DNA of 64,000 nucleotides, taken from Rheinheimera sp. 4Y26. GTDB lineage: Bacteria; Pseudomonadota; Gammaproteobacteria; Enterobacterales; Alteromonadaceae. This document shows, piece after piece, positions 1 through 64,000 of the stretch. The notes below the pieces were generated by a model. The model saw only the letters and a program-made list of their open reading frames with translations, did no database searches and was not told the origin of the DNA. Each line of letters starts with the position of its first letter. The first letter of the stretch is position 1. The position numbers and the translations under genes are program-made. The DNA is taken from positions 186,001 to 250,000 of the forward strand of contig NZ_JAOBWS010000003.1 in assembly GCF_025245835.1 (NCBI RefSeq). Direction: 5' to 3'.

Positions 1-190
1 AAACGCCATTTTTGCCTCATCACCGGCCTACACACTCAATAGCACAAGCTCTGACAGCAAAAGCGCTGGTGGACCCATCATTCATTCGATTTAATTGGTT
101 AATTCTGACCGTATTTGGCAATATTCACCGAATTATATTGTTTATACACTGGCGGCATTCAAGATGAGAGTCTCTTGTGTGGTGAACCAG

Positions 191-988
191 ATGCAAAGCC
201 AAAGTACAACACGTCAGCCGGTGATCTTTTTTGGTCACGGCAGCCCGATGAATGCCATCGAACACAACTCTTTTACCCGACAGTGGCAACAACAACTGGC
301 CGATTTAACAGGAAAGAGAAAACCCAAAGCTGTGCTGCTGATTTCGGCGCATTGGTATGGTGTAGGTGTTAAAGTAACGGCCCAGCCAAGCCCGCCGACT
401 TTGCATGACTTCAGCGGTTTTCCGCCTGCTCTTCATCAGTTTCAGTACCCCGCGCCCGGCGCTCCGGAACTGGCCACACGTATTCAGGCACTGCTGGCAC
501 CTGTAGCTGTCTCGCTTGATCAGCAATGGGGCTTTGATCACGGCAGCTGGTCGGTATTAAGCCATGCCTTGCCAGATGCGGATATTCCGCTGCTACAGCT
601 GTCGCTGGATGGCCGGCAAAAGCCAGAGTGGCATCTGGCGCTTGGGCAAAAGCTTACGCGGCTAAGGGATGAAGGCGTGCTGATTTTAGGCTCTGGTAAT
701 GTGGTGCATAACCTGCGTTTACTGGACTGGCAAAATAACCCGGCGCCGGACTGGGCAAGAAACTTTGAGCATGCAGTAAAAACAGCATTGCAGGGGCGTG
801 ACTTTGCTGCCCTTGCCAATTATCAGCAGCTGAGTCAGGACGCACAATTTGCAGTGCCCCATCCGGATCATTATCTGCCGCTTTTGTATGTGCTGGGCGC
901 CAGTATTGCCGATGAACCTATGACCATTTTTAATGACGAGCTGGTGTATGGCAGCTTAAGTATGTTGTCGGTGCGTTTTGGCGCCTGA
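191..988 (+). CDS. ygiD: 4,5-DOPA-type extradiol dioxygenase (LigB/DODA family, YgiD-like)
   Basis: Probable class III ring-opening dioxygenase of the LigB superfamily, the family of plant and bacterial DOPA extradiol dioxygenases and E. coli YgiD. The start at ATG 191 gives 265 residues, the usual family length, and places the conserved FFGHGSPMNAI about 10 residues from the N-terminus. A frame-open extension back to a TTG at 95 has no family counterpart. Metal and active-site histidines are visible in GHGSP, SAHWYG, FDHGSW and HPDHYLP. The protein should be cytosolic and use a divalent metal. The physiological substrate is unknown for most bacterial members. It is convergent with the membrane-protein pair that follows. 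No clear Shine-Dalgarno sequence is seen for either candidate ATG (164 or 191). Confidence 0.88.
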   Translation: MQSQSTTRQPVIFFGHGSPMNAIEHNSFTRQWQQQLADLTGKRKPKAVLLISAHWYGVGVKVTAQPSPPTLHDFSGFPPALHQFQYPAPGAPELATRIQALLAPVAVSLDQQWGFDHGSWSVLSHALPDADIPLLQLSLDGRQKPEWHLALGQKLTRLRDEGVLILGSGNVVHNLRLLDWQNNPAPDWARNFEHAVKTALQGRDFAALANYQQLSQDAQFAVPHPDHYLPLLYVLGASIADEPMTIFNDELVYGSLSMLSVRFGA

Positions 989-1092
989 AGTTACACCACC
1001 AAAGGCTACCTGGGCGCAGCAGTCGCCGCGCCCTGCTTTATTCTGTGTGTTGATAAAATCAGCGTTTGTCTAACATCAGCCTTTGGCGAGCA

Positions 1093-1449
1093 TCAGAGCT
1101 TGGCTAAGGCTTTCTTTTTTTCCAGCCGCTCCACAGCTTCAGTCAGCTCGGCCACTGTAACATCCTGTTGTTGTATGGTTGCAGCGAGCGCCGGCGGCAA
1201 AGGCTCCGCTGGTTTTAACGTCAGGCTGTGCAGATACACAACAGTGAAGGTCAGCAGATAACCGGCCAGCAACAAAGCGACATGCAGGTATAAACGCCGC
1301 TGCAGATTTTTATCCTGTTTTATTTTGCGCACTGCGCTGAGCACTGCGTTGCCCACCTGTTGCAGCTGTACAAACACAGGTTGTGCTTTTTCCAGCCAGG
1401 GACTGAGCTTTTGCAGATAAGGCGCCAAAGCAGTTTTTATTGTAGCCAT
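1093..1449 (-). CDS. Small single-pass membrane protein, unknown function
   Basis: 118 residues from ATG 1449, whose start overlaps the end of the upstream gene by 13 nt, so the two are probably translationally coupled. An amphipathic N-terminal half (LSPWLEKAQPVFVQLQQ) leads to a basic stretch (KIKQDKNLQRR) and one membrane segment at about residues 58-76. A proline-rich turn and a charged helix follow (VAELTEAVERLEKKKAL), likely a short coiled coil. I do not recognise a family. The topology resembles a bitopic scaffold or accessory protein working with the partner encoded by the overlapping gene. Confidence 0.6.
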   Translation of the reverse strand: MATIKTALAPYLQKLSPWLEKAQPVFVQLQQVGNAVLSAVRKIKQDKNLQRRLYLHVALLLAGYLLTFTVVYLHSLTLKPAEPLPPALAATIQQQDVTVAELTEAVERLEKKKALAKL

Positions 1450-2099
1450 GTTTTGATCTCCGCCTGCCACTGCGCTTTTTCCGCCGGGTTCAGTTTTTTC
1501 TGTGCAAAATATCCGTATTTTAATCTTTTATCGGATTTGAGCTCGAGCGTGATGCGCTTGTGGCCTTCAATCAGTTGCGCAAATTCCAGATCGCCGGTTT
1601 TTAAACTGGCCGCCAGTTTCAGCACCAGCGCCTGGTACTCTTTGGTTAATCCTTTAGGGGCTTCCAGCACCATGCGGCACAAATTATTGCGACATTCGGT
1701 GTCGAGCAATCTGAGCTGGTTGTTCACCACATTTTGTGTCAGATGCGCAATCATAAATTCGGTCGCTTCGGCCCAGAGCTCGTCTCTGTCCTGATCGGAA
1801 AAATCTTTATTTTCTTCAATTAGTTGAAGCTCATAGCGACGCAATTTATCCAGCTCGAGCTGGGCATTTAACGCCGGTAGTGCAGCGTCGCCATATTTTT
1901 GGTAAAAGCCGAGCACAGGTTTGAGCTGTTGTTGTTGCTGCTCATTGCTGAGTGCATCAAGCTGTTGTAACCAGTCGGGAGCGCTGAAAAGCGGCAACCA
2001 CAGATACAACAACACACCCACACAGAGCGCAAGCAGCGGCTGGCTATATTTAGCCCGCCACAAAGGGAGTAACAAGGATTGGATTTTTGCAAGCCACAT
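1437..2099 (-). CDS. Membrane-anchored periplasmic protein, unknown function
   Basis: 220 residues. An N-terminal membrane anchor at about residues 18-38 (LLALCVGVLLYLWLPLF) is followed by a soluble, mostly helical domain that is probably periplasmic. The domain has two cysteines five residues apart (CRNNLC), which could form a disulfide. The C-terminal half has alternating charged and hydrophobic strands (DLEFAQLIEGHKRITLELK). No enzymatic motif is seen. It is the first gene of a two-gene overlapping unit with the small bitopic protein, and its own start has no strong ribosome-binding site. The family is not recognised. Confidence 0.6.
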   Translation of the reverse strand: MWLAKIQSLLLPLWRAKYSQPLLALCVGVLLYLWLPLFSAPDWLQQLDALSNEQQQQQLKPVLGFYQKYGDAALPALNAQLELDKLRRYELQLIEENKDFSDQDRDELWAEATEFMIAHLTQNVVNNQLRLLDTECRNNLCRMVLEAPKGLTKEYQALVLKLAASLKTGDLEFAQLIEGHKRITLELKSDKRLKYGYFAQKKLNPAEKAQWQAEIKTWLQ

Positions 2100-2263
2100 C
2101 AGTCAGTTCGTCTGAGTCCACCAAAAAGGCCGTTATGCTACCACAGCACACTAAGGCTCCCAAGCGTCCTGACAGCAGCGGCTGTACTGACACTCAAACC
2201 TTCGCAAAACAATAACCAAGGCATCCCTTTAACCAGGACGGCGCTGTATGCAGGGCATCTCTG

Positions 2264-2953
2264 TTACCAGGGCAGGTCAGAGCCATTGCTGTGATAAAAA
2301 CGTCCGGAGTTATTCAGGTTCAGCGCGCTGATGCGCTCAGCCAGCCGCTCTGCCGCCTGTTGGGGTGAAATATCACCGGCAAAACCCACCATCTGGGTTT
2401 GTACAAAACCCGGATGATAAATACCCACCGCAATTTGTTTGGGCTTTAAATCTTTGGCAAGGGACACGGCTCCGGCATTCAGCGCCGCTTTGGACATGCG
2501 GTAGCCATAATAACCGCCTGAACTGTTATCGCTGATAGAGCCCATACGGCTGGTGATCATGGCGATTTTACTGCCGGCTTTGAGGCTTGGCAGCATGGCC
2601 TGCGACAATAACAAAGGAGCCAGCGCATTCACCTGAAACTGCGCCATCACCCGCTCTGGCGAAAAATCCTGCAGGCTCTCCTGATAAAAAATACCGGCAT
2701 TGTTAATCAACACATCGACAGAAGCTGGTGCAAATTCCGCCGCCACCGCCTGAACCTGTAGCGCGTCAGCCAAATCAACACCTGAATACACCCGGGCTTG
2801 CAGGGCAGCGAGCTCAGGGGACGAATGACGGCAAATGACACTGACTTGCTGCCCTTGTGCCAGATAATGCTGCACCAGAGAAAGACCAATACCTTTATTA
2901 CCACCGGTGATCACCAGATGTTGTGTACTGTTTGTACTTTGCTGATTTTGCAT
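2264..2953 (-). CDS. Short-chain dehydrogenase/reductase
   Basis: 229-residue NAD(P)-dependent oxidoreductase of the classical SDR family. The Rossmann motif TGGNKGIG is near the N-terminus, NNAG follows, and a catalytic Ser (SRMGS) and Tyr-x3-Lys (YRMSK) are in the usual order. ATG 2953 is preceded by AGGAG at good spacing. The frame stays open to 3118, but that part crosses the ygiQ terminator and has no SDR features, so the shorter start is used. The C-terminal part (GIYHPGFVQTQM) matches the substrate-loop region of SDRs acting on small carbonyl compounds. The substrate cannot be told from sequence. Confidence 0.85.
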   Translation of the reverse strand: MQNQQSTNSTQHLVITGGNKGIGLSLVQHYLAQGQQVSVICRHSSPELAALQARVYSGVDLADALQVQAVAAEFAPASVDVLINNAGIFYQESLQDFSPERVMAQFQVNALAPLLLSQAMLPSLKAGSKIAMITSRMGSISDNSSGGYYGYRMSKAALNAGAVSLAKDLKPKQIAVGIYHPGFVQTQMVGFAGDISPQQAAERLAERISALNLNNSGRFYHSNGSDLPW

Positions 2954-3073
2954 AGCGGCGCAGCTCCTGTTGTTGCGATAAATCAGACTAACCGGCTTTA
3001 ACCGGTTTAAGCAAGCTGCGGTTTGGGCAAGCACCGGCACTGACACAACAGGCCAGCACCAATAAACAGCAAC

Positions 3074-3104
3074 AAAAAAGCCGGTGCTGAAGCAACCGGC
3101 TTTT
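3074..3104 (-). terminator. Rho-independent terminator of ygiQ
   Basis: Inverted repeat AAAAGCCGGT/ACCGGCTTTT (arms 3076-3085 and 3095-3104, 9-nt loop), giving a U-run on the minus strand just after the ygiQ stop. It separates ygiQ from the SDR gene and supports the SDR start at 2953. Confidence 0.85.
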
Positions 3105-3150
3105 GCTGGATAAATCACCTTGTCAGTCTGATAACAGCGTCAGTCTGGAA

Positions 3151-5403
3151 CTACGAACCTTTATTCTTTTTAAAAGCTGCGTGCCCTGATGATTTACCAC
3201 TTTGTTGCTGCTTTTTAATTAAAGCCGCTTTGACCGGATTCACACCTGTGTGTTTGGTCACAGCCACCTGCCCTGCACCTTTTGGCTTAAATTTCAGTTC
3301 GTCGCGGCTTTCTTCCGGCACTAAACAACCTTTGCCTTTACCAATCAGTTTGGCAAGGCCCATGTTTCTGAGTGCTTCGCGGATCATCGGCCAGCCTTTG
3401 GGGTCATGATAACGCAACAAGGCTTTATGCAGACGGCGCTGACGCTCTCCTTTGGCCACCGGCACTTTTTCATTGTTACCTTTAAGGTTTTTCAGTGAAT
3501 TGAGCTCAGTGTGATAAATCGTCGTGGCATTGGCCATCGGGCTTGGGTAGAAGTTTTGTACCTGATCCAGCCGGAAATCACGTTCTTTCAGCCACAACGC
3601 CAGATTCACCATATCTAAATCTGTGGTGCCCGGGTGCGCCGAAATAAAATACGGAATCAAATACTGCTCTTTGCCGGCTTCTTTACTGTATTTGTCGAAC
3701 ATGGCTTTAAATTTGTCATAAGCACCCATGCCCGGTTTCATCATCTTCGACAAAGGCCCGCTTTCAGTATGCTCAGGGGCAATTTTTAAATAGCCCCCCA
3801 CATGGTGCTGCACTAATTCGCGCACATAATTCGGATCTTCCACCGCTAAGTCATAACGCACACCGGAGGCCACCAGCACTTTTTTCACGCCGGTGGTTTT
3901 ACGGGCGGCCCGGTACAATTCGACTGTCGGGCTTTGATCTGTGTCCATATGTTCACAAATGGTTGGGTAAACACAAGACGGCCGGCGACAGGTTTGTTCA
4001 GCTTTGGGGTTTTTACAGCGTAGTTTGTACATATTGGCGGTTGGGCCGCCCAAATCGGAAATCACACCGGTAAAGCCAGGCACTTTATCGCGGATTTGTT
4101 CAATTTCTTTCAGGATAGATTCCTGCGAGCGGCTTTGAATAATGCGGCCTTCGTGTTCGGTAATAGAACAAAACGAACAACCACCAAAACAGCCCCGCAT
4201 AATATTGACCGAGGTTTTGATCATCTCATAGGCCGGAATTTTGGCTTTGCCATACACAGGATGCGGCACCCGCTGATAAGGTAAACCAAAAACTCCGTCC
4301 ATTTCTTCAGTGGTTAACGGAAATGCCGGCGGGTTCACCCAGATATGCCTATCGCCATGGCGCTGCAAAATAGCGCGGGCACAACCAGGGTTGGTTTCCT
4401 GGTGCAAAATACGCGAAGCATGGGCATACAAAGGTTTATTGACACTCACCTGCTCAAAAGCCGGCAGCTTCACATAAGTTTGCTCCCATGGCTTAGGTTT
4501 GGCCGGTTGCACCAGCACAGGTTTGGCTTCAACGATTTGCGGTTTGGTTAAATCAATGCCTTCTTTGGCAAACTCGGAAAAAGTGCCACAACCCACATCA
4601 TCAGCGCCATAAGGGTTTGGAATAGGGTCAATTTTACCGACTTTATCAATAGCGGTGGAGTCTACCCCCCGCCAGTCGGGCAGCGCCTCTTTGACAATGA
4701 CTGCAGTGCCGCGGATATCTTTCATGGTGTCAAAAGTTTCGCCTGCCGCAATGCGGTGCGCCACTTCCACCAAAGGCCGTTCGGCGTTGCCGTAAATCAG
4801 AATTTCAGCTTTGGCGTCAAACAAAATAGAACGACGGACTTTTTCCTGCCAATAATCGTAGTGCGCGATACGACGTAAGCTGGCTTCAATACCGCCTATC
4901 ACCACAGGCACGTCTTTATAAGCTTCTTTACAACGTTGTGAATACACAATCACAGCGCGGTCTGGGCGCTTGCCGCCTTCATCACCTGGTGTGTACGCAT
5001 CGTCGTGGCGCAGTTTTTTATCGGCAGTATAACGGTTGATCATCGAATCCATATTGCCGGCCGATACCCCAAAAAACAGATTGGGTTTCCCAAGCGTCAT
5101 AAAAGCGTCTTTGCTGTTCCAGTCAGGCTGGGCAATGATGCCAACTCTAAAACCCTGGCTTTCCAGCATGCGGCCCACCACCGCCATACCAAAACTGGGG
5201 TGGTCGACATAAGCATCTCCCACCACCAGAATAATGTCGCAGCTGTCCCAACCCAGTTTTTTCATTTCCTGACGGGACATAGGTAAAAACGGCGCTGCGG
5301 CAAAAGAGTCGTCCCGGTATTTTTTATACGAAAACAGGCCGCGTTCGGCGGCCATACGGGCAACCGGGGCTGATTTACGGGAGGCTGGAGCTGTTGTCGA
5401 CAT
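3151..5403 (-). CDS. ygiQ: Radical SAM protein YgiQ
   Basis: 750 residues, the typical YgiQ length. The N-terminal UPF0313 domain (about 1-310) contains the hallmark [13 protein letters not shown]. The radical SAM core follows with the [4Fe-4S] cluster motif C-x3-C-x2-C in [13 protein letters not shown]. The C-terminal part includes [13 protein letters not shown] and ends in a basic, disordered tail rich in Lys, Gln and Ser. The family is widespread in bacteria. Its exact reaction is not established to my knowledge, so only the cofactor chemistry can be stated. It is a single gene with its own terminator. Confidence 0.95.
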
Positions 5404-5793
5404 AACTTAGGTACTCTATCGGTGATTGCCGGCATTCGGAGGCAAAAATAGCCGAGCATTATACTCAAGTATTCCTTGAATTACTAACCTTTCAAGCCCG
5501 TTTGGCGCCCCCAGCTAAGCCAGAGGTGGACTTAGATAAGCAGGCTGCAACCAGCTGAAGCAACCTTAACAAAGCTAACTGATTGATTTTTGTTCAGATG
5601 TCGGATCAGTCTAAGCTCAACTTGTTATTTTGCAAATACTGCATAGACTGAATAAGTACCGCTCGTTAGGGAAAACCAGGCGTTATTTCAACAAGTTACA
5701 CTCAAATTGGAAACAAAATAGCTACCCATACTGCAGTTGCCGGCAACACAAACTGCTGACTGTTGCAATTGATATGACCAGCGGAGTTCTCCC
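5404..5793. other. Intergenic region between ygiQ and the chemoreceptor gene
   Basis: 390 bp between divergent genes. A weak sigma-70-like pair TTGTTA (5622-5627), 16 nt, TAGACT (5644-5649) could drive the chemoreceptor gene. I see no flagellar sigma-28 consensus. The chemoreceptor start has GGAG seven bases upstream. No ORF or RNA gene is convincing here. Confidence 0.4.
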
Positions 5794-7728
5794 ATGAATA
5801 AGTACACCATTAAAACCATTTTTATCGGTTTTATGTTTGTTTCGCTGTTGCTGATCACGCTGGTGACGGCCTGGATCAATACCAGTCAGTTCTCCAGTCT
5901 TTATTACGACCAGACTGAACACGAATATCTGCCCAACAGTGTCGGACGCATCAGTGAACAAATCCGTGGCGAAATTATGCGCTCTATCCTGTTATCAGAA
6001 GCTTTGGCCGACAATGCCTTGTTACACGACTGGATGCGAAATGGCGAAACTGGCGCTACCAATCATGCTCAGGTACTGAATTATTTTAAACAGTTACAAC
6101 AAAACTCCGGCGCCTCCACTATGTTCTGGGTGTCGGATACCAGCAAAACTTATTACACCCAGGACGGTGTTTTTAAAACAGTGTCGGCGACTGAGCCCCG
6201 CGACAGCTGGTTTTTTAATTTTCTGCAAAGCGCTGAAAAGCGTGAGCTGGCGATCGACCCCAATGAAAAAACCGGCGCCCTCACCTTATTTGTGAATGTG
6301 GTGGTCAATGTGGATGGCAAACGCGCCGGCGTGGCCGGTCTGGGTTATGACATTTCAAAAATTTCCGATTTAGTCAGCAGTTTTAAACTGGGCGAACAGG
6401 GTTCGTTGTTTTTAGTCAATGCCAAAGGGCTGATTGTTGCCCACAAAGATAAAAGCCTGATTGGCAAAAACATTAAAGATGCCGGTAACTTCAGTGCTTT
6501 TGCCGCTCTGACCAACAACGGCAATAGCGGTTTTCGTTTTGGCAAGCTGGAACTGGCCGGTGAAGATGTGTATTACGGTATTCAGGATGTGCGCGACACT
6601 GGCCTGACTGCAGTTGCGCTGATGCCGACTGTACAAATTACCGCAGCTATTGATGAAGTGACCGCTATTGCAGTTGGTGTCAGTGTGGTGATTGCCGCTA
6701 TTTTTATTGCACTCACTGTGGTGTTTGGTAATGCACTCAGTAAAAGCATCCGCCGGGTTGGCGATGATTTATTGGCAATGTCGGGCGATGGCGGAGACCT
6801 GAGCAAAAGGCTTGATGACAGTGCCAATAATGAACTGGGTCATCTGGCCAAAGGTTTTAACGCCATTATTGCCAAAGTAGGCCAGCTGGTCGGTGAAATA
6901 AAAGCTGCCGAAACCGCCATCAAAGTGGACATAGAACAGCTTGCTGCTTTAGTAAGAAACACCTTCAGCGCCACCGAAGCACAGCGTGCTCAGACTGATC
7001 AGGTTGCCACCGCTATTACCGAAATGGGCCAGACCATTATGGAAGTGTCCGGCATTGCCCACCGCACTGCGTCAGACACCGAAACTGCAGTACAGGAAAC
7101 TGTCACCACCAGCGACTATATGGCCAAAACCGCAGGCACTATGACAGAGCTCAATAAAGTGATGCTGATGGTGGACCGAACCATTAACGATTTTGCCCAG
7201 CAAGCCTCTGCTATTAATTCAGTGGTGGAAGTGATCAATGCCATCTCGGAACAAACCAACTTACTGGCGTTAAACGCCGCTATTGAAGCGGCACGTGCCG
7301 GTGAACAAGGCCGCGGTTTTGCCGTGGTGGCCGATGAGGTACGAAACCTCGCCAAACGCACCCAGGATTCAACCTTACAAATCAGGGATCAAATCAGTCA
7401 GTTACAACAAACCTCCAACCAATCATTACAAGCGATTAAACAAGGTATGCAAAGCAGTGAACAGGTGACAGAACACACCCAACTGTCGGTGCAGTCGCTC
7501 AATCAAATACAGCATAAATTTGCTGAAATTAGTGGCGGCAACCATCAGGTGGCAGCAGCCACTGAAGAACAAGGCAGTGTGGTGGAACATATTAATGAAT
7601 CAGCCCACCTGATTGCCGGCAGCGCCGCAGATATCCACCATAATGCCCAGCAGCAAATTATTGCCATTGACAGCCTTACCCAAAGGGCTGAGCAGCTGCG
7701 CATGCTGGTGAATCAATTTAAAGTGTAA
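5794..7728 (+). CDS. Methyl-accepting chemotaxis protein with Cache sensor domain
   Basis: 644-residue transmembrane chemoreceptor. TM1 lies at about residues 7-29 and a large periplasmic region at about 30-283 with double-Cache features ([16 protein letters not shown], then [11 protein letters not shown] and [17 protein letters not shown]). TM2 is at about 288-312, a HAMP domain at 313-366 and a cytoplasmic signalling domain at about 380-640. The hairpin tip carries the near-invariant [20 protein letters not shown] and [10 protein letters not shown], which bind CheA/CheW. There is no C-terminal NWETF-type CheR tether. It is followed after 10 nt by a Tsx-like channel, so the ligand may be the compound that channel imports. 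Confidence 0.95.
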
Positions 7729-7738
7729 GGAGCAGAAG

Positions 7739-8467
7739 ATGAAAATTTCAAAGCTGGTGTTTGCAGGCGCAACATTGCTGTTCGGCGGCGCTGCCAGTGC
7801 CGATATTTTATGGCAGGACTTAAGTCTGAGTTATTTAAAAGGTTCTAACTACCGGGTTGGCGATCCGGATCGGCAGGTCTACACCCTGGAGCATGTAGCT
7901 GGCACCAGCTGGGGTGACAGTTTTATGTTCCTTGACCATTTACGCAGTGACAATGGCGACAGGGAAAATTATGGCGAATGGGCACCGCGTTTTAGTCTGG
8001 GTAAATTGTCAGGCTCCGGCATGGAATTTGGCATGGTGAAAGATGTGCTGATTGCCACTCAAATTGAAATGTCGAATTTTCAGACCAATTATTTGTATGG
8101 GGTTGGCTTTGACCTGGCGCTGCCGGCTTTTAAATACACCCAGCTGAATTTGTACCGGCGGCAAAATGAAAACGTTGATGACAGCTGGCAGGCAACCTTC
8201 GTTTGGGGTTTGCCTTTTGAAATCGGCGGTCAGCAATTTGTCTACGACGGTTTTATTGACTGGGCCAGCGCAAGCGCGGATCAATCCGCCCATATGAATT
8301 TTACTTCACAGCTCAAATGGGCGTTACACCCACTGTTGGGTATTCAAAGCAAACTTTACCTGGGTGTTGAATACGCTTACTGGCTGAATAAATTTGGTAT
8401 TCCGGACAACCCGGGCTTTCGCACTGACGAATCCAACCTGAACCTGCTGGTCAAATGGCATTTTTAA
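7739..8467 (+). CDS. Tsx/OmpK-like outer membrane channel
   Basis: 242 residues with a clear signal peptide (cleavage near GAASA|DILWQD), then alternating aromatic beta strands and a terminal aromatic residue (LLVKWHF), typical of an outer membrane barrel. Features such as WQDLSLSYLKGSNY and WGDSFMFLDHL fit the nucleoside-specific channel (Tsx) and OmpK superfamily from memory. It starts 10 nt after the chemoreceptor with a good AGGAG ribosome-binding site, so the two are co-transcribed, and a strong terminator follows. Coupling suggests sensing and uptake of the same small solute, possibly nucleosides. The substrate is inference. Confidence 0.8.
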   Translation: MKISKLVFAGATLLFGGAASADILWQDLSLSYLKGSNYRVGDPDRQVYTLEHVAGTSWGDSFMFLDHLRSDNGDRENYGEWAPRFSLGKLSGSGMEFGMVKDVLIATQIEMSNFQTNYLYGVGFDLALPAFKYTQLNLYRRQNENVDDSWQATFVWGLPFEIGGQQFVYDGFIDWASASADQSAHMNFTSQLKWALHPLLGIQSKLYLGVEYAYWLNKFGIPDNPGFRTDESNLNLLVKWHF

Positions 8468-8813
8468 CGGACTGAAAAACACTGCCACTTCGGGCACAAC
8501 AGCAGAAGCTGAATTAAAAATGCCGCCGTTGCGGCGTTTTTAATTCAGCAACAAAAATCTTTACCGCAGATCTAGTGCACAGCAGAAGTTTTTCTGATAA
8601 AACTCAGTGGCCAATTGCGGGGCGGATGTAGTTAAGCGGTAGCCAAAACATAAACAAAAAGTTACAATTCAACGCTATCTGGTTGTACTACGTAGTAAAT
8701 TAAGTCTGCAACACAGCTGTACAGCAACACTGCAGCGTGCTTTCCAACAGATTGAATACCGACAATACCAAACAGCTGTCCGCTTGTTAAAGCTGGCGCC
8801 GGAGCTTGTGTTT
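8468..8813. other. Intergenic region with bidirectional terminator
   Basis: About 345 bp. The first part holds the strong hairpin terminator at 8511-8547. The rest is the leader of the Gln-rich gene, with GGAG at 8801-8804 placing its start at ATG 8814. No other feature is supported. Confidence 0.5.
8511..8547. terminator. Strong terminator after the Tsx-like gene
   Basis: Near-perfect inverted repeat: an A-rich arm and GCCGC, loop CGTT, GCGGC and a matching T-rich arm. A-run and T-run on opposite sides allow termination in both directions. Confidence 0.9.
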
Positions 8814-10355
8814 ATGAGTGAATATTTGCAAATCAAACAGTTGTGTGATGAATGGCAAAGTAACGGCCAACCCATTTCACTCAGTGCCCTGGCAAATTAC
8901 ACAGGCAAAGCCGCCCGTCAGCTCGAACCGCATTTTTTGCAGTGGCAGCAACAACAAATTGACCCGGATTTTGTGTTTGATGCCGAGTTTGTGGCAGCCT
9001 TTAAACAACAAGCCAGTCGTTATGCACAAAATTTAACGGCACAATTGCAGCAGGAATTACACAATCTGCAGCAGAGTTATCAGCAGCTGCAACAACAGCA
9101 GCATCAGCTGACTGAAGATCTGTACGCTGCACAGCAACGTGAAACCAGACACAGCAGCCATGCCGCCAGTCTGGAACAACAACAAATCCAGCTACAACAA
9201 CAATTAGAAGAAGCGCTGGAAGCTTCAGAGCAACAACAAGCACAACTGTTACAACTGCAAAGTGCATTCACCGAACAACAATATCTGCTTGAGCCACTGC
9301 AGCAGCAGGTGCCACAGTTACAGCAGGAATTGCAGCAAAGCCAGCAACAATTGGCCGATACAGAACAAAAACGGCAAATTCTGGAAGAAGCGCAGTTATT
9401 ACAGTTGCAGCAACAAGCAGCACTCAGCAACCAACTGGCGCAATTGTCCGAACAAAACACGCAGCTGGCCCAGCAACTCGACAGTAAAAATCAGGCTCAG
9501 ATCAATGCCACTCAGGAACTGAGACAGGCAGAGCAGCAGTTATCACAACTTCAGCAGCAGCTTACACATCAACAAGATAAACAACAGCAGCTGGAACAAC
9601 AACTCAGTGCACAGCAACAACAACAGCAGCAACTGCACAACGAGCTGGCGCAGGCGCAGCAACAAGAAGCACAGCTACAACAACAGCTGCAACAAAGCGA
9701 AGCGGAAAAACAGCAGCTGGCCGCAGCCCTTCAAAACAGTACCGAGCAACAACAGCAACTGGCTGAGCAGCTTGGCAATAGCGCCAGCAACCAACAACAA
9801 ACCGCAGCTCAGCAGCAGCAGTTGCAACAACAACTGGATACACTGCAGGCAGAACTTGTCCGGTTGCAACAACAAAACGAAAGCTTAACGGCATCGGCGC
9901 AACAGGCCGAACAAAGTGTGGCACCGCTGCGTCAGGAAAGAGATGCGGCTGTTGCCGCCCAAAGTGGCCAGCAGCAGAAACTGGATGAACTGCAATTTAA
10001 ACTGACGCAGGCGCAAACTGAGAGTGCCAGATTGAGTCAGTATCTGCCGGAGCTGGAGCAAAACCTGCAGCAGCTTCGCGAAGTCAATTCGTTATTAAAA
10101 GAGCAAAACGCCAGCACCGCAGAGCACCAGAGCAGTCAGCGCGAAACCATTAAACAACTGCGCGAAGAAGTGCTGCAGCTGCGGGAGCAAACCGCCCAGG
10201 CCCAGGCCGAGCGCAGACAACTGGCAGAGCAGAATCAACAGCTGTTAGAGCAGATTTCTTTTGTCAAAACCAACTCCACAGCGACGATTGAACGCTTAAC
10301 CCGTAACTGGGAACAGGCGCAGGCGAAGCTTAAGCAGCTGGAAAGCGGCGGCTAA
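8814..10355 (+). CDS. Gln-rich coiled-coil protein with KfrA-like N-terminal domain
   Basis: 513 residues from ATG 8814, which has GGAG nine bases upstream. An in-frame TTG at 8784 is less likely. Residues 1-60 look like a small helix-turn-helix unit (LCDEWQSNGQPISLSALANY, then LEPHFLQWQ) in the style of the KfrA N-terminal DNA-binding domain. Residues from about 80 to 510 form an almost continuous coiled coil in which about a third of residues are glutamine, encoded by mixed CAA and CAG. The architecture of a DNA-binding head plus a long coiled coil is that of KfrA, an alpha-helical plasmid protein that organises DNA. Here it is chromosomal in appearance, with no plasmid genes nearby. Function is inferred only. 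An alternative is a cytoskeletal or scaffold coiled coil. Confidence 0.75.
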   Translation: MSEYLQIKQLCDEWQSNGQPISLSALANYTGKAARQLEPHFLQWQQQQIDPDFVFDAEFVAAFKQQASRYAQNLTAQLQQELHNLQQSYQQLQQQQHQLTEDLYAAQQRETRHSSHAASLEQQQIQLQQQLEEALEASEQQQAQLLQLQSAFTEQQYLLEPLQQQVPQLQQELQQSQQQLADTEQKRQILEEAQLLQLQQQAALSNQLAQLSEQNTQLAQQLDSKNQAQINATQELRQAEQQLSQLQQQLTHQQDKQQQLEQQLSAQQQQQQQLHNELAQAQQQEAQLQQQLQQSEAEKQQLAAALQNSTEQQQQLAEQLGNSASNQQQTAAQQQQLQQQLDTLQAELVRLQQQNESLTASAQQAEQSVAPLRQERDAAVAAQSGQQQKLDELQFKLTQAQTESARLSQYLPELEQNLQQLREVNSLLKEQNASTAEHQSSQRETIKQLREEVLQLREQTAQAQAERRQLAEQNQQLLEQISFVKTNSTATIERLTRNWEQAQAKLKQLESGG

Positions 10356-10384
10356 AGTGCCGCCCTGGCGTAAATGTGATAACA

Positions 10385-10412
10385 ACAGCAGCGTTTCGCT
10401 GCTGTATTTTTA
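10385..10412 (+). terminator. Terminator of the Gln-rich gene
   Basis: Perfect 9-bp stem ACAGCAGCG/CGCTGCTGT with a TTT loop, followed by ATTTTTAT, 30 nt after the stop codon. Confidence 0.85.
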
Positions 10413-10414
10413 TA

Positions 10415-10454
10415 ACCCCGCCACGTTTTTTATCACCCCGCCATGTTTTTTTTC
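10415..10454. repeat. Two 20-nt tandem repeats across the GDT1 stop codon
   Basis: Units at 10415-10434 and 10435-10454 differ at two positions. On the minus strand each unit carries the TGA or TGA-like end followed by an A-run, so the real stop codon of the downstream minus-strand gene (10453-10455) lies at the repeat boundary. Confidence 0.8.
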
Positions 10455-11013
10455 ACCCAGCTAGGATGGTCATGATGCCCAGCAGCAAAAACACCGCACA
10501 GGCAGCACGGCGTGCTAAATTGAGCGGCAACTTCTCCATCAGATAACGTCCGGCATAGACCACTGGTACATTGGCCGCCAGCATGCCTAAGGTAGTGCCG
10601 ATGATCACCAGCATCAGCTCTGAGGGGTAATTCGCGGCCAGCAGCACTGTGGCGATTTGGGTTTTATCGCCAATTTCCGCTAAGAAAAACAAAATACAAC
10701 TGGCGGCAAAAGCACCATATTTGAGCACAGCGTTTTCTTCACTGTCGTCTTTATCCGGGATCAAAAGCCAGAGCGCCACCACAATAAAAGAGCCACCAAG
10801 TAACCAGGCATGCCACCCTTGTGGAATAAACTGCGCAACCCAGGCTCCCAGCCAGGCAGACGCGGCATGATTGAGTAAAGTAGCCACCAGAATACCGGCA
10901 ATAATGGCAAGACGGGAGCGAAAACGCGCGGCCAGAAATAAACTTAACAGCTGGGTTTTGTCACCGATTTCGGCAATAGCCACACCGGTAAAAGAATATA
11001 ACAAGGCATCCAT
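10453..11013 (-). CDS. GDT1/TMEM165-family Mn2+ exporter
   Basis: 186 residues and about six membrane segments. Two copies of the family signature E-x-G-D-K-T are present: AEIGDKTQLLSLFLAA near the N-terminus and AEIGDKTQIATVLLAA in the second half, giving the internal-repeat architecture of UPF0016/GDT1 proteins. Bacterial members export manganese and protect against Mn2+ toxicity. The start at ATG 11013 gives the normal family length. An open frame runs on to 11202 but is occupied by a manganese riboswitch, so translation there is not expected. Expression should rise with Mn2+ through the leader RNA. Confidence 0.93.
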   Translation of the reverse strand: MDALLYSFTGVAIAEIGDKTQLLSLFLAARFRSRLAIIAGILVATLLNHAASAWLGAWVAQFIPQGWHAWLLGGSFIVVALWLLIPDKDDSEENAVLKYGAFAASCILFFLAEIGDKTQIATVLLAANYPSELMLVIIGTTLGMLAANVPVVYAGRYLMEKLPLNLARRAACAVFLLLGIMTILAG

Positions 11014-11074
11014 AATAATACTCAGCGGGAATTGGACATAAGACAGAACTGCGGCTCCCGCTTTGGGCCACAGG

Positions 11075-11195
11075 GCTGTCTCAGGTCTCATCAAACCGGC
11101 AATACCGGTTGCTGTTGCCATGTGCATTGAGGCACAAGTGTGTTGACAACAACGCTGCCATTTCTGGCAACAGATTACTCCCCCAAGCAGGAAGA
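11075..11195 (-). promoter_or_regulatory. yybP-ykoY (Mn2+) riboswitch
   Basis: The leader RNA read on the minus strand has every conserved block of the yybP-ykoY aptamer in order. These are GGGGAGUA (near 11176-11183), a 7-bp hairpin GUUGCCA-GAAA-UGGCAGC (11154-11171) and the GUCAACA internal-loop segment within a long arm. That arm is closed by GUUGUUG/CAACAGCAAC and capped by UGUGC/GCACA. A short ACCGG/CCGGU hairpin and UGAGACC (11084-11090) complete it. The riboswitch class senses Mn2+ and typically precedes MntP or TMEM165-type exporters, which matches the gene downstream. The small GC hairpin just before the coding region may be part of the expression platform. Confidence 0.93.
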
Positions 11196-11200
11196 CCGGC

Positions 11201-11230
11201 ATTGTAGCCAGCGTGCTGCGTATTGGGCAA
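11201..11230 (-). promoter_or_regulatory. Candidate sigma-70 promoter of the riboswitch-exporter unit
   Basis: Minus-strand TTGCCC (11225-11230), 18 nt, TACAAT (11201-11206). This predicts a transcript start near 11194, immediately before the riboswitch aptamer. Confidence 0.6.
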
Positions 11231-11291
11231 GCAAAAACGCTGTTATATAAAATTTTTCTGAATGACCAACAGCGGCAAGGTTTTTGGTGGC

Positions 11292-11320
11292 AAAAAAACC
11301 ACAGCCGAAGCTGTGGTCTT
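11292..11320 (-). terminator. Terminator of the RND efflux operon
   Basis: Stem ACCACAGC/GCTGTGGT with a UUCG tetraloop, followed by a T-run on the minus strand, about 20 nt after the last RND gene. Confidence 0.9.
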
Positions 11321-11340
11321 TATATTGCAGTTTTCGCAGA

Positions 11341-14300
11341 TTAGCGTGCAGGCATCAGCTTATTGACTCTTGCTCTGGCACTGCTGCTAAAACGCTGCCA
11401 TCTGGCACCAAGACGAATCAAGCCCCAATAAGTCAGTGGCACCAGCAACAAACTGGTTAAAGTGGAAAACACCAGACCACCGATAATAGCCACCGCCATA
11501 GGCGCATAACTTGGGCCATCACCACCTATATTGGCATCACCAAAAGCCAGAGGTAATAAACCCAGCACTGTAGTGGATACTGTCATCAGAATGGGACGCA
11601 GCCGCGCTTCACAGGCTTCGATGATCAAAGGTACTAAATCGGCATCAGGTCTTTCTTCTCTGAGCTGATTAATACGATCCACCAGCACTATACCGTTGTT
11701 AACCACTATCCCCATCAGCACCAGCATACCAATCATGCCCATAATGCCCATTTGGGTGCCGGTGAATAAAAAGGCCCAAAACACGCCCACAAAAGAGAAC
11801 AATAACGAACCAATGACTGCGGTTGGCAATAACAACGACTCAAACAAAGCCGCCATCACCAGATAAATCATCGCGACCGCCAGCAGCATATTGGTTTGCA
11901 TAATGCCCTGGGCTTCGTCCTGATACTGAAAACTGCCTTCAAATGACCAGCTGTAACCGGCTGGCAACTGCAGCTGCTCCATCACGCGGGTCAGCTCTTT
12001 GCGGGCGTCGTCCATTTTCAGATCTTTGTTGATGTTCATGCCAATCGCCAGACCGGTCTGACGGTTAAAACGGCGGATCTCACCTAAGCGTTTTTCCACT
12101 TTTAAGCTGGCCACCTGCGATAAACGCACCACAGTGTTGTCCTGCAACTTCACCGGCACTGCTTCCAGCTCTTGTTGTGACAAGCCTACTTTTTCATCAT
12201 AAAGCACCCGAAGCTGCACTTCGCCCTGATCCAGGGTGCGGAAAGTACGCAAATTAGAACCACGCAGCGCCAGGCTAATGGTATTGGCCACATCCTGTGC
12301 CGACAGACCATGCCGCTGCAGCTGCTCCTGCTGTAACACCACCTGTAGCTCAGATTGACCGTCACTGACTTCAGAGCGCACGTCTTCCAGCCCTTTAATA
12401 GTGCTCAGTACAGGTACCAGAGATTCAGACAACTCCATCAGTTTGGCAGTTGAAGGCCCGAGCAAATGAATTTGCATACCACCACCGGCATCCCCCCAGC
12501 CAAACTGTGGTTTAGCGCGCACCAGCACAGGCCAGTCTTTGCGAATAGCTTCTTTCACCTGTGCAACAGGCACAGGCAAAGGGTCGACAAACATAATGGT
12601 CGACACAGCAAAACCAGGCTGGTAATAGCTATACACTGAGTCGATATGGAATTTTTCTTTATTGGCATAAAGGTAAGCTTCCATTTTACTTACTTCCTGC
12701 TCCACCTCAGCCAGGCTGTAATTACTCTGAATGTTGTAGTTCAGAAACAATCGGTTGGAATCGCCTTCATTGTCATCGCCACCTGACACCTGACTGATAG
12801 GAATGGCAATACTGAATAACAGACCTATCGCGATCAGGGTGGCAGCCAAAGGCTTTCTCATCACCCAGCGCAAACATTTGCCATAAAAAATATCGGCTTT
12901 GCTGGCTTTAGCGTTCTCAGTGCTGGTAATGCTTTTAATACGGGTTGATAACCAGGGGATCAAAGTCAGCGCCATAAATAACGACACCGCAAGCGAAATA
13001 GTAATGGCAATAGCCACATGCTCGAGAAATACGGTGACATCCACTTTCTGACCAATAATATTGGGTAAAAATACAATGGCCGTAGTGGCAGTACCGGCCA
13101 ACACTGCCAGGCTCACCCGATACACGCCACGTTCTGTGGCACGGCGCACATTATTGTCGGCAGCCCTTTCGCGAAAAATACTTTCGGTCACCACCACTGA
13201 GTTATCCACCAGCATGCCCACCGCCAGCATCAGCCCCATCATACTGAGCACATTTAAGCTGTAACCGAGGAAATACATCATGCCAAGGGTAATGGCGATA
13301 GACACAGGCACCGACATCACCACCAGCAAAGTGGTTGGAATATGCCGTAAAAACAGGAAGAGCACACCAAAAGACAAAGCTGCCCCCATAGCGCCTGAAC
13401 CCAGCAAATTGGATAACGAATCAGTCACCCCTTTAGCAGTGTCGTCCATCACAAACATATTAATGCCGTTAAAGGCCGGATCTTTGCCGGCAGCGTCCAC
13501 CACCGCCAGGGCTGCAGCAGACACGTCCACCAGATTGGCACCCGATTCTTTATACACGTTCATGCCTACGGCATAAGACTGATCGAGGCGGCGCCCTTCT
13601 ACCCGTTTTGGCAGCTCCAGTTGTAATTCAGCAATATCACCGAGCTTTAAACCCCGGCCTATCGGCAGTTGTTTAATTTCATCAAGCGAGGAGAATTCAC
13701 CTACGGGTTTGACCAGAATGCTGGACTCCGGGCTTCTAATCTCGCCTGCGGTCATTGCAAAGTTTTGTTTGGATAAAGTGGCCACCAACGCTTTGGCATC
13801 GACCTGCAAAGCCCGGAGTTTTTCCGGTTGCAGCCTGATAATCACCTGACGTTTATCCACACCATAAAGCTCAACTTTGGACACACCAGGCACCCGTTCC
13901 AGCGGACGTTTTACCTGACGTTCCAGCAAGTCATACGCCATGGATAAATCACGTTCACTGGAAATGCGCAGCTGAAAAATCGGCATGTCGTTGGTATTAA
14001 ACTGAAACACCAGTACCCGCTCTACATCGGCTGGCAGCAGATGGCGGATACCATCCAGCCGCTCACGCACTTCAATGCTTTTGGTATTGATGTTTTCTTC
14101 CCAGTTAAATTCCAGGCCAATTTCCGCGCTGTCTTCTTTGGAAAAAGACCGCATTTTTTTAATGCCGGTGACGGTCGACAAGGCTTCTTCCACTGGCCTT
14201 GTGATCAATCGTTCAATCTCAGCCGGTGTGGCGTTTGGATAAGGCACATTGATATAAATTTCCGGAATATCAATGCCTGGGAATTTCTCCAGCGGCAACA

Positions 14301-14406
14301 TACGGCTGGCCAGTAAACCAAACACCAGCAAGGACAAAAACAGCATACAAAGGGTGACCGGCCTGTTGAGCGCAAAGCGGGTCAGAGCAAGAGGTTTATG
14401 TTCCAT
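11341..14406 (-). CDS. RND-family efflux permease, second pump subunit
   Basis: 1021 residues with the full HAE1/AcrB-type RND architecture: TM1 near the N-terminus (LCMLFLSLLVFGLLA), two large periplasmic loops and twelve predicted membrane segments. TM4 carries the proton-relay motif GMLVDNSVVVTESIFR, with the Asp pair of RND pumps only partly visible, and TM10-12 carry GIVVNNGIVLVDRINQLREE. It starts 3 nt after the other RND gene and ends in a strong terminator. It probably works with that pump as a heteromultimer in the style of MdtB/MdtC, using the shared adaptor. Substrates are unknown. No outer membrane factor is encoded, so a TolC homologue elsewhere is assumed. Confidence 0.92.
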   Translation of the reverse strand: MEHKPLALTRFALNRPVTLCMLFLSLLVFGLLASRMLPLEKFPGIDIPEIYINVPYPNATPAEIERLITRPVEEALSTVTGIKKMRSFSKEDSAEIGLEFNWEENINTKSIEVRERLDGIRHLLPADVERVLVFQFNTNDMPIFQLRISSERDLSMAYDLLERQVKRPLERVPGVSKVELYGVDKRQVIIRLQPEKLRALQVDAKALVATLSKQNFAMTAGEIRSPESSILVKPVGEFSSLDEIKQLPIGRGLKLGDIAELQLELPKRVEGRRLDQSYAVGMNVYKESGANLVDVSAAALAVVDAAGKDPAFNGINMFVMDDTAKGVTDSLSNLLGSGAMGAALSFGVLFLFLRHIPTTLLVVMSVPVSIAITLGMMYFLGYSLNVLSMMGLMLAVGMLVDNSVVVTESIFRERAADNNVRRATERGVYRVSLAVLAGTATTAIVFLPNIIGQKVDVTVFLEHVAIAITISLAVSLFMALTLIPWLSTRIKSITSTENAKASKADIFYGKCLRWVMRKPLAATLIAIGLLFSIAIPISQVSGGDDNEGDSNRLFLNYNIQSNYSLAEVEQEVSKMEAYLYANKEKFHIDSVYSYYQPGFAVSTIMFVDPLPVPVAQVKEAIRKDWPVLVRAKPQFGWGDAGGGMQIHLLGPSTAKLMELSESLVPVLSTIKGLEDVRSEVSDGQSELQVVLQQEQLQRHGLSAQDVANTISLALRGSNLRTFRTLDQGEVQLRVLYDEKVGLSQQELEAVPVKLQDNTVVRLSQVASLKVEKRLGEIRRFNRQTGLAIGMNINKDLKMDDARKELTRVMEQLQLPAGYSWSFEGSFQYQDEAQGIMQTNMLLAVAMIYLVMAALFESLLLPTAVIGSLLFSFVGVFWAFLFTGTQMGIMGMIGMLVLMGIVVNNGIVLVDRINQLREERPDADLVPLIIEACEARLRPILMTVSTTVLGLLPLAFGDANIGGDGPSYAPMAVAIIGGLVFSTLTSLLLVPLTYWGLIRLGARWQRFSSSARARVNKLMPAR

Positions 14407-14409
14407 GAC

Positions 14410-17400
14410 TTACTCCTTTACCAGCTGTTTTTCACGCGCAGTCAGGCGATACAACACCGGGATAAACAACAAAGTCAGCAAAGTGGATAAACTCAGACCA
14501 AAAATAACGGTAATGGCCATAGGTGCGCGAATTTCGGCACCATCACCACCAAACATCATCGGCATTAAACCAAGCACTGTGGTTAAAGTGGTCATCAGTA
14601 CCGGACGCAAACGGGTGGCACCAGCTTCGACAATAGCGGCGTCCAGCGCCATACCTTCATCACGCAACTGATTAATACGGTCTATCAGCACTATGGCGTT
14701 ATTCACCACAATACCTGCCAGCATAATCAAACCGATAAATACAATGACGGAAATCCGGGTGTCGGTCAGCCACAAACCAAGCACAGCGCCGGCGCCGGCC
14801 AGCGGCACAGTAAACAGAATGAGCAGCGGCTGCAGCAGGTTTTCAAACTGCGATGCCATCACCAGATATACCAAAAACACCGCCAGCGTCAGCGCAATCA
14901 TCAAAGAATTAAATGAACGCTGCATTTCTTCACTTTGGCCCATCACCCGGGCGGTCACGCCATAAGGCAGTTTCAGCTGGGCCAGCATGGCTTCAACTTC
15001 CGCCGCGCCCTGCTCCACATCACCATAGGCCAGGTTAGCGCTGACCACAGCCACCCGCTGCTGACCAATACGGGTAATTTCGCTAGGGCCAATCTCGCGG
15101 CTGATGGTCGCCACTGCAGATAACGGCAACGGCATTTCACTTTGTGGATTAATAATAATTTGCGCCAGCTCCTGCTCTGAATTGCGGTATTGCTCCGACA
15201 GGCGTACGCGGATATCCACTTTACGGTCCTGAATTGAATATTGTCCCGCCACTTCACCGCCGACATAATTGGCCACCCTTTTGGCCACATCAGAAGCGGT
15301 CATATTCAGTTGTGATAAGCGCTGATGGTCAAAATGTAAGGTAATTTCCGGCTGACCGGCACGCAGACTGGACTTTACATCAGCAAAGCGGTCATTTGTT
15401 TCCAGTTGTTTCACCAGCATGGCTGAGCCTTCTTTTAAAGCTGACAGCTCATGGCCGGCCAGTTCAACTTCCATTGGCGTTGCCATATTAAAAAGCTCAG
15501 GTGCATCAATTTTGGCGACTACGTCCGGCATGGCTGCCACTGTATCGCGCACCAGCTGCATCACTTTTTGCTCGTCTGCTGCAGTTGAGCCCGGTTTTAA
15601 TACAATATTGAGCCTGCCCCAGTGACTACCACCAATCGATGGGTCAACTGTCATTTGCTGACCCGTACCAGCCTGCGCATAGGTGCGCTCTACCTCCGGT
15701 GCTTCAGCCACCACAGCAGCCAGTTTGGTCAGCACTTTGTCAGTGCGTTCAATAGCACTGCCAACAGGCAGCTGCACTTCTACATAAAATTCACCCTGAC
15801 TCATGGCCGGAATTAAATCAAAACCTAAGCGTGGCGCCAGGCTAAAACAAAGCGTTGTGATCGCAAGAGTCACTGCCAGTGCCAGACTTTTGCTCTGAAG
15901 TGCGGTGGTTAAAGCGCGACGATACAGTTTTTCCAGACCCGCCAGCAGCATTTGCATCAGCTTTAATAAAGGACGGAATAACCAGCCAAACGCAGCGGCC
16001 ACCAGGCGCCATATCAAAGTCAACAACGAGATAAACCAGGACAATACAAAAGCAATAGCACGAAACGGCAGTTTTAACACCAGCACAATCCACTGATACC
16101 AACGCTGTGGTTTCACAAAACCGGGCTTAGTGTCCGCGACCACTGTTGCTGTGCCCAGGGTACGTTCGTGGGCCGCCATGGTTGGAATAAGGGTTAAGGC
16201 CACCAGTAACGAAGCCAGCAGCGCGTAAGTCACTGTTAGGGCCTGATCTTTAAACAGCTGACCGGCGATACCGTCGATAAATACCAGCGGGAAAAACACC
16301 GCCACTGTGGTCAGGGTTGATGCAGTAATCGCCATCGACACTTCACTGGCCCCTTTTTTGGCGGCTTCCAGCGACGACATGCCCTGCTCTTTGTAACGGG
16401 CAATGTTTTCCAGCACCACAATAGCGTTATCCACCAGCATACCAATAGCGAGCGCTATACCACCTAAACTCATGATGTTCAGACTGATTTCCTGTGCATA
16501 CATCAGGTTAAAAGTTGCAATGACCGACAGCGGGATTGAAATTGAAATCACCAGGGTGGTCCAGATGTTACGCAGGAACAAATACAGCACCAGCATCGCC
16601 AGTAAACCGCCTTGCCAGGCAGAAGATTTAACTTCGGCTATCGCGTCACTGATAAACACCGACTGGTCATACACCAGCGTCAACTCATAACCGGCCGGCA
16701 GGTTTTTACGCAGGTTTTCCAGCTGGCCAATCACAGTTTTGGCCACCTGTACAGTGTTGGCGTCACCTTCTTTATAAATAGCAATTTCAATGGCCGGTTT
16801 GCCATTGACATAAGTAATACTCTGCCGGTCGACATAACCATCTTTCACTTGCGCGATATCACTGAGTCTGACATGACTGCCATTGACGGTGGCGATATAC
16901 AGATTGCGCATTTGATCCAGGTTTTCAAACTGGTTAATGGTGCGCACCAGATAATCGTGGGCCGCAGTTTCCAGCCGGCCGCCCGCCTGATTCAGGTTTT
17001 GCTCTTTCAGTCTGGCATTGACAGTACTGATATCCAGATTCAGCTGGCTGAGTTTTTCATTATCAATCAGCACCTGAATTTCCTGGGTTAAACCGCCATC
17101 GGGCCGCACTGCGGCGACGCCGGTCAGTGCTTCCATTTTGCGGCGTAAATCCTCATCAGCAAAGGTACGCAGCGCCACCAGTTGTGCTTCAGATAACTGA
17201 TCTTTGACATCGTTACGGCTTAACGCCAGGCGCACTATCGGATCTAAATTTGGGTTAAAACGCAGCAACAGTGGTTTTTTGATATCCAGTGGCAGCAGCA
17301 ACACGTCCAGTTTTTCACGTACTTCAAGGCCGGCCAGATCCATATCTGTGCCCCACTCAAATTCCATAATCACATCCGAACGGCCGGCGCGCGACACCGA

Positions 17401-17643
17401 CTGCACTTTACGAATGCCTTTGACAATACCCACACTTTCTTCAATCGGCTTACTGACCAGCTGCTCAACTTCAGCAGGAGCAGCACCCTGATATTCAGTG
17501 CGAATGGTTAAAGTGGGGTAAGATAAATCCGGTAACAAATTTACGGCCAGGCGCGCCATCGCCACCAGACCAAACAACATAATGCCAAGCGTAAACATCC
17601 ACATGGTTACGGGGCGGGCAACAGCCAAATCCACCAGTTTCAT
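14410..17643 (-). CDS. RND-family efflux permease, first pump subunit with internal insertion
   Basis: 1077 residues, longer than the usual 1020-1050. It has the RND repeats, with GMLVDNAIVVLENIARYKEQ in TM4 and GIVVNNAIVLIDRINQLRDE in the second half. An extra stretch of about 80 residues at roughly 498-578 lies between the two halves. It is rich in Trp, Phe and Leu (PFRAIAFVLSWFISLLTLIW) and looks like amphipathic or membrane-associated helices next to TM7. It is the middle gene of the adaptor-pump-pump operon (69 nt after the adaptor, 3 nt before the next pump). Proton-driven export from the inner membrane or periplasm is expected. Confidence 0.92.
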   Translation of the reverse strand: MKLVDLAVARPVTMWMFTLGIMLFGLVAMARLAVNLLPDLSYPTLTIRTEYQGAAPAEVEQLVSKPIEESVGIVKGIRKVQSVSRAGRSDVIMEFEWGTDMDLAGLEVREKLDVLLLPLDIKKPLLLRFNPNLDPIVRLALSRNDVKDQLSEAQLVALRTFADEDLRRKMEALTGVAAVRPDGGLTQEIQVLIDNEKLSQLNLDISTVNARLKEQNLNQAGGRLETAAHDYLVRTINQFENLDQMRNLYIATVNGSHVRLSDIAQVKDGYVDRQSITYVNGKPAIEIAIYKEGDANTVQVAKTVIGQLENLRKNLPAGYELTLVYDQSVFISDAIAEVKSSAWQGGLLAMLVLYLFLRNIWTTLVISISIPLSVIATFNLMYAQEISLNIMSLGGIALAIGMLVDNAIVVLENIARYKEQGMSSLEAAKKGASEVSMAITASTLTTVAVFFPLVFIDGIAGQLFKDQALTVTYALLASLLVALTLIPTMAAHERTLGTATVVADTKPGFVKPQRWYQWIVLVLKLPFRAIAFVLSWFISLLTLIWRLVAAAFGWLFRPLLKLMQMLLAGLEKLYRRALTTALQSKSLALAVTLAITTLCFSLAPRLGFDLIPAMSQGEFYVEVQLPVGSAIERTDKVLTKLAAVVAEAPEVERTYAQAGTGQQMTVDPSIGGSHWGRLNIVLKPGSTAADEQKVMQLVRDTVAAMPDVVAKIDAPELFNMATPMEVELAGHELSALKEGSAMLVKQLETNDRFADVKSSLRAGQPEITLHFDHQRLSQLNMTASDVAKRVANYVGGEVAGQYSIQDRKVDIRVRLSEQYRNSEQELAQIIINPQSEMPLPLSAVATISREIGPSEITRIGQQRVAVVSANLAYGDVEQGAAEVEAMLAQLKLPYGVTARVMGQSEEMQRSFNSLMIALTLAVFLVYLVMASQFENLLQPLLILFTVPLAGAGAVLGLWLTDTRISVIVFIGLIMLAGIVVNNAIVLIDRINQLRDEGMALDAAIVEAGATRLRPVLMTTLTTVLGLMPMMFGGDGAEIRAPMAITVIFGLSLSTLLTLLFIPVLYRLTAREKQLVKE

Positions 17644-17712
17644 TGTGTTCTTCCTGTAGTTTTAGTTGTAGACAGCGCGGGCCAACAAGGCCCGCGACAG
17701 TGGAATGAGGAA

Positions 17713-18780
17713 TTAGCTGTGGTTGCTCACCACGTTGACAAGACTTTGATCTTTCAGGCTGGCCTGACCTGCAGTCACCACCTGGTCGCCTTCGGCAAGG
17801 CCTTCCAGTACTTCAATAGCGGCATCAGATTCATAACCGGTTTTCACCACTTTACGGCTGACTTTGCCATCTTTGACCACAAAAACTGAGCTGGCGTTAT
17901 CCATTGCCAATACCGCACGTTTTGGCACCAGTAAGGCGGCATCTTTTGAATCATACTGCAGTTCAACCTGGGCAAACATACCGGCTTTTAAGCTTAAGTC
18001 ACTGTTATCAATACCAATGGTCACGCGTGCTGTGCCTGAGGTTGCATCCACCACCGGGGAGATCCGTACAATTTTGGCCTGTTGTTGTGGCATACCGGCA
18101 AAGTTCAGGTAAGCAGTTTGTCCAACTTTGGCACGTTGCAGCTGATGTTCCGGCAGATTGATCACCGCTTCCAGCCGTTGTTGTGATACCACATGAAACA
18201 GAGCTTTTGACGAATATTCAGTGATCAGCTGACCCACTTTGACATAACGACGGGCAATCACCCCTGAGATAGGAGCGCGGATTTCGGTGTCCCGAAGTGA
18301 CAGCTCCTGCATATCCACCGCTGCCGTCATCGATTCCAACTGCCATTTTAATTTGTCATACACATCGGCACTGACCAGTTTACGCTCGTACATTTTTTCA
18401 ATACGCTGCATTTCACTGCGCAGCTGGCCAAGCTCGGCTTTGCCTTTGGCCAGCTGAATACGCTGACGCTCGGTATCTAAAGTGGCCAGCACCTGCCCTG
18501 CTTCCACATGATCACCTTCTTCCACCAGCACAGACTGCACCAGACCAGTGGCTTTACTGTTTACTTCAGCATCGGCTTTGGCTTCTAACGTTGAGGTGGT
18601 GCGGTAAGTGCTGCTGATAGCACCACGGCTAACAGCGGCGGTTTCAACAGGGATACTGACTGCAATGTCTTTTTTCTCGGTATCCGGGCTACCGCTGGCC
18701 GATTCACAGCCGCTCAGTAACAAAGTTGCGGCAATTAATGAGGCGGTAATAGCGGTGGCTAACTTGGATGGCATGTGCAT
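17713..18780 (-). CDS. RND efflux periplasmic adaptor (membrane fusion protein), lipoprotein
   Basis: 355 residues from ATG 18780, preceded by AAGGAA six bases upstream. The signal peptide ends in a lipobox (LLLSGC), so the mature protein is a lipid-anchored adaptor. The order barrel-lipoyl-hairpin-lipoyl-barrel is visible: SVLVEEGDHVEAGQVLATLD (lipoyl), a helical hairpin (LGQLRSEMQRIEKMYERKLV), APISGVIARRYVKVGQLI (second lipoyl half) and a C-terminal barrel (VLEGLAEGDQVVTAGQ). It links the two downstream RND pumps to an outer membrane channel. It is the first gene of the operon, divergent from fadL. Confidence 0.93.
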   Translation of the reverse strand: MHMPSKLATAITASLIAATLLLSGCESASGSPDTEKKDIAVSIPVETAAVSRGAISSTYRTTSTLEAKADAEVNSKATGLVQSVLVEEGDHVEAGQVLATLDTERQRIQLAKGKAELGQLRSEMQRIEKMYERKLVSADVYDKLKWQLESMTAAVDMQELSLRDTEIRAPISGVIARRYVKVGQLITEYSSKALFHVVSQQRLEAVINLPEHQLQRAKVGQTAYLNFAGMPQQQAKIVRISPVVDATSGTARVTIGIDNSDLSLKAGMFAQVELQYDSKDAALLVPKRAVLAMDNASSVFVVKDGKVSRKVVKTGYESDAAIEVLEGLAEGDQVVTAGQASLKDQSLVNVVSNHS

Positions 18781-19131
18781 GATAAATTCCTTGGCTGATT
18801 TGCAGTTTAATACTTCACTGTTGAGCACATAGCAGCTGTCGTGCCAGTCTCGCATATGCATAAATAATACATATAAATCATTAAGATATAGCGCTTTTGT
18901 TGTTTTAGAGTGCAACAAGATGTTTCACGCTGTTGGCGAATTTCACTATCTATTAGTGATTTAGCTCAACGCTTGTTGCGACTAAACACAATAAAGCAAC
19001 GATTTAGAGCCTGTACTCTAGACCGGTCTCACTTTATACTGCCGCCCCGAAAAGGTCAGACCAGAACCGGCAACAGCCGTTTTGCTGACGAATAACTACA
19101 ACAAACTTTATCTTCAACAAAAGGGGCACTC
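18781..19131. other. Divergent promoter region between RND operon and fadL
   Basis: About 350 bp. The adaptor-proximal half is AT-rich and probably carries the RND operon promoter. The fadL-proximal half has a TATACT -10-like element (19034-19039) flanked by two GGTC/GACC palindromes described separately. No ORF is supported. Confidence 0.5.
19020..19062 (+). promoter_or_regulatory. Candidate FadR-like operators at the fadL promoter
   Basis: Two palindromes with the same half-sites flank a TATACT -10-like box: AGACCGGTCT (19020-19029) and GGTCAGACC (19054-19062). The second has the GGTC-N-GACC core of the E. coli FadR operator. FadR-type control of fadL by acyl-CoA is known in enterobacteria. 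The assignment here rests on motif shape only. Confidence 0.5.
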
Positions 19132-20604
19132 ATGTTTAAACCATCGTCTTTAGCTGTGGCGATCATGACGCTGTGTGGCGCCAGTCTGGTCCATGCCGAA
19201 GGTTACAAACTCTATGAACAATCTGTCAGCGCCATGGGCAACGCTTATGCCGGCCGCGGTGCTGAAATTACCGACGCCAGCCTGGTTTATTCCAACCCTG
19301 CGGCCTTAGGCCAGCTGTCGGGTACTTCATTGTCCACAGGTTTAAATCTGATTGCTGCCAACACAGATTACAAAAACGCCAAAGCCCAAAGTGCCGGCGG
19401 TTTATCTGTACTTGGTCGCAGCGAAGGTGAAAATAGTTTATTAGAAGCTGTGCCTTTTGCATTTTATGCCGACAAACTGGACGAAAAATTCAGTTATGGC
19501 GTTGGTTTTTACGTGCCATTTGGGTTATCCAGCGACTATGACAATGACTGGGTCGGCCGATATTTTGCCGACGAAACCGCCATTCAGGTGCTGGCGCTGC
19601 AGGGTTCACTGGCTTATCAGCTGAATGCTGACTGGTCTTTGGGTTTGGGCCTGAGTGTAAATCACATCGAAGGCACTTTATCAAAATACAAAGATCACAA
19701 TGGCTTATGCGAAACCGGCCGTCGTATTAATGACTTGTACCGCGCCGATGTGTACAACAGCGCATATTGTGACAGCTTCTATGAAGTAAGCGGTGATGAT
19801 ATTGCACCGGGTTACAGCCTGGGTTTACACGGGAACATCACTGACAACCTGTCGTTAGCGCTGGTGTATCACTCAGAGCTGCGTTTTCGCTTAACCGGCG
19901 ATTCAGTGATCACCAACACCCCAATCACGGGCGCCAACGTGGCTGGCTCGCCGAATTTTATTGTGGTGGCCCCTCAGCTGCCGGCTATTGATAAAAGAAC
20001 CGGCAAACTTGCTGCCAGCTCACAGCTGATTGAACACAGTCAGGTGCCACTGACTACACCGGCCAACCTGACTTTAAGCCTTAATCATCAGTTCAGCCAG
20101 CTTTGGTCCTGGCAAGCAAGCGTCAGCTGGACTGGCTGGAGCGCTTTTGAACATATTGAAATTACCAGCATTGATGCCAAACCTTCGTTGTCGTTATCGA
20201 CCCAGCAAAGCAGCAACCTGGCCAAACCAGGTTACATTGGTTACATCCCGGAATACTGGCATGACAGTCTGTCAGCCGCTGTTGGCCTGAGCTATCAGTA
20301 CCAGGCCAATCTGAAACTGAAAACCGGTGTGGCTTATGATGAAAACCCAATCAGCAGCAGCCATAAAACGGCCCGGGTGCCAACTGCGGACCGTACCTGG
20401 CTGACTGTGGGAGCCAACTGGCAGTTTGCCCGCAACTGGAACCTTGATTTGGCATACGGTTATATGTGGATGGGCGCGCTCAGCATTAACGAACATGAAT
20501 TTAATGCTTATGACGTACAGCTGTATAAGTCCGGTTTGCAGGTTGATTATAAAAACCATGCGCAGGTGCTCGGCGCTCAGCTGAACTATCTGTTCTGCAT
20601 CTGA
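19132..20604 (+). CDS. fadL: Long-chain fatty acid outer membrane transporter FadL
   Basis: 490 residues with a signal peptide cleaved near LVHA|EGYKLYEQS. The mature N-terminus (AMGNAYAGRGAEITDASLVY, then NPAAL) is the FadL hatch-domain signature with its NPA motif. The rest is a 14-stranded barrel with alternating aromatic residues, ending in a terminal LNYLFCI. It imports long-chain fatty acids across the outer membrane. Two Cys in an extracellular-loop-like region (NGLCETGRR, YNSAYCDSFYE) may form a disulfide. The ribosome-binding site AAGGGG is well placed. It is a single gene between a promoter with FadR-like palindromes and a strong terminator. Confidence 0.95.
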   Translation: MFKPSSLAVAIMTLCGASLVHAEGYKLYEQSVSAMGNAYAGRGAEITDASLVYSNPAALGQLSGTSLSTGLNLIAANTDYKNAKAQSAGGLSVLGRSEGENSLLEAVPFAFYADKLDEKFSYGVGFYVPFGLSSDYDNDWVGRYFADETAIQVLALQGSLAYQLNADWSLGLGLSVNHIEGTLSKYKDHNGLCETGRRINDLYRADVYNSAYCDSFYEVSGDDIAPGYSLGLHGNITDNLSLALVYHSELRFRLTGDSVITNTPITGANVAGSPNFIVVAPQLPAIDKRTGKLAASSQLIEHSQVPLTTPANLTLSLNHQFSQLWSWQASVSWTGWSAFEHIEITSIDAKPSLSLSTQQSSNLAKPGYIGYIPEYWHDSLSAAVGLSYQYQANLKLKTGVAYDENPISSSHKTARVPTADRTWLTVGANWQFARNWNLDLAYGYMWMGALSINEHEFNAYDVQLYKSGLQVDYKNHAQVLGAQLNYLFCI

Positions 20605-20653
20605 CGTTGTTAAAACTGGGTCATAGTTTTTCCGCTGTTGTCCGACAACCCGT

Positions 20654-20685
20654 AAAAAACCACCTCCATAGGAGGTGGTTTTTTG
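20654..20685. terminator. Bidirectional terminator between fadL and the DUF4097 operon
   Basis: Perfect inverted repeat CCACCTCC-ATA-GGAGGTGG flanked by an A6 run and a T6 run. It can end both the fadL transcript and the convergent minus-strand operon. Confidence 0.93.
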
Positions 20686-20706
20686 TTGTGAAAAGCCAGG
20701 CTGTGG

Positions 20707-21678
20707 TTAGTTTTTCTCAACCGTCATTTCACCGCTGACAGTACTCATGTCAATACTGCCTTCACCCTGGCCTGTGCTGAATTCCAGGCTGCGACGCGGT
20801 CCATATTTGGCTTTATCGGCTTTTTGATCGGTGATTTTGTTGTTGATATCACCACCTGCGCTTGCCACCATTTTAAAACGGGCGCTTATATCGGCGTCCA
20901 GTTTCAGCGTGGCTGCCCCACTGACACTGCTGGTGCTGATGCGCGGGGTTTTGCTGTTTTTGACCGATGCTTTAATTTCACCGTTGACCGAGCTGAACTC
21001 AAGCCGCTCAGTGCCGGACAGTTCAAGTTCAGCTTCACCGTTCACCACCGACACTTCAATTTCTTTGGCGCTGCTTTTTAAACTGATTTCACCATTGACC
21101 GACTCAGCGCTTAAACGACCACTGGAGCCTTCGTCGTCAATTTCACCATTGACGGTATTGAGCCGGATGCGGCCGCTGTTGCCGATACTGTCAATTTCAC
21201 CGTTTACCGTTTCCAGCTGTACTTCATTACTGAGTTGTTTTGCCGTAATAGCACCGTTGACAGTGGTTATTTTGCTACTGCCCGCCACGCCGCTGACATT
21301 CACTGAAGCATTGACACCGCTGAATTCCAGCGCAGCGCCTTCTGGGACTTCAATCACGAGCTGCGAACCTTGTTTATCACCATTATCTCCCCAGCCGAAG
21401 TTAGAGCGTGGCATTTTCACAACAAAACGGGTAATACCGTCTTTAGAGGTAAAATCAAAACCTTCGGCTTTTTCATCCAGCGTGCCTTTTACACTGAATA
21501 CCGGGCTTTTTACCGCTTTGATCTCAACCTGACCGCGCATATTTTCGATATAAATTTTTTCGTTGGCACTGACGTTTTTCGTTTCGTTGACCGGCGCTCC
21601 GGCCGCCAGCGCCAGTTGCGGCAGCATCAGCGCAGCCAATAAAGTCAGGGTAAAAGGTGTTGCTATAAATGTTTTCAT
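20707..21678 (-). CDS. Secreted DUF4097-type beta-repeat protein (putative adhesin)
   Basis: 323 residues with a signal peptide (cleavage near LALA|AGAPV). The mature protein is a run of short beta repeats, each with a V-N/S-G-E/A-x turn: TVNGAI, TVNGEIDSIG, TVNGEIDDEG, SVNGEISLK, VVNGEAELE, SVNGEIKAS, SVSGAATLK and TVSGEMTVE. This is the DUF4097 right-handed beta-helix-like architecture. It is the last gene of the sigma/anti-sigma operon, overlapping the anti-sigma gene by 4 nt (ATGA), so it is a likely output of that sigma factor. Envelope location is expected. The ligand or mechanical role is unknown. Confidence 0.85.
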   Translation of the reverse strand: MKTFIATPFTLTLLAALMLPQLALAAGAPVNETKNVSANEKIYIENMRGQVEIKAVKSPVFSVKGTLDEKAEGFDFTSKDGITRFVVKMPRSNFGWGDNGDKQGSQLVIEVPEGAALEFSGVNASVNVSGVAGSSKITTVNGAITAKQLSNEVQLETVNGEIDSIGNSGRIRLNTVNGEIDDEGSSGRLSAESVNGEISLKSSAKEIEVSVVNGEAELELSGTERLEFSSVNGEIKASVKNSKTPRISTSSVSGAATLKLDADISARFKMVASAGGDINNKITDQKADKAKYGPRRSLEFSTGQGEGSIDMSTVSGEMTVEKN

Positions 21679-22280
21679 GATGTCACTCCAGAATATGTCA
21701 GACCAGTACTGACCAATTTTTGTAAATAGTGGATTTGTTGCTGTTGCAGCTTATTCAGCTGCTGTAATAACACCGGCTCATCCGGCTGATAACTTAATGC
21801 CAGTAACACCTGCTGCCTGGCCTGTTGCCAAATCGCCAGCTGCTGCTGCCAATCGGGATAAAACTCCGGCACTGCATTGATTTGTGCCAGCATGGCCGCC
21901 CTTTGAGTTTCAAAGTCGCTGGTAAGCTGCCACTGTACCTTTGTGATCTGAACTGCAGTGTCTGTACTTTCGCTGCCAGCAAGCACAACAACCGGCTGTG
22001 CTGTGTTTTGTTGAGCCAGCTGCGTACCGTCCGGCCCTTGTGGCCAGATCAACACCGACAGCAACACCGCTGCAGCCGTGGCGCCTGACCACCAGAACCA
22101 GCCGGTACTCTTGTCCTGCACTGTTTGCGCGACTGGCCGCTTCGGCTGTGGCTCTTGCTGCTGCGGTAATTGCGCTGTGGTGGCAATCCTTGCCGCCAGC
22201 TCTGGCCATAAATCACGTTGTGGTTCAATGTCTTTGGCCAGTGCATCAATCTGTGCCTGTAATTCCTGCTCAGTTTTCAT
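21675..22280 (-). CDS. Probable anti-sigma factor, single-pass membrane protein
   Basis: 201 residues. A cytoplasmic N-terminal helix region (KDIEPQRDLWPELAARI) has the D-L-W pattern common in anti-sigma proteins partnering ECF sigma factors, but no Cys/His zinc motif. One membrane segment lies at about residues 62-80 (TAAAVLLSVLIW). The periplasmic C-terminal half is a Gln-rich helical region (QQLAIWQQARQQVLL). It overlaps the sigma gene by 11 nt and the DUF4097 gene by 4 nt, so all three are co-translated. Role assigned from position and topology. Confidence 0.75.
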   Translation of the reverse strand: MKTEQELQAQIDALAKDIEPQRDLWPELAARIATTAQLPQQQEPQPKRPVAQTVQDKSTGWFWWSGATAAAVLLSVLIWPQGPDGTQLAQQNTAQPVVVLAGSESTDTAVQITKVQWQLTSDFETQRAAMLAQINAVPEFYPDWQQQLAIWQQARQQVLLALSYQPDEPVLLQQLNKLQQQQIHYLQKLVSTGLTYSGVTS

Positions 22281-22782
22281 CTAACCAACCTCTGAGTAAC
22301 TGACGCGCCCTGTGATACTGCGCTTTACTGCTGCCCTCTGCGATATCCAGCAACCGGGCAATTTCCTGATGCTGATAACCTTCCAGCGCAAACAGCACAA
22401 ATACAGCTCTGGCCTGATGGGGCAAACGTAAAATGGCCTGTTCCAGTGCACTGTTTTCCGGTAACAATTCAACGGCCTGCTCCGGTACTTCTTCATCAGT
22501 ACTTAAACGTAATATTTTGTTTTTACGCCATAAATCAACAGCGGTGCGACTGGCAATGGTATGTAGCCAAGTGGCAAATGAGCTGTCACCACGAAAAGCC
22601 GGTAATTGCTGCCAAATGCGGACAAAAGCTTCCTGGCAGCCATCTTCCGCCTGCGCCCTGTCCGCGAGCAATCGAAGGCAAATTGCATAAACCTTACCTT
22701 TAAATTGCTGATACAACATAAAAAAAGCCTGCTGATCGCCATTTTTGGCTTGTTGTATCCAGCTGTCCAGCTGTTGCTGCAT
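22270..22782 (-). CDS. ECF-type RNA polymerase sigma factor
   Basis: 170 residues from ATG 22782. The upstream open frame is AT-rich and lacks sigma features. Region 2 is visible as LYQQFKGKVYAICLRLL, then DGCQEAFVRIWQQL and SSFATWLHTIASRTAVDLWR. Region 4 is LPHQARAVFVLFALEGYQHQ with the helix-turn-helix EIARLLDIAEGSSKAQYHRA. It is the first gene of a sigma, anti-sigma and DUF4097 operon, which suggests autoregulated control of an envelope beta-repeat protein. The ECF subgroup cannot be told here. Confidence 0.92.
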   Translation of the reverse strand: MQQQLDSWIQQAKNGDQQAFFMLYQQFKGKVYAICLRLLADRAQAEDGCQEAFVRIWQQLPAFRGDSSFATWLHTIASRTAVDLWRKNKILRLSTDEEVPEQAVELLPENSALEQAILRLPHQARAVFVLFALEGYQHQEIARLLDIAEGSSKAQYHRARQLLRGWLDEN

Positions 22783-23205
22783 TATGGTAAAAATTCCGGA
22801 TTTATTGTGTTGATGCAAGATTAGTCGCAACCGCCGTTGCCGGGGTTTAAAAGAAAAATAAAAAAAAGATAAAATAATTAAATCTGGATGAAAAACAAAT
22901 AGATAAATTATAAACCCTGACCACAGCACTATTGCTGTAGAGCTCACAAGCCGCAGCGGAGTCTGTACGATGCGCCCCGGAAACCATCAGCGACACGACG
23001 ACTCAGGCGCAACAACTTCAGCATCAGATCAGTCTTTTGTATAAAAAAAACCGGCTTATGATAAAGCCGGTTTTCAAAACACACGCAGGAATGTGCAGAT
23101 GAAATTCCTTATTCATCCGCCGCTTTATATTGCCGCTTTGCCATGACAGCAAAAAGACAACCGGATGACAAAACAATGATGCTTCAGCCGTATTTAAGCC
23201 TGAAG
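22783..23205. other. Intergenic region between the sigma gene and thyA
   Basis: About 420 bp. It holds the thyA terminator (23049-23074) and a markedly AT-rich block at about 22845-22915 upstream of the sigma gene, which probably contains its promoter. No ORF or RNA gene is evident. Confidence 0.4.
23045..23078 (-). terminator. Terminator of thyA
   Basis: Stem AACCGGCTT/AAGCCGG-type inverted repeat with a run of eight T on the minus strand, downstream of the thyA stop. Confidence 0.85.
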
Positions 23206-24039
23206 TCAGATTGCGACCGGCGCCTTAATATGTGGATGCGCCTGATAATTCTGCAATTCAAAATCTTCAATGCTAAAAGCAAAAATATCTTTTACCGCAG
23301 GGTTTATTTTCATCGTTGGTAACGGATGAGGCTCGCGGCTTAACTGCAGTTTTACCTGCTCCAGATGGTTGGAATACAAATGCGCATCACCAAAGGTATG
23401 AATAAAATCACCCGGTGTTAAATCACAAACCTGCGCCACCATCATCGTCAGCAGTGCATAACTGGCAATATTAAAAGGTACCCCGAGGAAAATATCGGCA
23501 CTGCGCTGGTACAGCTGGCAAGACAGTTTGCCGTCGTTGACATAAAACTGGAACAACGTATGGCAAGGCGGCAGCGCTTGTTTACCGGCCGCTGCGTTGT
23601 CTTTTGGCGACAAGCGGGTGTCGGGTAACACCGCCGGATTCCAGGCACTGACAATCAACCGGCGCGAATCCGGTGTACGTTTAATGTCGCTGATCAGCTG
23701 ACTGATTTGGTCAATGACTTCACCATTTGGCCCTTGCCAGCTGCGCCACTGTGCACCATACACAGGGCCGAGTTCACCTTCGGCTGTGGCCCATTCATCC
23801 CAAATCGACACGCCGTTGTCTTTGAGATAACCAATATTGGTTTCACCCTTTAAAAACCACAGCAGCTCATGAATAATGGAGCGCAAATGGCATTTTTTGG
23901 TGGTGACGAGCGGAAAACCCTGGCTTAAGTCAAACCGCATCTGATAACCAAACACACTGAGGGTGCCTGTACCGGTACGATCGGTTTTTTGATGGCCGGT
24001 TTCCAGCACATGACGCATTAAATCCAGATACTGTTTCAT
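23206..24039 (-). CDS. thyA: Thymidylate synthase
   Basis: 277 residues from ATG 24039. It converts dUMP and methylene-tetrahydrofolate to dTMP and dihydrofolate in the cytosol. The catalytic Cys is in [13 protein letters not shown], and the dUMP-binding Arg-Ser region is in [20 protein letters not shown]. The folate end [20 protein letters not shown] is intact. A segment just before the catalytic Cys ([13 protein letters not shown]) makes the protein slightly longer than E. coli ThyA (264). Its start overlaps the lgt stop as ATGA, the usual lgt-thyA arrangement. Confidence 0.97.
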
Positions 24040-24848
24040 AAAGTTTCTCCCTGGCGACGGCGCTGATAACCCCAGACAATCAGTGCAGTCCCGGCAATAA
24101 TCATCGGCAGGCACAACCACTGCCCCATCGACATACCAAGCGATAACACGCCAAGATGGGCATCAGGTTCACGGAAAAACTCAACAATAAAGCGGAAACA
24201 ACCATAACCCAGCAGGAACAGGCCTCCGACATTACCGGCAGGCGGTTGTTTGCTGCGATACCAAATCAGCATCACAAACAGCACTAAACCTTCCAGTACA
24301 AATTCATAAAGTTGTGACGGGTGCCGTGGTAAAGCTCCGGCATTGGGAAATAACACAGCCCAGGGTACATCTGTAGTGCGGCCCCAGAGCTCTGCATTAA
24401 TAAAGTTACCGATACGACCTGCGCCTAAACCCAGAGGCAGCAAGATCACCACAAAATCACCGAGTTTCAGGTAGTTTTTCTGAGTTTTCCATGCAAAAAA
24501 TGCCATGGCAGTTAACACTCCCAGCACACCACCGTGGAATGACATACCGCCTTCCCAGATACGGAATAAATACAGCGGATCCTGTAAAAACAGCGGGAAC
24601 TGATAAAACAACACATAACCCACCCGGCCGCCAAGCACAACACCAAGGAAACCATAAAACATCAGATCGCTGACCTGATCACGGGTCCAGCCTGAACCCG
24701 GCTTATCAGCAGCTCTGTTGGCTAAAAAATTTGCCAGTAAAAAAGCAATCAGATACATCAGACCATACCAGCGCACGCTGACTGGTCCCAGACTAAAGAT
24801 CACCGGATCAATCTGAGGAAAAACGATATAACTTGCAGACATATACAA
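24036..24848 (-). CDS. lgt: Prolipoprotein diacylglyceryl transferase
   Basis: 270 residues, seven predicted membrane segments. It transfers diacylglycerol from phosphatidylglycerol to the lipobox Cys of prolipoproteins, the first step of lipoprotein maturation. The Lgt signature [20 protein letters not shown] is present, as are the early YGLMYLIAF and the MSFHGGVLG loop. ATG at 24848 or 24842 are both possible. It overlaps thyA by 4 nt and lies 3 nt after the TauE/SafE gene, so the three form an operon. Confidence 0.97.
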
Positions 24849-24851
24849 CCC

Positions 24852-25646
24852 TTAACTCAAAATCATTTTGGCGCTGACCACCAGCAAAAACAGGCCAAAT
24901 ATCCTTTTTATCCGAAGCACCGGCAGTTTTTGGGTCAGTTTTGCCCCAAGTGGCGCCGCCAGCATCGAGGTAGACACTACAGCAACCACTGCAGGGAAAT
25001 AAACAAAACCGACAAAACCATCGACAAAGCTGTAATAAGACCAGCCGGAGCTGACGTACCCTATCACAGCAAAGATGGCGATCACCAGCCCTGTGACTGC
25101 AGCCAGGCCAATAGCTAGGCGCATATTCACCGAAAAAAAGTTCAGCACAGGCACATACAAAGCCCCTCCACCAATGCCCAGCAAACTGGCAATGCTGGCA
25201 AGCATTGCCGAAATAACCGCAAGCACAGGTTTGGCCGGCAAAGCACGGACGCCACTGGCGGCCTGGCTAAATAGCATGCGAAGGCCAATCAGCGCCACGG
25301 CAACACCAAAAAACAGCTGCAATACACGGCCATTCACCAGATAGGCAAAGGAGCCGACCAGCAAAGCGCCGGCAGCAGCGCCTGTTAATACAGCGGGCGC
25401 CAAGCGCCATGGAATATTATGCAGCAGGTGATGGGCCCTGGTGGAAGAGGTGCAGGTAATCACTATAGTGGCTAGTGAAGTGGCCACAGCGACCAGCATC
25501 ACATGTTCAGCAGGCACAATATGGTAAAGCGGTAATAACAGCGTCAGCAATGGCACTATCACCAGTCCACCACCTATACCGAGTAAACCGGCCAGCAACC
25601 CCGCCAGCGCACCCAAAATCATACAGATCAGAAAAAATGTCAGCAC
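24852..25646 (-). CDS. TauE/SafE-family sulfite/anion permease
   Basis: 264 residues from a GTG at 25646 with AGG seven bases upstream. The longer open frame to 25832 lacks family sequence. Eight or so membrane segments are predicted, and the paired family motif is visible as GLLAGLLGIGGGLVIVPLL in the first half and ASIASLLGIGGGALYVPVL in the second. Members export or import sulfite, sulfoacetate or related anions. The substrate is unknown. Placement between ptsP and lgt is a common arrangement in this bacterial group. Confidence 0.9.
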   Translation of the reverse strand: MLTFFLICMILGALAGLLAGLLGIGGGLVIVPLLTLLLPLYHIVPAEHVMLVAVATSLATIVITCTSSTRAHHLLHNIPWRLAPAVLTGAAAGALLVGSFAYLVNGRVLQLFFGVAVALIGLRMLFSQAASGVRALPAKPVLAVISAMLASIASLLGIGGGALYVPVLNFFSVNMRLAIGLAAVTGLVIAIFAVIGYVSSGWSYYSFVDGFVGFVYFPAVVAVVSTSMLAAPLGAKLTQKLPVLRIKRIFGLFLLVVSAKMILS

Positions 25647-25883
25647 AGTATTACCTAAGGTACAGCTAAGGCCAGCAGCGACAACGATGAAGGCCAGCCC
25701 GGCTCTGTCAGAACAAACTACAGCAGATGGGGCGCATTTTTGCGGTGCGCTATTGTACAGAGCAGACCTGTGGCGAGCCAGTAAATTCAGGTGAGTTGCT
25801 TTAATTGCTGAAGATGGCAGCACAAGCTGCAACGAACAGAGTGCAAAAACAGTGGTTGGTGAAGAGGTGGTTGTTCTAAGCTA

Positions 25884-28148
25884 TCAGGCGCGCAGCTGGT
25901 TCAGCAGTTTTTTCTGATCCAAAAAGCGTTGTACCTGTAAACGCACTTGTTTGGGCGACTGACAAGCCAGAATTTCCGGCAACAGCAGTTTTAACTCAGA
26001 GATATCAATGCGGCGCAACAACCATTTGATTTTTGCCAGGTTGCGGTGGTTCATACTAAAGCGCCTGAAACCCATCGCAATCAAAATCAAAATACCAATA
26101 GGCTCACCGGCTAATTCACCACAGATACTGGCCGGGAACTGCAGAGCCTGACACTGCTGACCAAGCTGGTTCAGCGCCCGCAGCACTGCAGGATGCAGCG
26201 CATCATACAAATTACCCACCCGCGGATTATTACGATCCACCGCCAGCAAATATTGGGTTAAGTCGTTAGTCCCCACCGAACAAAAATCAACTTTGTTCGC
26301 AAGCTCACTGAGCTGATACATAATAGAAGGCACTTCAATCATCACCCCAACTTTGGGCTTGGGCACTATGCCTTCTTTATTAAACTCATCGTCAACCTCA
26401 AACCAGGCCTGACGGATAAGCCGCAGCGACTCATCCACCTCCGACAAATCGGAAATCATCGGCAGCAGAATATGTAAATTGCCCACACCAATATTGGCTT
26501 TGAGCATGGCGCGGATTTGCACCAGAAAAATTTCCGGGTGATCCAGTGTTAAGCGAATACCACGCCAGCCTAAAAACGGATTTTCTTCAGAAATAGGGAA
26601 ATACGGCAGCGGTTTATCACCGCCAACATCCAGAGTACGCATCACCACAGGTTTTTCCGGGTAACTTTGCATCACCTTGCGGTACAGCTCAGTCTGCTCC
26701 TGCTCTGTTGGGAAGCGGCTGCGCATAATAAACGGAAACTCAGTGCGGTAAAGCCCCACACCGTCGGTAAAATCAGATTGGGTGGTTTCAAGCTCAATGG
26801 CAAGACCTGAGTTCACCATCAGCTTAAACCGGCTACCACAGGCACTTTGCGCCGGTAAATGCAGCTCAGCCTGATAACGGGCATTAAGCTCAGCATCTTT
26901 ATTCATCAACTGCTGATACTCATGGCAAATGGCATCAGCAGGCGACACCAGAATATTACCCTGATAACCATCCACAATCAGCCGCTGCCCCTGCCACTGC
27001 ATCAGCGGCAGCTCGTCTACGCCCATCACGGCCGGAATACCTAATGCCCGCGCCATAATAGCAGCATGCGAGTTGACCGAACCTTTCAGCGAAACTATAG
27101 CCACCAGCTGCGCGCGCGGAATTTCGGCCAACATAGAGGCTGTGACGTTATCGGCCACCAGCACCACATGCTCGGGAAGTTTGTAATGACGCTGCTCAGT
27201 GTCGAGCAAGTGATTCAGCACGCGCTGGCCCAAATCACGGATATCGGTGCCACGCTCACGCAGGTAGGCATCGTCCATATCATCAAACTGGCGGGCAAAT
27301 TTTTCAACCACCCTTTTGAGCGCACTTTTTGCACACCAGCCTTCGGCTATTTGCGCTTCAATTTCATGGCCTAAACTCGCGGCGTCCAAAAGCTGATGGT
27401 ACACATCAAAAATGGCCAGCGCATCAGGCGGCAAATGACCAGACATGCGCTCTGCCAGGCGGTTAAATTCGGCCTTGGTTACCTTGACTGCACGGTAAAA
27501 ACGCGACAACTCACGCTCGGGGTCATCGGTTTTTTGCAGTGAAATGGCATCAAAGTCGCTGGCCGGCTGCAATACAAAACCTTCGCCAATGGCAATGCCG
27601 GGTGCGCCAATTAAACCTTGCAACTGCCCCACATGCACATGGGGGTTTGGACTTTGGCTGGTGAGCTGACGCATCTCGGCGTTGACCAGTACGGACGCCA
27701 GCTGCACACCTAAGGTCACTAAAAAGGATTCTTCATCTTCGCTGAATACCCGCGAGGCCGACTGCTGAATGGTCAGCACGCCCAGCACTTTGCGGTGATG
27801 GATAATAGGACAACCTAAAAATGCAGAAAAACAGTCTTCACTGACTTCAGGGGTCACTTTAAAACGGGGGTGTAAATGTGCTTCTGCTAAATTGATCGGT
27901 TCTTCACGCTGACCAACCCAGCCAATCAGACCTTCAGAAAAGCCGATTGCGACCTTACCAATGGCATCCGGATTCAGGCCATCTGTTGCCATCAGCATAA
28001 AATGTTGTTGTTGGTAGTCGGCCAGATACACCGAACAACATTCGGTATGCAGCGCATTTTTGACGTTGCTGACCAGGCCAGCCAGAGCACTGGCCAGCGA
28101 AGGTTCCTGCGCAACATCCTGAACAATACGCCTTAACTGGCCGAGCAT
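25884..28148 (-). CDS. ptsP: Phosphoenolpyruvate-protein phosphotransferase PtsP (EI-Ntr)
   Basis: 754 residues. An N-terminal GAF domain (about 17-150) is followed by a full enzyme I: the EI N-terminal domain, the phosphohistidine domain with GSVNSHAAIMARALGIPAVM (active His near residue 359), and a PEP-binding barrel. The barrel shows GLYRTEFPFIMRSRFPTEQE, GTNDLTQYLLAVDRNNPRVG and the catalytic Cys in PASICGELAG. It starts the nitrogen-related phosphotransfer chain (PtsP to NPr to EIIA-Ntr), sensing glutamine and 2-oxoglutarate through GAF in studied species. It lies 38 nt after rppH, the standard gammaproteobacterial pair. Confidence 0.97.
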   Translation of the reverse strand: MLGQLRRIVQDVAQEPSLASALAGLVSNVKNALHTECCSVYLADYQQQHFMLMATDGLNPDAIGKVAIGFSEGLIGWVGQREEPINLAEAHLHPRFKVTPEVSEDCFSAFLGCPIIHHRKVLGVLTIQQSASRVFSEDEESFLVTLGVQLASVLVNAEMRQLTSQSPNPHVHVGQLQGLIGAPGIAIGEGFVLQPASDFDAISLQKTDDPERELSRFYRAVKVTKAEFNRLAERMSGHLPPDALAIFDVYHQLLDAASLGHEIEAQIAEGWCAKSALKRVVEKFARQFDDMDDAYLRERGTDIRDLGQRVLNHLLDTEQRHYKLPEHVVLVADNVTASMLAEIPRAQLVAIVSLKGSVNSHAAIMARALGIPAVMGVDELPLMQWQGQRLIVDGYQGNILVSPADAICHEYQQLMNKDAELNARYQAELHLPAQSACGSRFKLMVNSGLAIELETTQSDFTDGVGLYRTEFPFIMRSRFPTEQEQTELYRKVMQSYPEKPVVMRTLDVGGDKPLPYFPISEENPFLGWRGIRLTLDHPEIFLVQIRAMLKANIGVGNLHILLPMISDLSEVDESLRLIRQAWFEVDDEFNKEGIVPKPKVGVMIEVPSIMYQLSELANKVDFCSVGTNDLTQYLLAVDRNNPRVGNLYDALHPAVLRALNQLGQQCQALQFPASICGELAGEPIGILILIAMGFRRFSMNHRNLAKIKWLLRRIDISELKLLLPEILACQSPKQVRLQVQRFLDQKKLLNQLRA

Positions 28149-28186
28149 AACATCCCCTTCTTCACCTCATGGTGGCGGCCATGATG

Positions 28187-28687
28187 CTACTTCTTTTTGA
28201 CTTCACGACGAATAAACGGCAAAGCGACCGGGGCAAACTCTTTCATTACTTTACGGTAAACTTCCCGTTTAAAAGCAACGACCTGGCGCACCGGATACCA
28301 ATAACTGACCCAACGCCAGTCATCAAACTCCGGATGCGAAGTTTTTAGCAAATTGACATCTTCTTCCCGGCAGGTCAGACGCAATAAAAACCACTTTTGC
28401 TTCTGCCCGATACACACAGGGTTGGAATCACGCCGAATCAGTCGTTTAGGTAATTTATACCGTAGCCAGTGTTTTGTCGTTGCGACAATCTCCACGTCCT
28501 GCGGTAACAACCCAACTTCTTCATGTAATTCACGATACATGGCTTGCTCCGGTGTTTCACCGTCATCAATGCCACCCTGAGGGTACTGCCAGGAGTGTTG
28601 GCCAAATCTGCGAGCCCAAAACACCTGTCCCTGGTGATTACAAATCACTATGCCGACATTGGCCCGAAAACCTTCGGCATCGATCAC
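28187..28687 (-). CDS. rppH: RNA pyrophosphohydrolase RppH
   Basis: 166 residues from GTG 28687, which has AGAGG five bases upstream and gives the canonical N-terminus [17 protein letters not shown]. The longer open frame has no family match. RppH removes pyrophosphate from mRNA 5' ends and so opens them to RNase E decay. The Nudix box is intact: [17 protein letters not shown] followed by HEEVGL. Downstream Trp-rich segments and the basic C-terminus (FIRREVKKK) are typical. It is first in the rppH-ptsP unit, divergent from mutH. Confidence 0.96.
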
Positions 28688-29069
28688 ACTAACCTCTAGC
28701 TTATTTACAACAGCTTGTGAAAAGATTCTTTCATAAAGTTGCGGCCACAGCAAACGGTATTTCGCCACAGTTTTGCAAAAGTTATCCACAGTTCAACAAA
28801 TGTACAGCAGAGCTTTGTGCACTTCTACACAGCCTCTGTCGATAAATCTGTGCATATCCTTGTTTTTATCCCTGAATAACTTTTTAACCTGCAGCTTCCT
28901 GAATTATTCAAATCACATATTTTTGTTTTTATTCATACGCTTAGATAATTTAAACAGTGTCGACACCACCATTTTTTCTGTGCATAAGTTGGATTGCTGC
29001 TAAATTAACCAGCCAAATCCACAAAAAAATGTTAGTTTGCCGACAGTTATCAAAACAAGTCTGTAGGAC
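28688..29069. other. rppH-mutH divergent intergenic region with DnaA-box-like motifs
   Basis: About 380 bp, AT-rich. It contains an exact TTATCCACA (28782-28790), TGTGCATAA, the complement of TTATGCACA (28979-28987), and a one-mismatch copy TGTGCATAT (28849-28857). These fit the TTATNCACA DnaA-box consensus. No ORF is supported. The mutH start has TAGGAC upstream. Confidence 0.45.
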
Positions 29070-29741
29070 ATGACAGCTCCCGCTACCGTTACCGAATTAA
29101 TAAGCCGTTGTCAGTTACTGGCAGGCCTGACGCTGGGTGAGGTTGCAACTCAGCTTGGAGTCAATTTGCCACCCAATTTGCTGCGCGATAAAGGTCTGGT
29201 GGGTCAGATGCTGGAGCTGGCGCTTGGCGCCAGCAGCGGTTCTAAAGCTGAACCCGACTTTCCACAGCTTGGCATTGAATTAAAAACCCTGCCGGTGGAT
29301 GCCAGAGGTAAACCGCTGGAGAGTACTTATGTTTGTACCGCACCACTGACCGATGTCGGATTGCAGCAATGGCACAGCTCCTGGGTCTGCCGCAAACTCA
29401 GTCATGTGCTCTGGGTACCGATTTGGGCTGAGCGCTCAGTGCCCTTAGCCGAACGTGTCATTGGTACCGCCTTTTTATGGCAGCCGGATGCCGAACAGCA
29501 AGCCTTACTGCAACAAGACTGGGAAGAGCTGATGGAGCTGATTGTGCTGGGGGGCATCGACGAGATTAAAGGTGCGCATGGCAAAGTATTACAACTGAGG
29601 CCCAAAGCCGCCAACAGCAGGGCATTAACTGAAGCTGTGGGCCGGGATGGTGAACCCATCCAGACCCTGCCCCGGGGTTTTTATTTAAAAGCGGCCTTTA
29701 CTGCGGCCATTTTGCAGCGCCAGTTTGGTGCCGCTGTTTAA
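29070..29741 (+). CDS. mutH: DNA mismatch repair endonuclease MutH
   Basis: 223 residues, the normal length. MutH nicks the unmethylated strand at hemimethylated GATC sites after activation by MutS and MutL. The catalytic D-x(n)-E-x-K motif is visible in EPDFPQLGIELKTLPVD. The conserved LGLALGASSGSKAEPDF-type region and the C-terminal PRGFYLKAAFTAAIL are present. Its presence implies Dam methylation and methyl-directed repair, which restricts the host to the gammaproteobacterial lineages that have MutH. It is divergent from rppH. Confidence 0.97.
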   Translation: MTAPATVTELISRCQLLAGLTLGEVATQLGVNLPPNLLRDKGLVGQMLELALGASSGSKAEPDFPQLGIELKTLPVDARGKPLESTYVCTAPLTDVGLQQWHSSWVCRKLSHVLWVPIWAERSVPLAERVIGTAFLWQPDAEQQALLQQDWEELMELIVLGGIDEIKGAHGKVLQLRPKAANSRALTEAVGRDGEPIQTLPRGFYLKAAFTAAILQRQFGAAV

Positions 29742-29762
29742 AGTGACTGCGTTTTTAAACTA

Positions 29763-29794
29763 CTGATTTTTAGAACTGCTGATTTTTAGAACTG
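29763..29794. repeat. Exact 16-nt tandem duplication across a stop codon
   Basis: Two identical units (29763-29778 and 29779-29794). On the minus strand each reads CAGTTCTAAAAATCAG, which contains the last sense codons and TAA stop of the binding lipoprotein gene followed by an A-run. The copy after the stop is untranslated. Confidence 0.9.
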
Positions 29795-30703
29795 ATAGCG
29801 CGCTAATACAGCGTCGTACTCACCACTTTGCTTGATCTCAGCCAGCGCTTTGTTAAAAGCGGCCACTGTTTCCGGTTTGACTGTGGCTTTACTAAACATC
29901 ACATACACATCGGTATTGCCAAGGGTAATGCTGTGCTGGCCAATTTCTCTGTCCAGGCCTTTGCGCCTGAGCATTGAAACTCCGACGAATTTGTCCTCCA
30001 GCATACCGTCAATATCGTCGTCCATTAACCGCGCTATATTCAGTTCACTCAGCTGAGCTTCTATAAACTGGCTTTTGTAAGCCTCATTGCTGTAAAGCTC
30101 GGTCAGCTCAGGGCCGTAATAATATTCACTGACAATCCCCAGCTTTTTACCTGAAGCGATAAAATCACCAATGGTATTTTGCGGCAAACCGGCAGCGTCG
30201 GCAGAACGCACAAAAAGTACAAATTGCTCTTTGCGGTAAGGATCTGAAAAGTGCGCAAATTCTTGCCTGGAAGGCGTCATTGAAGAGCCCATCAGCAAGT
30301 CAACTTTGCCTTCTTTTAATGCGGTTACCAACTCCAGCCAGTTGCTGTGCTCTGTGACCAGAGTGCAGGACATTTTGTTGGCAATGGCTTGCACCAGCTC
30401 AATATCAAGGCCGCCGGGTTTTTGGTCGATGCCGATAAATTGATAAGGCTCCCAGGTTTCAAAACCAAGCCTGAGCTCACAGCCAGGTTTTGCCTCAGCA
30501 GCAACCGCATCAGCCGGGGAATTTGCCGCAGCTTGTGGCGCTGCTGCGGCCGCTGTTGCTGCCGCTGGAGCCTGAGCTTGCGCTTTGGCTACCTCAGGTT
30601 TCACTGCCGCGGGTTCACATCCGCTTAACAGCAGCAAACTTACCGGAAAAAAAACACGAAGAAACGACAACTTTAAACTGAAAGGTAAGGCTGGATTGTT
30701 CAT
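29786..30703 (-). CDS. Periplasmic solute-binding lipoprotein (SBP family 3)
   Basis: 305 residues. The signal peptide ends in the lipobox LLLLSGC, then comes an unusually Ala/Gln-rich linker of about 45 residues (QAQAPAAATAAAAAPQAAAN). The binding fold starts at CELRLGFETWEPYQFIG and includes GGLDIELVQAIANKMSC, the typical LKEGKVDLLMGSSMTPSRQE and FSDPYRKEQFVLFVR. These are hallmarks of bacterial extracellular solute-binding family 3, which binds polar amino acids. No ABC permease or ATPase is adjacent, so it may be an orphan or a sensor-type binding protein. The gene ends within a tandem duplication. Confidence 0.87.
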   Translation of the reverse strand: MNNPALPFSLKLSFLRVFFPVSLLLLSGCEPAAVKPEVAKAQAQAPAAATAAAAAPQAAANSPADAVAAEAKPGCELRLGFETWEPYQFIGIDQKPGGLDIELVQAIANKMSCTLVTEHSNWLELVTALKEGKVDLLMGSSMTPSRQEFAHFSDPYRKEQFVLFVRSADAAGLPQNTIGDFIASGKKLGIVSEYYYGPELTELYSNEAYKSQFIEAQLSELNIARLMDDDIDGMLEDKFVGVSMLRRKGLDREIGQHSITLGNTDVYVMFSKATVKPETVAAFNKALAEIKQSGEYDAVLARYQF

Positions 30704-30909
30704 ATGCGCCTCTTAGGTTGGTCTGTTCAAACCAAGCTTAGTGCATAATTTCTAAAGCGCGCGTTCCTTAGCCGCCTTTCTTTTTGGGTAAAAAGGGTAG
30801 AAGAACCGGACCAAAAACAGAATGTTATGATAAAAACCCGGACAAATGGACAGCCGCGCGGCGCTTTAGCCGGCAATTAGCCTGAACCCGCTAAGCCACT
30901 AAAGAACCG

Positions 30910-31716
30910 CTAACCAAACAAGGCTACGGTCTGACGGCTCAGCGCAACCAGAGTACCTTTTTTATCATGCACCTTCGCCTGAATATGGCCATAACCATCA
31001 GCCGCAGCGTCAATATGTGCCAGATAAGACCACCACTCATCCGCAGCGGCTTCCAGATGGTCGGTTAAGAGTTCCAGCGTCCAGCATAAGGTGCTGGCAG
31101 GTGCCGGACTGGTCAGCCAGGGCAAAGTTGCCGGCGGCCAGGCATCAATCAGTGCCAGTAGCTGCATCAGGCTGCATTCTTTGCTTCCGTGTTGTGCTGG
31201 CTGTCGAAAACGCATAAAACCACCAAAATCAACACTTTGCACCCCACTAAACGGCAAGCCGCCATGGCTGATACGATAGTCAAAATGGCGGGTAAATTCA
31301 GGCACCACTGCAGAATCGGGCAAACTGAGTCCTGTTGGTTCGAGCGGGATAGCTGCTGCCTGTGCGGCCTGGAGCTGCACCGCAGAAGAACGGGCCACAC
31401 CAAAACTGGCCAGTAACACCAGCGCGACCTGGCCTTGCTGCGATAACTCCACCTGCGCCTGCACCACTGATTTGCCCTGACGCAGCAGCCGCCTTGTTGC
31501 CGTTGCTTCCCCGGGCGCAAGCGGCGCCACAAAAGACACCGTCAGCGAACGCAGTCTGATGCCCTCACTCACCCAACCCGACAGATACTGCAAGGCCAAT
31601 GCTGCAGCGATGCCACCAAACAAGGCCCGGCCCTGCCCCCAGTTATCCGGCACCTGAAATAATGCAGATTCACCTTCTTTTTGCTGAAGTTGTGCCAGGC
31701 AGCTGACAAAATCCAT
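30910..31716 (-). CDS. Acyl-CoA thioesterase-like protein (double hot-dog fold)
   Basis: 268 residues. N-terminal GRALFGGIAAALALQYLSGW and LRSLTVSFVAPLAPGEATAT match the first hot-dog of TesB-type and related thioesterases. The second half has PWLTSPAPASTLCWTLELL. These enzymes hydrolyse acyl-CoA to free acid and CoA. It is third gene of the ferredoxin reductase, desaturase and thioesterase operon, 12 nt after the desaturase with a good AGGAA site. That suggests it acts on the acyl-CoA pool connected with desaturation. Specificity is inferred. Confidence 0.8.
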   Translation of the reverse strand: MDFVSCLAQLQQKEGESALFQVPDNWGQGRALFGGIAAALALQYLSGWVSEGIRLRSLTVSFVAPLAPGEATATRRLLRQGKSVVQAQVELSQQGQVALVLLASFGVARSSAVQLQAAQAAAIPLEPTGLSLPDSAVVPEFTRHFDYRISHGGLPFSGVQSVDFGGFMRFRQPAQHGSKECSLMQLLALIDAWPPATLPWLTSPAPASTLCWTLELLTDHLEAAADEWWSYLAHIDAAADGYGHIQAKVHDKKGTLVALSRQTVALFG

Positions 31717-31728
31717 AATAAGTTCCTG

Positions 31729-32817
31729 TTAATGTTGTGTTTTGTGAGCTGCAGCCACAGGTAACGAATAACGTAAAATACGTTGCAGTACAGTGGCATA
31801 CTGACGGATAAAACTGCCACTGTTATAAGGGATCTGATAACGCTCAGCAATAGCACGCACCTTGGGTACCAGCTCCGGGTAGCGATAAGCTGGTAAATTC
31901 GGAAACAGATGGTGTTCAATCTGACAGCTTAAATGGCCGGTCAGGATATGAAACCAGCGCGGGCCGGTAAAGTTGGATGAGCCCAGCATCTGCCGTAAAT
32001 ACCAGTGGCCACGGCTTTCATTTTCGCAATCTTGCGCCTGAAACACATGCACATCTTTGGTGAAATGCCCGCAAAATATCACTGTGGCTGTCCACCAGTT
32101 GCGCAGGATATTGGCGAGCAGATTGCCAAGCAGCACTTCAAAAAACAGCGGAAAACAGAGCAGCGGAAACAGCAGATAGTCTTTACATAACTGGCGTAAC
32201 CCTTTACCAAAAAAAGCTTTTTTAAGATCGGAGTCAGACACTTGCGAGTGACGGTCATTTTTCTTTTTACCAAAAAACACCCGCTGCGCCGCCAGCTCAT
32301 GGTAAGCAACGCCCCACTGGAACAGCGTGCTTAATACCAGATAAGTGACAAACTGCCACAAATTACGCAGCCGCCAACGAAAGTCGTTGCTGAGCCTGAG
32401 CAGACCGTAACCAAAGTCGCGGTCTTTGCCAATAATATTGGTGTAAGTGTGGTGCTCAAAATTATGGGTGCGCTGCCAGGATTTAGCATCACAGGCAATA
32501 TCCCACTCAAACTGCCGCGAATTTAAATACGGATGTTGCATCCAGTCATACTGACCATGCAGCACATTATGGCCAATTTCCATATTGTCGAGAATTTTGC
32601 CAAGCGCCAGCAATAACACCCCCAGAAGCCAGAGCCAGGGCGACCAGAGAATACCAAGCAATAGCAGCCGGCCGGTCCAGACCGAGAGCCGCTGCACCAG
32701 CAAGACCAGCTCGAGATAACGGGCATCTTCGGCGCCTACTTTAGCGCGGGTTTGTGCCGCCAGAGCGTCAAGCTCAGTGGCCAGTGTATCCAGTTGTTGT
32801 GACGTTAAGTTGTACAT
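31729..32817 (-). CDS. Membrane fatty acid (acyl-CoA) desaturase
   Basis: 362 residues with four or so membrane segments. The three histidine clusters of membrane di-iron desaturases are visible: GHNVLHGQYDW, RTHNFEHHTYTN and CQIEHHLFPNLPAYRY. It inserts a double bond into acyl chains using O2 and electrons from the ferredoxin reductase encoded just upstream (13-nt overlap). The pairing is like the DesB/DesC acyl-CoA Delta9 desaturase system of Pseudomonas. The last motif (QIEHH) is also shared with front-end desaturases, so regiospecificity is uncertain. Confidence 0.9.
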   Translation of the reverse strand: MYNLTSQQLDTLATELDALAAQTRAKVGAEDARYLELVLLVQRLSVWTGRLLLLGILWSPWLWLLGVLLLALGKILDNMEIGHNVLHGQYDWMQHPYLNSRQFEWDIACDAKSWQRTHNFEHHTYTNIIGKDRDFGYGLLRLSNDFRWRLRNLWQFVTYLVLSTLFQWGVAYHELAAQRVFFGKKKNDRHSQVSDSDLKKAFFGKGLRQLCKDYLLFPLLCFPLFFEVLLGNLLANILRNWWTATVIFCGHFTKDVHVFQAQDCENESRGHWYLRQMLGSSNFTGPRWFHILTGHLSCQIEHHLFPNLPAYRYPELVPKVRAIAERYQIPYNSGSFIRQYATVLQRILRYSLPVAAAHKTQH

Positions 32818-34064
32818 GAGGTGTTGTCCTGTGCTGCTGTGCTTACGGCATCCAGTTGTAATTCAAGTTTTGTTAAAGCACTGCTGATACAAAGTTGTAC
32901 TAAGCCCTCACCGGCATCCGAAATGTGCCCGGTCAGCTCGTTGCGCACTTGCCCTGAAGTTTTTGTACACAAACACTGCATACAAATGCCACGACGACAG
33001 CCATAACGCGGCGACAAACCGGCTTGCTCCAGGCTCTTGAGCAAATTGCCCTGGCTATGAAACTGCAAAGTACCGCCATGCTGAGTAGCGCTGACTGGCA
33101 CAGCTTCGCCATGACTTTGCTGGCTCAGACCAAAAGACTCCTGCCTGACCTGACTGATGCCAAGTGCTTTGGCCTGTTGTTGCCAGTACTGACTAAAAGC
33201 CAAAGGACCGCACAAATAGAGCATGGGCTCTTTTGTCAGTGTCTGTTGCAGGGCACCGGCACTTTGACCGGCACTTTGACCGGCACTGAGGCACTCACCA
33301 TCTTGCTTTTTTAATGTACTAAGCGCAGCGCTGAACTCAGCGTCCGTCAAACGGCCTTGAATGCAGGTATCACGAAGCACAATGGTCAGTAGCGGAAAAC
33401 GCGCACGCAGCTGCGGCCAGCTATCGGCAAACAACAAATTACCGGCACCGCGGTAACTGTAAATCAGCGTGATGGGACGGGTCAGCCGGCTTAACGAGCT
33501 CAGCATCGAATGCAGCGGCGTAATGCCACTGCCGGCGGCCAGCATCAGCGCACTCTGGCTTTGTTCCAGCACAAAGTCACCACTGGCCGGACCGATATAA
33601 CAAGGCAGTGGTTCACCTGCTCTGGCAAAGAGTTGCTGCGTTAAACCACCATGCGGCTGCACTTTCATCGTCAGCTGTAAAGTGCGGTGTTGCCAAAACT
33701 GTTGAAGTGGCGAACTGATACTAAAGGTGCGGGTTACCAAAACCCCATCAAGCTCCACTGTCAGATCCAGATGCTGACCTGGCACAAAACCGGCAAAAGA
33801 ACGGCCTGCTTTAAGTTGCAGCTGCAGATAAGCATCCTGCAGATCACCTTGCTGCTGACTGATTGAGAGCAAAGTGGCACTTTGCAGGCCAGCCCGATAG
33901 TTTGGCCGCATCAGCCGGATAACAGGCTCCAGATAACTACGAACGCCGGATTGCACCAAAGCTATTTGACAACATAAGCGCCAGAGACGCCGGAAAACAC
34001 CAGCCTCAGACTGGCTATTTGCATTAAATATCGAGGATTGAACAGATCGCATCAGATACACCAT
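32805..34064 (-). CDS. Ferredoxin reductase with C-terminal 2Fe-2S domain
   Basis: 419 residues. An FAD-binding region (RTFSISSPL), an NAD(P)H-binding region (ALMLAAGSGITPLHSMLSSL, LYLCGP) and a plant-type ferredoxin domain at the C-terminus follow in order. The ferredoxin domain has the cluster motif CRRGICMQCLC plus a later Cys (LVQLC). It would pass electrons from NAD(P)H to the desaturase, with which it overlaps by 13 nt. A threefold 12-nt repeat inside the gene encodes SAGQSAGQSAGA, probably a loop expansion. ATG 34064 or 34052 may start translation. Confidence 0.9.
   Translation of the reverse strand: MVYLMRSVQSSIFNANSQSEAGVFRRLWRLCCQIALVQSGVRSYLEPVIRLMRPNYRAGLQSATLLSISQQQGDLQDAYLQLQLKAGRSFAGFVPGQHLDLTVELDGVLVTRTFSISSPLQQFWQHRTLQLTMKVQPHGGLTQQLFARAGEPLPCYIGPASGDFVLEQSQSALMLAAGSGITPLHSMLSSLSRLTRPITLIYSYRGAGNLLFADSWPQLRARFPLLTIVLRDTCIQGRLTDAEFSAALSTLKKQDGECLSAGQSAGQSAGALQQTLTKEPMLYLCGPLAFSQYWQQQAKALGISQVRQESFGLSQQSHGEAVPVSATQHGGTLQFHSQGNLLKSLEQAGLSPRYGCRRGICMQCLCTKTSGQVRNELTGHISDAGEGLVQLCISSALTKLELQLDAVSTAAQDNTSCTT
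33255..33287. repeat. 12-nt in-frame tandem repeat in the ferredoxin reductase gene
   Basis: Unit ACCGGCACTTTG repeats twice plus a partial third copy. It keeps the frame and encodes repeated SAGQ in a region between the NAD-binding and distal parts of the reductase. Confidence 0.85.
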
Positions 34065-34478
34065 TAAATTTCAGCGCACATTTGTACTCTATTTTTAAAT
34101 TTTCATCTAGTTGAATTTTTATTATTTTCAGGCTCAAAAGCCATATAAATAGGCAACAAAATTATTCACTCCGGGTAAAACCGTTCAGATTAGCTAACAC
34201 TTGTACGCCAGATAAATGTACAACTGTACGCAAATAACAGCGCTAAAAGAGCGATAACAGCAAGCCTTGGAACAAAACTGCCGTTGGCAAGCAACAGCCA
34301 CTGAGTTCTGGCTAAGGCAGCTCAACAAAAGGTTGGATCAGGTATTTGGCACCACAATTTTTAACAAGAAAAAACACAGCAAAATCAACGGCAGACTGTT
34401 ACAACCGGCAACAACACAGTTACACTGAACAAGCCGCGGCAGCAATGACGCTGCCGGCAATCAACACAGGAACGGACT
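34065..34478. other. Divergent intergenic region upstream of the desaturase operon
   Basis: About 415 bp, AT-rich near the desaturase operon. It carries the FabR-like palindrome at 34215-34231 and a wider repeat of TTGTAC/GTACAA (34201-34223). The right end has AGGAA seven bases before ATG 34479. No ORF is supported. Confidence 0.5.
34215..34231 (-). promoter_or_regulatory. Candidate FabR/DesT-like operator
   Basis: AATGTACA-AC-TGTACGC has the GTACA-NN-TGTAC core with a GC extension that I recall for FabR-type regulators of unsaturated fatty acid genes. An additional TTGTACGC copy starts at 34201. Position upstream of a desaturase operon fits control by membrane unsaturation. It is a motif resemblance only. 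Confidence 0.5.
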
Positions 34479-37400
34479 ATGACTTTGCGTGTTGCCCTGA
34501 CTTTGCTCCAGCGCCTCTTTTTTAACAGCCCTGATACTGCAAAGGCGCCCAGCTGCGGCGCTTTGTTATTGCCGGCTACCTTTTTGGCCAAAATGCCGAT
34601 TCAGTTGTTGGCAAAAATTTCTGCAGCCGCAGCTGCGTTATCGCTGATGTTGTTGTTCTCGCCGACAGCTCTGGCGCAACAGCAGAACACACCGATCCCG
34701 GAAGCACTCAAACCCTGGCAAGACTGGGTGCTGGCTGAGCATCCAACACACCGCTGCCCCTGGCTGGCGTCGCCACAGACAGAACAAAAGCAACAATGCC
34801 AGTGGAGTGAAAGTCTGGCGCTGGAAACAAACCCGCAGGGCGGCCGTTTTGTCTATCAGCTGCAGCTTTTTACCGACGGCTGGGTCAGCCTGCCCGGTGA
34901 TGTCAGAAACTGGCCGCAGCAGGTTGAAGCCAGCAGGCTGGCGCAGAGTGCGGACGACAATAAGAGTGCGGATGGCAATAAAACAAAGATGGCACTGCGG
35001 GATCAGGACGGCATCCCCCAGCTTTATCTCAGTGCAGGACGCTGGCAGATACAGGGTGAATTTCGCTGGCCACAAATGCCACAACGGCTGAGCGTGCCGC
35101 AGCAAAGCGGTATTATCAGCTTGAAACTGCTGGGCACGCCTGTGCTTCAGCCAAAAAAACTGGGCACCGAACTTTGGCTGCAACAACCTAAGCCGGATGC
35201 TGAACCAAGCACTGATCAGCTGCAGATCAAAGTATTCCGCCGCCTGAGCGACGATATTCCGGCCAGATTAACCACTTTGCTGCAACTGGAAGTCAGCGGT
35301 AAATCGCGCGAACAGCGCCTTGAAACCCTGTTGTTGCCCGGCTTTTCGGCAGAGGCTCTTTACAGCGACTTACCGGCGCTGATGGATGACAAAGGCGCGC
35401 TGCATCTGCAACTCAGTGCCGGTCAATATCAATTGCAACTGGATGCTGTAAGTTTTCAGCCACTGGCGCAACTGCAACTGCCAAAAGCCATCGCACCTTT
35501 GCCCAATCAGGAAATCTGGGCTTTTGTCGCTCAGCCACAACTTCGCACCGTGGACCTTAGCGGGGTCAATAGTCTGGATCCAAACCAGACTCAGGTGCCG
35601 CCTGACTGGCAGCAATACCCGCTTTATGCAATGGCAGAGGGCAGCACTTTGACATTGGCTGAATTGCAGCGTGGCGGCGGTTCGGCGTCCGATGAGCTCA
35701 GGCTCGAAAAACGTCTGTGGCTGGATTTTACCGGCCATACCCTGACCGCAAGCGACCGGATCAGTGGCTCTTTACATAGTCAGGCCAGACTCGAAGTTCA
35801 GCCCGGTTATCAGCTTGGCCGGGTGGAGCTGAACGGTCAAGCGCAGCTCATCACCCAACTGCCAGAGCGCGAGGCCGGTGTTGAAATCAGGCAAAACCCA
35901 ATCCATCTTCACAGCATCAGCCGTATTGAAGCGGGCTCTGTATTGCCGGTCAGCGGCTGGCAAAGCAGCTTTAGTGAAGTGAGCTGGCAGTTACAGCTAC
36001 CGCCCGGCTGGTCGTTATTTACCGCAACAGGTGCCGATCGCCAGCAAGGCACTGTGCTGGAACAATGGACCTTGTGGGACATCTTTTTTGTATTGTTGTT
36101 TAGTGTGGCGAGCGCCCGGTTGTTTGGCTGGCCTGTCGGTTTGTTAGCCCTTTGTACCCTGACACTCAGTTACCAGCGTTTTGATGCGCCACAATGGAGC
36201 TGGCTCAGCCTGCTGACTTTGCTGGCACTATTGCCACTCGCCAAAGGTAAAGCAGAAAAATGGCTGAAAAAAGCTGTTTATCTGAATTTGCTGCTGTTGC
36301 TGCTGATCCTGCTGCCCTTTAGCGTGGGTCAGATCCGCCAGGCAATTTACCCACAATTAGAACGGCCGTATCAGCAATTACAACCACAAAACCAACAATA
36401 CCATGAAGAAAGTGCGATGACCGAAGCCGCGGTGATGGAAGCTCCGGCCGCTTTAGGGGCCCCAGCCCCACAAAGCGATGCGGCAGAAGCCAGAATGGAA
36501 GTTGCAGAGCTGGCAAAAAAAGCACAAAAGCAACTGACTTCTTACGCCAGCCCAGGTGGGGTCAGCGCACCTGCCCCGCTGCTGCAAACCGATCCCAATG
36601 CCCGTATTCAGACCGGACCGGCTGAACCTGACTGGCACTGGCGGCAGGTTGAGTTATTCTGGCAAGGACCACTGCTGTCAGATGAACAAACCCGGCTCTA
36701 TCTGGTACCGGCCTGGCTGAACCGGCTGGGAAATCTGCTGACTGTGCTGCTGTTATTTGTACTGTTATGGCAGCTTTGCCGGCCACTCAGCGGTGGCAAA
36801 CTAACACCGGCCAACATCTGGACTCAGCTCAGCTCTGGCCTGCCTGGCCGCGCTGCTCTGGTGTTGACTCTGGTATTGCCGGGCGCTTTGATGCTGCAGC
36901 ACTCCCCAGCGCAAGCTTCTGGTTTTCCCGATGCAGCGCTGTTAAGCGAGCTGGAGCAGCGGCTGCTACAAAGCCCAGAGTGTTTACCCAGCTGCACCAG
37001 CATCAATAACCTGGTAATTAGTGATGATCCGGACCACATCAAACTGCAGTTGCAACTGGATAGTCAGGCAGACACTGCGTGGGTGTTGCCTGTTGCTGCC
37101 AGCAGGCTGAAACTGGCCAGACTGGATCAGGCCAATGCGGCTATTTTCCAGCAGGCGGAGCAAAGCTGGTTGTATTTGCCCAAAGGCCGGCATCAGCTGG
37201 AACTTTGGATAAGCCCGGAGCAAAGCCAGTTATCCTTAAGTTTTGGCAGTGCCTGGCATCAGCTGGATAATCAGCTCCGGCTCTGGCGCCTGATGCCCGA
37301 CAACAGCGATGCCAATGATCTGGCAAGCCTGCAACAAACAAGAAAACAACTGCGTCTGGAGCAACTGGCCAGCGACAACAGCCAAATTAGCAGCAAAACC

Positions 37401-38825
37401 CTGAGCTCAGGGGCGCTCACACAAAATGTACCTGCTTATGCGGTGCTGGAGCGGCAGCTGACCCTGGGACTGGAATGGCAAATCACCTCGACCCTTCGGC
37501 GTACTGGCATGTCACAACAGCCATTGCAGCTTAAAATTGCGCTGCTGGAAGGCGAAACACCGCTGACGCCGCTGCCGGTGGAGGATGGTGCGCTGGCACT
37601 GCAACTCAATGCCGAACAGCAGTCCATCAGCTGGCAATCCAGCCTGAAGCCGGTTCAACTGTTAAAGCTGTCAAGCCCATCGCAGCAACAATACACTGAG
37701 ATTTGGCAACTGAGCGCCGCGCCCAAATGGCATGTCGCCACTGAAGGTTTGCCGGCCATCACCACAGCACAAAGCCCGCTACCGTCTTTATGGCGGCCCT
37801 GGCCAGGTGAAGGTTTACAACTGGCCATCAGTCAGCCGCAGCCGGTTGAGGGTGACATGCTGACTATCCGGCAGGTGATCTTGCAGCAGCATCAGGGCAA
37901 TCGCAGCAGTGATATTGAACTGAAGCTGCAACTGAACGCCAGTCAGGCACAAAGTTTCAGTCTGCCGTTGCCCGACGACACAAAACTGCAGTCGGTAAGC
38001 CTGGACGGCGTGACTTTACCGCTGACGGTGAATCAGCAGCAACTGACGGTGCAACTCAAACCCGGCCAGCAACAACTGCAACTGAACTTTACTGACAGCA
38101 AGGCTCAGCCTGTGCTGCTCAGCAGCGCCGGCTTCAACTTGCCGCTTGCGGCGGCCAATATTTACCTGCAACTGCGACTGGCACCGGATCGCTGGATCCT
38201 GGCCGTCGGCGGCCCGGATATTGGGCCTGCGCTGTTATTCTGGGGCATGCTGGCGGTGATGTTGTTGTTGGCAATGCTATTGCCACGTCTGATTCAGAGT
38301 CCACTACGCCGCCGGCACTGGTTGTTGCTGTTTACCGGCATCTGCACTGTCAGTTTCTGGATCCCGCTGCTGGTGACCCTGTGGCTGCTGGCCATCAGCA
38401 AAAGAGGCCAGTTTAACGGTGTGTTGCAAGGGACTTATCAGAAACTCAGCCAAATTGCGCTGGTGCTTTTGAGTCTCAGTGCGCTTTTGGCGTTATTTTC
38501 GGCTATTCCTTATGGTTTATTGTCAGCGCCTGATATGCAGCTGGTTGGCAATGGCTCATATCAGCAACAGCTCTACTGGTATCAGGATGTCAGTACAGCG
38601 CAATTGCCGGTTGCCTGGGTGTTGTCGTTGCCACTTTGGTGTTATCAGCTCTCGATGTTGTTGTGGTCTTTGTGGCTGGCCACTGCCCTCACGCGCTGGC
38701 TACCCTGGGTTTGGCAGCAGTTAACTGCCGGTGGTTTCTGGCCGGCAACAACTGCGACCAAAGAAGCCTTAGCACAGACTGGCAACACAAAGGATGATGA
38801 AAAACCGGAAAATGCCGGACAATGA
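34479..38825 (+). CDS. Very large multi-domain inner membrane protein, unknown function
   Basis: 1448 residues, not recognised. ATG 34479 has AGGAA upstream. A long signal sequence ends near PTALA|QQQ (about residue 66). A periplasmic, beta-rich domain of about 460 residues follows. A cluster of membrane segments lies at about 530-617, then a Pro/Ala/Glu-rich linker (MEAPAALGAPAPQSDAAEAR) and a conserved-looking block at about 705 (ARIQTGPAEPDWHWRQVELF). Membrane segments lie at about 750-767 and 791-808. A second beta-rich periplasmic domain of about 440 residues starts with a Cys pair (PECLPSCTS), and four membrane segments lie at about 1251-1404. The C-terminus is cytoplasmic and acidic. 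The two halves have the same layout, suggesting duplication. It is transcribed alone. Confidence 0.75.
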   Translation: MTLRVALTLLQRLFFNSPDTAKAPSCGALLLPATFLAKMPIQLLAKISAAAAALSLMLLFSPTALAQQQNTPIPEALKPWQDWVLAEHPTHRCPWLASPQTEQKQQCQWSESLALETNPQGGRFVYQLQLFTDGWVSLPGDVRNWPQQVEASRLAQSADDNKSADGNKTKMALRDQDGIPQLYLSAGRWQIQGEFRWPQMPQRLSVPQQSGIISLKLLGTPVLQPKKLGTELWLQQPKPDAEPSTDQLQIKVFRRLSDDIPARLTTLLQLEVSGKSREQRLETLLLPGFSAEALYSDLPALMDDKGALHLQLSAGQYQLQLDAVSFQPLAQLQLPKAIAPLPNQEIWAFVAQPQLRTVDLSGVNSLDPNQTQVPPDWQQYPLYAMAEGSTLTLAELQRGGGSASDELRLEKRLWLDFTGHTLTASDRISGSLHSQARLEVQPGYQLGRVELNGQAQLITQLPEREAGVEIRQNPIHLHSISRIEAGSVLPVSGWQSSFSEVSWQLQLPPGWSLFTATGADRQQGTVLEQWTLWDIFFVLLFSVASARLFGWPVGLLALCTLTLSYQRFDAPQWSWLSLLTLLALLPLAKGKAEKWLKKAVYLNLLLLLLILLPFSVGQIRQAIYPQLERPYQQLQPQNQQYHEESAMTEAAVMEAPAALGAPAPQSDAAEARMEVAELAKKAQKQLTSYASPGGVSAPAPLLQTDPNARIQTGPAEPDWHWRQVELFWQGPLLSDEQTRLYLVPAWLNRLGNLLTVLLLFVLLWQLCRPLSGGKLTPANIWTQLSSGLPGRAALVLTLVLPGALMLQHSPAQASGFPDAALLSELEQRLLQSPECLPSCTSINNLVISDDPDHIKLQLQLDSQADTAWVLPVAASRLKLARLDQANAAIFQQAEQSWLYLPKGRHQLELWISPEQSQLSLSFGSAWHQLDNQLRLWRLMPDNSDANDLASLQQTRKQLRLEQLASDNSQISSKTLSSGALTQNVPAYAVLERQLTLGLEWQITSTLRRTGMSQQPLQLKIALLEGETPLTPLPVEDGALALQLNAEQQSISWQSSLKPVQLLKLSSPSQQQYTEIWQLSAAPKWHVATEGLPAITTAQSPLPSLWRPWPGEGLQLAISQPQPVEGDMLTIRQVILQQHQGNRSSDIELKLQLNASQAQSFSLPLPDDTKLQSVSLDGVTLPLTVNQQQLTVQLKPGQQQLQLNFTDSKAQPVLLSSAGFNLPLAAANIYLQLRLAPDRWILAVGGPDIGPALLFWGMLAVMLLLAMLLPRLIQSPLRRRHWLLLFTGICTVSFWIPLLVTLWLLAISKRGQFNGVLQGTYQKLSQIALVLLSLSALLALFSAIPYGLLSAPDMQLVGNGSYQQQLYWYQDVSTAQLPVAWVLSLPLWCYQLSMLLWSLWLATALTRWLPWVWQQLTAGGFWPATTATKEALAQTGNTKDDEKPENAGQ

Positions 38826-38875
38826 GGCAGTTGTTGCCGGCTAGCCGGAAAAGTCCGGCAGTCAGGAACCTGCAT

Positions 38876-38903
38876 CTCATCAGCTGCAACTCATCAGCTG
38901 CAA
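38876..38903. repeat. Exact 14-nt tandem duplication
   Basis: CTCATCAGCTGCAA occurs twice in tandem just before the terminator hairpin, about 50 nt after the stop of the large membrane protein gene. Confidence 0.85.
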
Positions 38904-38907
38904 TAAA

Positions 38908-38940
38908 AATAACAAAGGCCGCATAGCGGCCTTTGTTATT
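38908..38940. terminator. Bidirectional terminator between the large membrane protein gene and tpx
   Basis: Perfect 15-bp inverted repeat (AATAACAAAGGCCGC and complement) with a 3-nt loop. A-rich and T-rich outer arms allow termination of both convergent transcripts. Confidence 0.93.
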
Positions 38941-38982
38941 TCAGGGAGTTTTGCGCCTGCAAACAGACGCTGTGGCCGGCAC

Positions 38983-39027
38983 TTAGTTCGGCATTTTTTA
39001 GTTCAGCACTTTTTAGTTCAGTACTTT
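38983..39027. repeat. Three 15-nt tandem repeats across the tpx stop codon
   Basis: Units at 38983-38997, 38998-39012 and 39013-39027, differing at one to three positions. On the minus strand each reads as AAA, GTG/GTA/ATG, CTG/CCG, AAC, TAA, so the last codons and stop of tpx (KVLN-stop) are repeated twice more downstream. Confidence 0.9.
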
Positions 39028-39510
39028 TAATGCGGCTTCGTACCCTGGCTCATCGGCAGTTTCTGCCACCTGCTCAGTGTGTACCACTGTGCCTTGTTCG
39101 TTAATCACTACCACAGCACGTGATAACAAACCTGCCAGTGGGCCATTGGCAAAAGTCACGCCATAGTCCTGGCCAAAGCTGCTGCGGAAGCTGCTGCCAT
39201 TTAGTACGTTTTCCAAACCTTCGGCACCACAAAAACGGGCCTGAGCAAAAGGTAAGTCGGCAGAAACGTTCAGCACTACAGTGTTTTGCAGGCTGCTCAG
39301 TGCCTTGTTAAAAGTACGGACTGAAGTGGCGCAGGTCGGCGTATCTACACTTGGGAAAATATTCAGTACCACTCTTTTACCGGCAAAATCACTTAACTTC
39401 ACATCGGCCAGGCCTGCACCTGTTAAGGTGAATTCCGGTGCTTTGGCACCTATTGCCGGTAAGTTGCCGACGGTCTGAAATGGGTTACCTTTTAACGTTA
39501 CTGTTGCCAT
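39013..39510 (-). CDS. tpx: Thiol peroxidase (atypical 2-Cys peroxiredoxin)
   Basis: 165 residues, the usual length. Tpx reduces hydrogen and alkyl peroxides with electrons from thioredoxin. The peroxidatic Cys lies in FPSVDTPTCATSVRTFN and the resolving Cys in ARFCGAEGLENV, with the family-specific SSFRSSFGQDYGV following. Cytosolic or periplasmic location is not settled, as no signal peptide is seen. It is a single gene whose last four codons and stop are part of a triple tandem repeat. Confidence 0.96.
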   Translation of the reverse strand: MATVTLKGNPFQTVGNLPAIGAKAPEFTLTGAGLADVKLSDFAGKRVVLNIFPSVDTPTCATSVRTFNKALSSLQNTVVLNVSADLPFAQARFCGAEGLENVLNGSSFRSSFGQDYGVTFANGPLAGLLSRAVVVINEQGTVVHTEQVAETADEPGYEAALKVLN

Positions 39511-39633
39511 GTTGTATTCCTTAGTCGCTTTGAGATTGTGTTCTGAAATGATCCGAACGGGTTAAAAGTGGCCAGGACAAGTACACAATACCCTGTCATC
39601 ACCTGCCCTTTGCCACTGCACTTAAACAATGAT

Positions 39634-40320
39634 TCAGTAAGTAGCGCCGTAGAGCTGGCTTTTCAAGGCCGAAGCCTGATAATTATTACCAAAACCTTTT
39701 TTCGGTCTGCTCGGTTTGGCCTGGCGGGTGACGCTCAGCTGCAACTGAAGTTTCCGCTGCGGCAATCTAGTTTGTAGCGGATCAACTTGCTGGTCCTGCC
39801 ACGGATGCCAGAGTTTGAGCTGATAACTGCCATCCGGCACCTCAGGAAAAACCGCCACACCCTTGTCATCTGTGACTGCCAGATAGGCACTTTCGCCAAC
39901 GTAGATATAAGCCTGCATATAATCATGAATATTGCAGCCAAGCGCTACTATGCCTGCTTTATCAAAGAGTAACGGTGCTTCCGGCTTGCCTGCATATAAC
40001 TTCAGTTCAAAAGTTTTGGCCGGTGAAAAGGAATACACATGGTGACGGGTTTTATCCTGATTCGGAAAATCAATTTGGGTACCCACCTGCACTGCCGACA
40101 CAAAAGGCCGGAAAGTTAAATCCTGCTGCGCTACTTCTTTGATGGCGGTTTGGCGCACCTTGCTGGCAGGGTCATACAGCTCCACTACAGCGTCTGCAAG
40201 CGGCACACCTTGCTGATCGGTCAGCTGCACTTCCAAAGTGCCAGCCAATACAGTACTGCACATCACACAACTGAACACGCCGGCAACCCAACTCAGCATT
40301 CTTTTTTGTTTTGCGATCAT
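39634..40320 (-). CDS. Secreted cupredoxin-like copper protein with C-terminal beta domain
   Basis: 228 residues with a signal peptide (cleavage near VLA|GTLEVQ). After an Ig-like strand region (PLADAVVELYDP) comes a cupredoxin fold with candidate type-1 copper ligands. The ligands are His in DKTRHHVYSFSP and Cys-x2-His with a following Met in VALGCNIHDYMQAYIYV. A last beta domain (VPDGSYQLKLWHPWQ) ends in a basic tail. Proteins of this kind are often labelled methylamine utilization protein, but no other methylamine genes are nearby. Periplasmic electron transfer or copper binding is plausible. It is divergent from a porin-like gene. ATG 40320 has AAGGGG upstream. Confidence 0.82.
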   Translation of the reverse strand: MIAKQKRMLSWVAGVFSCVMCSTVLAGTLEVQLTDQQGVPLADAVVELYDPASKVRQTAIKEVAQQDLTFRPFVSAVQVGTQIDFPNQDKTRHHVYSFSPAKTFELKLYAGKPEAPLLFDKAGIVALGCNIHDYMQAYIYVGESAYLAVTDDKGVAVFPEVPDGSYQLKLWHPWQDQQVDPLQTRLPQRKLQLQLSVTRQAKPSRPKKGFGNNYQASALKSQLYGATY

Positions 40321-40443
40321 TCAGTCTGCCCCTTCACGGCTATTTTTACTCTGGTGCAGCAGTATAACAGCCACTTTAACTGCTGTGGCCCAGATAAACT
40401 GCTGCTATGCTTGCAAAATTCGTCCTTACTGCACCTGAACTTT

Positions 40444-41691
40444 ATGCGCTGTCGTCTGATTTGTCTTGCCTTTATTCCTCTGCTTTACGGTCGTTTTGCC
40501 TCTGGCGCAGAGCTGCAACCGGGTTTACGGCTCAGCGCCAAAGGCGAAGTTGGCCTGGTGCAGGTGACAGAACAAATGCGCGGTTTACGTCCCTGGTGGC
40601 AAGGTGGCACAGGTCAGCTGGCGGCGGCGCATAATGGCTTGCAATTTGGCCCGCAGTTGCTGGCCTTGGGTTTTGATGTAACCGATCATTGGTCGGCAAC
40701 AGTGCATGGCCAATGGCATGACAAACCCAGCCAGCAATTTGGCATCACTGAAGCCTGGCTTAGTTATCAGCCTTTGCCGTTACAGGGTTATCGCCTGAGC
40801 GGGCGCGCCGGTTGGTTTTATCCGTCGATGTCACTGGAAAATACCGATATTGCCTGGAGCTCAGCTTACAGCAGCAGTTTTTCTGCCATCAACAGCTGGT
40901 TTGCTGAAGAATTGCGCGCCCGTGGTGCAGAATTAAGCTTAAGCCGCCCTGGCCGCTTTTTTCAGTCTGCACACAGTTATCAGCTGGTTGCCGGTGTTTT
41001 TCAGGGCAATGACCCGCTGGGAACAATATTGAGCTGGCGTGGTTTTGCCATCCACAATTATCAGAGCAATATTGGCGAGCGGGTGCGTTTTGCCAATTAT
41101 CCGAGCATCCGCACTGGAGCTCTGGCAGCACAACCCGACTGGGTACAGCCAAGCCGCGAGCTGGATCACCATGTGGGTTATTATGCGGGTGTGCACTGGC
41201 TACATCAGGACAATAGCGAGCTGAGGTTTTATCATTATGATAATAAAGCAGATCCACTGGTGTTGCGGCATGGTCAGTATGCCTGGCGCACTTCGTTTCG
41301 CAGCCTGGCCTGGCAACAACAGTTGCACGAGCAGCTGCGTCTGGTGGCACAACATTTAAACGGCCACACCCAAATGGGACCCAAAGCTGTGGATCTGTCC
41401 TATCGCAGCTGGTTTGTGCTGCTGGCATTACAATCCGCGCAGATCCAGTGGAGTGTGCGCTACGACCATTTTTTGCAACAGGACAAAGACCAATATCCGG
41501 GGGATAACAACAACGGCAAAGGCCATGGCTGGATGCTGGCCGGCCAGTATCCGCTCACCCCCTATTTAAGCCTGTCGGTTGAATGGCAAAAGTTGCATAG
41601 CATGCAGCAAAACCGGGATCAGTGGCAGGACTGGCCTGTGGACAAAAGCTTTTCGCAGCTGAATTTTTTATTAAACTGGCGCTTTGACTGA
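40444..41691 (+). CDS. Outer membrane porin-like barrel protein, unknown substrate
   Basis: 415 residues from ATG 40444. The open frame reaches back to 40150 but overlaps the divergent cupredoxin gene and lacks signal features. Signal peptide MRCRLICLAFIPLLYG with cleavage near ASGA|ELQ. The mature protein has alternating aromatic strands (WSATVHGQWHDKPSQQFGIT, GYRLSGRAGWFYPSMS) and ends in LLNWRFD. It looks like an outer membrane barrel of the porin type. No family name is recognised. Divergence from the cupredoxin gene suggests a functional link. Confidence 0.7.
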   Translation: MRCRLICLAFIPLLYGRFASGAELQPGLRLSAKGEVGLVQVTEQMRGLRPWWQGGTGQLAAAHNGLQFGPQLLALGFDVTDHWSATVHGQWHDKPSQQFGITEAWLSYQPLPLQGYRLSGRAGWFYPSMSLENTDIAWSSAYSSSFSAINSWFAEELRARGAELSLSRPGRFFQSAHSYQLVAGVFQGNDPLGTILSWRGFAIHNYQSNIGERVRFANYPSIRTGALAAQPDWVQPSRELDHHVGYYAGVHWLHQDNSELRFYHYDNKADPLVLRHGQYAWRTSFRSLAWQQQLHEQLRLVAQHLNGHTQMGPKAVDLSYRSWFVLLALQSAQIQWSVRYDHFLQQDKDQYPGDNNNGKGHGWMLAGQYPLTPYLSLSVEWQKLHSMQQNRDQWQDWPVDKSFSQLNFLLNWRFD

Positions 41692-41692
41692 G

Positions 41693-42313
41693 TTAAACCA
41701 CAATCAGCCAGATGCCAACGCCCAGCATCAAACTACCGGCAATACGGTTTAATAAACGCACATTTTTATCTTCGGCAAAAATCAGCCTAAGCGCTTTGCC
41801 TCCGCTTGCATACAACAATAAACAGCCAAATTCCAACAGCAGAATAATAGCAAGCAGTGCTGCCAGCTGAGGCCAGAATGGTAGTTTGGCGTCGATAAAT
41901 GGCGGCAATAACGCCATATGAAAAGCCCAGCCTTTTGGGTTGGACACTGCAGTCACCAGCCCCTGCCAGAACAGTTGTCGTCTGGACACCTGAACCACTG
42001 CACCAGGCTCTGGTATCGCCAGCTTGCCTTTGGACTGCCACATCTGCACCCCGACATAACAAAGGTAAATGCCGCCGAGCCATTTAAACGCGGTAAAAAG
42101 TGCCGGCATGCCGAGCAATATCGCCGCTACACCAAGCACGGCGCTGGTTGCCACTATGGCAACACCCAGCATTTCGCCCCACATCATCCACAAGGTACGG
42201 CGCACGCCAAGGCTGATACCAAGTGTCATGGACAGCGTCATACAAAGCCCGGGGGTAATGGACACAAATAAAAAAGTAGGAATAAAAACCGACAATAAAG
42301 CGACATTAATCAT
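41693..42313 (-). CDS. LysE-family amino acid exporter
   Basis: 206 residues with six predicted membrane segments. N-terminal FLFVSITPGLCMTLSMTLGI (with the PG turn of the family) and GWLGGIYLCYVGVQMWQSKG-type sequence around residue 70 place it in LysE/RhtB transporters. GLVTAVSNPKGWAFHMALL carries the conserved NPK motif. It exports amino acids or derivatives by proton antiport. The ATG overlaps the TGA of the upstream sterol-desaturase-type gene by one base, so they are coupled. It is convergent with the porin-like gene at 1-nt distance. Confidence 0.9.
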   Translation of the reverse strand: MINVALLSVFIPTFLFVSITPGLCMTLSMTLGISLGVRRTLWMMWGEMLGVAIVATSAVLGVAAILLGMPALFTAFKWLGGIYLCYVGVQMWQSKGKLAIPEPGAVVQVSRRQLFWQGLVTAVSNPKGWAFHMALLPPFIDAKLPFWPQLAALLAIILLLEFGCLLLYASGGKALRLIFAEDKNVRLLNRIAGSLMLGVGIWLIVV

Positions 42314-43188
42314 CAGACGCCCCCATTTTGCTCTACAGCATCGTCAGGGAGCTTGTTGTTATCCAGCCTGGGTTTAGGCGCACCAAACAGCGCGCGAAAC
42401 TTAGCCCAAACACCACGACTTTGAGAAAAGTCGGCCCAAATTCGCCGCCATTCATAAAAGGTGATGGTCCATGGGTTTACCGACTCAAAGTTATCGGTAA
42501 TACCGTATTCACAGGGAATATCAGCATGCTCGGGTTCAAAACTGCCAAACAGCCGATCCCAGATCACCAGCACACCGGCAAAATTTTTGTCGATATAGAC
42601 CCCATTACAGGCATGGTGCACCCTGTGCCAGCTGGGTGTATTCAAAATCAGACCCAGCGGGCCCCAGTGTTTGCCCCAACGGGTATGCACAAAAAACTGA
42701 AAGGCCAGATTAATGGCTACCACTGCCAGCACCAGCTTGACGTCAAACCCCAACAGCACCAGCGGTGTCCAGAATAACCACATGCCGGAGATGGGATAAG
42801 TCAGGCTTTGGCGAAAGGCGGTACTGAAATTCATTAAACGCGAGCTGTGATGCACCACATGAGAGGCCCACAACCAGCGGATACTGTGTGAAGCACGGTG
42901 AAACCAATAATATAAAAAGTCCTGCAGCACAAAAAGTATGAATAAATTCAATGTGTTAAACGGCAACTCAAAGACGGAAAAATGACTGAGCCAATAAAAA
43001 AATGGCAATAACAGGAGCAAAGACAAAGCATCACCAGCCTGATGCATAGCCGCCAGCACCAGATTAGCGAGGCTGTCACGCCACTGATAAATATGTTGTT
43101 GCATCCGCTCCGACTGATACCACTCGTATGCAATAAAAATAAAAAAAACCGGACTTGCCAGGATCAGGATCAGTTCTACCGGGATCAC
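42313..43188 (-). CDS. Sterol desaturase/fatty acid hydroxylase family membrane protein
   Basis: 291 residues from GTG 43188 (AGG about seven bases upstream), since the longer frame is not membrane-like. The eight-histidine di-iron motif set is visible: HRASHSIRWLWASHVVHHSS, HTRWGKHWG and HRVHHACNGVYIDKNFAG. Four membrane segments are predicted. The family uses O2 and a di-iron centre to hydroxylate or desaturate lipids, such as acyl chains, carotenoids or alkylglycerols. The substrate is unknown. It is coupled to the LysE-type exporter. Confidence 0.9.
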   Translation of the reverse strand: MIPVELILILASPVFFIFIAYEWYQSERMQQHIYQWRDSLANLVLAAMHQAGDALSLLLLLPFFYWLSHFSVFELPFNTLNLFILFVLQDFLYYWFHRASHSIRWLWASHVVHHSSRLMNFSTAFRQSLTYPISGMWLFWTPLVLLGFDVKLVLAVVAINLAFQFFVHTRWGKHWGPLGLILNTPSWHRVHHACNGVYIDKNFAGVLVIWDRLFGSFEPEHADIPCEYGITDNFESVNPWTITFYEWRRIWADFSQSRGVWAKFRALFGAPKPRLDNNKLPDDAVEQNGGV

Positions 43189-43485
43189 GCTATACCTCGT
43201 TACCACATTATCAAAAGCGCAGCTGCCGACTTTACGCCAAGCCAGCACTTTAGAAAACCCACCCACGCCCTGTTTTTGTGCCTGCTGCACTGAAAATTTG
43301 CAGCCGACAGAAGCCAAAGTGTAACATTACAAATATTTCTTATTATTTTCAAACGGTTAGCCAAAAATCTTCTCTGGTACAGCAGTTGCTTTGTAAAACC
43401 TGAAGTGGGCCTTTCAGCAGTTGTCATCACAATGCCACCCAAAGCGGGCAATATCGCAGCGCTGCTCTGTATCAAGGGGAAAATT

Positions 43486-44823
43486 ATGACCACAAATTGT
43501 GCATCCGACAGCCCTTTAGCAAAACAAAGTCCGTGGCTGCTTAGCCGGAATCATCCACAACGGGATTTGCTGGAAAAAGAGCTGCAACAAAGGTTTTTCC
43601 CGGCACTCAGTGCGCCTTGCCGCATCTGCCATTTTATGCTGACGCTGGGTACCGCCTCCAGAGCTGCCGAATTTAGCCTGATGCAACAAAGAGCCTTGCA
43701 AGCCGGTGTGTTGCTGCAGGAAGGCGACAGCGACGTCAATTTACAACTAGGCGACATCACTCTGCGCTGGGAGCGGCACAGCGAGTTTTCGACTTACAGT
43801 TTTATTGTGCCGGGTGAAAGCTGTGACTTTGCTGATCCGGCAGAATTTTTACCTAAGCCGGACTGGTTTGATTTAGTACCGGGTCAGTTGTTTCGTGTGG
43901 TGCAGCTGCTGATCTGCAAACAACAGCCGGGCCAGCCAGACATCACAAAACACAGCGCTCAGACCCTGGCAGCCATGTTTGCCAGCGAACACTGTATCTC
44001 CAGTCTGGTTGCCAACCAGCAGGCACAGATATGGACCGATTTTCGTAAACATCCGGAAGGCGGTGGCCGTATGGTGCTGCTGGATAAAGGTTTATCCGAC
44101 AGCGCTTTAGCACGGCTGGTGCAACAATTGTTTGATTTAGGCAACTACCGCAAGCTTAGTCTGCTCGGCTGGCCTTTAACCCGTCAGGCGCTTGCGCATT
44201 TGCATAGTCTGGAGCAGCAACTGTCAGATATTACCCAGCGTATTGAACAACAGCAGGGTTCAGATGAAAAAATGCTGCAGGAAATCAGTCAGATGGCGGC
44301 ACAAACCGAACATCTGATAGCCAACAACAGCGCCAGGCTCGAAGCCAGTGCAGCCTATTATCAGCTGACGCTCGACCGGCTCAAAGCGTTAAAAGAAACA
44401 GCGCTGGACGGCCTGATGTCACTACAGGATTTTTCCGAGCGCCGGCTTACCCCAGCCTTTCGCACTGCCCAGTCGGTGCTGAACCGTCAGCGCAGTTTAT
44501 CGAACCGGCTTGGCCGCTCAACCGAACTATTGCGCACCCGCATCAGCCTTCAGCTGGAAAGGCAAAATAGTAAATTGTTGATATCGATGGAAAAAAGGGC
44601 AAGACAACAACTGCAGCTGCAAACAGCAGTAGAGCGGCTGTCCACTGTGGCCATTTGTTATTACGCTGTGCAGCTGCTGGATAAAGGTTTAAGTTCGTTA
44701 AGCCTGCTGTGGCCTGCCCTGCCGCTGCAGTTGATGCAGGCACTGAGCTTGCCACTGGTGGTGCTGCTGGTTAGCCTGTTGTGGTATCAGCTGAGAAAAC
44801 CAGGGCGCGACCAGCAAAACTGA
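43486..44823 (+). CDS. DUF3422 family membrane-anchored protein
   Basis: 445 residues from ATG 43486, with AGGGGA upstream. The N-terminal pattern NHPQRDLLEKELQQRFFPAL, followed by LRWERHSEFSTYSFIVPG, is characteristic of DUF3422. The C-terminal third is helical (LDRLKALKETALDGLMSLQD, LSNRLGRSTELLRTRISLQL). Two membrane segments close the protein (YYAVQLLDKGLSSLSLLW and LSLPLVVLLVSLLWYQL). The function of the family is not known to me. It sits 8 nt from a convergent sensor gene. Confidence 0.88.
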   Translation: MTTNCASDSPLAKQSPWLLSRNHPQRDLLEKELQQRFFPALSAPCRICHFMLTLGTASRAAEFSLMQQRALQAGVLLQEGDSDVNLQLGDITLRWERHSEFSTYSFIVPGESCDFADPAEFLPKPDWFDLVPGQLFRVVQLLICKQQPGQPDITKHSAQTLAAMFASEHCISSLVANQQAQIWTDFRKHPEGGGRMVLLDKGLSDSALARLVQQLFDLGNYRKLSLLGWPLTRQALAHLHSLEQQLSDITQRIEQQQGSDEKMLQEISQMAAQTEHLIANNSARLEASAAYYQLTLDRLKALKETALDGLMSLQDFSERRLTPAFRTAQSVLNRQRSLSNRLGRSTELLRTRISLQLERQNSKLLISMEKRARQQLQLQTAVERLSTVAICYYAVQLLDKGLSSLSLLWPALPLQLMQALSLPLVVLLVSLLWYQLRKPGRDQQN

Positions 44824-44831
44824 CACAAATC

Positions 44832-46949
44832 TTATTGCTGGCGGACTGTCAGATAAAACCACAACTTTTGCTGTTCATGTTTGATATTGAGCTCAGCGCC
44901 GAGCACCGCAGCCCAGTGTTTGGCCGCCAGTAAAGCACAATATCTGTCATTACTTTCTGCGGAAGGGCCATCTAACATAGCGATATTGGTTTGCGTCGCC
45001 AGGAAATTTGCGGTTTGTTCGGCATCGACGTCAAGCTCCGCCTGCCAGCTGATAATGCCGGGGTAAAAGTCCATGCCAACCATAATGCTGCTGTTGCGCT
45101 CAGCCAGCGACATGGCTAACAACAATAAATCACTACATAGCTGCCACCAGACTCCTTCATAGCCGGTCAGACCATAAGGACTCTGACTCTGACGCCATTC
45201 CAGACGCTGTTGATTACCGGCTGCCACCGGGCTTAGTGCCTTTAATAACTTCGGCATCAAAGCGGTAAAATCAAGACGCACCGGCAAGGCCGGCAAAGGT
45301 TCAGCACCTGAAACCATCTGACAAAACTGCTGACTTAACCAATGCAAATGTGCCAACTGATAGCTGGCCACAACAGGATCCTGTTGCACTAACAGCTGAC
45401 AACCGGCAACTGTGCTGGCGATTTCAAATTGACATAACCGCATCAGTTGCTGCAGCTGTTCACTTTGGCTGACCTGTTGAGTCTGATCGAGTAAAGCGCC
45501 GGATAGCCTTAAGGCCGAGCCATCGGCGTCCCGCAATAATTGGCACTGCATCAACACCGACAAAATTTGCCCCTGACGGTGCATAAACTGATAACGCTGA
45601 CTGAACTGTTCAGGCCCTGACGCCAGAATACGCTGCACATCATGACGGAAAATATCCCGTTCGGATGGCAACAATAAATCCAGCATGGTCTGTTCAGTTG
45701 GATGTTGCTGCGCTGCGGTAAAGCCAAACAGCTTCCACCAATTGTCAGAATAAAAGGCATCGCCGGTAGATAAGTCAAATTCAAACCAGGCCAGCTGACT
45801 GGCTTTCAGCGCCAGCGCCTGGCGCTGTTCGTTCGCAATCAGCTGCTGATACTGGGCATGCAGCTGCTGTTGTAACTCCTGTTGCAACAGTTCGGCATGA
45901 TAACGGCGTAAATTCACCCTGCTTAGCACAGCAAACAGCAACAACATCATCAACAACAGAAAAAACAACAACCAATAATTGGCCACCGGCAGGTAATTTT
46001 TCACAAACCGGTCGTTGCTGCGGATCTGCAACCAGAATGGCTGACCATACCACTCCAGCTCTTTGTGCATGACAAAAACCTGGCCCTGTTGCTGGCCGTC
46101 CCGGCGCTGATATAGCAGATCCGAAGGTGCCTGTTGTGCCGACGAATACCAGCTGAAATCAAGCTCGGTATGAGCATTATGCCAAAGCCGCGTCATCATA
46201 TCGTTCACACGAAAAGCGGCATAAACAAAGCCCTGCAGCGCCTTCATTTTCTGCTCGGCACTTTGTAACAGGGCGCCGGCTTTATACACAGGCTGCACCA
46301 GCACTAAACCGGGTTCAACCGCATTGCTGCCATCCTGTGCCAGCAAAATCCGGGGGGTCACAGCGATGTTGCCAAGGCTGGCTGCCCGCATTGCGGTTCT
46401 TTGCCGCAGTGGATTGGTCAGCATGTCATAGCCAAGCACAGCGCTGTTTTTGGCATTTTGCGGCTGAATATGGGTGACCACAGCATAAAACGGCCGTTCA
46501 CCTGCAGGATGCACGGTGAAATCTGTCACACCATCGGCACGAATTTGTTGTTCCAGCGCCGCAATCTCGTTGGCAGAACGATAGTTCACCAAACCAAAAG
46601 CCTGAATACCGCTGTAATGTTTGTCTAAATCAAGGCCAGTGACAAAACGCTGCCATTCGGCCTGAGTCACCTGTTCAGAAGAGCTGACAAAAGCCATACC
46701 TGAGCCCAGCAAAAACTCAAAATGTTGCAGCCGCTGCTTTAGATTCAGCTCCAGATCGTCGGCATGTTGCTGAAAAATTTCTTGCTGCTCGCGGGCAATT
46801 TGCTGGCTGTAACTGAACCAGTAATACAGCAACAAAGGTAACATCAGCGCCATCACCAACCAGCTGGATGCATTGTGCCGGCTCAGCCACAGGCTCCAGC
46901 CTTTGAGTTCCGGAGTGAGTAACTGTGGCTGTTGTGCGCGCTTGATCAT
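44832..46949 (-). CDS. CHASE-PAS sensor protein with degenerate kinase-like C-terminus
   Basis: 705 residues from ATG 46949, 10 nt after upp. TM1 lies at about residues 33-50, a periplasmic CHASE domain (GIQAFGLVNY, VLGYDMLTNPLRQRTAM) at about 55-310, and TM2 at about 320-345. A PAS domain (AWFEFDLSTGDAFYSDNWWK) follows at about 380-490. The last 200 residues have the size and predicted helix/strand order of a dimerisation plus ATPase module. However, the H-box histidine is absent where expected (FEIASTVAGCQLLV), and no N, G1 or G2 motif is visible. It is probably a pseudo-kinase or an output domain not recognised. It is probably co-transcribed with upp. Confidence 0.75.
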   Translation of the reverse strand: MIKRAQQPQLLTPELKGWSLWLSRHNASSWLVMALMLPLLLYYWFSYSQQIAREQQEIFQQHADDLELNLKQRLQHFEFLLGSGMAFVSSSEQVTQAEWQRFVTGLDLDKHYSGIQAFGLVNYRSANEIAALEQQIRADGVTDFTVHPAGERPFYAVVTHIQPQNAKNSAVLGYDMLTNPLRQRTAMRAASLGNIAVTPRILLAQDGSNAVEPGLVLVQPVYKAGALLQSAEQKMKALQGFVYAAFRVNDMMTRLWHNAHTELDFSWYSSAQQAPSDLLYQRRDGQQQGQVFVMHKELEWYGQPFWLQIRSNDRFVKNYLPVANYWLLFFLLLMMLLLFAVLSRVNLRRYHAELLQQELQQQLHAQYQQLIANEQRQALALKASQLAWFEFDLSTGDAFYSDNWWKLFGFTAAQQHPTEQTMLDLLLPSERDIFRHDVQRILASGPEQFSQRYQFMHRQGQILSVLMQCQLLRDADGSALRLSGALLDQTQQVSQSEQLQQLMRLCQFEIASTVAGCQLLVQQDPVVASYQLAHLHWLSQQFCQMVSGAEPLPALPVRLDFTALMPKLLKALSPVAAGNQQRLEWRQSQSPYGLTGYEGVWWQLCSDLLLLAMSLAERNSSIMVGMDFYPGIISWQAELDVDAEQTANFLATQTNIAMLDGPSAESNDRYCALLAAKHWAAVLGAELNIKHEQQKLWFYLTVRQQ

Positions 46950-46959
46950 AACGGGCCCG

Positions 46960-47613
46960 TCAGTTCTTGCTGCCAAAACATAAATCGCCGGCATCACCGA
47001 GCCCGGGCACTATATAAGCCTGGGCATTGAGATTGTCATCCAAAGCGCCGAGCCAGAAAAATGCAGGGAAATCAATCTGTTGCTGTAACATCGCCATGCC
47101 CTCAGGCGCCGCAATAGCAGCGGCGATATGCAGGCTACGGGGTTCACCTTTTTTACGCAGCAATTGCCACACTTTGAATAACGACGAGCCGGTTGCCAGC
47201 ATAGGGTCTATTAAAATCAGGTCACGCCCGGCAATATCAGGGGTGGCACTGTAGCCTAAAAAAATATCCAGTTCGCTGGCATCTGCCCCTTCCTCACGAT
47301 AAGCCCCGACAAAACCACTGTCGGCCTGGTCAAACATATCGAGAAATCCCTGATAAAACGGCAAACCCGCCCGCATCACACAAATCAGCACCGGCTGCTG
47401 CTCCAGATCTGCCACTTTGGCCGAGCCAAGTGCAGTTTGAATGTCAAATTGCTGGTAAGGCAACACCTTCGACACTTCATAGGCCAGCAGACTGCCAAGG
47501 CGCTGCAGGTTCAGCCGAAAACGCATTCTGTCTTGCTGAATTTGTGGTTCCCGAAGCTGGGCAAGAATGCTTTGAGCGATGGAAAGTTGTTGTTGTAATT
47601 GAAAAATGTTCAT
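46960..47613 (-). CDS. upp: Uracil phosphoribosyltransferase-like protein
   Basis: 217 residues from ATG 47613 (the open frame runs to 47712). It makes UMP from uracil and PRPP. The PRPP-binding loop is seen as DLILIDPMLATGSSLFKV. The uracil-site end GDAGDLCFG with YIVPGLGDAG is typical of Upp, and VLICVMRAGLPFYQGFLDMF matches the family. Sequence is somewhat divergent from E. coli Upp (PYQQFDIQTALG in place of the TLE/T region), so a related salvage enzyme is possible. It is followed closely by a membrane sensor gene. Confidence 0.85.
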   Translation of the reverse strand: MNIFQLQQQLSIAQSILAQLREPQIQQDRMRFRLNLQRLGSLLAYEVSKVLPYQQFDIQTALGSAKVADLEQQPVLICVMRAGLPFYQGFLDMFDQADSGFVGAYREEGADASELDIFLGYSATPDIAGRDLILIDPMLATGSSLFKVWQLLRKKGEPRSLHIAAAIAAPEGMAMLQQQIDFPAFFWLGALDDNLNAQAYIVPGLGDAGDLCFGSKN

Positions 47614-47772
47614 GCGTCTTTCCGCTGACAAGGATGCGTAGAGTGTATACAAAGATGACATTTTTTGCGCCTTCCGCCAACTGAATTGCCAGGGTTTTGC
47701 TTGAAAAATCAAAGCAGCTGACCCATTTCAAAGACCAGAGCGGCCAATTCAGCGCCCGCGGGAGTAAAATGT

Positions 47773-48603
47773 GTGGGTATTATGCAAAACAGTCTGATCG
47801 TTTTCCTGATGTTGCTGGTGATTGCCGCTATTCTCTGGCCGGTGTGGCGCCAGCGCAGGCTCAAGCAACAAATTGCCGGCACCGCCTTTCCAACAGCCTG
47901 GCGCAAAATATTAAAACGACAATTGCCGCTCTATAACAGCTTGCCGGCGGATTTACAGCTCAAATTGAAAAAACTGATCCAGCTTTTTATTGCTGAAAAA
48001 CAGTTTATTGGCTGTGAAGGTTTGCAGATAAATGACGAAATCAAACTCAATATTGCCGCTCAGGCCTGTTTGCTGATGCTCAACCGCCCCACAGCTTTAT
48101 ACCCAAACCTGCGCAGTATTCTGGTCTATCCGGCGGCTTATCTGGTGCCGGGGCAACAAACCGACGCGGCGGGAGTGGTCAGCAACAACACCGAAATGCG
48201 CTTAGGCGAATCCTGGCAACAGGGCAAAGTGGTGTTGTCCTGGCCCGATAGTCTGCAGGGCGCTGCCGATCCCAGAGACGGCCATAATGTGGTGTTACAT
48301 GAATTTGCCCATCAGCTGGATCAGGAAAACGGCCTTGCCAACGGCGCGCCCTTTTTGGCCAGCAGCGAGGCCTACCGGGTCTGGAGTCAGGTGTTAAGCG
48401 CGGAGTTTGAGAAACTGCAACAACAGCTGGCACTTGGTGTGCCGACCCTATTTAACCCTTATGCCGCCACCAATCCGGCCGAGTTTTTTGCCGTCACCAC
48501 CGAAGTATTTTTTGAACAGCCCCAGGCCATGCAACAGCAACATCCGGCTTTGTATCAGCAACTGCGCCAGTTTTACCGGCTGGATCCGGCGCTTTGGCAC
48601 TAA
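47773..48603 (+). CDS. mtfA: MtfA-like M90 family zinc peptidase
   Basis: 276 residues. A GTG at 47773 has GGGAG at good spacing, and ATG 47782 is an alternative. An N-terminal membrane helix (IVFLMLLVIAAILWPVW) precedes the cytosolic domain. The zinc site is HEFAHQLDQENG (HExxH) with a downstream Glu region (NPAEFFAVTTEVFFEQP). In E. coli MtfA is a peptidase that binds the repressor Mlc and so affects glucose phosphotransferase genes. The membrane helix is common in longer homologues. Regulatory partners here are unknown. Confidence 0.9.
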   Translation: MGIMQNSLIVFLMLLVIAAILWPVWRQRRLKQQIAGTAFPTAWRKILKRQLPLYNSLPADLQLKLKKLIQLFIAEKQFIGCEGLQINDEIKLNIAAQACLLMLNRPTALYPNLRSILVYPAAYLVPGQQTDAAGVVSNNTEMRLGESWQQGKVVLSWPDSLQGAADPRDGHNVVLHEFAHQLDQENGLANGAPFLASSEAYRVWSQVLSAEFEKLQQQLALGVPTLFNPYAATNPAEFFAVTTEVFFEQPQAMQQQHPALYQQLRQFYRLDPALWH

Positions 48604-48706
48604 CACAGTACTCAACAAACAACCTTGTGTCAGTTCAGCCAAAATTCAGATGTCGCTTGCCATAGTGTGATTATCAATAAGCCCAACCAGGGCGGAGGGT
48701 AATCCA

Positions 48707-49171
48707 ATGACAAGCACTAACAACAATCACAGCAACACATCAGCCCCATTAAGCCGGCATGCCCGCTGGTTATATCTGGGTGTGCTGGCACTGATTAGCA
48801 GCAGCGCACTGGCCGCAGATGTCAGCGTCAGCCTGCATGGTCAGGTGCAACCCGGTGTTTATGGTTCAGTGCATATTGGCGATCGCAGCCCCACTGTGAT
48901 TTACCACGAACCGGTGCGGGTGTATCACGAACCAGTTTATGTAGAGCGGCATTACGCCCCTGTGGTGGTGCAACCCATTATTATTCAGGCACAAAAAAAA
49001 CACCGTAAACACTGGAAAAAACATTGTCACAGATACAATGCCTGTGGCCGTGAAGTACGTTTTGTGGAGGTGTACGACCAACCGCGTTATTACAGCAGAG
49101 AAAGTTACGGTTATGACACCCGCCGCACTGAAGGCCATGAAGAGCGCCGCCATTATCACCGTTATGACTAA
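48707..49171 (+). CDS. Small secreted His/Tyr/Arg-rich protein, unknown function
   Basis: 154 residues with GGAGGG before ATG 48707. The N-terminus is polar (TSTNNNHSNTSAPL), and a signal peptide follows with cleavage near ALA|ADVSVS. The mature part contains repeated short strands (YHEPVRVYHEPVYVERHY) and then a basic region KKHRKHWKKHCHRYNACG with two cysteines and many His. The C-terminal end is rich in Tyr, Arg and His (RRTEGHEERRHYHRYD). It could bind metals or polyanions in the periplasm. No named family is recognised. Confidence 0.7.
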   Translation: MTSTNNNHSNTSAPLSRHARWLYLGVLALISSSALAADVSVSLHGQVQPGVYGSVHIGDRSPTVIYHEPVRVYHEPVYVERHYAPVVVQPIIIQAQKKHRKHWKKHCHRYNACGREVRFVEVYDQPRYYSRESYGYDTRRTEGHEERRHYHRYD

Positions 49172-49222
49172 CGGAAGCGGTTCAGATCGGACATTTCAGC
49201 TGGCAGAACATGGCGCGTGCAG

Positions 49223-49272
49223 AAAAAAGGTCGCGCTTTGGCGATGAAGTCAGGATAATAACGACCTTTTTT
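49223..49272 (+). terminator. Terminator after the His-rich protein gene
   Basis: 11-bp outer stem AAAAAAGGTCG/CGACCTTTTTT with a long 28-nt loop that contains a smaller hairpin, ending in T6. Confidence 0.7.
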
Positions 49273-49295
49273 ATTGCACAGGAACTTAGCAGCAA

Positions 49296-49778
49296 ATGTT
49301 AATCAGCAAAGACACAGTGGTACAACTGCACTATCAGTTATCAGATGACAGCGGCCTTCTGGAGAGCTCACAAGGCAGCGACCCGCTGTTATATCTGCAC
49401 GGTCATCAGAATATGTTACCGGCCATTGAACAGGCGCTGGAAGGTAAAGGCAAAGGTGACACCCTGGAGCTGACATTAGCGCCAAAAGACGCTTATGGTG
49501 AACGCCGTGAAGACGCCATTCAAAGTGTGCAGGTGAAACATCTGCAGGGCGCCAAAAAATGGCAACCAGGCATGATGGCCGTGGTGCAAACCGAACATGG
49601 CCCACGTCAGGTTAAAATTGTTAAAGTTGGCATGTTTAAAGCCGACGTGGACACCAACCACCCGCTGGCAGGCAAAACACTGAAGTTTAATTTTGAAATT
49701 CTGGATGTGCGCGCTGCCTCTGAAGAGGAAATTGCCCATGGTCACGCCCATGGCGTGGGTGGACACCATCACCACTAA
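49296..49778 (+). CDS. SlyD-like FKBP-type peptidyl-prolyl isomerase
   Basis: 160 residues. FKBP elements VVQLHYQLSDDSG and LLYLHGHQNMLPAIEQALEG flank an inserted chaperone (IF) domain (GDTLELTLAPKDAYGERRED to KFNFEILDVRAA), the SlyD architecture. The tail is His-rich (HGHAHGVGGHHHH) and would bind Ni2+ or other metals, though it is shorter than E. coli SlyD's. It catalyses proline isomerisation and assists folding in the cytosol and, in E. coli, hydrogenase nickel insertion. A hairpin terminator follows. Confidence 0.93.
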   Translation: MLISKDTVVQLHYQLSDDSGLLESSQGSDPLLYLHGHQNMLPAIEQALEGKGKGDTLELTLAPKDAYGERREDAIQSVQVKHLQGAKKWQPGMMAVVQTEHGPRQVKIVKVGMFKADVDTNHPLAGKTLKFNFEILDVRAASEEEIAHGHAHGVGGHHHH

Positions 49779-49801
49779 GCAAAGCTCTAGCCGTAGCCAG
49801 T

Positions 49802-49834
49802 ACAGGTTGTGCGCCCTGGTGCACAACCTGTTTG
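49802..49834 (+). terminator. Hairpin terminator after the SlyD-like gene
   Basis: Perfect 11-bp stem ACAGGTTGTGC/GCACAACCTGT with an 8-nt loop. The following T-run is short. Confidence 0.6.
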
Positions 49835-49916
49835 TAGCGCTGTTGCCGCTTAAAATTCAGCTGCAAAGCACAGCGGAACCAGATAAAATCAGCGGCCTTG
49901 TTCTTTGCCGTGCAAA

Positions 49917-52900
49917 ATGGATTTAAAGTTGCCTACCTCTACCCCACCACCGGTTGAAAAAATGCAGTTTGATAACTACCGCGAACCTGCAGGCCAGGCG
50001 CAGCAGCGCACTGGTTTAACCTCGCAGCAGGTGGAGGTACGTTACAAACGCCGCAGTCTGATCCCGGTGTTATTGTTGCTTTTAATGGCATCTGCCGGCG
50101 TACTGGTGGCTTATGAATTACATACTGCGCACTACAGCGCGCCAAAAATTGCTGAATACGCCAAAACCCTGACTTATCAGCTGCAGCAAGGTCCGGCCAA
50201 ACAAGTGGTGTATCCGCAAGGTGGCCCTTTTGACGAGCGCCATGGTTACACCAAGCTCCCCGAATTATTACCCCGTTTACTGGAGCGTAATTTCCGTATC
50301 ACCGCGCAGGCTGAGTTTTCGCCGGCGCTGAATCATTACGCTTCACAGGGACTATTTCCGCCTTATCGCGAAAAAGTGCAATCCGGTTTGTTTTTAGCGG
50401 ATTGCCGTAACCAGACCTTATTTGATTTTAACTACCCGCAACGGGTGTACCGCGACCCAAGAGACATTCCTGTGGTAGTGGCGCAAAGTTTATTATTTAT
50501 TGAAAACAGAAACTTATTAAAAATCCCCCCAACCGCCAACCCGGTGATGGACTGGCCGCGTTTTATCATGGCGGCGGCAAGCCAGGTAGGAAAAGTGTTG
50601 TCGGTGGGCGGTCAGTCAGCGGGCGGCAGTACCCTTGCCACCCAGATTGAAAAATTCCGCCACTCGCCTATGGGGTTAACCCGCGGTTTTAAAGACAAAG
50701 CCGTTCAAATCATCTCAGGAACCATCAGGGTGTATCAGCATGGTGTGAATACCATGGGCATGCGTACCCGTATAGTTCAGGACTATTTAAATACAGTGCC
50801 TTTGTCCTCTGCACCGGGTCATGGTGAAGTACATGGTGTTGGTGATGCACTCTATGCCTGGTTTGGCAGTGATTTTGACAAAGCCAACAGCCTGTTAAGC
50901 GCGCCTGCAACGGCTGAAAACGCCGCTGAGCGGGCGCAATATTTCCGCCAAATTGTGGCACTGATGATAGCGCAGCGCCGTCCTTCTTATTATTTGCTGC
51001 AAGGCCATGACGATTTAGAACAGCTCACCGACAGCCATCTGCGGTTATTAGCAGGTGCCGGTGTGATAGACAAAGCCTTGCGTGACGAAGCACTGTCGCA
51101 AAAGCTGACCTTTCGCGTTGCTAAAGTGAATAAAACCAAAGCCGAGCAGGACGCCAAAAAAGGCATTAATGCCGCCCGCCTGCGCCTTGGCAATTTACTG
51201 AACCAGCCGATATACGACTTAGACCGGCTGGACTTAAACGCCCACAGCACCTTGCATGGCGACGTGCAACAAAAAGTCAGTGCTTATTTGCGTAGCCTGG
51301 CAAACCCGGACACCGCCGCCAAATACGGCCTGATTGGTGACAGGCTATTAAGCGCCAGTGGCACAGATGATGTGTTATACAGCTTTACCCTGTTTGAAAA
51401 AACACCGGATGGCAACAGGGTGCGGGTACAAACCGACAGTACCGACCAGCCCTTTGACTTAAACGAGCACAGTAAACTGGAGCTTGGCTCTACCGCCAAA
51501 TTGCGGGTGCTGGCCACTTATTTAGAAATAGTTGCTGAGCTGCATCAGAATTTTGCCGACGAGCTGCCGGTGAATTTATTAAACCTCGATATTGCCCCGG
51601 CCGACCACATTACCCGCTGGGCCGCCAACTATATGGCGCAAACGTCAGACCGAAGTTTAACCGCTATGCTGGACGCAGCGCTTAACCGCACTTATTCGGC
51701 CTCGCCGCACGAGCGTTTTTTCACCGGCGGTGGTTTGCAGGTCTTTAATAACTTCGACAAAAAAGAAGACAGCAAGGTGCCTACAGTTGCCGAAAGTTTG
51801 CAGCAGTCACACAACCTGCCTTTTGTCCGTTTAATGCGTGACATCGTGGCTTATGCCAGCAGTTATCAGACTTTGGGCAGCAGCTCGTTATTGCTGCGAA
51901 GTGACAAAGATCCAAAACGGGAAGAATACCTGCGCCGTTTTGTTGATAAAGAAGGCACTGAATTTTTACGTAAATTCTGGAAAAAATATCAGCAAAAACC
52001 GGCCGATGAACGCCTCGAAGTATTTTTTGACGGCTTAAAACAAACGCCGGACCGTTTAGCTGCGGTACACCGTTATTTATTGCCGGAATCTGACTTTAGC
52101 CAGTTCAGCCGTTTTTTACTGGACAAACTGCCGGATGAACAACTCAGCCCGAAAAAACTGGATGAGCTGTATAACAAATATGGTCCGGGCAAATTTAGCT
52201 TGCCGGATCAGGGTTATATCGCCAAGGTGCACCCGCTGGAACTGTGGTTATTAAGTTTTATCAATAAAAACCCGGACGCAAAATTCAGCGATGCCGTGGC
52301 GCAAAGCAGTGAACAGCGCCAGCAAGTGTATCGCTGGTTGTTTAAAACCAGTAACCGCAGTGCGCGCGACAACCGCATCCGCATTATGCTGGAGGTAGAA
52401 GCATTCCTGGATATTCACCAGCGCTGGGCCAAACTGGGTTACGCTTTTGACCACCTGGTGCCGTCTTTAGGCACAGCACTTGGCAGCTCGGGCGATCGCC
52501 CTGCTGCGCTGGCTGAACTGATGGGTATTATTCAGAACGACGGTATCCGCTTGCCGACCATCCGTATTGACAGCCTGCATTTTGCCGCCAAAACGCCTTA
52601 TGAAACTATGCTGCAATACAACGCCAGTGCAGGTGAAAGAGTGATGCGCCCTGAAGTCGCACGGGCGCTGAAAAAGACTTTAGGCCAGGTGGCTGAACTG
52701 GGTACGGCACGGCGTTTAAATGGCAGCTTTACCAAAACCGATGGCTCCCCGCTTAAAATTGGCGGCAAAACAGGTACCGGTGATAACCGTATTGCCACTC
52801 AGGTGGTGCGTGGCAAAGTGATGGCGTCGACGGTGAATAACAGAACCGCCACCTTTGTGTTTTATTTAGGCGACAACTACTTTGGCACCCTCACCGCTTT

Positions 52901-53036
52901 TGTGCCGGGCAAAGGCGCCGACAATTTCAGCTTTACCTCTGCGCTGCCGCTGCAGGTACTTAAAGGCATGGCACCTCTGCTGCAGCCTTATGTGGTGAAG
53001 GATGAGTCGATGTGTGCTGTGGGAGCTTCCCGATAA
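49917..53036 (+). CDS. Divergent bifunctional penicillin-binding protein (GT51 plus transpeptidase)
   Basis: 1039 residues from ATG 49917 (TTG 49905 is in frame). A cytoplasmic N-terminus and one membrane helix (LIPVLLLLLMASAGVLVAYE) are followed by a GT51 region at about 190-330. Its motifs are altered: LLFIENRNLL in place of AxEDRxFxxH, GGSTLATQIEKFRHSP (motif 2) and RGFKDKAVQ in place of RKxxE. RIVQDYLNTVPLS is motif 4-like. The transpeptidase has S-x-x-K (GSTAKL, about 524), SHN (S-x-N) and KTGTGDN (about 950), so its active site is complete. A long helical insertion lies between SHN and KTG. It polymerises and cross-links peptidoglycan or modifies it in a special setting. The GT activity is uncertain. 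Confidence 0.85.
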   Translation: MDLKLPTSTPPPVEKMQFDNYREPAGQAQQRTGLTSQQVEVRYKRRSLIPVLLLLLMASAGVLVAYELHTAHYSAPKIAEYAKTLTYQLQQGPAKQVVYPQGGPFDERHGYTKLPELLPRLLERNFRITAQAEFSPALNHYASQGLFPPYREKVQSGLFLADCRNQTLFDFNYPQRVYRDPRDIPVVVAQSLLFIENRNLLKIPPTANPVMDWPRFIMAAASQVGKVLSVGGQSAGGSTLATQIEKFRHSPMGLTRGFKDKAVQIISGTIRVYQHGVNTMGMRTRIVQDYLNTVPLSSAPGHGEVHGVGDALYAWFGSDFDKANSLLSAPATAENAAERAQYFRQIVALMIAQRRPSYYLLQGHDDLEQLTDSHLRLLAGAGVIDKALRDEALSQKLTFRVAKVNKTKAEQDAKKGINAARLRLGNLLNQPIYDLDRLDLNAHSTLHGDVQQKVSAYLRSLANPDTAAKYGLIGDRLLSASGTDDVLYSFTLFEKTPDGNRVRVQTDSTDQPFDLNEHSKLELGSTAKLRVLATYLEIVAELHQNFADELPVNLLNLDIAPADHITRWAANYMAQTSDRSLTAMLDAALNRTYSASPHERFFTGGGLQVFNNFDKKEDSKVPTVAESLQQSHNLPFVRLMRDIVAYASSYQTLGSSSLLLRSDKDPKREEYLRRFVDKEGTEFLRKFWKKYQQKPADERLEVFFDGLKQTPDRLAAVHRYLLPESDFSQFSRFLLDKLPDEQLSPKKLDELYNKYGPGKFSLPDQGYIAKVHPLELWLLSFINKNPDAKFSDAVAQSSEQRQQVYRWLFKTSNRSARDNRIRIMLEVEAFLDIHQRWAKLGYAFDHLVPSLGTALGSSGDRPAALAELMGIIQNDGIRLPTIRIDSLHFAAKTPYETMLQYNASAGERVMRPEVARALKKTLGQVAELGTARRLNGSFTKTDGSPLKIGGKTGTGDNRIATQVVRGKVMASTVNNRTATFVFYLGDNYFGTLTAFVPGKGADNFSFTSALPLQVLKGMAPLLQPYVVKDESMCAVGASR

Positions 53037-53042
53037 TATTCC

Positions 53043-53067
53043 GGCTGGTGGTTATTGACCACCAGCC
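53043..53067 (+). terminator. Hairpin after the penicillin-binding protein gene
   Basis: Perfect 10-bp stem GGCTGGTGGT/ACCACCAGCC with a 5-nt loop, 6 nt after the stop. No T-run follows, so termination efficiency is uncertain. Confidence 0.5.
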
Positions 53068-53142
53068 TGTCTAAATTGAACAGCTGAACTTGGCTGCATT
53101 CTGCTATTACCTTTACATTCCTTCATGTATTTCTGACCCCTT

Positions 53143-53163
53143 TGATTTTACTTTTCAAAATCA
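53143..53163 (+). promoter_or_regulatory. Inverted repeat upstream of the candidate precursor peptide
   Basis: TGATTTT-N7-AAAATCA, 80 nt upstream of ATG 53241, within an AT-rich leader. Possible operator or promoter element. No regulator is assigned. Confidence 0.4.
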
Positions 53164-53240
53164 GCTCTATCGGTTAGGCTAAGGTTTCGTCAACAATTAT
53201 CCTGCTTGTTCAACCATTTATTGATGTGAAGGAAACACTA

Positions 53241-53504
53241 ATGCTCACGACAGTACAACTGTTAGACCGCTTGGGTCGAGATGCCTCATTTGAAAAGATG
53301 ACACAAGATGAAAAAGTAAGTTTTATCCGGAACAACTCAGAAGACCCACTTGTTGCACAAGCTATTATCGATTCTGACGTCGTTCTTCTCAGCAATCTTA
53401 TTTATGCCGGTAAAAAGGGTTGTTATTTACTTGTTCCTGCTGAAGACGAAAAAGAAGCCGAAGATGCACCTGAACAGAAAGATGATAAAGTTTCTTTCCA
53501 ATAA
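53241..53504 (+). CDS. Candidate split-borosin (RiPP) precursor peptide
   Basis: 87 residues from ATG 53241, with AAGGAA six bases upstream. The GTG at 53226 is in frame but poorly placed. The N-terminal helical region LLDRLGRDASFEKM and DPLVAQAIIDSDVVLLSNLI resemble, from memory, the borosin-binding domain of SonA of Shewanella (LGQDAQL, then a helix ending in GDMEKLKTL). A short hydrophobic stretch CYLLVP (61-66) is placed as SonA's SYLVI core is, and an acidic tail follows (AEDEKEAEDAPEQKDDK). A strong terminator begins 15 nt after the stop. It lies in one run with a borosin-type methyltransferase 2.4 kb downstream. The precursor role is inferred. It could also be an unrelated small acidic protein. 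Confidence 0.6.
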   Translation: MLTTVQLLDRLGRDASFEKMTQDEKVSFIRNNSEDPLVAQAIIDSDVVLLSNLIYAGKKGCYLLVPAEDEKEAEDAPEQKDDKVSFQ

Positions 53505-55242
53505 GCAGTTCCATTTATTAAAGACGGTGCTGTGCGCCGTCTTTTTTTGTTTTTCTAATTTAGTCGCTGCAGAAAGTGACTACAACAAAATTCTTATTCA
53601 AGCCGACGAAATAAAAACAACGGACCACACCAAAAGTGTTCATTTAGTTAATTTAATAAAGTCCCCGGAGAAACTCCCACCGGCGATGTTATCTTATTAT
53701 TATTACCTAAAAGCTTATCATGCAGCTTATTCAGGTGATTATGACAACGGTATTATCAACTATAAAAAATCAATAGCTGCCTCTGATGATTCTTTATTAA
53801 ATTATCGCGCGAGAATATCTCTGGCAAATATCTATGGTGTCAAGCGTAATGCCGGATTAACTATGGAATATTTAATCCCTGCCCTAGAGGAAAGCGAGCG
53901 AGTCAAAGATAAGGAACATAAGCATAATGGATTGCTTGTTGCAGCTATCGTTTATTCACAATTTGGATTGCATCAGCAAGCATTAGAAGTAACCAGTGCA
54001 CTATTAAAGGACGAACCGGCAAATCGGGTACTCTGTTATGCGTTGGCGGTAAAACACGAATCTGAACATTACCAGAATACATCTGCTGACGAGCAGACAA
54101 TTAACAGTGACGCATTACGCTGTAGAGATGCAGGTCAATTACTTCCTTCAGTGGCTATCAGTAGCTATGTTATTTATAAAAACCTAAAAAACAAAGAATT
54201 CCAAAAGGCAAAAGAAAAAATAACAAATTTAATGCCTGATGTAGAAAAGACAAATTACAAAATATATATATCCGAATACACTTATCTGCTTGGTGCAGCC
54301 CAATATGGGTTAGATGATTATGCTTCTGCAGAAACACAACTGAAAAAATCAATTGAAATGAACAGCAGGGCTGGTAAAACCCGTCCTGTTATAGATTCTC
54401 TATTATTACTTTCAAATATAAAAGAAAAACAAAAACAATTTAGTGAAGCACTTCATTATTACAAGCGTTATTCGGAAGCTGAAAAATATTACAACGAAGA
54501 TTTATCATCACAAAAAATTTCATTTCAGCTGGCAAAGTTGCAGCTATTTAATAAAAACCAGCAAATTGAACTACTTGAAAAAAATAACTCCTTGCTAAAA
54601 CTCGAAGGTGAGCTCACCGCAACGGAAGCGGCAAAAAACAGATTATTCATCATTTTGCTTGTAATTTGTCTATTTTCAATTAGCTATTTCACAATAAAAA
54701 CATTGAGAAGCAGAAAAATGTACCGCACTCTGGCAGAGAATGACAACCTGACCGGAATCAGCAATCGCTATCATTTTACGCAGAAGATGAAGCTGTGCAT
54801 TGAACAAAGCTCAAAGTCAAATCAAGTAGACTCATTTATTATTTTCGATTTAGATTTATTCAAACAAATTAATGATACATATGGCCATTTAACCGGAGAT
54901 TGGGTTCTTGAAGCCGTTGTTCATCACTGTAAACAGTTCGTACGTAATGTTGATATTTTTGGTCGTATCGGTGGTGAGGAATTCGCTGTTTATATGCCAG
55001 CTTGTACTGCAGAAAAAGCGGCTCTGTTTGCTGAGATATTAAGAGACGCAATTTCCATTATTGATTGTAGTGGTAGTGGACATCCTATCAGCATAACGGC
55101 AAGTTTTGGCGTAACCAGCACGGATCGTTCCGGTTATGAATTAAGGCAATTGTTCCGTGACGCCGATCTCGCTTTATACAAATCAAAAGACTCAGGAAGA
55201 AACCGAGTTACAGTATTTAATTCAGCTGAATCGGAAATATGA
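53482..55242 (+). CDS. Periplasmic TPR-GGDEF diguanylate cyclase
   Basis: 586 residues from ATG 53482, overlapping the small upstream gene by 23 nt. A signal peptide (TVLCAVFFCFSNLVAA) precedes a periplasmic region of TPR-like helical pairs (SYYYYLKAYHAAYSGDYDNG, YASAETQLKKSIEMNSRAG). A coiled coil, one membrane segment at about 387-407 and a cytoplasmic GGDEF domain follow. The active site reads GGEEF near residue 496, with an inhibitory RxxD (RNVD) five residues before it. It should make c-di-GMP in response to a periplasmic signal. Base composition is clearly more AT-rich than neighbours. A terminator hairpin lies within its signal-peptide codons, so expression depends on read-through. Confidence 0.88.
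   Translation: MIKFLSNKQFHLLKTVLCAVFFCFSNLVAAESDYNKILIQADEIKTTDHTKSVHLVNLIKSPEKLPPAMLSYYYYLKAYHAAYSGDYDNGIINYKKSIAASDDSLLNYRARISLANIYGVKRNAGLTMEYLIPALEESERVKDKEHKHNGLLVAAIVYSQFGLHQQALEVTSALLKDEPANRVLCYALAVKHESEHYQNTSADEQTINSDALRCRDAGQLLPSVAISSYVIYKNLKNKEFQKAKEKITNLMPDVEKTNYKIYISEYTYLLGAAQYGLDDYASAETQLKKSIEMNSRAGKTRPVIDSLLLLSNIKEKQKQFSEALHYYKRYSEAEKYYNEDLSSQKISFQLAKLQLFNKNQQIELLEKNNSLLKLEGELTATEAAKNRLFIILLVICLFSISYFTIKTLRSRKMYRTLAENDNLTGISNRYHFTQKMKLCIEQSSKSNQVDSFIIFDLDLFKQINDTYGHLTGDWVLEAVVHHCKQFVRNVDIFGRIGGEEFAVYMPACTAEKAALFAEILRDAISIIDCSGSGHPISITASFGVTSTDRSGYELRQLFRDADLALYKSKDSGRNRVTVFNSAESEI
53520..53554 (+). terminator. Strong terminator/attenuator inside the start of the TPR-GGDEF gene
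   Basis: 11-bp stem (53520-53530 with 53534-53544; one G-T pair) with a 3-nt loop, followed by TTTTGTTTTT. It is 15 nt after the stop of the candidate precursor gene and within codons 13-25 of the next ORF. Confidence 0.88.
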
Positions 55243-55332
55243 CTGAAGGCATGTTCCTGTAGTGCAGCAACCATCTTTTTTTGCAAGTTAGTCCGGTGCA
55301 TATCATCGGCAGAACACCAGGCTTTTAAAACA

Positions 55333-55887
55333 GTGATATCAACTAACCTCCCGCAAAAGACCCAAAAAACAACCATTGTTAGTGTCAGTCAGGCACATCA
55401 GCCATTATTCCACGAGCTTTACGGCAACCAACGTATAATGCGGAACATTGCAGAAACTTATAGCGAAGAAAAAATAAATTCGCTGCTCAGGTCATGTATT
55501 AACGCTGAACTTAAAGCAATTCCGTTAAAGCGTTTTCTGGTGATTGAATGCAACACAAGAAATATCGCTGTGGGACTGCTCTCCATACAACCGACCCATA
55601 TACCTGATGCGCCAATTGAGTTAGGCATGATGCTTACAACTAAAGCTTGGGGAAAAGGTATTGCAGATGAGGCATTGATCAGCCTTTGCCTGTATTGTTT
55701 CAAGGTTTTAAATGCACCAGCAGTTTTAGCCAGATTTCATCCCGAGAATAAAAGTGCGCGTGCTATTTGTTTTAGGTTAGGTTATCAGCATGCACCTCGG
55801 ATATATCAGCAACCTGAACTAGAGACTTTGTGGCTACAGAACACGATATCCAACAAGACAGCTTTCAGCAGCAGATTGTTTTCTTAA
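55333..55887 (+). CDS. GNAT-family N-acetyltransferase
   Basis: 184 residues from GTG 55333, with only a weak ribosome-binding site. The fold of acetyl-CoA-dependent GNAT enzymes is seen in GLLSIQPTHIPDAPIELGMM and the pyrophosphate-loop region TTKAWGKGIADEALISLCLY. ARFHPENKSARAICFRLGYQ (strand 5 and helix 4) is the pattern of RimJ/RimL-type acetyltransferases. It lies 27 nt before the borosin-type methyltransferase, so the two are probably co-transcribed. It could act on the peptide product or on the N-terminus of another protein. This is inference. Composition is AT-rich like the gene before it. Confidence 0.85.
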   Translation: MISTNLPQKTQKTTIVSVSQAHQPLFHELYGNQRIMRNIAETYSEEKINSLLRSCINAELKAIPLKRFLVIECNTRNIAVGLLSIQPTHIPDAPIELGMMLTTKAWGKGIADEALISLCLYCFKVLNAPAVLARFHPENKSARAICFRLGYQHAPRIYQQPELETLWLQNTISNKTAFSSRLFS

Positions 55888-55914
55888 GTAATTACTGTTT
55901 TAAGGGATAAGTTT

Positions 55915-56799
55915 ATGTCGTGTATACAACCAGGCAGCATCGTTATAGTCGGCACCGGTATTACCTTAGGCTCCCATATCAGCCCTTTATCGCGCAGTTA
56001 TATTGAAAATGCCGATGTGGTATTTGCCGGGGTGGCCGATGGTATTACCGAGCTTTGGCTTAAAGAAATGCATCAGGATGTGCGCAGTTTTGCGCCGCTC
56101 TATGCAGAAGGTAAATCGCGCCATCAAACCTATCAGCAGATGATTGATTTAATGCTTACCGAAGTGCGGCTGGGTAAAAAAGTGGTGGGTGCTTTTTATG
56201 GCCACCCTGGTGTGTTTGCTTATGCACCGCATAAAGTGATAGAGCTGGCCCGGGCTGAAGGTTATGCCGCCCATATGGAGCCTGGTATCAGCGCGGCCGA
56301 CTGTTTACATGCTGAACTTGGTATAGACCCTGGCAAAGTGGGCTGCCAGTATTTTGAAACCAGCCAGTATATGTTTTACAAGCGTTCTATAGACCCAACG
56401 GCCTATTTAGTGTTGTGGCAGGTGGGTATTGCCGGTGATAAAAGCATGGCGCGTTTTGCCACAGGCGCCGCTTATCGGGAAGTACTGGTGGAGTTATTGG
56501 CAGCGCATTACCCGCTCAATCACCAAGTGATGTTATATGAAGCGCCCAGCCTGCCCTTTCAGCAAGCCCGTATCGACAAACTGCCATTAGCAGCGCTGCC
56601 ACAGGCAGCAATGAACTTAAAAACCACACTGGTGGTGCCGCCTGCTGCGGCTCTTATTAAAAACCAGGCGGTGCTGGATAAACTCACCGCGATCCGCGCA
56701 GCTGAGCAACAAGCGGCTCTTGGCAACGCGGCGGCAGAGTTTGGCGAAGCGGCAACAGCAGAACTGCCGGAGAGCGAATATCAGCAGCATGAGCTTTAA
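55915..56799 (+). CDS. Split-borosin-type peptide backbone alpha-N-methyltransferase (SonM-like)
   Basis: 294 residues, AGGG before ATG 55915. SAM-dependent tetrapyrrole-methylase fold with IVIVGTGITLGSHISPLSRS at the N-terminus and GAFYGHPGVFAYAPHKVIEL and MEPGISAADCLHAELGIDPG as SAM-binding elements. LVLWQVGIAGDKSMARFAT and QVMLYEAPSLPFQQARIDKL complete the fold. These match SonM of Shewanella from memory. The catalytic Tyr/Arg set known in borosin enzymes is present: Tyr63, Arg69 and Tyr73 (LYAEGKSRHQTYQQM) and Tyr95. It N-methylates backbone amides of a separate precursor peptide. About 40 residues beyond the usual end form an Ala/Glu-rich tail. GC is back to the chromosomal average. Confidence 0.88.
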   Translation: MSCIQPGSIVIVGTGITLGSHISPLSRSYIENADVVFAGVADGITELWLKEMHQDVRSFAPLYAEGKSRHQTYQQMIDLMLTEVRLGKKVVGAFYGHPGVFAYAPHKVIELARAEGYAAHMEPGISAADCLHAELGIDPGKVGCQYFETSQYMFYKRSIDPTAYLVLWQVGIAGDKSMARFATGAAYREVLVELLAAHYPLNHQVMLYEAPSLPFQQARIDKLPLAALPQAAMNLKTTLVVPPAAALIKNQAVLDKLTAIRAAEQQAALGNAAAEFGEAATAELPESEYQQHEL

Positions 56800-57091
56800 G
56801 CCAAGCTACAGCTTCCACCGCACTACTTTGGAGCAGCAGCGTCGCAGTCGTCATTTGCAGGCCTGGCAATAGATCCTGTAGCGCGCCGGTAGCTGCTGCG
56901 CTATCTTAAGTTTGTTAGCTATCAATTTGAAATCTAATACTTAATCAGTCTTCACCTGCTGCAGCTACTGCCTGACTGCCGGCTTTATCAATCAGGACAT
57001 CACCATGGGTTTAAACCAGAGATCCGTAACCACTTTGTGCTTTAACCTCTGCAGCACTGTGCCTGCAAGCTTGAGCTACGGGCGCTAAAGA
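56800..57091. other. Gap between the methyltransferase and histidine kinase genes
   Basis: 292 bp searched for a precursor peptide. Only two 27-codon frames are found (from 56789 and 57004), neither with a helical binding domain or a core-like tail. No terminator hairpin is obvious. Confidence 0.4.
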
Positions 57092-59794
57092 ATGCCAACA
57101 ACACCAGCCTTAGCGCCTGAAGCTGCGGACTCAGTTGCTGCCACCTTATTGAAAATACTGTTGCTGGCGCTTTCTTATGTCATCAGCGGCCAGTTGGCCA
57201 TGCTGCTGGCTGCGCCACCTGGTTATGTCAGTGCTATTTTCCCGCCTGTTGGTATTTCACTGGCAGCAGTGCTTATCTGGGGTTATCCCATGTTGTTTGG
57301 GGTCTTTTTCGGCTCCACTTTACTGAACCTCAGCATCAGCCTGGGCAGTCTTTCAGCCCTTGCCACAACACCACTGAGCGCTTTACAGCTGCTGGTGCCC
57401 TGCAGTATTGCCCTGGGCACCACATTGCAGTGTTGTTGCGCCAGCTGGGTGATTAAACGCTGGATAGGTTTCCCTAACCCACTGACCGACGATAAACAAA
57501 TTTTCTGGTTGTTAGTGATAGGCGGACCACTGTCCTGCCTGCTCAGTGCCAGCGCCGGTATTGCGGTGTTGTATCAGCATCAAATTATCAGCGCTTCGCA
57601 GCTGCTGTTTAGCTGGTGGAGTTGGTGGGTGGGCGACAGCATAGGTGTATTAATTGCTACACCTTTAATGTTTATTGTTTTTGCCAAACCACGTGACATC
57701 TGGCGCAGCCGCGTCAGTAGTGTTGGTTTGCCGTTATTGATCAGCTGCGCCCTGATGGTAGTGCTGTTTTTCCGCACTATTGAAGATGAACAAGACCAAC
57801 TGCAACAAAGGTTTCATGAACAGGCCAAATTAATGGCGCAAAGTATTCAATCGCGTCTGGTGCTCTACACCAGTTCAGTAATGCCGATTGAGCGTTTTTT
57901 TGCCGCCTCTGGTGAAGTAACAGCAACAGACTTTGCTATTTTTGTCAGCGCCACCGCCCGCAATCACCCCGGCATCCGCGCGCTGAGCTGGAACCCCAAA
58001 ATAACTTTGGCCGAGCGCTCCTGGTTTGAAGCCAGGCTGCAGGCCGAAGCGCCGGGCCAGCAGCAAATTACCGAGCGCGGCAGCAATAACCAGCTGCTTA
58101 CAGCAGCACCCAGGCCCACTTATTTTCCCATCTACTTTATTGAACCCAAAGCAGATAACCTGACCGCCATTGGTTATGACGTGGCCTCTGAGCCGGTGCG
58201 GCAAAAAGCCATGCAAAGCGCCCGCGATAGCGGCCACGCCACCCTGACCGCCCCACTGCAGCTGGTGCAGGACAATGAGCAGCACATTGGCATGTTGCTG
58301 TTTTACCCGGTATTTCAAACGGCACTATGGCCGGCCACAGCGATGGAGCGCCAGCAATTATTGCGGGGATATGTGGTGGCCGTGCTGCATATGACAGCCG
58401 TGATCCAATCTGCGCTTGCCGCTTATCCGGCGCAGAGTTTTCAGCTGGTGGTCAATGATATCAGTGACGGCACAGCACAACCGCTGTACCACAAACAACA
58501 ATCCGCCACACCGGCTTATGCCAGGTCGCTTATCTGGCAACAAGAGTTCGACCTGGCCGGCCGGCGTTTTAGCCTGCAGATAGCGCCCAGTGACCAATTT
58601 TTAAAATCACAAAGCAGTTTACAACCCTGGGCCATTCTGACCGGTGGTTTATTGTTATGTGGCCTGCTGGGTGGTTTTTTATTGTCGGTAACAGGCCGCG
58701 CCGAGCAGGTGCGCCGTCAGGTCAAACTGCGCACGCTGGAGCTTACCGGCATTTTTAACAACGCCGCTGAAGCTATTTTAATTTTTAACTCAGACGGCAC
58801 TATAGAGCGCGCCAATATTGCCGCCCAGCAGCTGTTTGGTTACAACAACAGCCAGTTATTAAAGTTACAAATTGCCGCTTTATTGCCACAGCTGCAGCTC
58901 AACAACGAAGCGGATTTAACCAAAGCTCAGGGCCGCGCCATTGAAGCTGTGGGCAACAGCGCCGCCGGTGTCAAACTGCAGCTGGAAATTAGCCTGAGCA
59001 GCTACAGCCTGCCAGGCCACACCTGGTTTATTTGTTTATTGCACGATATCAGCGAGCGCAAAAAAATAGCCCGGCTAAAGAGCGAATTTGTAGCAACAGT
59101 CAGCCATGAACTGCGCACACCGCTGACCTCTATTAAAGGTGCGCTGGAGCTGGTGAACGCCGGCGTGTTAGGCACCTTACCTGAAGCGGCCGGCAATATG
59201 CTGCGCTTAGCCGGCAAAAACACCGAGCGGCTGGAGCTTTTGGTCAACGATATTCTGGACATCGAAAAACTGGAGCTGGCCGAAGCCAGCCTGGTGCTGA
59301 GCCCGCTAAACCTTGCCGAACAGCTGCAGCTGGCGCTGCAACAAAACCAGAGTTACGCCACCAGCTATGGCGTGACACTCAGCCTGGATCTGGAGCAGCT
59401 GCCAGCCACAACCAAAGTGCTGGCCCATAACCAGCGCCTGCAACAGGTATTCAGTAACCTGATTAGCAACGCGGTAAAATTCTCGCCAGCGCAAAGCCAG
59501 GTACAGATCAAAGCAATACAACAAGGCCATCAGGCGATAGTGAGCTTCAGCGATCAGGGCCCTGGTATTGCCGAAGAATTTCGTAGCCGCATTTTCCAGA
59601 AATTCGCCCAGGCCGACGGCTCAGACACCCGCCAACGCGGCGGCACCGGCCTTGGCCTCAGTATTTGCAAAGCGCTGATGGAAAAAATGCACGGCAGCAT
59701 TGGCTTTGACAGCACCGAAGGCAAAGGCAGCACGTTTTTTATTACATTGCCATTGATGGATGAGGAGCCTGCTGCACCAAGGGTTGCAGGTTAG
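57092..59794 (+). CDS. MASE1-CHASE-PAS sensor histidine kinase
   Basis: 900 residues. An N-terminal MASE1 membrane domain (about 15-230; PPGYVSAIFPPVGISLAAVL, WWVGDSIGVLIATPLMFIVF) is followed by a periplasmic CHASE domain (about 240-510; IRALSWNPKI, GYDVASEPVRQKAMQSARDS). A PAS domain lies at about 550-650. The kinase core has the H-box VSHELRTPLTSIKGALELV, N-box NLISNAVKFSP, DQGPGIAEEF (G1) and GTGLGLSICK (G2). All catalytic elements are intact. There is no fused receiver domain and no response regulator nearby, so it is an orphan kinase. It probably senses a small molecule at the periplasmic face. Confidence 0.93.
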   Translation: MPTTPALAPEAADSVAATLLKILLLALSYVISGQLAMLLAAPPGYVSAIFPPVGISLAAVLIWGYPMLFGVFFGSTLLNLSISLGSLSALATTPLSALQLLVPCSIALGTTLQCCCASWVIKRWIGFPNPLTDDKQIFWLLVIGGPLSCLLSASAGIAVLYQHQIISASQLLFSWWSWWVGDSIGVLIATPLMFIVFAKPRDIWRSRVSSVGLPLLISCALMVVLFFRTIEDEQDQLQQRFHEQAKLMAQSIQSRLVLYTSSVMPIERFFAASGEVTATDFAIFVSATARNHPGIRALSWNPKITLAERSWFEARLQAEAPGQQQITERGSNNQLLTAAPRPTYFPIYFIEPKADNLTAIGYDVASEPVRQKAMQSARDSGHATLTAPLQLVQDNEQHIGMLLFYPVFQTALWPATAMERQQLLRGYVVAVLHMTAVIQSALAAYPAQSFQLVVNDISDGTAQPLYHKQQSATPAYARSLIWQQEFDLAGRRFSLQIAPSDQFLKSQSSLQPWAILTGGLLLCGLLGGFLLSVTGRAEQVRRQVKLRTLELTGIFNNAAEAILIFNSDGTIERANIAAQQLFGYNNSQLLKLQIAALLPQLQLNNEADLTKAQGRAIEAVGNSAAGVKLQLEISLSSYSLPGHTWFICLLHDISERKKIARLKSEFVATVSHELRTPLTSIKGALELVNAGVLGTLPEAAGNMLRLAGKNTERLELLVNDILDIEKLELAEASLVLSPLNLAEQLQLALQQNQSYATSYGVTLSLDLEQLPATTKVLAHNQRLQQVFSNLISNAVKFSPAQSQVQIKAIQQGHQAIVSFSDQGPGIAEEFRSRIFQKFAQADGSDTRQRGGTGLGLSICKALMEKMHGSIGFDSTEGKGSTFFITLPLMDEEPAAPRVAG

Positions 59795-60026
59795 GTGGCG
59801 ATAACATCCATTGCGCCTGCCGCTGATGGCGCTGTGGAAGTTTGGTTTCGCCAGCATTTGGCTGAATGTTTTTTTTCAGCTTGCAGCTAAGGGTGCTGTA
59901 AAAGTCGGGTTTTGCCACTAGCGGGCTGAAAGTGAATTGATGGCGGGTCGACAAAAGAAATCACAGGAAACTTGCAGAGGTCAAAACGAGATAAAGGCAA
60001 AAGCATAATGCCCAAATATGCCACCC

Positions 60027-62450
60027 CTACCCCAGCATCAAATACCCATTCGGCACTTTATCAGTTAAAAACTCCTGCAGCTGCACATCATTGAGTGGCC
60101 TTGCGAAATAATAACCCTGGGCGTAGTCGCATCTGTGCTGGCGCAGCAGCTGCAGCTGGGCGCGGTTTTCTACCCCTTCGGCCACTACTTTCAGTTCCAG
60201 CTTTTGCACCATGGCGATGGTCGACACAATGATTTGATAATCCGCGTCGTTTTCCAGCATGCCAAACACAAAACTTTTATCAATTTTAATAATGTCGACC
60301 GGCATTTGTTTTAAGTAACTTAACGACGAATAACCGGTACCAAAATCGTCAATGGCAAAATAAAAACCCTGAGCCTTCAGCGCGCGCATGGCATTTAAGG
60401 TGGCTTCGATATTTTTTACCAGGGTGCGCTCGGTCAGCTCCAGCTCAAAATGGGCGGCCGATAAATTTAAATCTTCCAGCCACAGTGCCAAAAGCTCCGG
60501 CAGTTGTGGGTCTAAAAACTGCTCAGCCGACAAATTAATGGCAATACGAATATCCGGATAACCTTTATTAATCAGCTCTTTGGCCAGGAAAAAACTGCGT
60601 TTAAATACCCAGTAACCCAGCTCAATCATTTGTGGTGAGTTTTCTAAAATGCCGATAAATTCATCAGGTGTCACTATGCCACGCTCTGGATGTTGCCAGC
60701 GCAGCAGGGCTTCAAAACCAGCCAGCCGGCCTGTTGCCAGCTCAATTTGGGGCTGCAGGCTTAAGCTAAATTGCTGCAGGCTGATGGCATCTTTAATTTC
60801 CCGCTCCAGCACCAGGCGCTGCGCCAGGCGCTGATACATTTGCTGGTCGTACAACAGCGCATTATTACCGCCCCGCTCTTTGGCTTCATACATCGCCATA
60901 TCGGCCTGGCGAATAAGCTCATCCGGTACAGCGTCTGGGTCTTCCGTCATGCTGATGCCAATACTGGTGGAAATATAAAACAGCTGATTGCCCAGGCTGA
61001 TGGGTTGTTTAAAAGCTTCAAAAATACGGTCAGCCACCTGATAAGGGTAATTGAGCTCATTGGACTGGGTTAACACCAGCACAAACTCGTCGCCGCCAAA
61101 ACGACAGGCAATGTCGGCACTGCGGATACAGCTCCGTAACCGGCTGGCTGCTTCAACCAGCAGCTGGTCACCGGCGGCGTGGCCTTTGCTGTCGTTAATT
61201 TTTTTAAAATCGTCCAAATCCAGAAACAACACCGACAAAGCACCTTGCTGCCGCTCCAGCGCTGCCAGACTTTTTTTCAGCTGAAACTGCAGCATATTGC
61301 GGTTGGGTAAGCCGGTCAGCAAATCAAACATCGCAATGTTTTCCAGCTCCTGGGTATTAAGCTCTATTTGCTGATGCAAATGCTCCAGCTCCACACTGAG
61401 CTGGTGCGCCGACTGGGTTAATACGTCCACTTCGTCCTGAAAAATCAGCGGGGCATGGCTGCTTTGCTGGCGGAACTGGCGGAACTGACGCTGCGCCAGT
61501 AAAGGCAACTGAGCGGCCAGGTTTAACAACCGGCGACTTAATCTTAAGGTACTGATATAAATAACAATAGCCAGCAAAAAAAAGCTAAAGCAGGCAAACC
61601 AGATGATCTGTTGCTGGTACTGCTGTTTGGCTTTGGCAAACTTGCTGATATCGTCCACCATCGCCAGATAAAAACCTTCATCCTGGGTCAGCAGCGGCAA
61701 CAGGCTGATCAGGTACTGCTGCTGGTTGAGCTCAACATCAATGCCACGTTTAATCGCCTGTTGCAAACTCAAAGCTTCAGACAACTGGGCAAACACCGGC
61801 CGCATCAGCTCGGGATTAGATAAAGACAACAATTTAAAGTTAAACAGCGGGCTTTGTTCGGCACTTTCTATCCGCACTATCGCCACTTCAGAACCAACCC
61901 CTTGTTTCAGTGACGCCAGCACATCGAGCAAAGTGGTGGAAATAGCCACCACCGCCAGCTCACCACTGGCATTTTGCACCGGCACCATCACCAGCTTGGT
62001 GCACTGTAAACGACAAAAGGTGGCCGACTGCGGTTGTTGCAGCGCCAGCACCTGACGGGCCACTGTCAGCACAGGTTTAGGAATTTCCGCCACAGAAGCG
62101 TACAAAGGCTGCAGTTTGGCATCCAGCAGCCACATGCTCTCCACATTCAGATGCAAAGAAATGGCGTCATAATGTTCGGCCAACTCAGTGGCAAAAGTAG
62201 AAAAGTCGTTTTGCGCGCGCAGCTGTACCATATCGGTAAAGGACTCTATCCAGCTGCGTAGTTGGTTTTCTAATAATAAATTCAGATGGTTAAATTGTTG
62301 TTGTCGCAGTTCCAGCTGTTTGTTCTGTTGCAGGTGAAAATCCTGCTCCATTTTCACCAGACTAAAACTGGTCAGCACCACTGTCATCAATAACAAAGCG
62401 CCAAGCGTCAGGGTTAAAATTTTCCACGGCAGACTTAAAAATGGCCGCAT
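60027..62450 (-). CDS. Bifunctional GGDEF-EAL c-di-GMP protein with periplasmic sensor
   Basis: 807 residues from ATG 62450, 2 nt after the upstream gene. TM1 lies at about 8-28, a periplasmic region at about 30-290 (FSTFATELAEHYDAISLHLN), TM2 near 295 and a HAMP-like linker. GGDEF (CRFGGDEFVLVLTQ) has an inhibitory RSAD five residues before it, and EAL (GFEALLRWQHPERG) has DDFGTGYSSLSYLKQMPVD. Both active sites look complete, so it could make and degrade c-di-GMP. It is the last gene of an operon with an outer membrane protein and a PstS-like protein, an arrangement suggesting that those proteins feed its sensor. Confidence 0.93.
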   Translation of the reverse strand: MRPFLSLPWKILTLTLGALLLMTVVLTSFSLVKMEQDFHLQQNKQLELRQQQFNHLNLLLENQLRSWIESFTDMVQLRAQNDFSTFATELAEHYDAISLHLNVESMWLLDAKLQPLYASVAEIPKPVLTVARQVLALQQPQSATFCRLQCTKLVMVPVQNASGELAVVAISTTLLDVLASLKQGVGSEVAIVRIESAEQSPLFNFKLLSLSNPELMRPVFAQLSEALSLQQAIKRGIDVELNQQQYLISLLPLLTQDEGFYLAMVDDISKFAKAKQQYQQQIIWFACFSFFLLAIVIYISTLRLSRRLLNLAAQLPLLAQRQFRQFRQQSSHAPLIFQDEVDVLTQSAHQLSVELEHLHQQIELNTQELENIAMFDLLTGLPNRNMLQFQLKKSLAALERQQGALSVLFLDLDDFKKINDSKGHAAGDQLLVEAASRLRSCIRSADIACRFGGDEFVLVLTQSNELNYPYQVADRIFEAFKQPISLGNQLFYISTSIGISMTEDPDAVPDELIRQADMAMYEAKERGGNNALLYDQQMYQRLAQRLVLEREIKDAISLQQFSLSLQPQIELATGRLAGFEALLRWQHPERGIVTPDEFIGILENSPQMIELGYWVFKRSFFLAKELINKGYPDIRIAINLSAEQFLDPQLPELLALWLEDLNLSAAHFELELTERTLVKNIEATLNAMRALKAQGFYFAIDDFGTGYSSLSYLKQMPVDIIKIDKSFVFGMLENDADYQIIVSTIAMVQKLELKVVAEGVENRAQLQLLRQHRCDYAQGYYFARPLNDVQLQEFLTDKVPNGYLMLG

Positions 62451-62452
62451 AC

Positions 62453-63658
62453 TCAGAACCAATACATCAGCTGCACGGCCCAAAGCTCGTGATGCCGCGA
62501 GCGATTCACCACTGTGTCAGGCACCACATTGGGCCCAAGGCGGCCCGTACCGGTATTCCAGTGGTACTCCATTTTCAGCCTTAAATTGGGCTGGATGTTA
62601 TGACTCAAACCAAGGGCGGTATCACGCTGATAGCCAAAATAAGCCGGGATCAAACCGCCACTTTGTTGTGGCAATAAATAGCCCCTTTTGTCGTCTTTAT
62701 TGGCAAAAAAGTGGTCATGGCTCAGATACAAAGTGCTTTGGGCCGACAGGTTATAACTGCCAAGTAAATAAGCGCCCCAGCCAAACTGAGTGCGTTCTGT
62801 GCCCGGTGCGTAAAAACCATACACCGACACCCGCTCCTGAAAGACCTCGCTCGACAGCTCCCAATCCTGTTCGCTGTAACGCCAGTTGGCCATCACCCGC
62901 TGCACGGTAAAATCGCCGTCGGCAAAAATGTCGTTGGCAACCCTTCTGTAGTTAAAATCTGAGTCCAGTAAACTGATGCCCCACTGACTTTTACTTTGCG
63001 CCGGCCGCAAGAACACACTGAACTGATGCACAAAGTCCTGTTCTGTTTTGCCGTTAATAAAGGTGCTAATCACCCGCTGGCTTTGCTCTTTAGGAATAGG
63101 GGTTGCCCCCAGGCTCCAGTTCAGCTCCAGCTCGCCAAAATTCAGGTTATGGGTAGAGGTTACAGCAAGGCCGTCTGAACCTACGGCAATATCGCGAAAG
63201 GCATCAAAATACACCGACTGGGGCAGCACAATCAGCGGCCTGGTAATAGCCACGTCGCGGGTGGCGGAATATAACCAGTGATTGTTTTTATAACGGCCGG
63301 CGTATAAATCCAGTTGCCAGTCCATGTCATTAATTGCGGTCCAGTTTAAAAACAGATAATCAATACGCCCGCCCTGCTGAAATCTGTTGCCGCCGTCCAG
63401 ATACATCAGCTGACCGGCAAGGCGCACAGTATTACTGAGTTTCCAGGTGGAATTAAGACCAAATTCGGTCAGCTCAGCACTGATAGCACCGTCGTTATTG
63501 ACAAAATTGCTGTCGGCCGAGCGCATCAGGCCTTGGGCAACAAAACCATGCCAGTGCCAGGTTTCACTGGCAATAACCGGAGTTGCCTGACAAAGGCCGA
63601 GGGCAACAAGCAGCGCTCCTGCTGCGTTATGGCTTGATTTGAATAACTTTTGCATCTG
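62453..63658 (-). CDS. Outer membrane barrel protein, operon partner of the GGDEF-EAL protein
   Basis: 401 residues from ATG 63658 (ATG 63673 and 63667 are alternatives). Its start overlaps the end of the PstS-like gene. Signal peptide with cleavage near PVIA|SETWHWHGF. Mature strands with alternating aromatic residues (GRIDYLFLNWTAINDMDWQL, LRLKMEYHWNTGTG) end in VQLMYWF, a C-terminal aromatic typical of outer membrane barrels. No porin family name is recognised. It is co-transcribed with a PstS-like protein and a c-di-GMP protein. Confidence 0.8.
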   Translation of the reverse strand, partial: QMQKLFKSSHNAAGALLVALGLCQATPVIASETWHWHGFVAQGLMRSADSNFVNNDGAISAELTEFGLNSTWKLSNTVRLAGQLMYLDGGNRFQQGGRIDYLFLNWTAINDMDWQLDLYAGRYKNNHWLYSATRDVAITRPLIVLPQSVYFDAFRDIAVGSDGLAVTSTHNLNFGELELNWSLGATPIPKEQSQRVISTFINGKTEQDFVHQFSVFLRPAQSKSQWGISLLDSDFNYRRVANDIFADGDFTVQRVMANWRYSEQDWELSSEVFQERVSVYGFYAPGTERTQFGWGAYLLGSYNLSAQSTLYLSHDHFFANKDDKRGYLLPQQSGGLIPAYFGYQRDTALGLSHNIQPNLRLKMEYHWNTGTGRLGPNVVPDTVVNRSRHHELWAVQLMYWF

Positions 63659-64000
63659 TAGTCTCATGATCAAACGGCAAATAGCCTATAGCGCCTGGTG
63701 TCGTCTGAATAAGGCGCAACATGTCCGTGGCTGAACTTACTTCGGTGGGCGGGGTACCAATGCCGGAAAAGGTGAGCTTTTGCCAGTTCCTCTCCAGCTG
63801 ATAAGGAAACAATTTTAATCGGGTTTGACTGAACTCTTTGTGCACCGCCGACTGCAGCGGCAACACAAACACCTGAACCGGCAAGCCATCAGGCCAAATC
63901 ACCTGACGTTTTAAATAAATACTGCGAAGCTGCGCCGCAGTCAGGCTCTGTACAGCAACTGCAGTATGGACGACCACCAGCGGTTGTGTTGCTGTGCTGT
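63627..64000 (-). CDS. PstS-like periplasmic binding protein, 5' end outside the window
   Basis: Partial gene. At least 124 codons, with the frame still open at the window edge (reading STATQPLVVVHTAVAV). The pattern VQSLTAAQLRSIYLKRQVIW and KLTFSGIGTPPTEVSSATDM, then GAIGYLPFD, is that of short phosphate-ABC-type substrate-binding proteins that occur without transporter genes. It probably has a signal peptide just beyond the edge. It is first gene seen of the operon with the outer membrane barrel and the GGDEF-EAL protein, where it could serve as a ligand-binding sensor subunit. Confidence 0.82.
   Translation of the reverse strand, partial: STATQPLVVVHTAVAVQSLTAAQLRSIYLKRQVIWPDGLPVQVFVLPLQSAVHKEFSQTRLKLFPYQLERNWQKLTFSGIGTPPTEVSSATDMLRLIQTTPGAIGYLPFDHETTDAKVIQIKP

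What the first reader, a model, noticed from the sequence alone, without database searches (positions are those of the whole stretch)
53241..56799. Candidate N-methylated RiPP (split borosin) locus with a c-di-GMP gene in the middle
A SonM-like backbone N-methyltransferase (55915-56799) has its Tyr/Arg catalytic set. It lies in the same run of co-directional genes as an 87-residue peptide with borosin-precursor features (53241-53504), a TPR-GGDEF cyclase and a GNAT acetyltransferase. Known split borosins have the precursor next to the methyltransferase. A gap filled by a diguanylate cyclase and an acetyltransferase would be a new arrangement and suggests a peptide tied to c-di-GMP signalling or further acetylation.
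Basis: partly seen in the sequence, partly recalled or inferred. Interest (0 to 1): 0.87.

Follow-up and report, generated by a model that had tools for sequence, protein, structure and literature searches.

The report
N-methylated peptide with built-in receptor
A bacterial locus encodes a small peptide that is probably backbone-methylated and, right behind it, what looks like that peptide's own membrane receptor for making the second messenger c-di-GMP; relatives keep this pair together, which would make these peptides of unknown purpose a signalling system.

Summary
Window 53241-56799 (a Rheinheimera-like genome) is a split borosin locus: a SonM-type N-methyltransferase (1e-77 to SonM, Tyr/Arg/Tyr kept) and a SonA-like precursor (profile match, five-helix leader; Leu63/Val65 align with SonA's methylated Leu63/Ile65). 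The GGDEF gene is no gap filler but the precursor's most constant partner. In 101 of 101 unique loci with a detected precursor, a gene with a homologous TPR sensor region follows it; outputs are GGDEF (83), histidine kinase (13) or incomplete (5). A sensor-only search hit 60 places in 196 genomes, 59 within 5 kb of a SonM-like gene. In the window, and in Shewanella benthica, precursor and sensor are exchanged together while the methyltransferase stays similar and the GGDEF domain changes less, as in polymorphic pheromone-receptor pairs. Best reading: the borosin is the TPR receptor's ligand. The window's order (precursor-GGDEF-GNAT-methyltransferase) is a minority form with a swapped cassette. 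Methylation, export, binding and c-di-GMP output are untested. A published figure legend already names GGDEF among borosin architectures; I could not read the primary papers.

The parts
49905..53036 (+). flanking transglycosylase-domain protein gene, conserved chromosomal neighbour, not part of the system
   Evidence: PF00912; 99% protein identity to the sister locus L045
53022..55930 (+). exchanged cassette: precursor + TPR-GGDEF + GNAT, unalignable at DNA level to the sister locus except the GGDEF core
   Evidence: blastn against L045: 94% identity 49950-53021, 92% 55931-59768, between them only 54829-55179 at 72%; GC 38% against 51-52% in the two flanking genes
53241..53504 (+). split borosin precursor (SonA-like), 87 aa: five-helix borosin binding domain, core, acidic tail
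   Evidence: ORF; profile A1 hits SonA 2.4e-13, profile A3 made without Shewanella 2.3e-6; model H4-13, H15-19, H22-32, H36-43, H47-55; best six Foldseek hits are SonA chains, E 0.86-2.5, not significant
53421..53435 (+). predicted methylated core C61-Y62-L63-L64-V65; L63 and V65 align with SonA N-methylated L63 and I65
   Evidence: no gap between the window row and the SonA-like Shewanella rows up to here in A1; SonA sites from PMC8429565; the methylation itself is a prediction
53482..55242 (+). TPR-GGDEF membrane protein, 586 aa, proposed receptor/diguanylate cyclase
   Evidence: Pfam; model mean pLDDT 91 with helical solenoid, long helix, GGDEF; start chosen by me
53509..53571 (+). N-terminal hydrophobic segment of the receptor (signal peptide or first membrane helix)
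   Evidence: hydropathy
53520..53554 (+). intrinsic-terminator-like hairpin (11 bp) and T tract, 16 nt after the precursor stop and inside the start of the receptor gene; candidate attenuator
   Evidence: similar elements after 15 of 82 precursors, 3.4 expected; control after the methyltransferase 6 of 130, 1.8 expected
54034..54036 (+). codon of Cys185, one of two cysteines invariant in the sensor
   Evidence: invariant in 36 of 36 and 102 of 102 TPR-GGDEF receptors
54121..54123 (+). codon of Cys214, second invariant cysteine
   Evidence: the two lie on neighbouring helices 181-197 and 204-216 of the model; disulfide inferred
54625..54708 (+). transmembrane helix between TPR sensor and GGDEF
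   Evidence: hydropathy
54736..55206 (+). GGDEF domain; GGEEF motif 54970-54984, RxxD product-inhibition site 54943-54954
   Evidence: Pfam position; motifs in 98 and 84 of 102 receptors
55333..55887 (+). GNAT acetyltransferase, optional accessory, swapped with the cassette
   Evidence: PF13302; 30-33% identity to the sister loci's GNAT
55915..56799 (+). SonM-type alpha-N-methyltransferase, catalytic Y63, R69, Y73

Best explanation
This is a split borosin signalling module. The methyltransferase (55915-56799) binds the helical leader of the 87-residue precursor (53241-53504) and methylates backbone amides in its core, most likely at Leu63 and Val65 (inferred from SonA). The mature peptide, cut and released by factors outside the locus (inferred), is recognised in the periplasm by the TPR domain of the protein encoded right behind it (53482-55242). 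Binding is passed through one membrane helix and a coiled coil to a GGDEF domain that makes c-di-GMP (catalytic motif shown, activity inferred). In related loci a homologous sensor drives a histidine kinase instead. Precursor and sensor change together, like the ligand and receptor of a polymorphic pheromone system. The window carries a divergent, AT-rich allele of the precursor-receptor-GNAT block between a conserved transglycosylase gene and a conserved methyltransferase.
For: Enzyme and precursor identity. Receptor after precursor: of 124 loci (120 after dropping 4 duplicates) 101 have a profile-detected precursor, and all 101 have a TPR sensor gene next downstream on the same strand: 83 TPR-GGDEF, 13 TPR-histidine kinase, 1 TPR-only ORF, 1 TPR-GGDEF broken by an in-frame stop, 3 TPR ORFs cut by contig ends. 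A sensor profile trained on the TPR part of 26 receptors (no GGDEF, no Shewanella) finds the sensor part of 76 of 76 other TPR-GGDEF receptors (worst 3e-30) and 21 of 21 of the receptors checked one by one (20 at 7e-9 or better, L153 at 0.0018). Reverse test: 59 of 60 sensor places in 196 genomes, the own one counted, lie within 5 kb of a SonM-like gene, and all 49 genomes with the sensor have the enzyme. Output exchange: L121 and L122. Co-exchange: S. benthica L075/L076 similarity precursor 0.36, sensor 0.18, GGDEF 0.92, enzyme 0.93; window/L045 0.20, 0.24, 0.73, 0.97. Among pairs with enzyme similarity 0.90 or more, the 10 with sensor below 0.3 have precursor 0.20-0.44, the 62 between have 0.31-0.78, the 38 above 0.6 have 0.59-0.99. 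Partial Mantel (102 pairs, 199 permutations): precursor-sensor given enzyme and GGDEF r 0.18, p 0.005; precursor-GGDEF given enzyme and sensor r 0.055, p 0.095.
Against: No experiment shows binding or c-di-GMP production. The precursor has no evident signal peptide and none of the four genes is an exporter or peptidase; no pepsin-like family (PF00026) was found in the own genome, but that search rang in no control either. The precursor's residual correlation with the methyltransferase (r 0.33) is larger than with the sensor. Precursor and sensor are adjacent, so one recombination tract moves both, and in the window the GNAT too. The co-exchange pairs come from few independent events (about three clades, one of them two units within one locus). 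An N-terminal hydrophobic segment passed my threshold in only 71 of 102 receptors. 48 of 102 precursors lack a cysteine in residues 46-75, so the core is not uniform. TPR repeats are common, so the weak sensor matches of the distant kinases may in part be general TPR likeness; no unrelated TPR proteins were scored as a control. One TPR-GGDEF (L206) stands without precursor or enzyme. L145, L086 (a 4-kb contig) and the fused borosin L207 show no TPR gene.
Confidence: 0.6

Rival explanations
1. The TPR protein is a maturation, export or regulatory partner of the precursor: it binds the leader or precursor and does not read a released peptide. c-di-GMP or the kinase then reports precursor status inside the producing cell only.
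For: Immediate adjacency, in the window overlap, of the two genes; no exporter or peptidase among the window's four genes; TPR domains often bind proteins (established knowledge); the whole precursor, leader included, differs between alleles (leader similarity 0.43 in S. benthica).
Against: Predicted topology puts the TPR domain in the periplasm while the precursor has no evident signal peptide; a kinase can replace the GGDEF output.
Confidence: 0.2
2. The peptide is an antimicrobial, and the TPR sensor detects it to induce production or protection, as in autoinducing bacteriocin systems.
For: Allelic diversity of peptide and sensor with a constant enzyme is also expected of bacteriocins with cognate sensing (established knowledge); tandem precursors in L047, and second precursors upstream of the enzyme in L092, L094, L095, L097.
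Against: No immunity or export gene among the window's four genes; I did not search the other loci for such genes.
Confidence: 0.12
3. A diguanylate cyclase and an acetyltransferase were inserted between precursor and enzyme as a one-off new arrangement.
For: Window order precursor-GGDEF-GNAT-methyltransferase.
Against: The same order in four sister loci, the form without GNAT in six other loci, and the precursor-TPR receptor pair in all other orders.
Confidence: 0.04
4. The GGDEF gene is a chance neighbour; the sensor's variability is due to phage or other selection and the precursor hitchhikes.
For: The own genome holds 59 GGDEF domains in 4.08 Mb.
Against: One per about 69 kb cannot give 101 of 101 same-strand neighbours; the reverse search gives 59 of 60; kinase versions keep a TPR part.
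Confidence: 0.02

Closest known systems
SonM-SonA type IV split borosin of Shewanella oneidensis (PMC8429565)
   Same: Separate alpha-N-methyltransferase and SonA-like precursor with five-helix leader; catalytic Tyr/Arg/Tyr kept; core position kept. Loci with 98-99% identical SonM also have the TPR-GGDEF gene behind the precursor.
   Different: Precursor lies upstream of the enzyme with TPR-GGDEF and GNAT between; acidic tail after the core; that paper's main text has no occurrence of GGDEF or TPR (word search).
Borosin architectures that include a GGDEF-containing domain (Figure 1 legend of PMC11395268)
   Same: A published scheme of borosin types lists GGDEF as an element, so a GGDEF connection has been drawn before (passages).
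   Different: The figure is not visible and a primary paper it cites is not held; no text that I read links it to a TPR sensor, to co-exchange or to a receptor role.
Polymorphic peptide-receptor systems such as Staphylococcus agr and Bacillus comQXP (recalled, no call)
   Same: Ligand gene and sensor domain vary together between close strains while the output domain and neighbours stay similar.
   Different: Gram-negative, backbone N-methylated RiPP, TPR sensor, output to c-di-GMP or a histidine kinase.
RRNPP receptors of Firmicutes (TPR proteins that bind peptides; recalled)
   Same: TPR solenoid proposed to bind a short peptide.
   Different: Those are cytoplasmic receptors; this one is predicted periplasmic with a membrane helix and GGDEF. 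Foldseek of the whole model returned only GGDEF-domain proteins in the 50 rows shown, so structural kinship of the TPR part is untested.

Membership tests
Type IV (split) borosin | SonM-like alpha-N-methyltransferase with catalytic Tyr/Arg/Tyr | tested here: met
   SonM 9.6e-78; Y63, R69, Y73
Type IV (split) borosin | separate precursor with a borosin binding domain | tested here: met
   profiles A1 2.4e-13 and A3 2.3e-6 to SonA; five helices; Foldseek ranks SonA chains 1-6 but without significant E-values
Type IV (split) borosin | precursor and enzyme encoded together across genomes | tested here: met
   precursor detected in 101 of 120 unique methyltransferase loci; six of the other 19 have a plausible precursor on inspection of nine
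Type IV (split) borosin | backbone N-methylation of the core by the enzyme | not testable with these tools
   needs co-expression and mass spectrometry
Diguanylate cyclase | GGDEF domain with intact GG(D/E)EF motif | tested here: met
   GGEEF at 54970-54984; 2.9e-38; 98 of 102 relatives have GGEEF
Cognate peptide-receptor (pheromone) system | dedicated receptor genetically tied to the peptide gene | tested here: met
   101 of 101 loci, 59 of 60 in reverse
Cognate peptide-receptor (pheromone) system | co-variation of peptide and sensor beyond that of the neighbours | tested here: met
   the residual correlation is modest (r 0.18) and below that with the enzyme (r 0.33)
Cognate peptide-receptor (pheromone) system | released peptide binds and activates the receptor | not testable with these tools
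   no co-folding or wet test available
Cobalamin/siroheme methyltransferase | match above curated cut-off to a tetrapyrrole methyltransferase equivalog | tested here: not met
   all five NCBIfam hits far below cut-off

The most novel reading that the evidence does not exclude
Split borosins of Gammaproteobacteria are a Gram-negative peptide pheromone system: a backbone N-methylated RiPP is read by a dedicated periplasmic TPR receptor whose output can be a diguanylate cyclase or a histidine kinase, and ligand-receptor alleles are exchanged as cassettes between close strains, so that cells distinguish signalling groups.
Probability: 0.45. Interest if true: 0.93.

Novelty: new variant of a known kind. 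Interest (0 to 1): 0.8.

Why it matters
Split borosins have well-studied enzymes; the 2021 paper states that none of the pathways was yet tied to a final natural product (PMC8429565, Discussion). The constant TPR receptor, the exchange of its output domain and the joint exchange of precursor and sensor give a concrete, testable function, and would connect N-methylated RiPPs to c-di-GMP and to cell-cell recognition in Gram-negative bacteria.

Tried and rejected
Precursor elsewhere in the own genome: none. Cobalamin/siroheme enzyme: rejected. c-di-GMP riboswitch or other Rfam element: none at gathering score in 10 loci (two of them copies of the window region) apart from tmRNA in three. Mobile origin: no match of 53241-55239 in plasmids nor of the sensor in phages. 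Close donor of the cassette: none in 196 relatives, best sensor identity 32%. Chance adjacency: rejected. Peptidase: PF00026 found nothing in the own genome, inconclusive; that shewasin A cuts a borosin precursor is recalled, not seen. Terminator between precursor and receptor: 15 of 82 against 3.4 expected, control after the methyltransferase 6 of 130 against 1.8, so enriched but not general, and the excess over shuffles is only somewhat larger than in the control. Foldseek of the receptor was dominated by GGDEF chains. Pfam TPR models do not reach every receptor: TPR_12 at E 0.01 or better in 24 of 36 scanned, GGDEF in 36 of 36; the sensor's kinship therefore rests and the invariant cysteines. 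Fused borosin L207 in another class shows no TPR receptor, so the pairing is not a rule for all borosins.

Rows left out of counts: 4 duplicate loci (L096, L102, L111, L165). Around the 104 enzyme places, 80 regions were fetched; the remaining places were not examined unless they lay in those regions or in the named loci. The 20 Shewanella-like regions were chosen from the longer list. L208-L210 follow the pattern and are not in the 101.
Full report
OBSERVATION. The four genes are present as described, on one strand. The enzyme is a SonM homologue: 9.6e-78 to SonM chains, then OphMA-type fused enzymes at 7e-48 to 2e-42; tetrapyrrole models score far below their cut-offs. SonM Y58, R67 and Y71, which PMC8429565 names as stabilising the substrate (Results part 1 of 4 and Discussion read), align with window Y63, R69 and Y73. 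The peptide alone has no PDB match. A profile of 41 sequences (the window's and 40 relatives) finds seven distinct SonA sequences (2.4e-13 to 4.7e-12, next match 0.24); a profile of 18 without Shewanella still does (2.3e-6 to 3.9e-5, next 0.015). Its model has five helices in residues 4-55, and SonA's leader is a five-helix bundle; the best six Foldseek hits are SonA chains, but E-values are 0.86-2.5. Residues C61-Y62-L63-L64-V65 stand without gap opposite the SonA-type core, so L63 and V65 are the predicted N-methyl sites. The own genome shows no second precursor.

NEIGHBOURHOOD SURVEY. I collected 124 loci around SonM-like genes: the window, 43 named loci from genome contigs (Rheinheimera, Dyella, Rhodanobacter, Luteibacter, Paraglaciecola, Shewanella, Kangiella and others) and 80 regions around the 104 enzyme places found in 80 of 196 related genomes. 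Four duplicates were dropped, leaving 120. An iterated precursor profile finds a precursor in 101. In 80 of these an ORF of at least 540 aa with a GGDEF match lies next to a precursor on the same strand. I looked at the other 21 one by one: L130, L140, L164 are divergent TPR-GGDEF proteins; L121 and L122 carry the sensor (window TPR query 6e-23 and 8e-18) on a histidine kinase (L121 is cut by the contig end); L139, L143, L144, L146-L149, L153, L158, L163, L167 are TPR-histidine kinases, most with receiver domains; L162 has a TPR-only ORF of 378 aa; L079 has its receptor broken by an in-frame stop, and L049, L050, L084 run into contig ends within a TPR ORF. To test that these are one sensor family I trained a profile on the TPR part of 26 receptors, without GGDEF and without Shewanella: it finds 76 of 76 other sensor parts (worst 3e-30) and 21 of 21 of the cases just listed (20 at 7e-9 or better, L153 at 0.0018). 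So 101 of 101 have a TPR sensor gene next to the precursor. Pfam names it less evenly: TPR_12 in 24 of 36 scanned, other TPR models in further members, GGDEF in 36 of 36. Of the 19 loci without a detected precursor, nine have a TPR-GGDEF-like ORF near the enzyme, six of them with a plausible precursor on inspection (L087, L116, L118, L131, L133, L134); four scanned ones have a TPR kinase (L150, L151, L155, L160), four similar ORFs were not scanned (L152, L154, L156, L157), L086 is a 4-kb contig and L145 shows none. Twenty more regions from 17 genomes of one genus (unnamed; Shewanella inferred from two SonM matches at 98-99%) are all enzyme-precursor-TPR-GGDEF. Three more gammaproteobacterial loci follow the pattern; a fused borosin in another class does not.

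REVERSE TEST. The TPR sensor alone, without GGDEF, was searched in 196 genomes: 60 places in 49 genomes (the window's own included); 59 lie within 5 kb of a SonM-like gene and all 49 genomes have the enzyme. The exception, L206, has neither enzyme nor precursor. The own genome has 59 GGDEF domains, about one per 69 kb, so this is not chance.

GENE ORDERS. Most loci read enzyme-(GNAT)-precursor-receptor. The window and four sister Rheinheimera read precursor-TPR-GGDEF-GNAT-enzyme; L127, L141, L142, L159, L161 and L164 read precursor-TPR-GGDEF-enzyme; L049, L056, L090, L093 have the precursor (and receptor) on the opposite strand to the enzyme. The precursor-receptor pair is what stays together. 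A GNAT lies within 700 nt of the enzyme on its strand in 50 of 87 close, 2 of 23 intermediate and 0 of 10 distant loci.

RECEPTOR. Hydropathy shows a transmembrane helix before the GGDEF domain in 99 of 102 TPR-GGDEF receptors and an N-terminal hydrophobic segment above my threshold in 71; the TPR domain is therefore predicted periplasmic. 98 of 102 have GGEEF and 84 the RxxD inhibition site. Two cysteines are invariant in 102 of 102 sensors and are kept at 29-30 residues spacing in the kinase versions L121 and L122 and in L130, L140, L164, but not in the 11 distant kinases. The model (mean pLDDT 91) places them on neighbouring helices; a disulfide is inferred.

CASSETTE EXCHANGE. Against the sister locus L045 the window is 94% identical up to 53021 and 92% identical from 55931; between them only 351 bases of the GGDEF core align, at 72%. 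Protein identity: transglycosylase 99%, enzyme 92%, TPR-GGDEF 41%, GNAT 33%, precursor 24%. The cassette has 38% GC against 51-52% for the two flanking genes; sister cassettes have 40-47%. S. benthica KT99 and DSM 8812 (L075, L076) show the same more sharply: 94.7% DNA identity through the end of the enzyme and again over about the last two fifths of the receptor gene, while precursor (0.36) and sensor (0.18) differ; in blocks of 25 residues the receptor goes from 4-48% to 80-100% identity at about residue 359, apart from its last few residues. The flanks there also differ further downstream, where L075 has what looks like a transposase fragment and L076 another ORF. Tandem units inside one locus (L108, L069) differ the same way: sensor 0.29 and 0.34, precursor 0.34 and 0.31, GGDEF 0.88 and 0.84. 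Among pairs with enzyme similarity of at least 0.90: sensor below 0.3, 10 pairs, precursor 0.20-0.44, GGDEF 0.57-0.92; between, 62 pairs, precursor 0.31-0.78; sensor above 0.6, 38 pairs, precursor 0.59-0.99. Across 102 precursor-receptor pairs the precursor follows the sensor after allowing for enzyme and GGDEF (r 0.18, p 0.005, the least that 199 permutations can give), and does not clearly follow the GGDEF domain after allowing for enzyme and sensor (r 0.055, p 0.095); it also follows the enzyme (r 0.33). The GNAT is as variable as the sensor (median similarity 0.50 and 0.52 against 0.96 for the enzyme, 80 pairs).

EXPRESSION. An 11-bp hairpin with a T tract lies 16 nt after the precursor stop, inside the start of the receptor gene. 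It could keep precursor above receptor. Such elements follow 15 of 82 precursors (3.4 expected); after the enzyme 6 of 130 (1.8 expected).

WHAT IS SHOWN AND WHAT IS INFERRED. Shown by sequence: split borosin enzyme and precursor, constant precursor-receptor pairing, exchangeable output, co-exchange. Inferred: methylation at L63/V65, processing, release, periplasmic binding to the TPR domain, c-di-GMP output, group specificity.

LITERATURE. Searches of the held library: borosin with diguanylate 0 papers, with c-di-GMP 0, with GGDEF 1, where a figure-legend entry names a GGDEF-containing domain (PMC11395268, passages read). PMC8429565 has no GGDEF in its main text (word search). In a review of RiPP methyltransferases the word search found no GGDEF (PMC11285071, passages). 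Imani 2022 and another borosin paper whose DOI I recalled are not held, so prior notice of the gene there cannot be excluded.

Noticed in passing
L047:2015-3594: Rheinheimera sp. SA_1 has three tandem precursor-like genes before its TPR-GGDEF gene.
   Followed up: partly
L092, L094, L095, L097: A second precursor upstream of the enzyme besides the one before the receptor.
   Followed up: no
L181:4771-5292: Two SonA-like precursors, one with a longer tail, between a 99% SonM homologue and the TPR-GGDEF gene.
   Followed up: no
L121:3-1844, L122:4040-6043: The borosin-linked TPR sensor is fused to a histidine kinase instead of GGDEF.
   Followed up: yes
L206:5216-6994: A TPR-GGDEF protein of the family without precursor or methyltransferase in the 12 kb fetched.
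   Followed up: partly
L207:2340-5864: In a genome of another class, a SonM-like domain lies in a 1174-residue ORF with an acidic C-terminal tail, beside a P450-like ORF; looks like a fused borosin, no TPR gene (the P450 label is my recognition).
   Followed up: partly
window 53520-53554: Strong terminator-like hairpin inside the start of the receptor gene.
   Followed up: partly
window 57092-59794: Downstream MASE1-CHASE-PAS-histidine kinase gene, with DNA similarity in L045 and L046.
   Followed up: no
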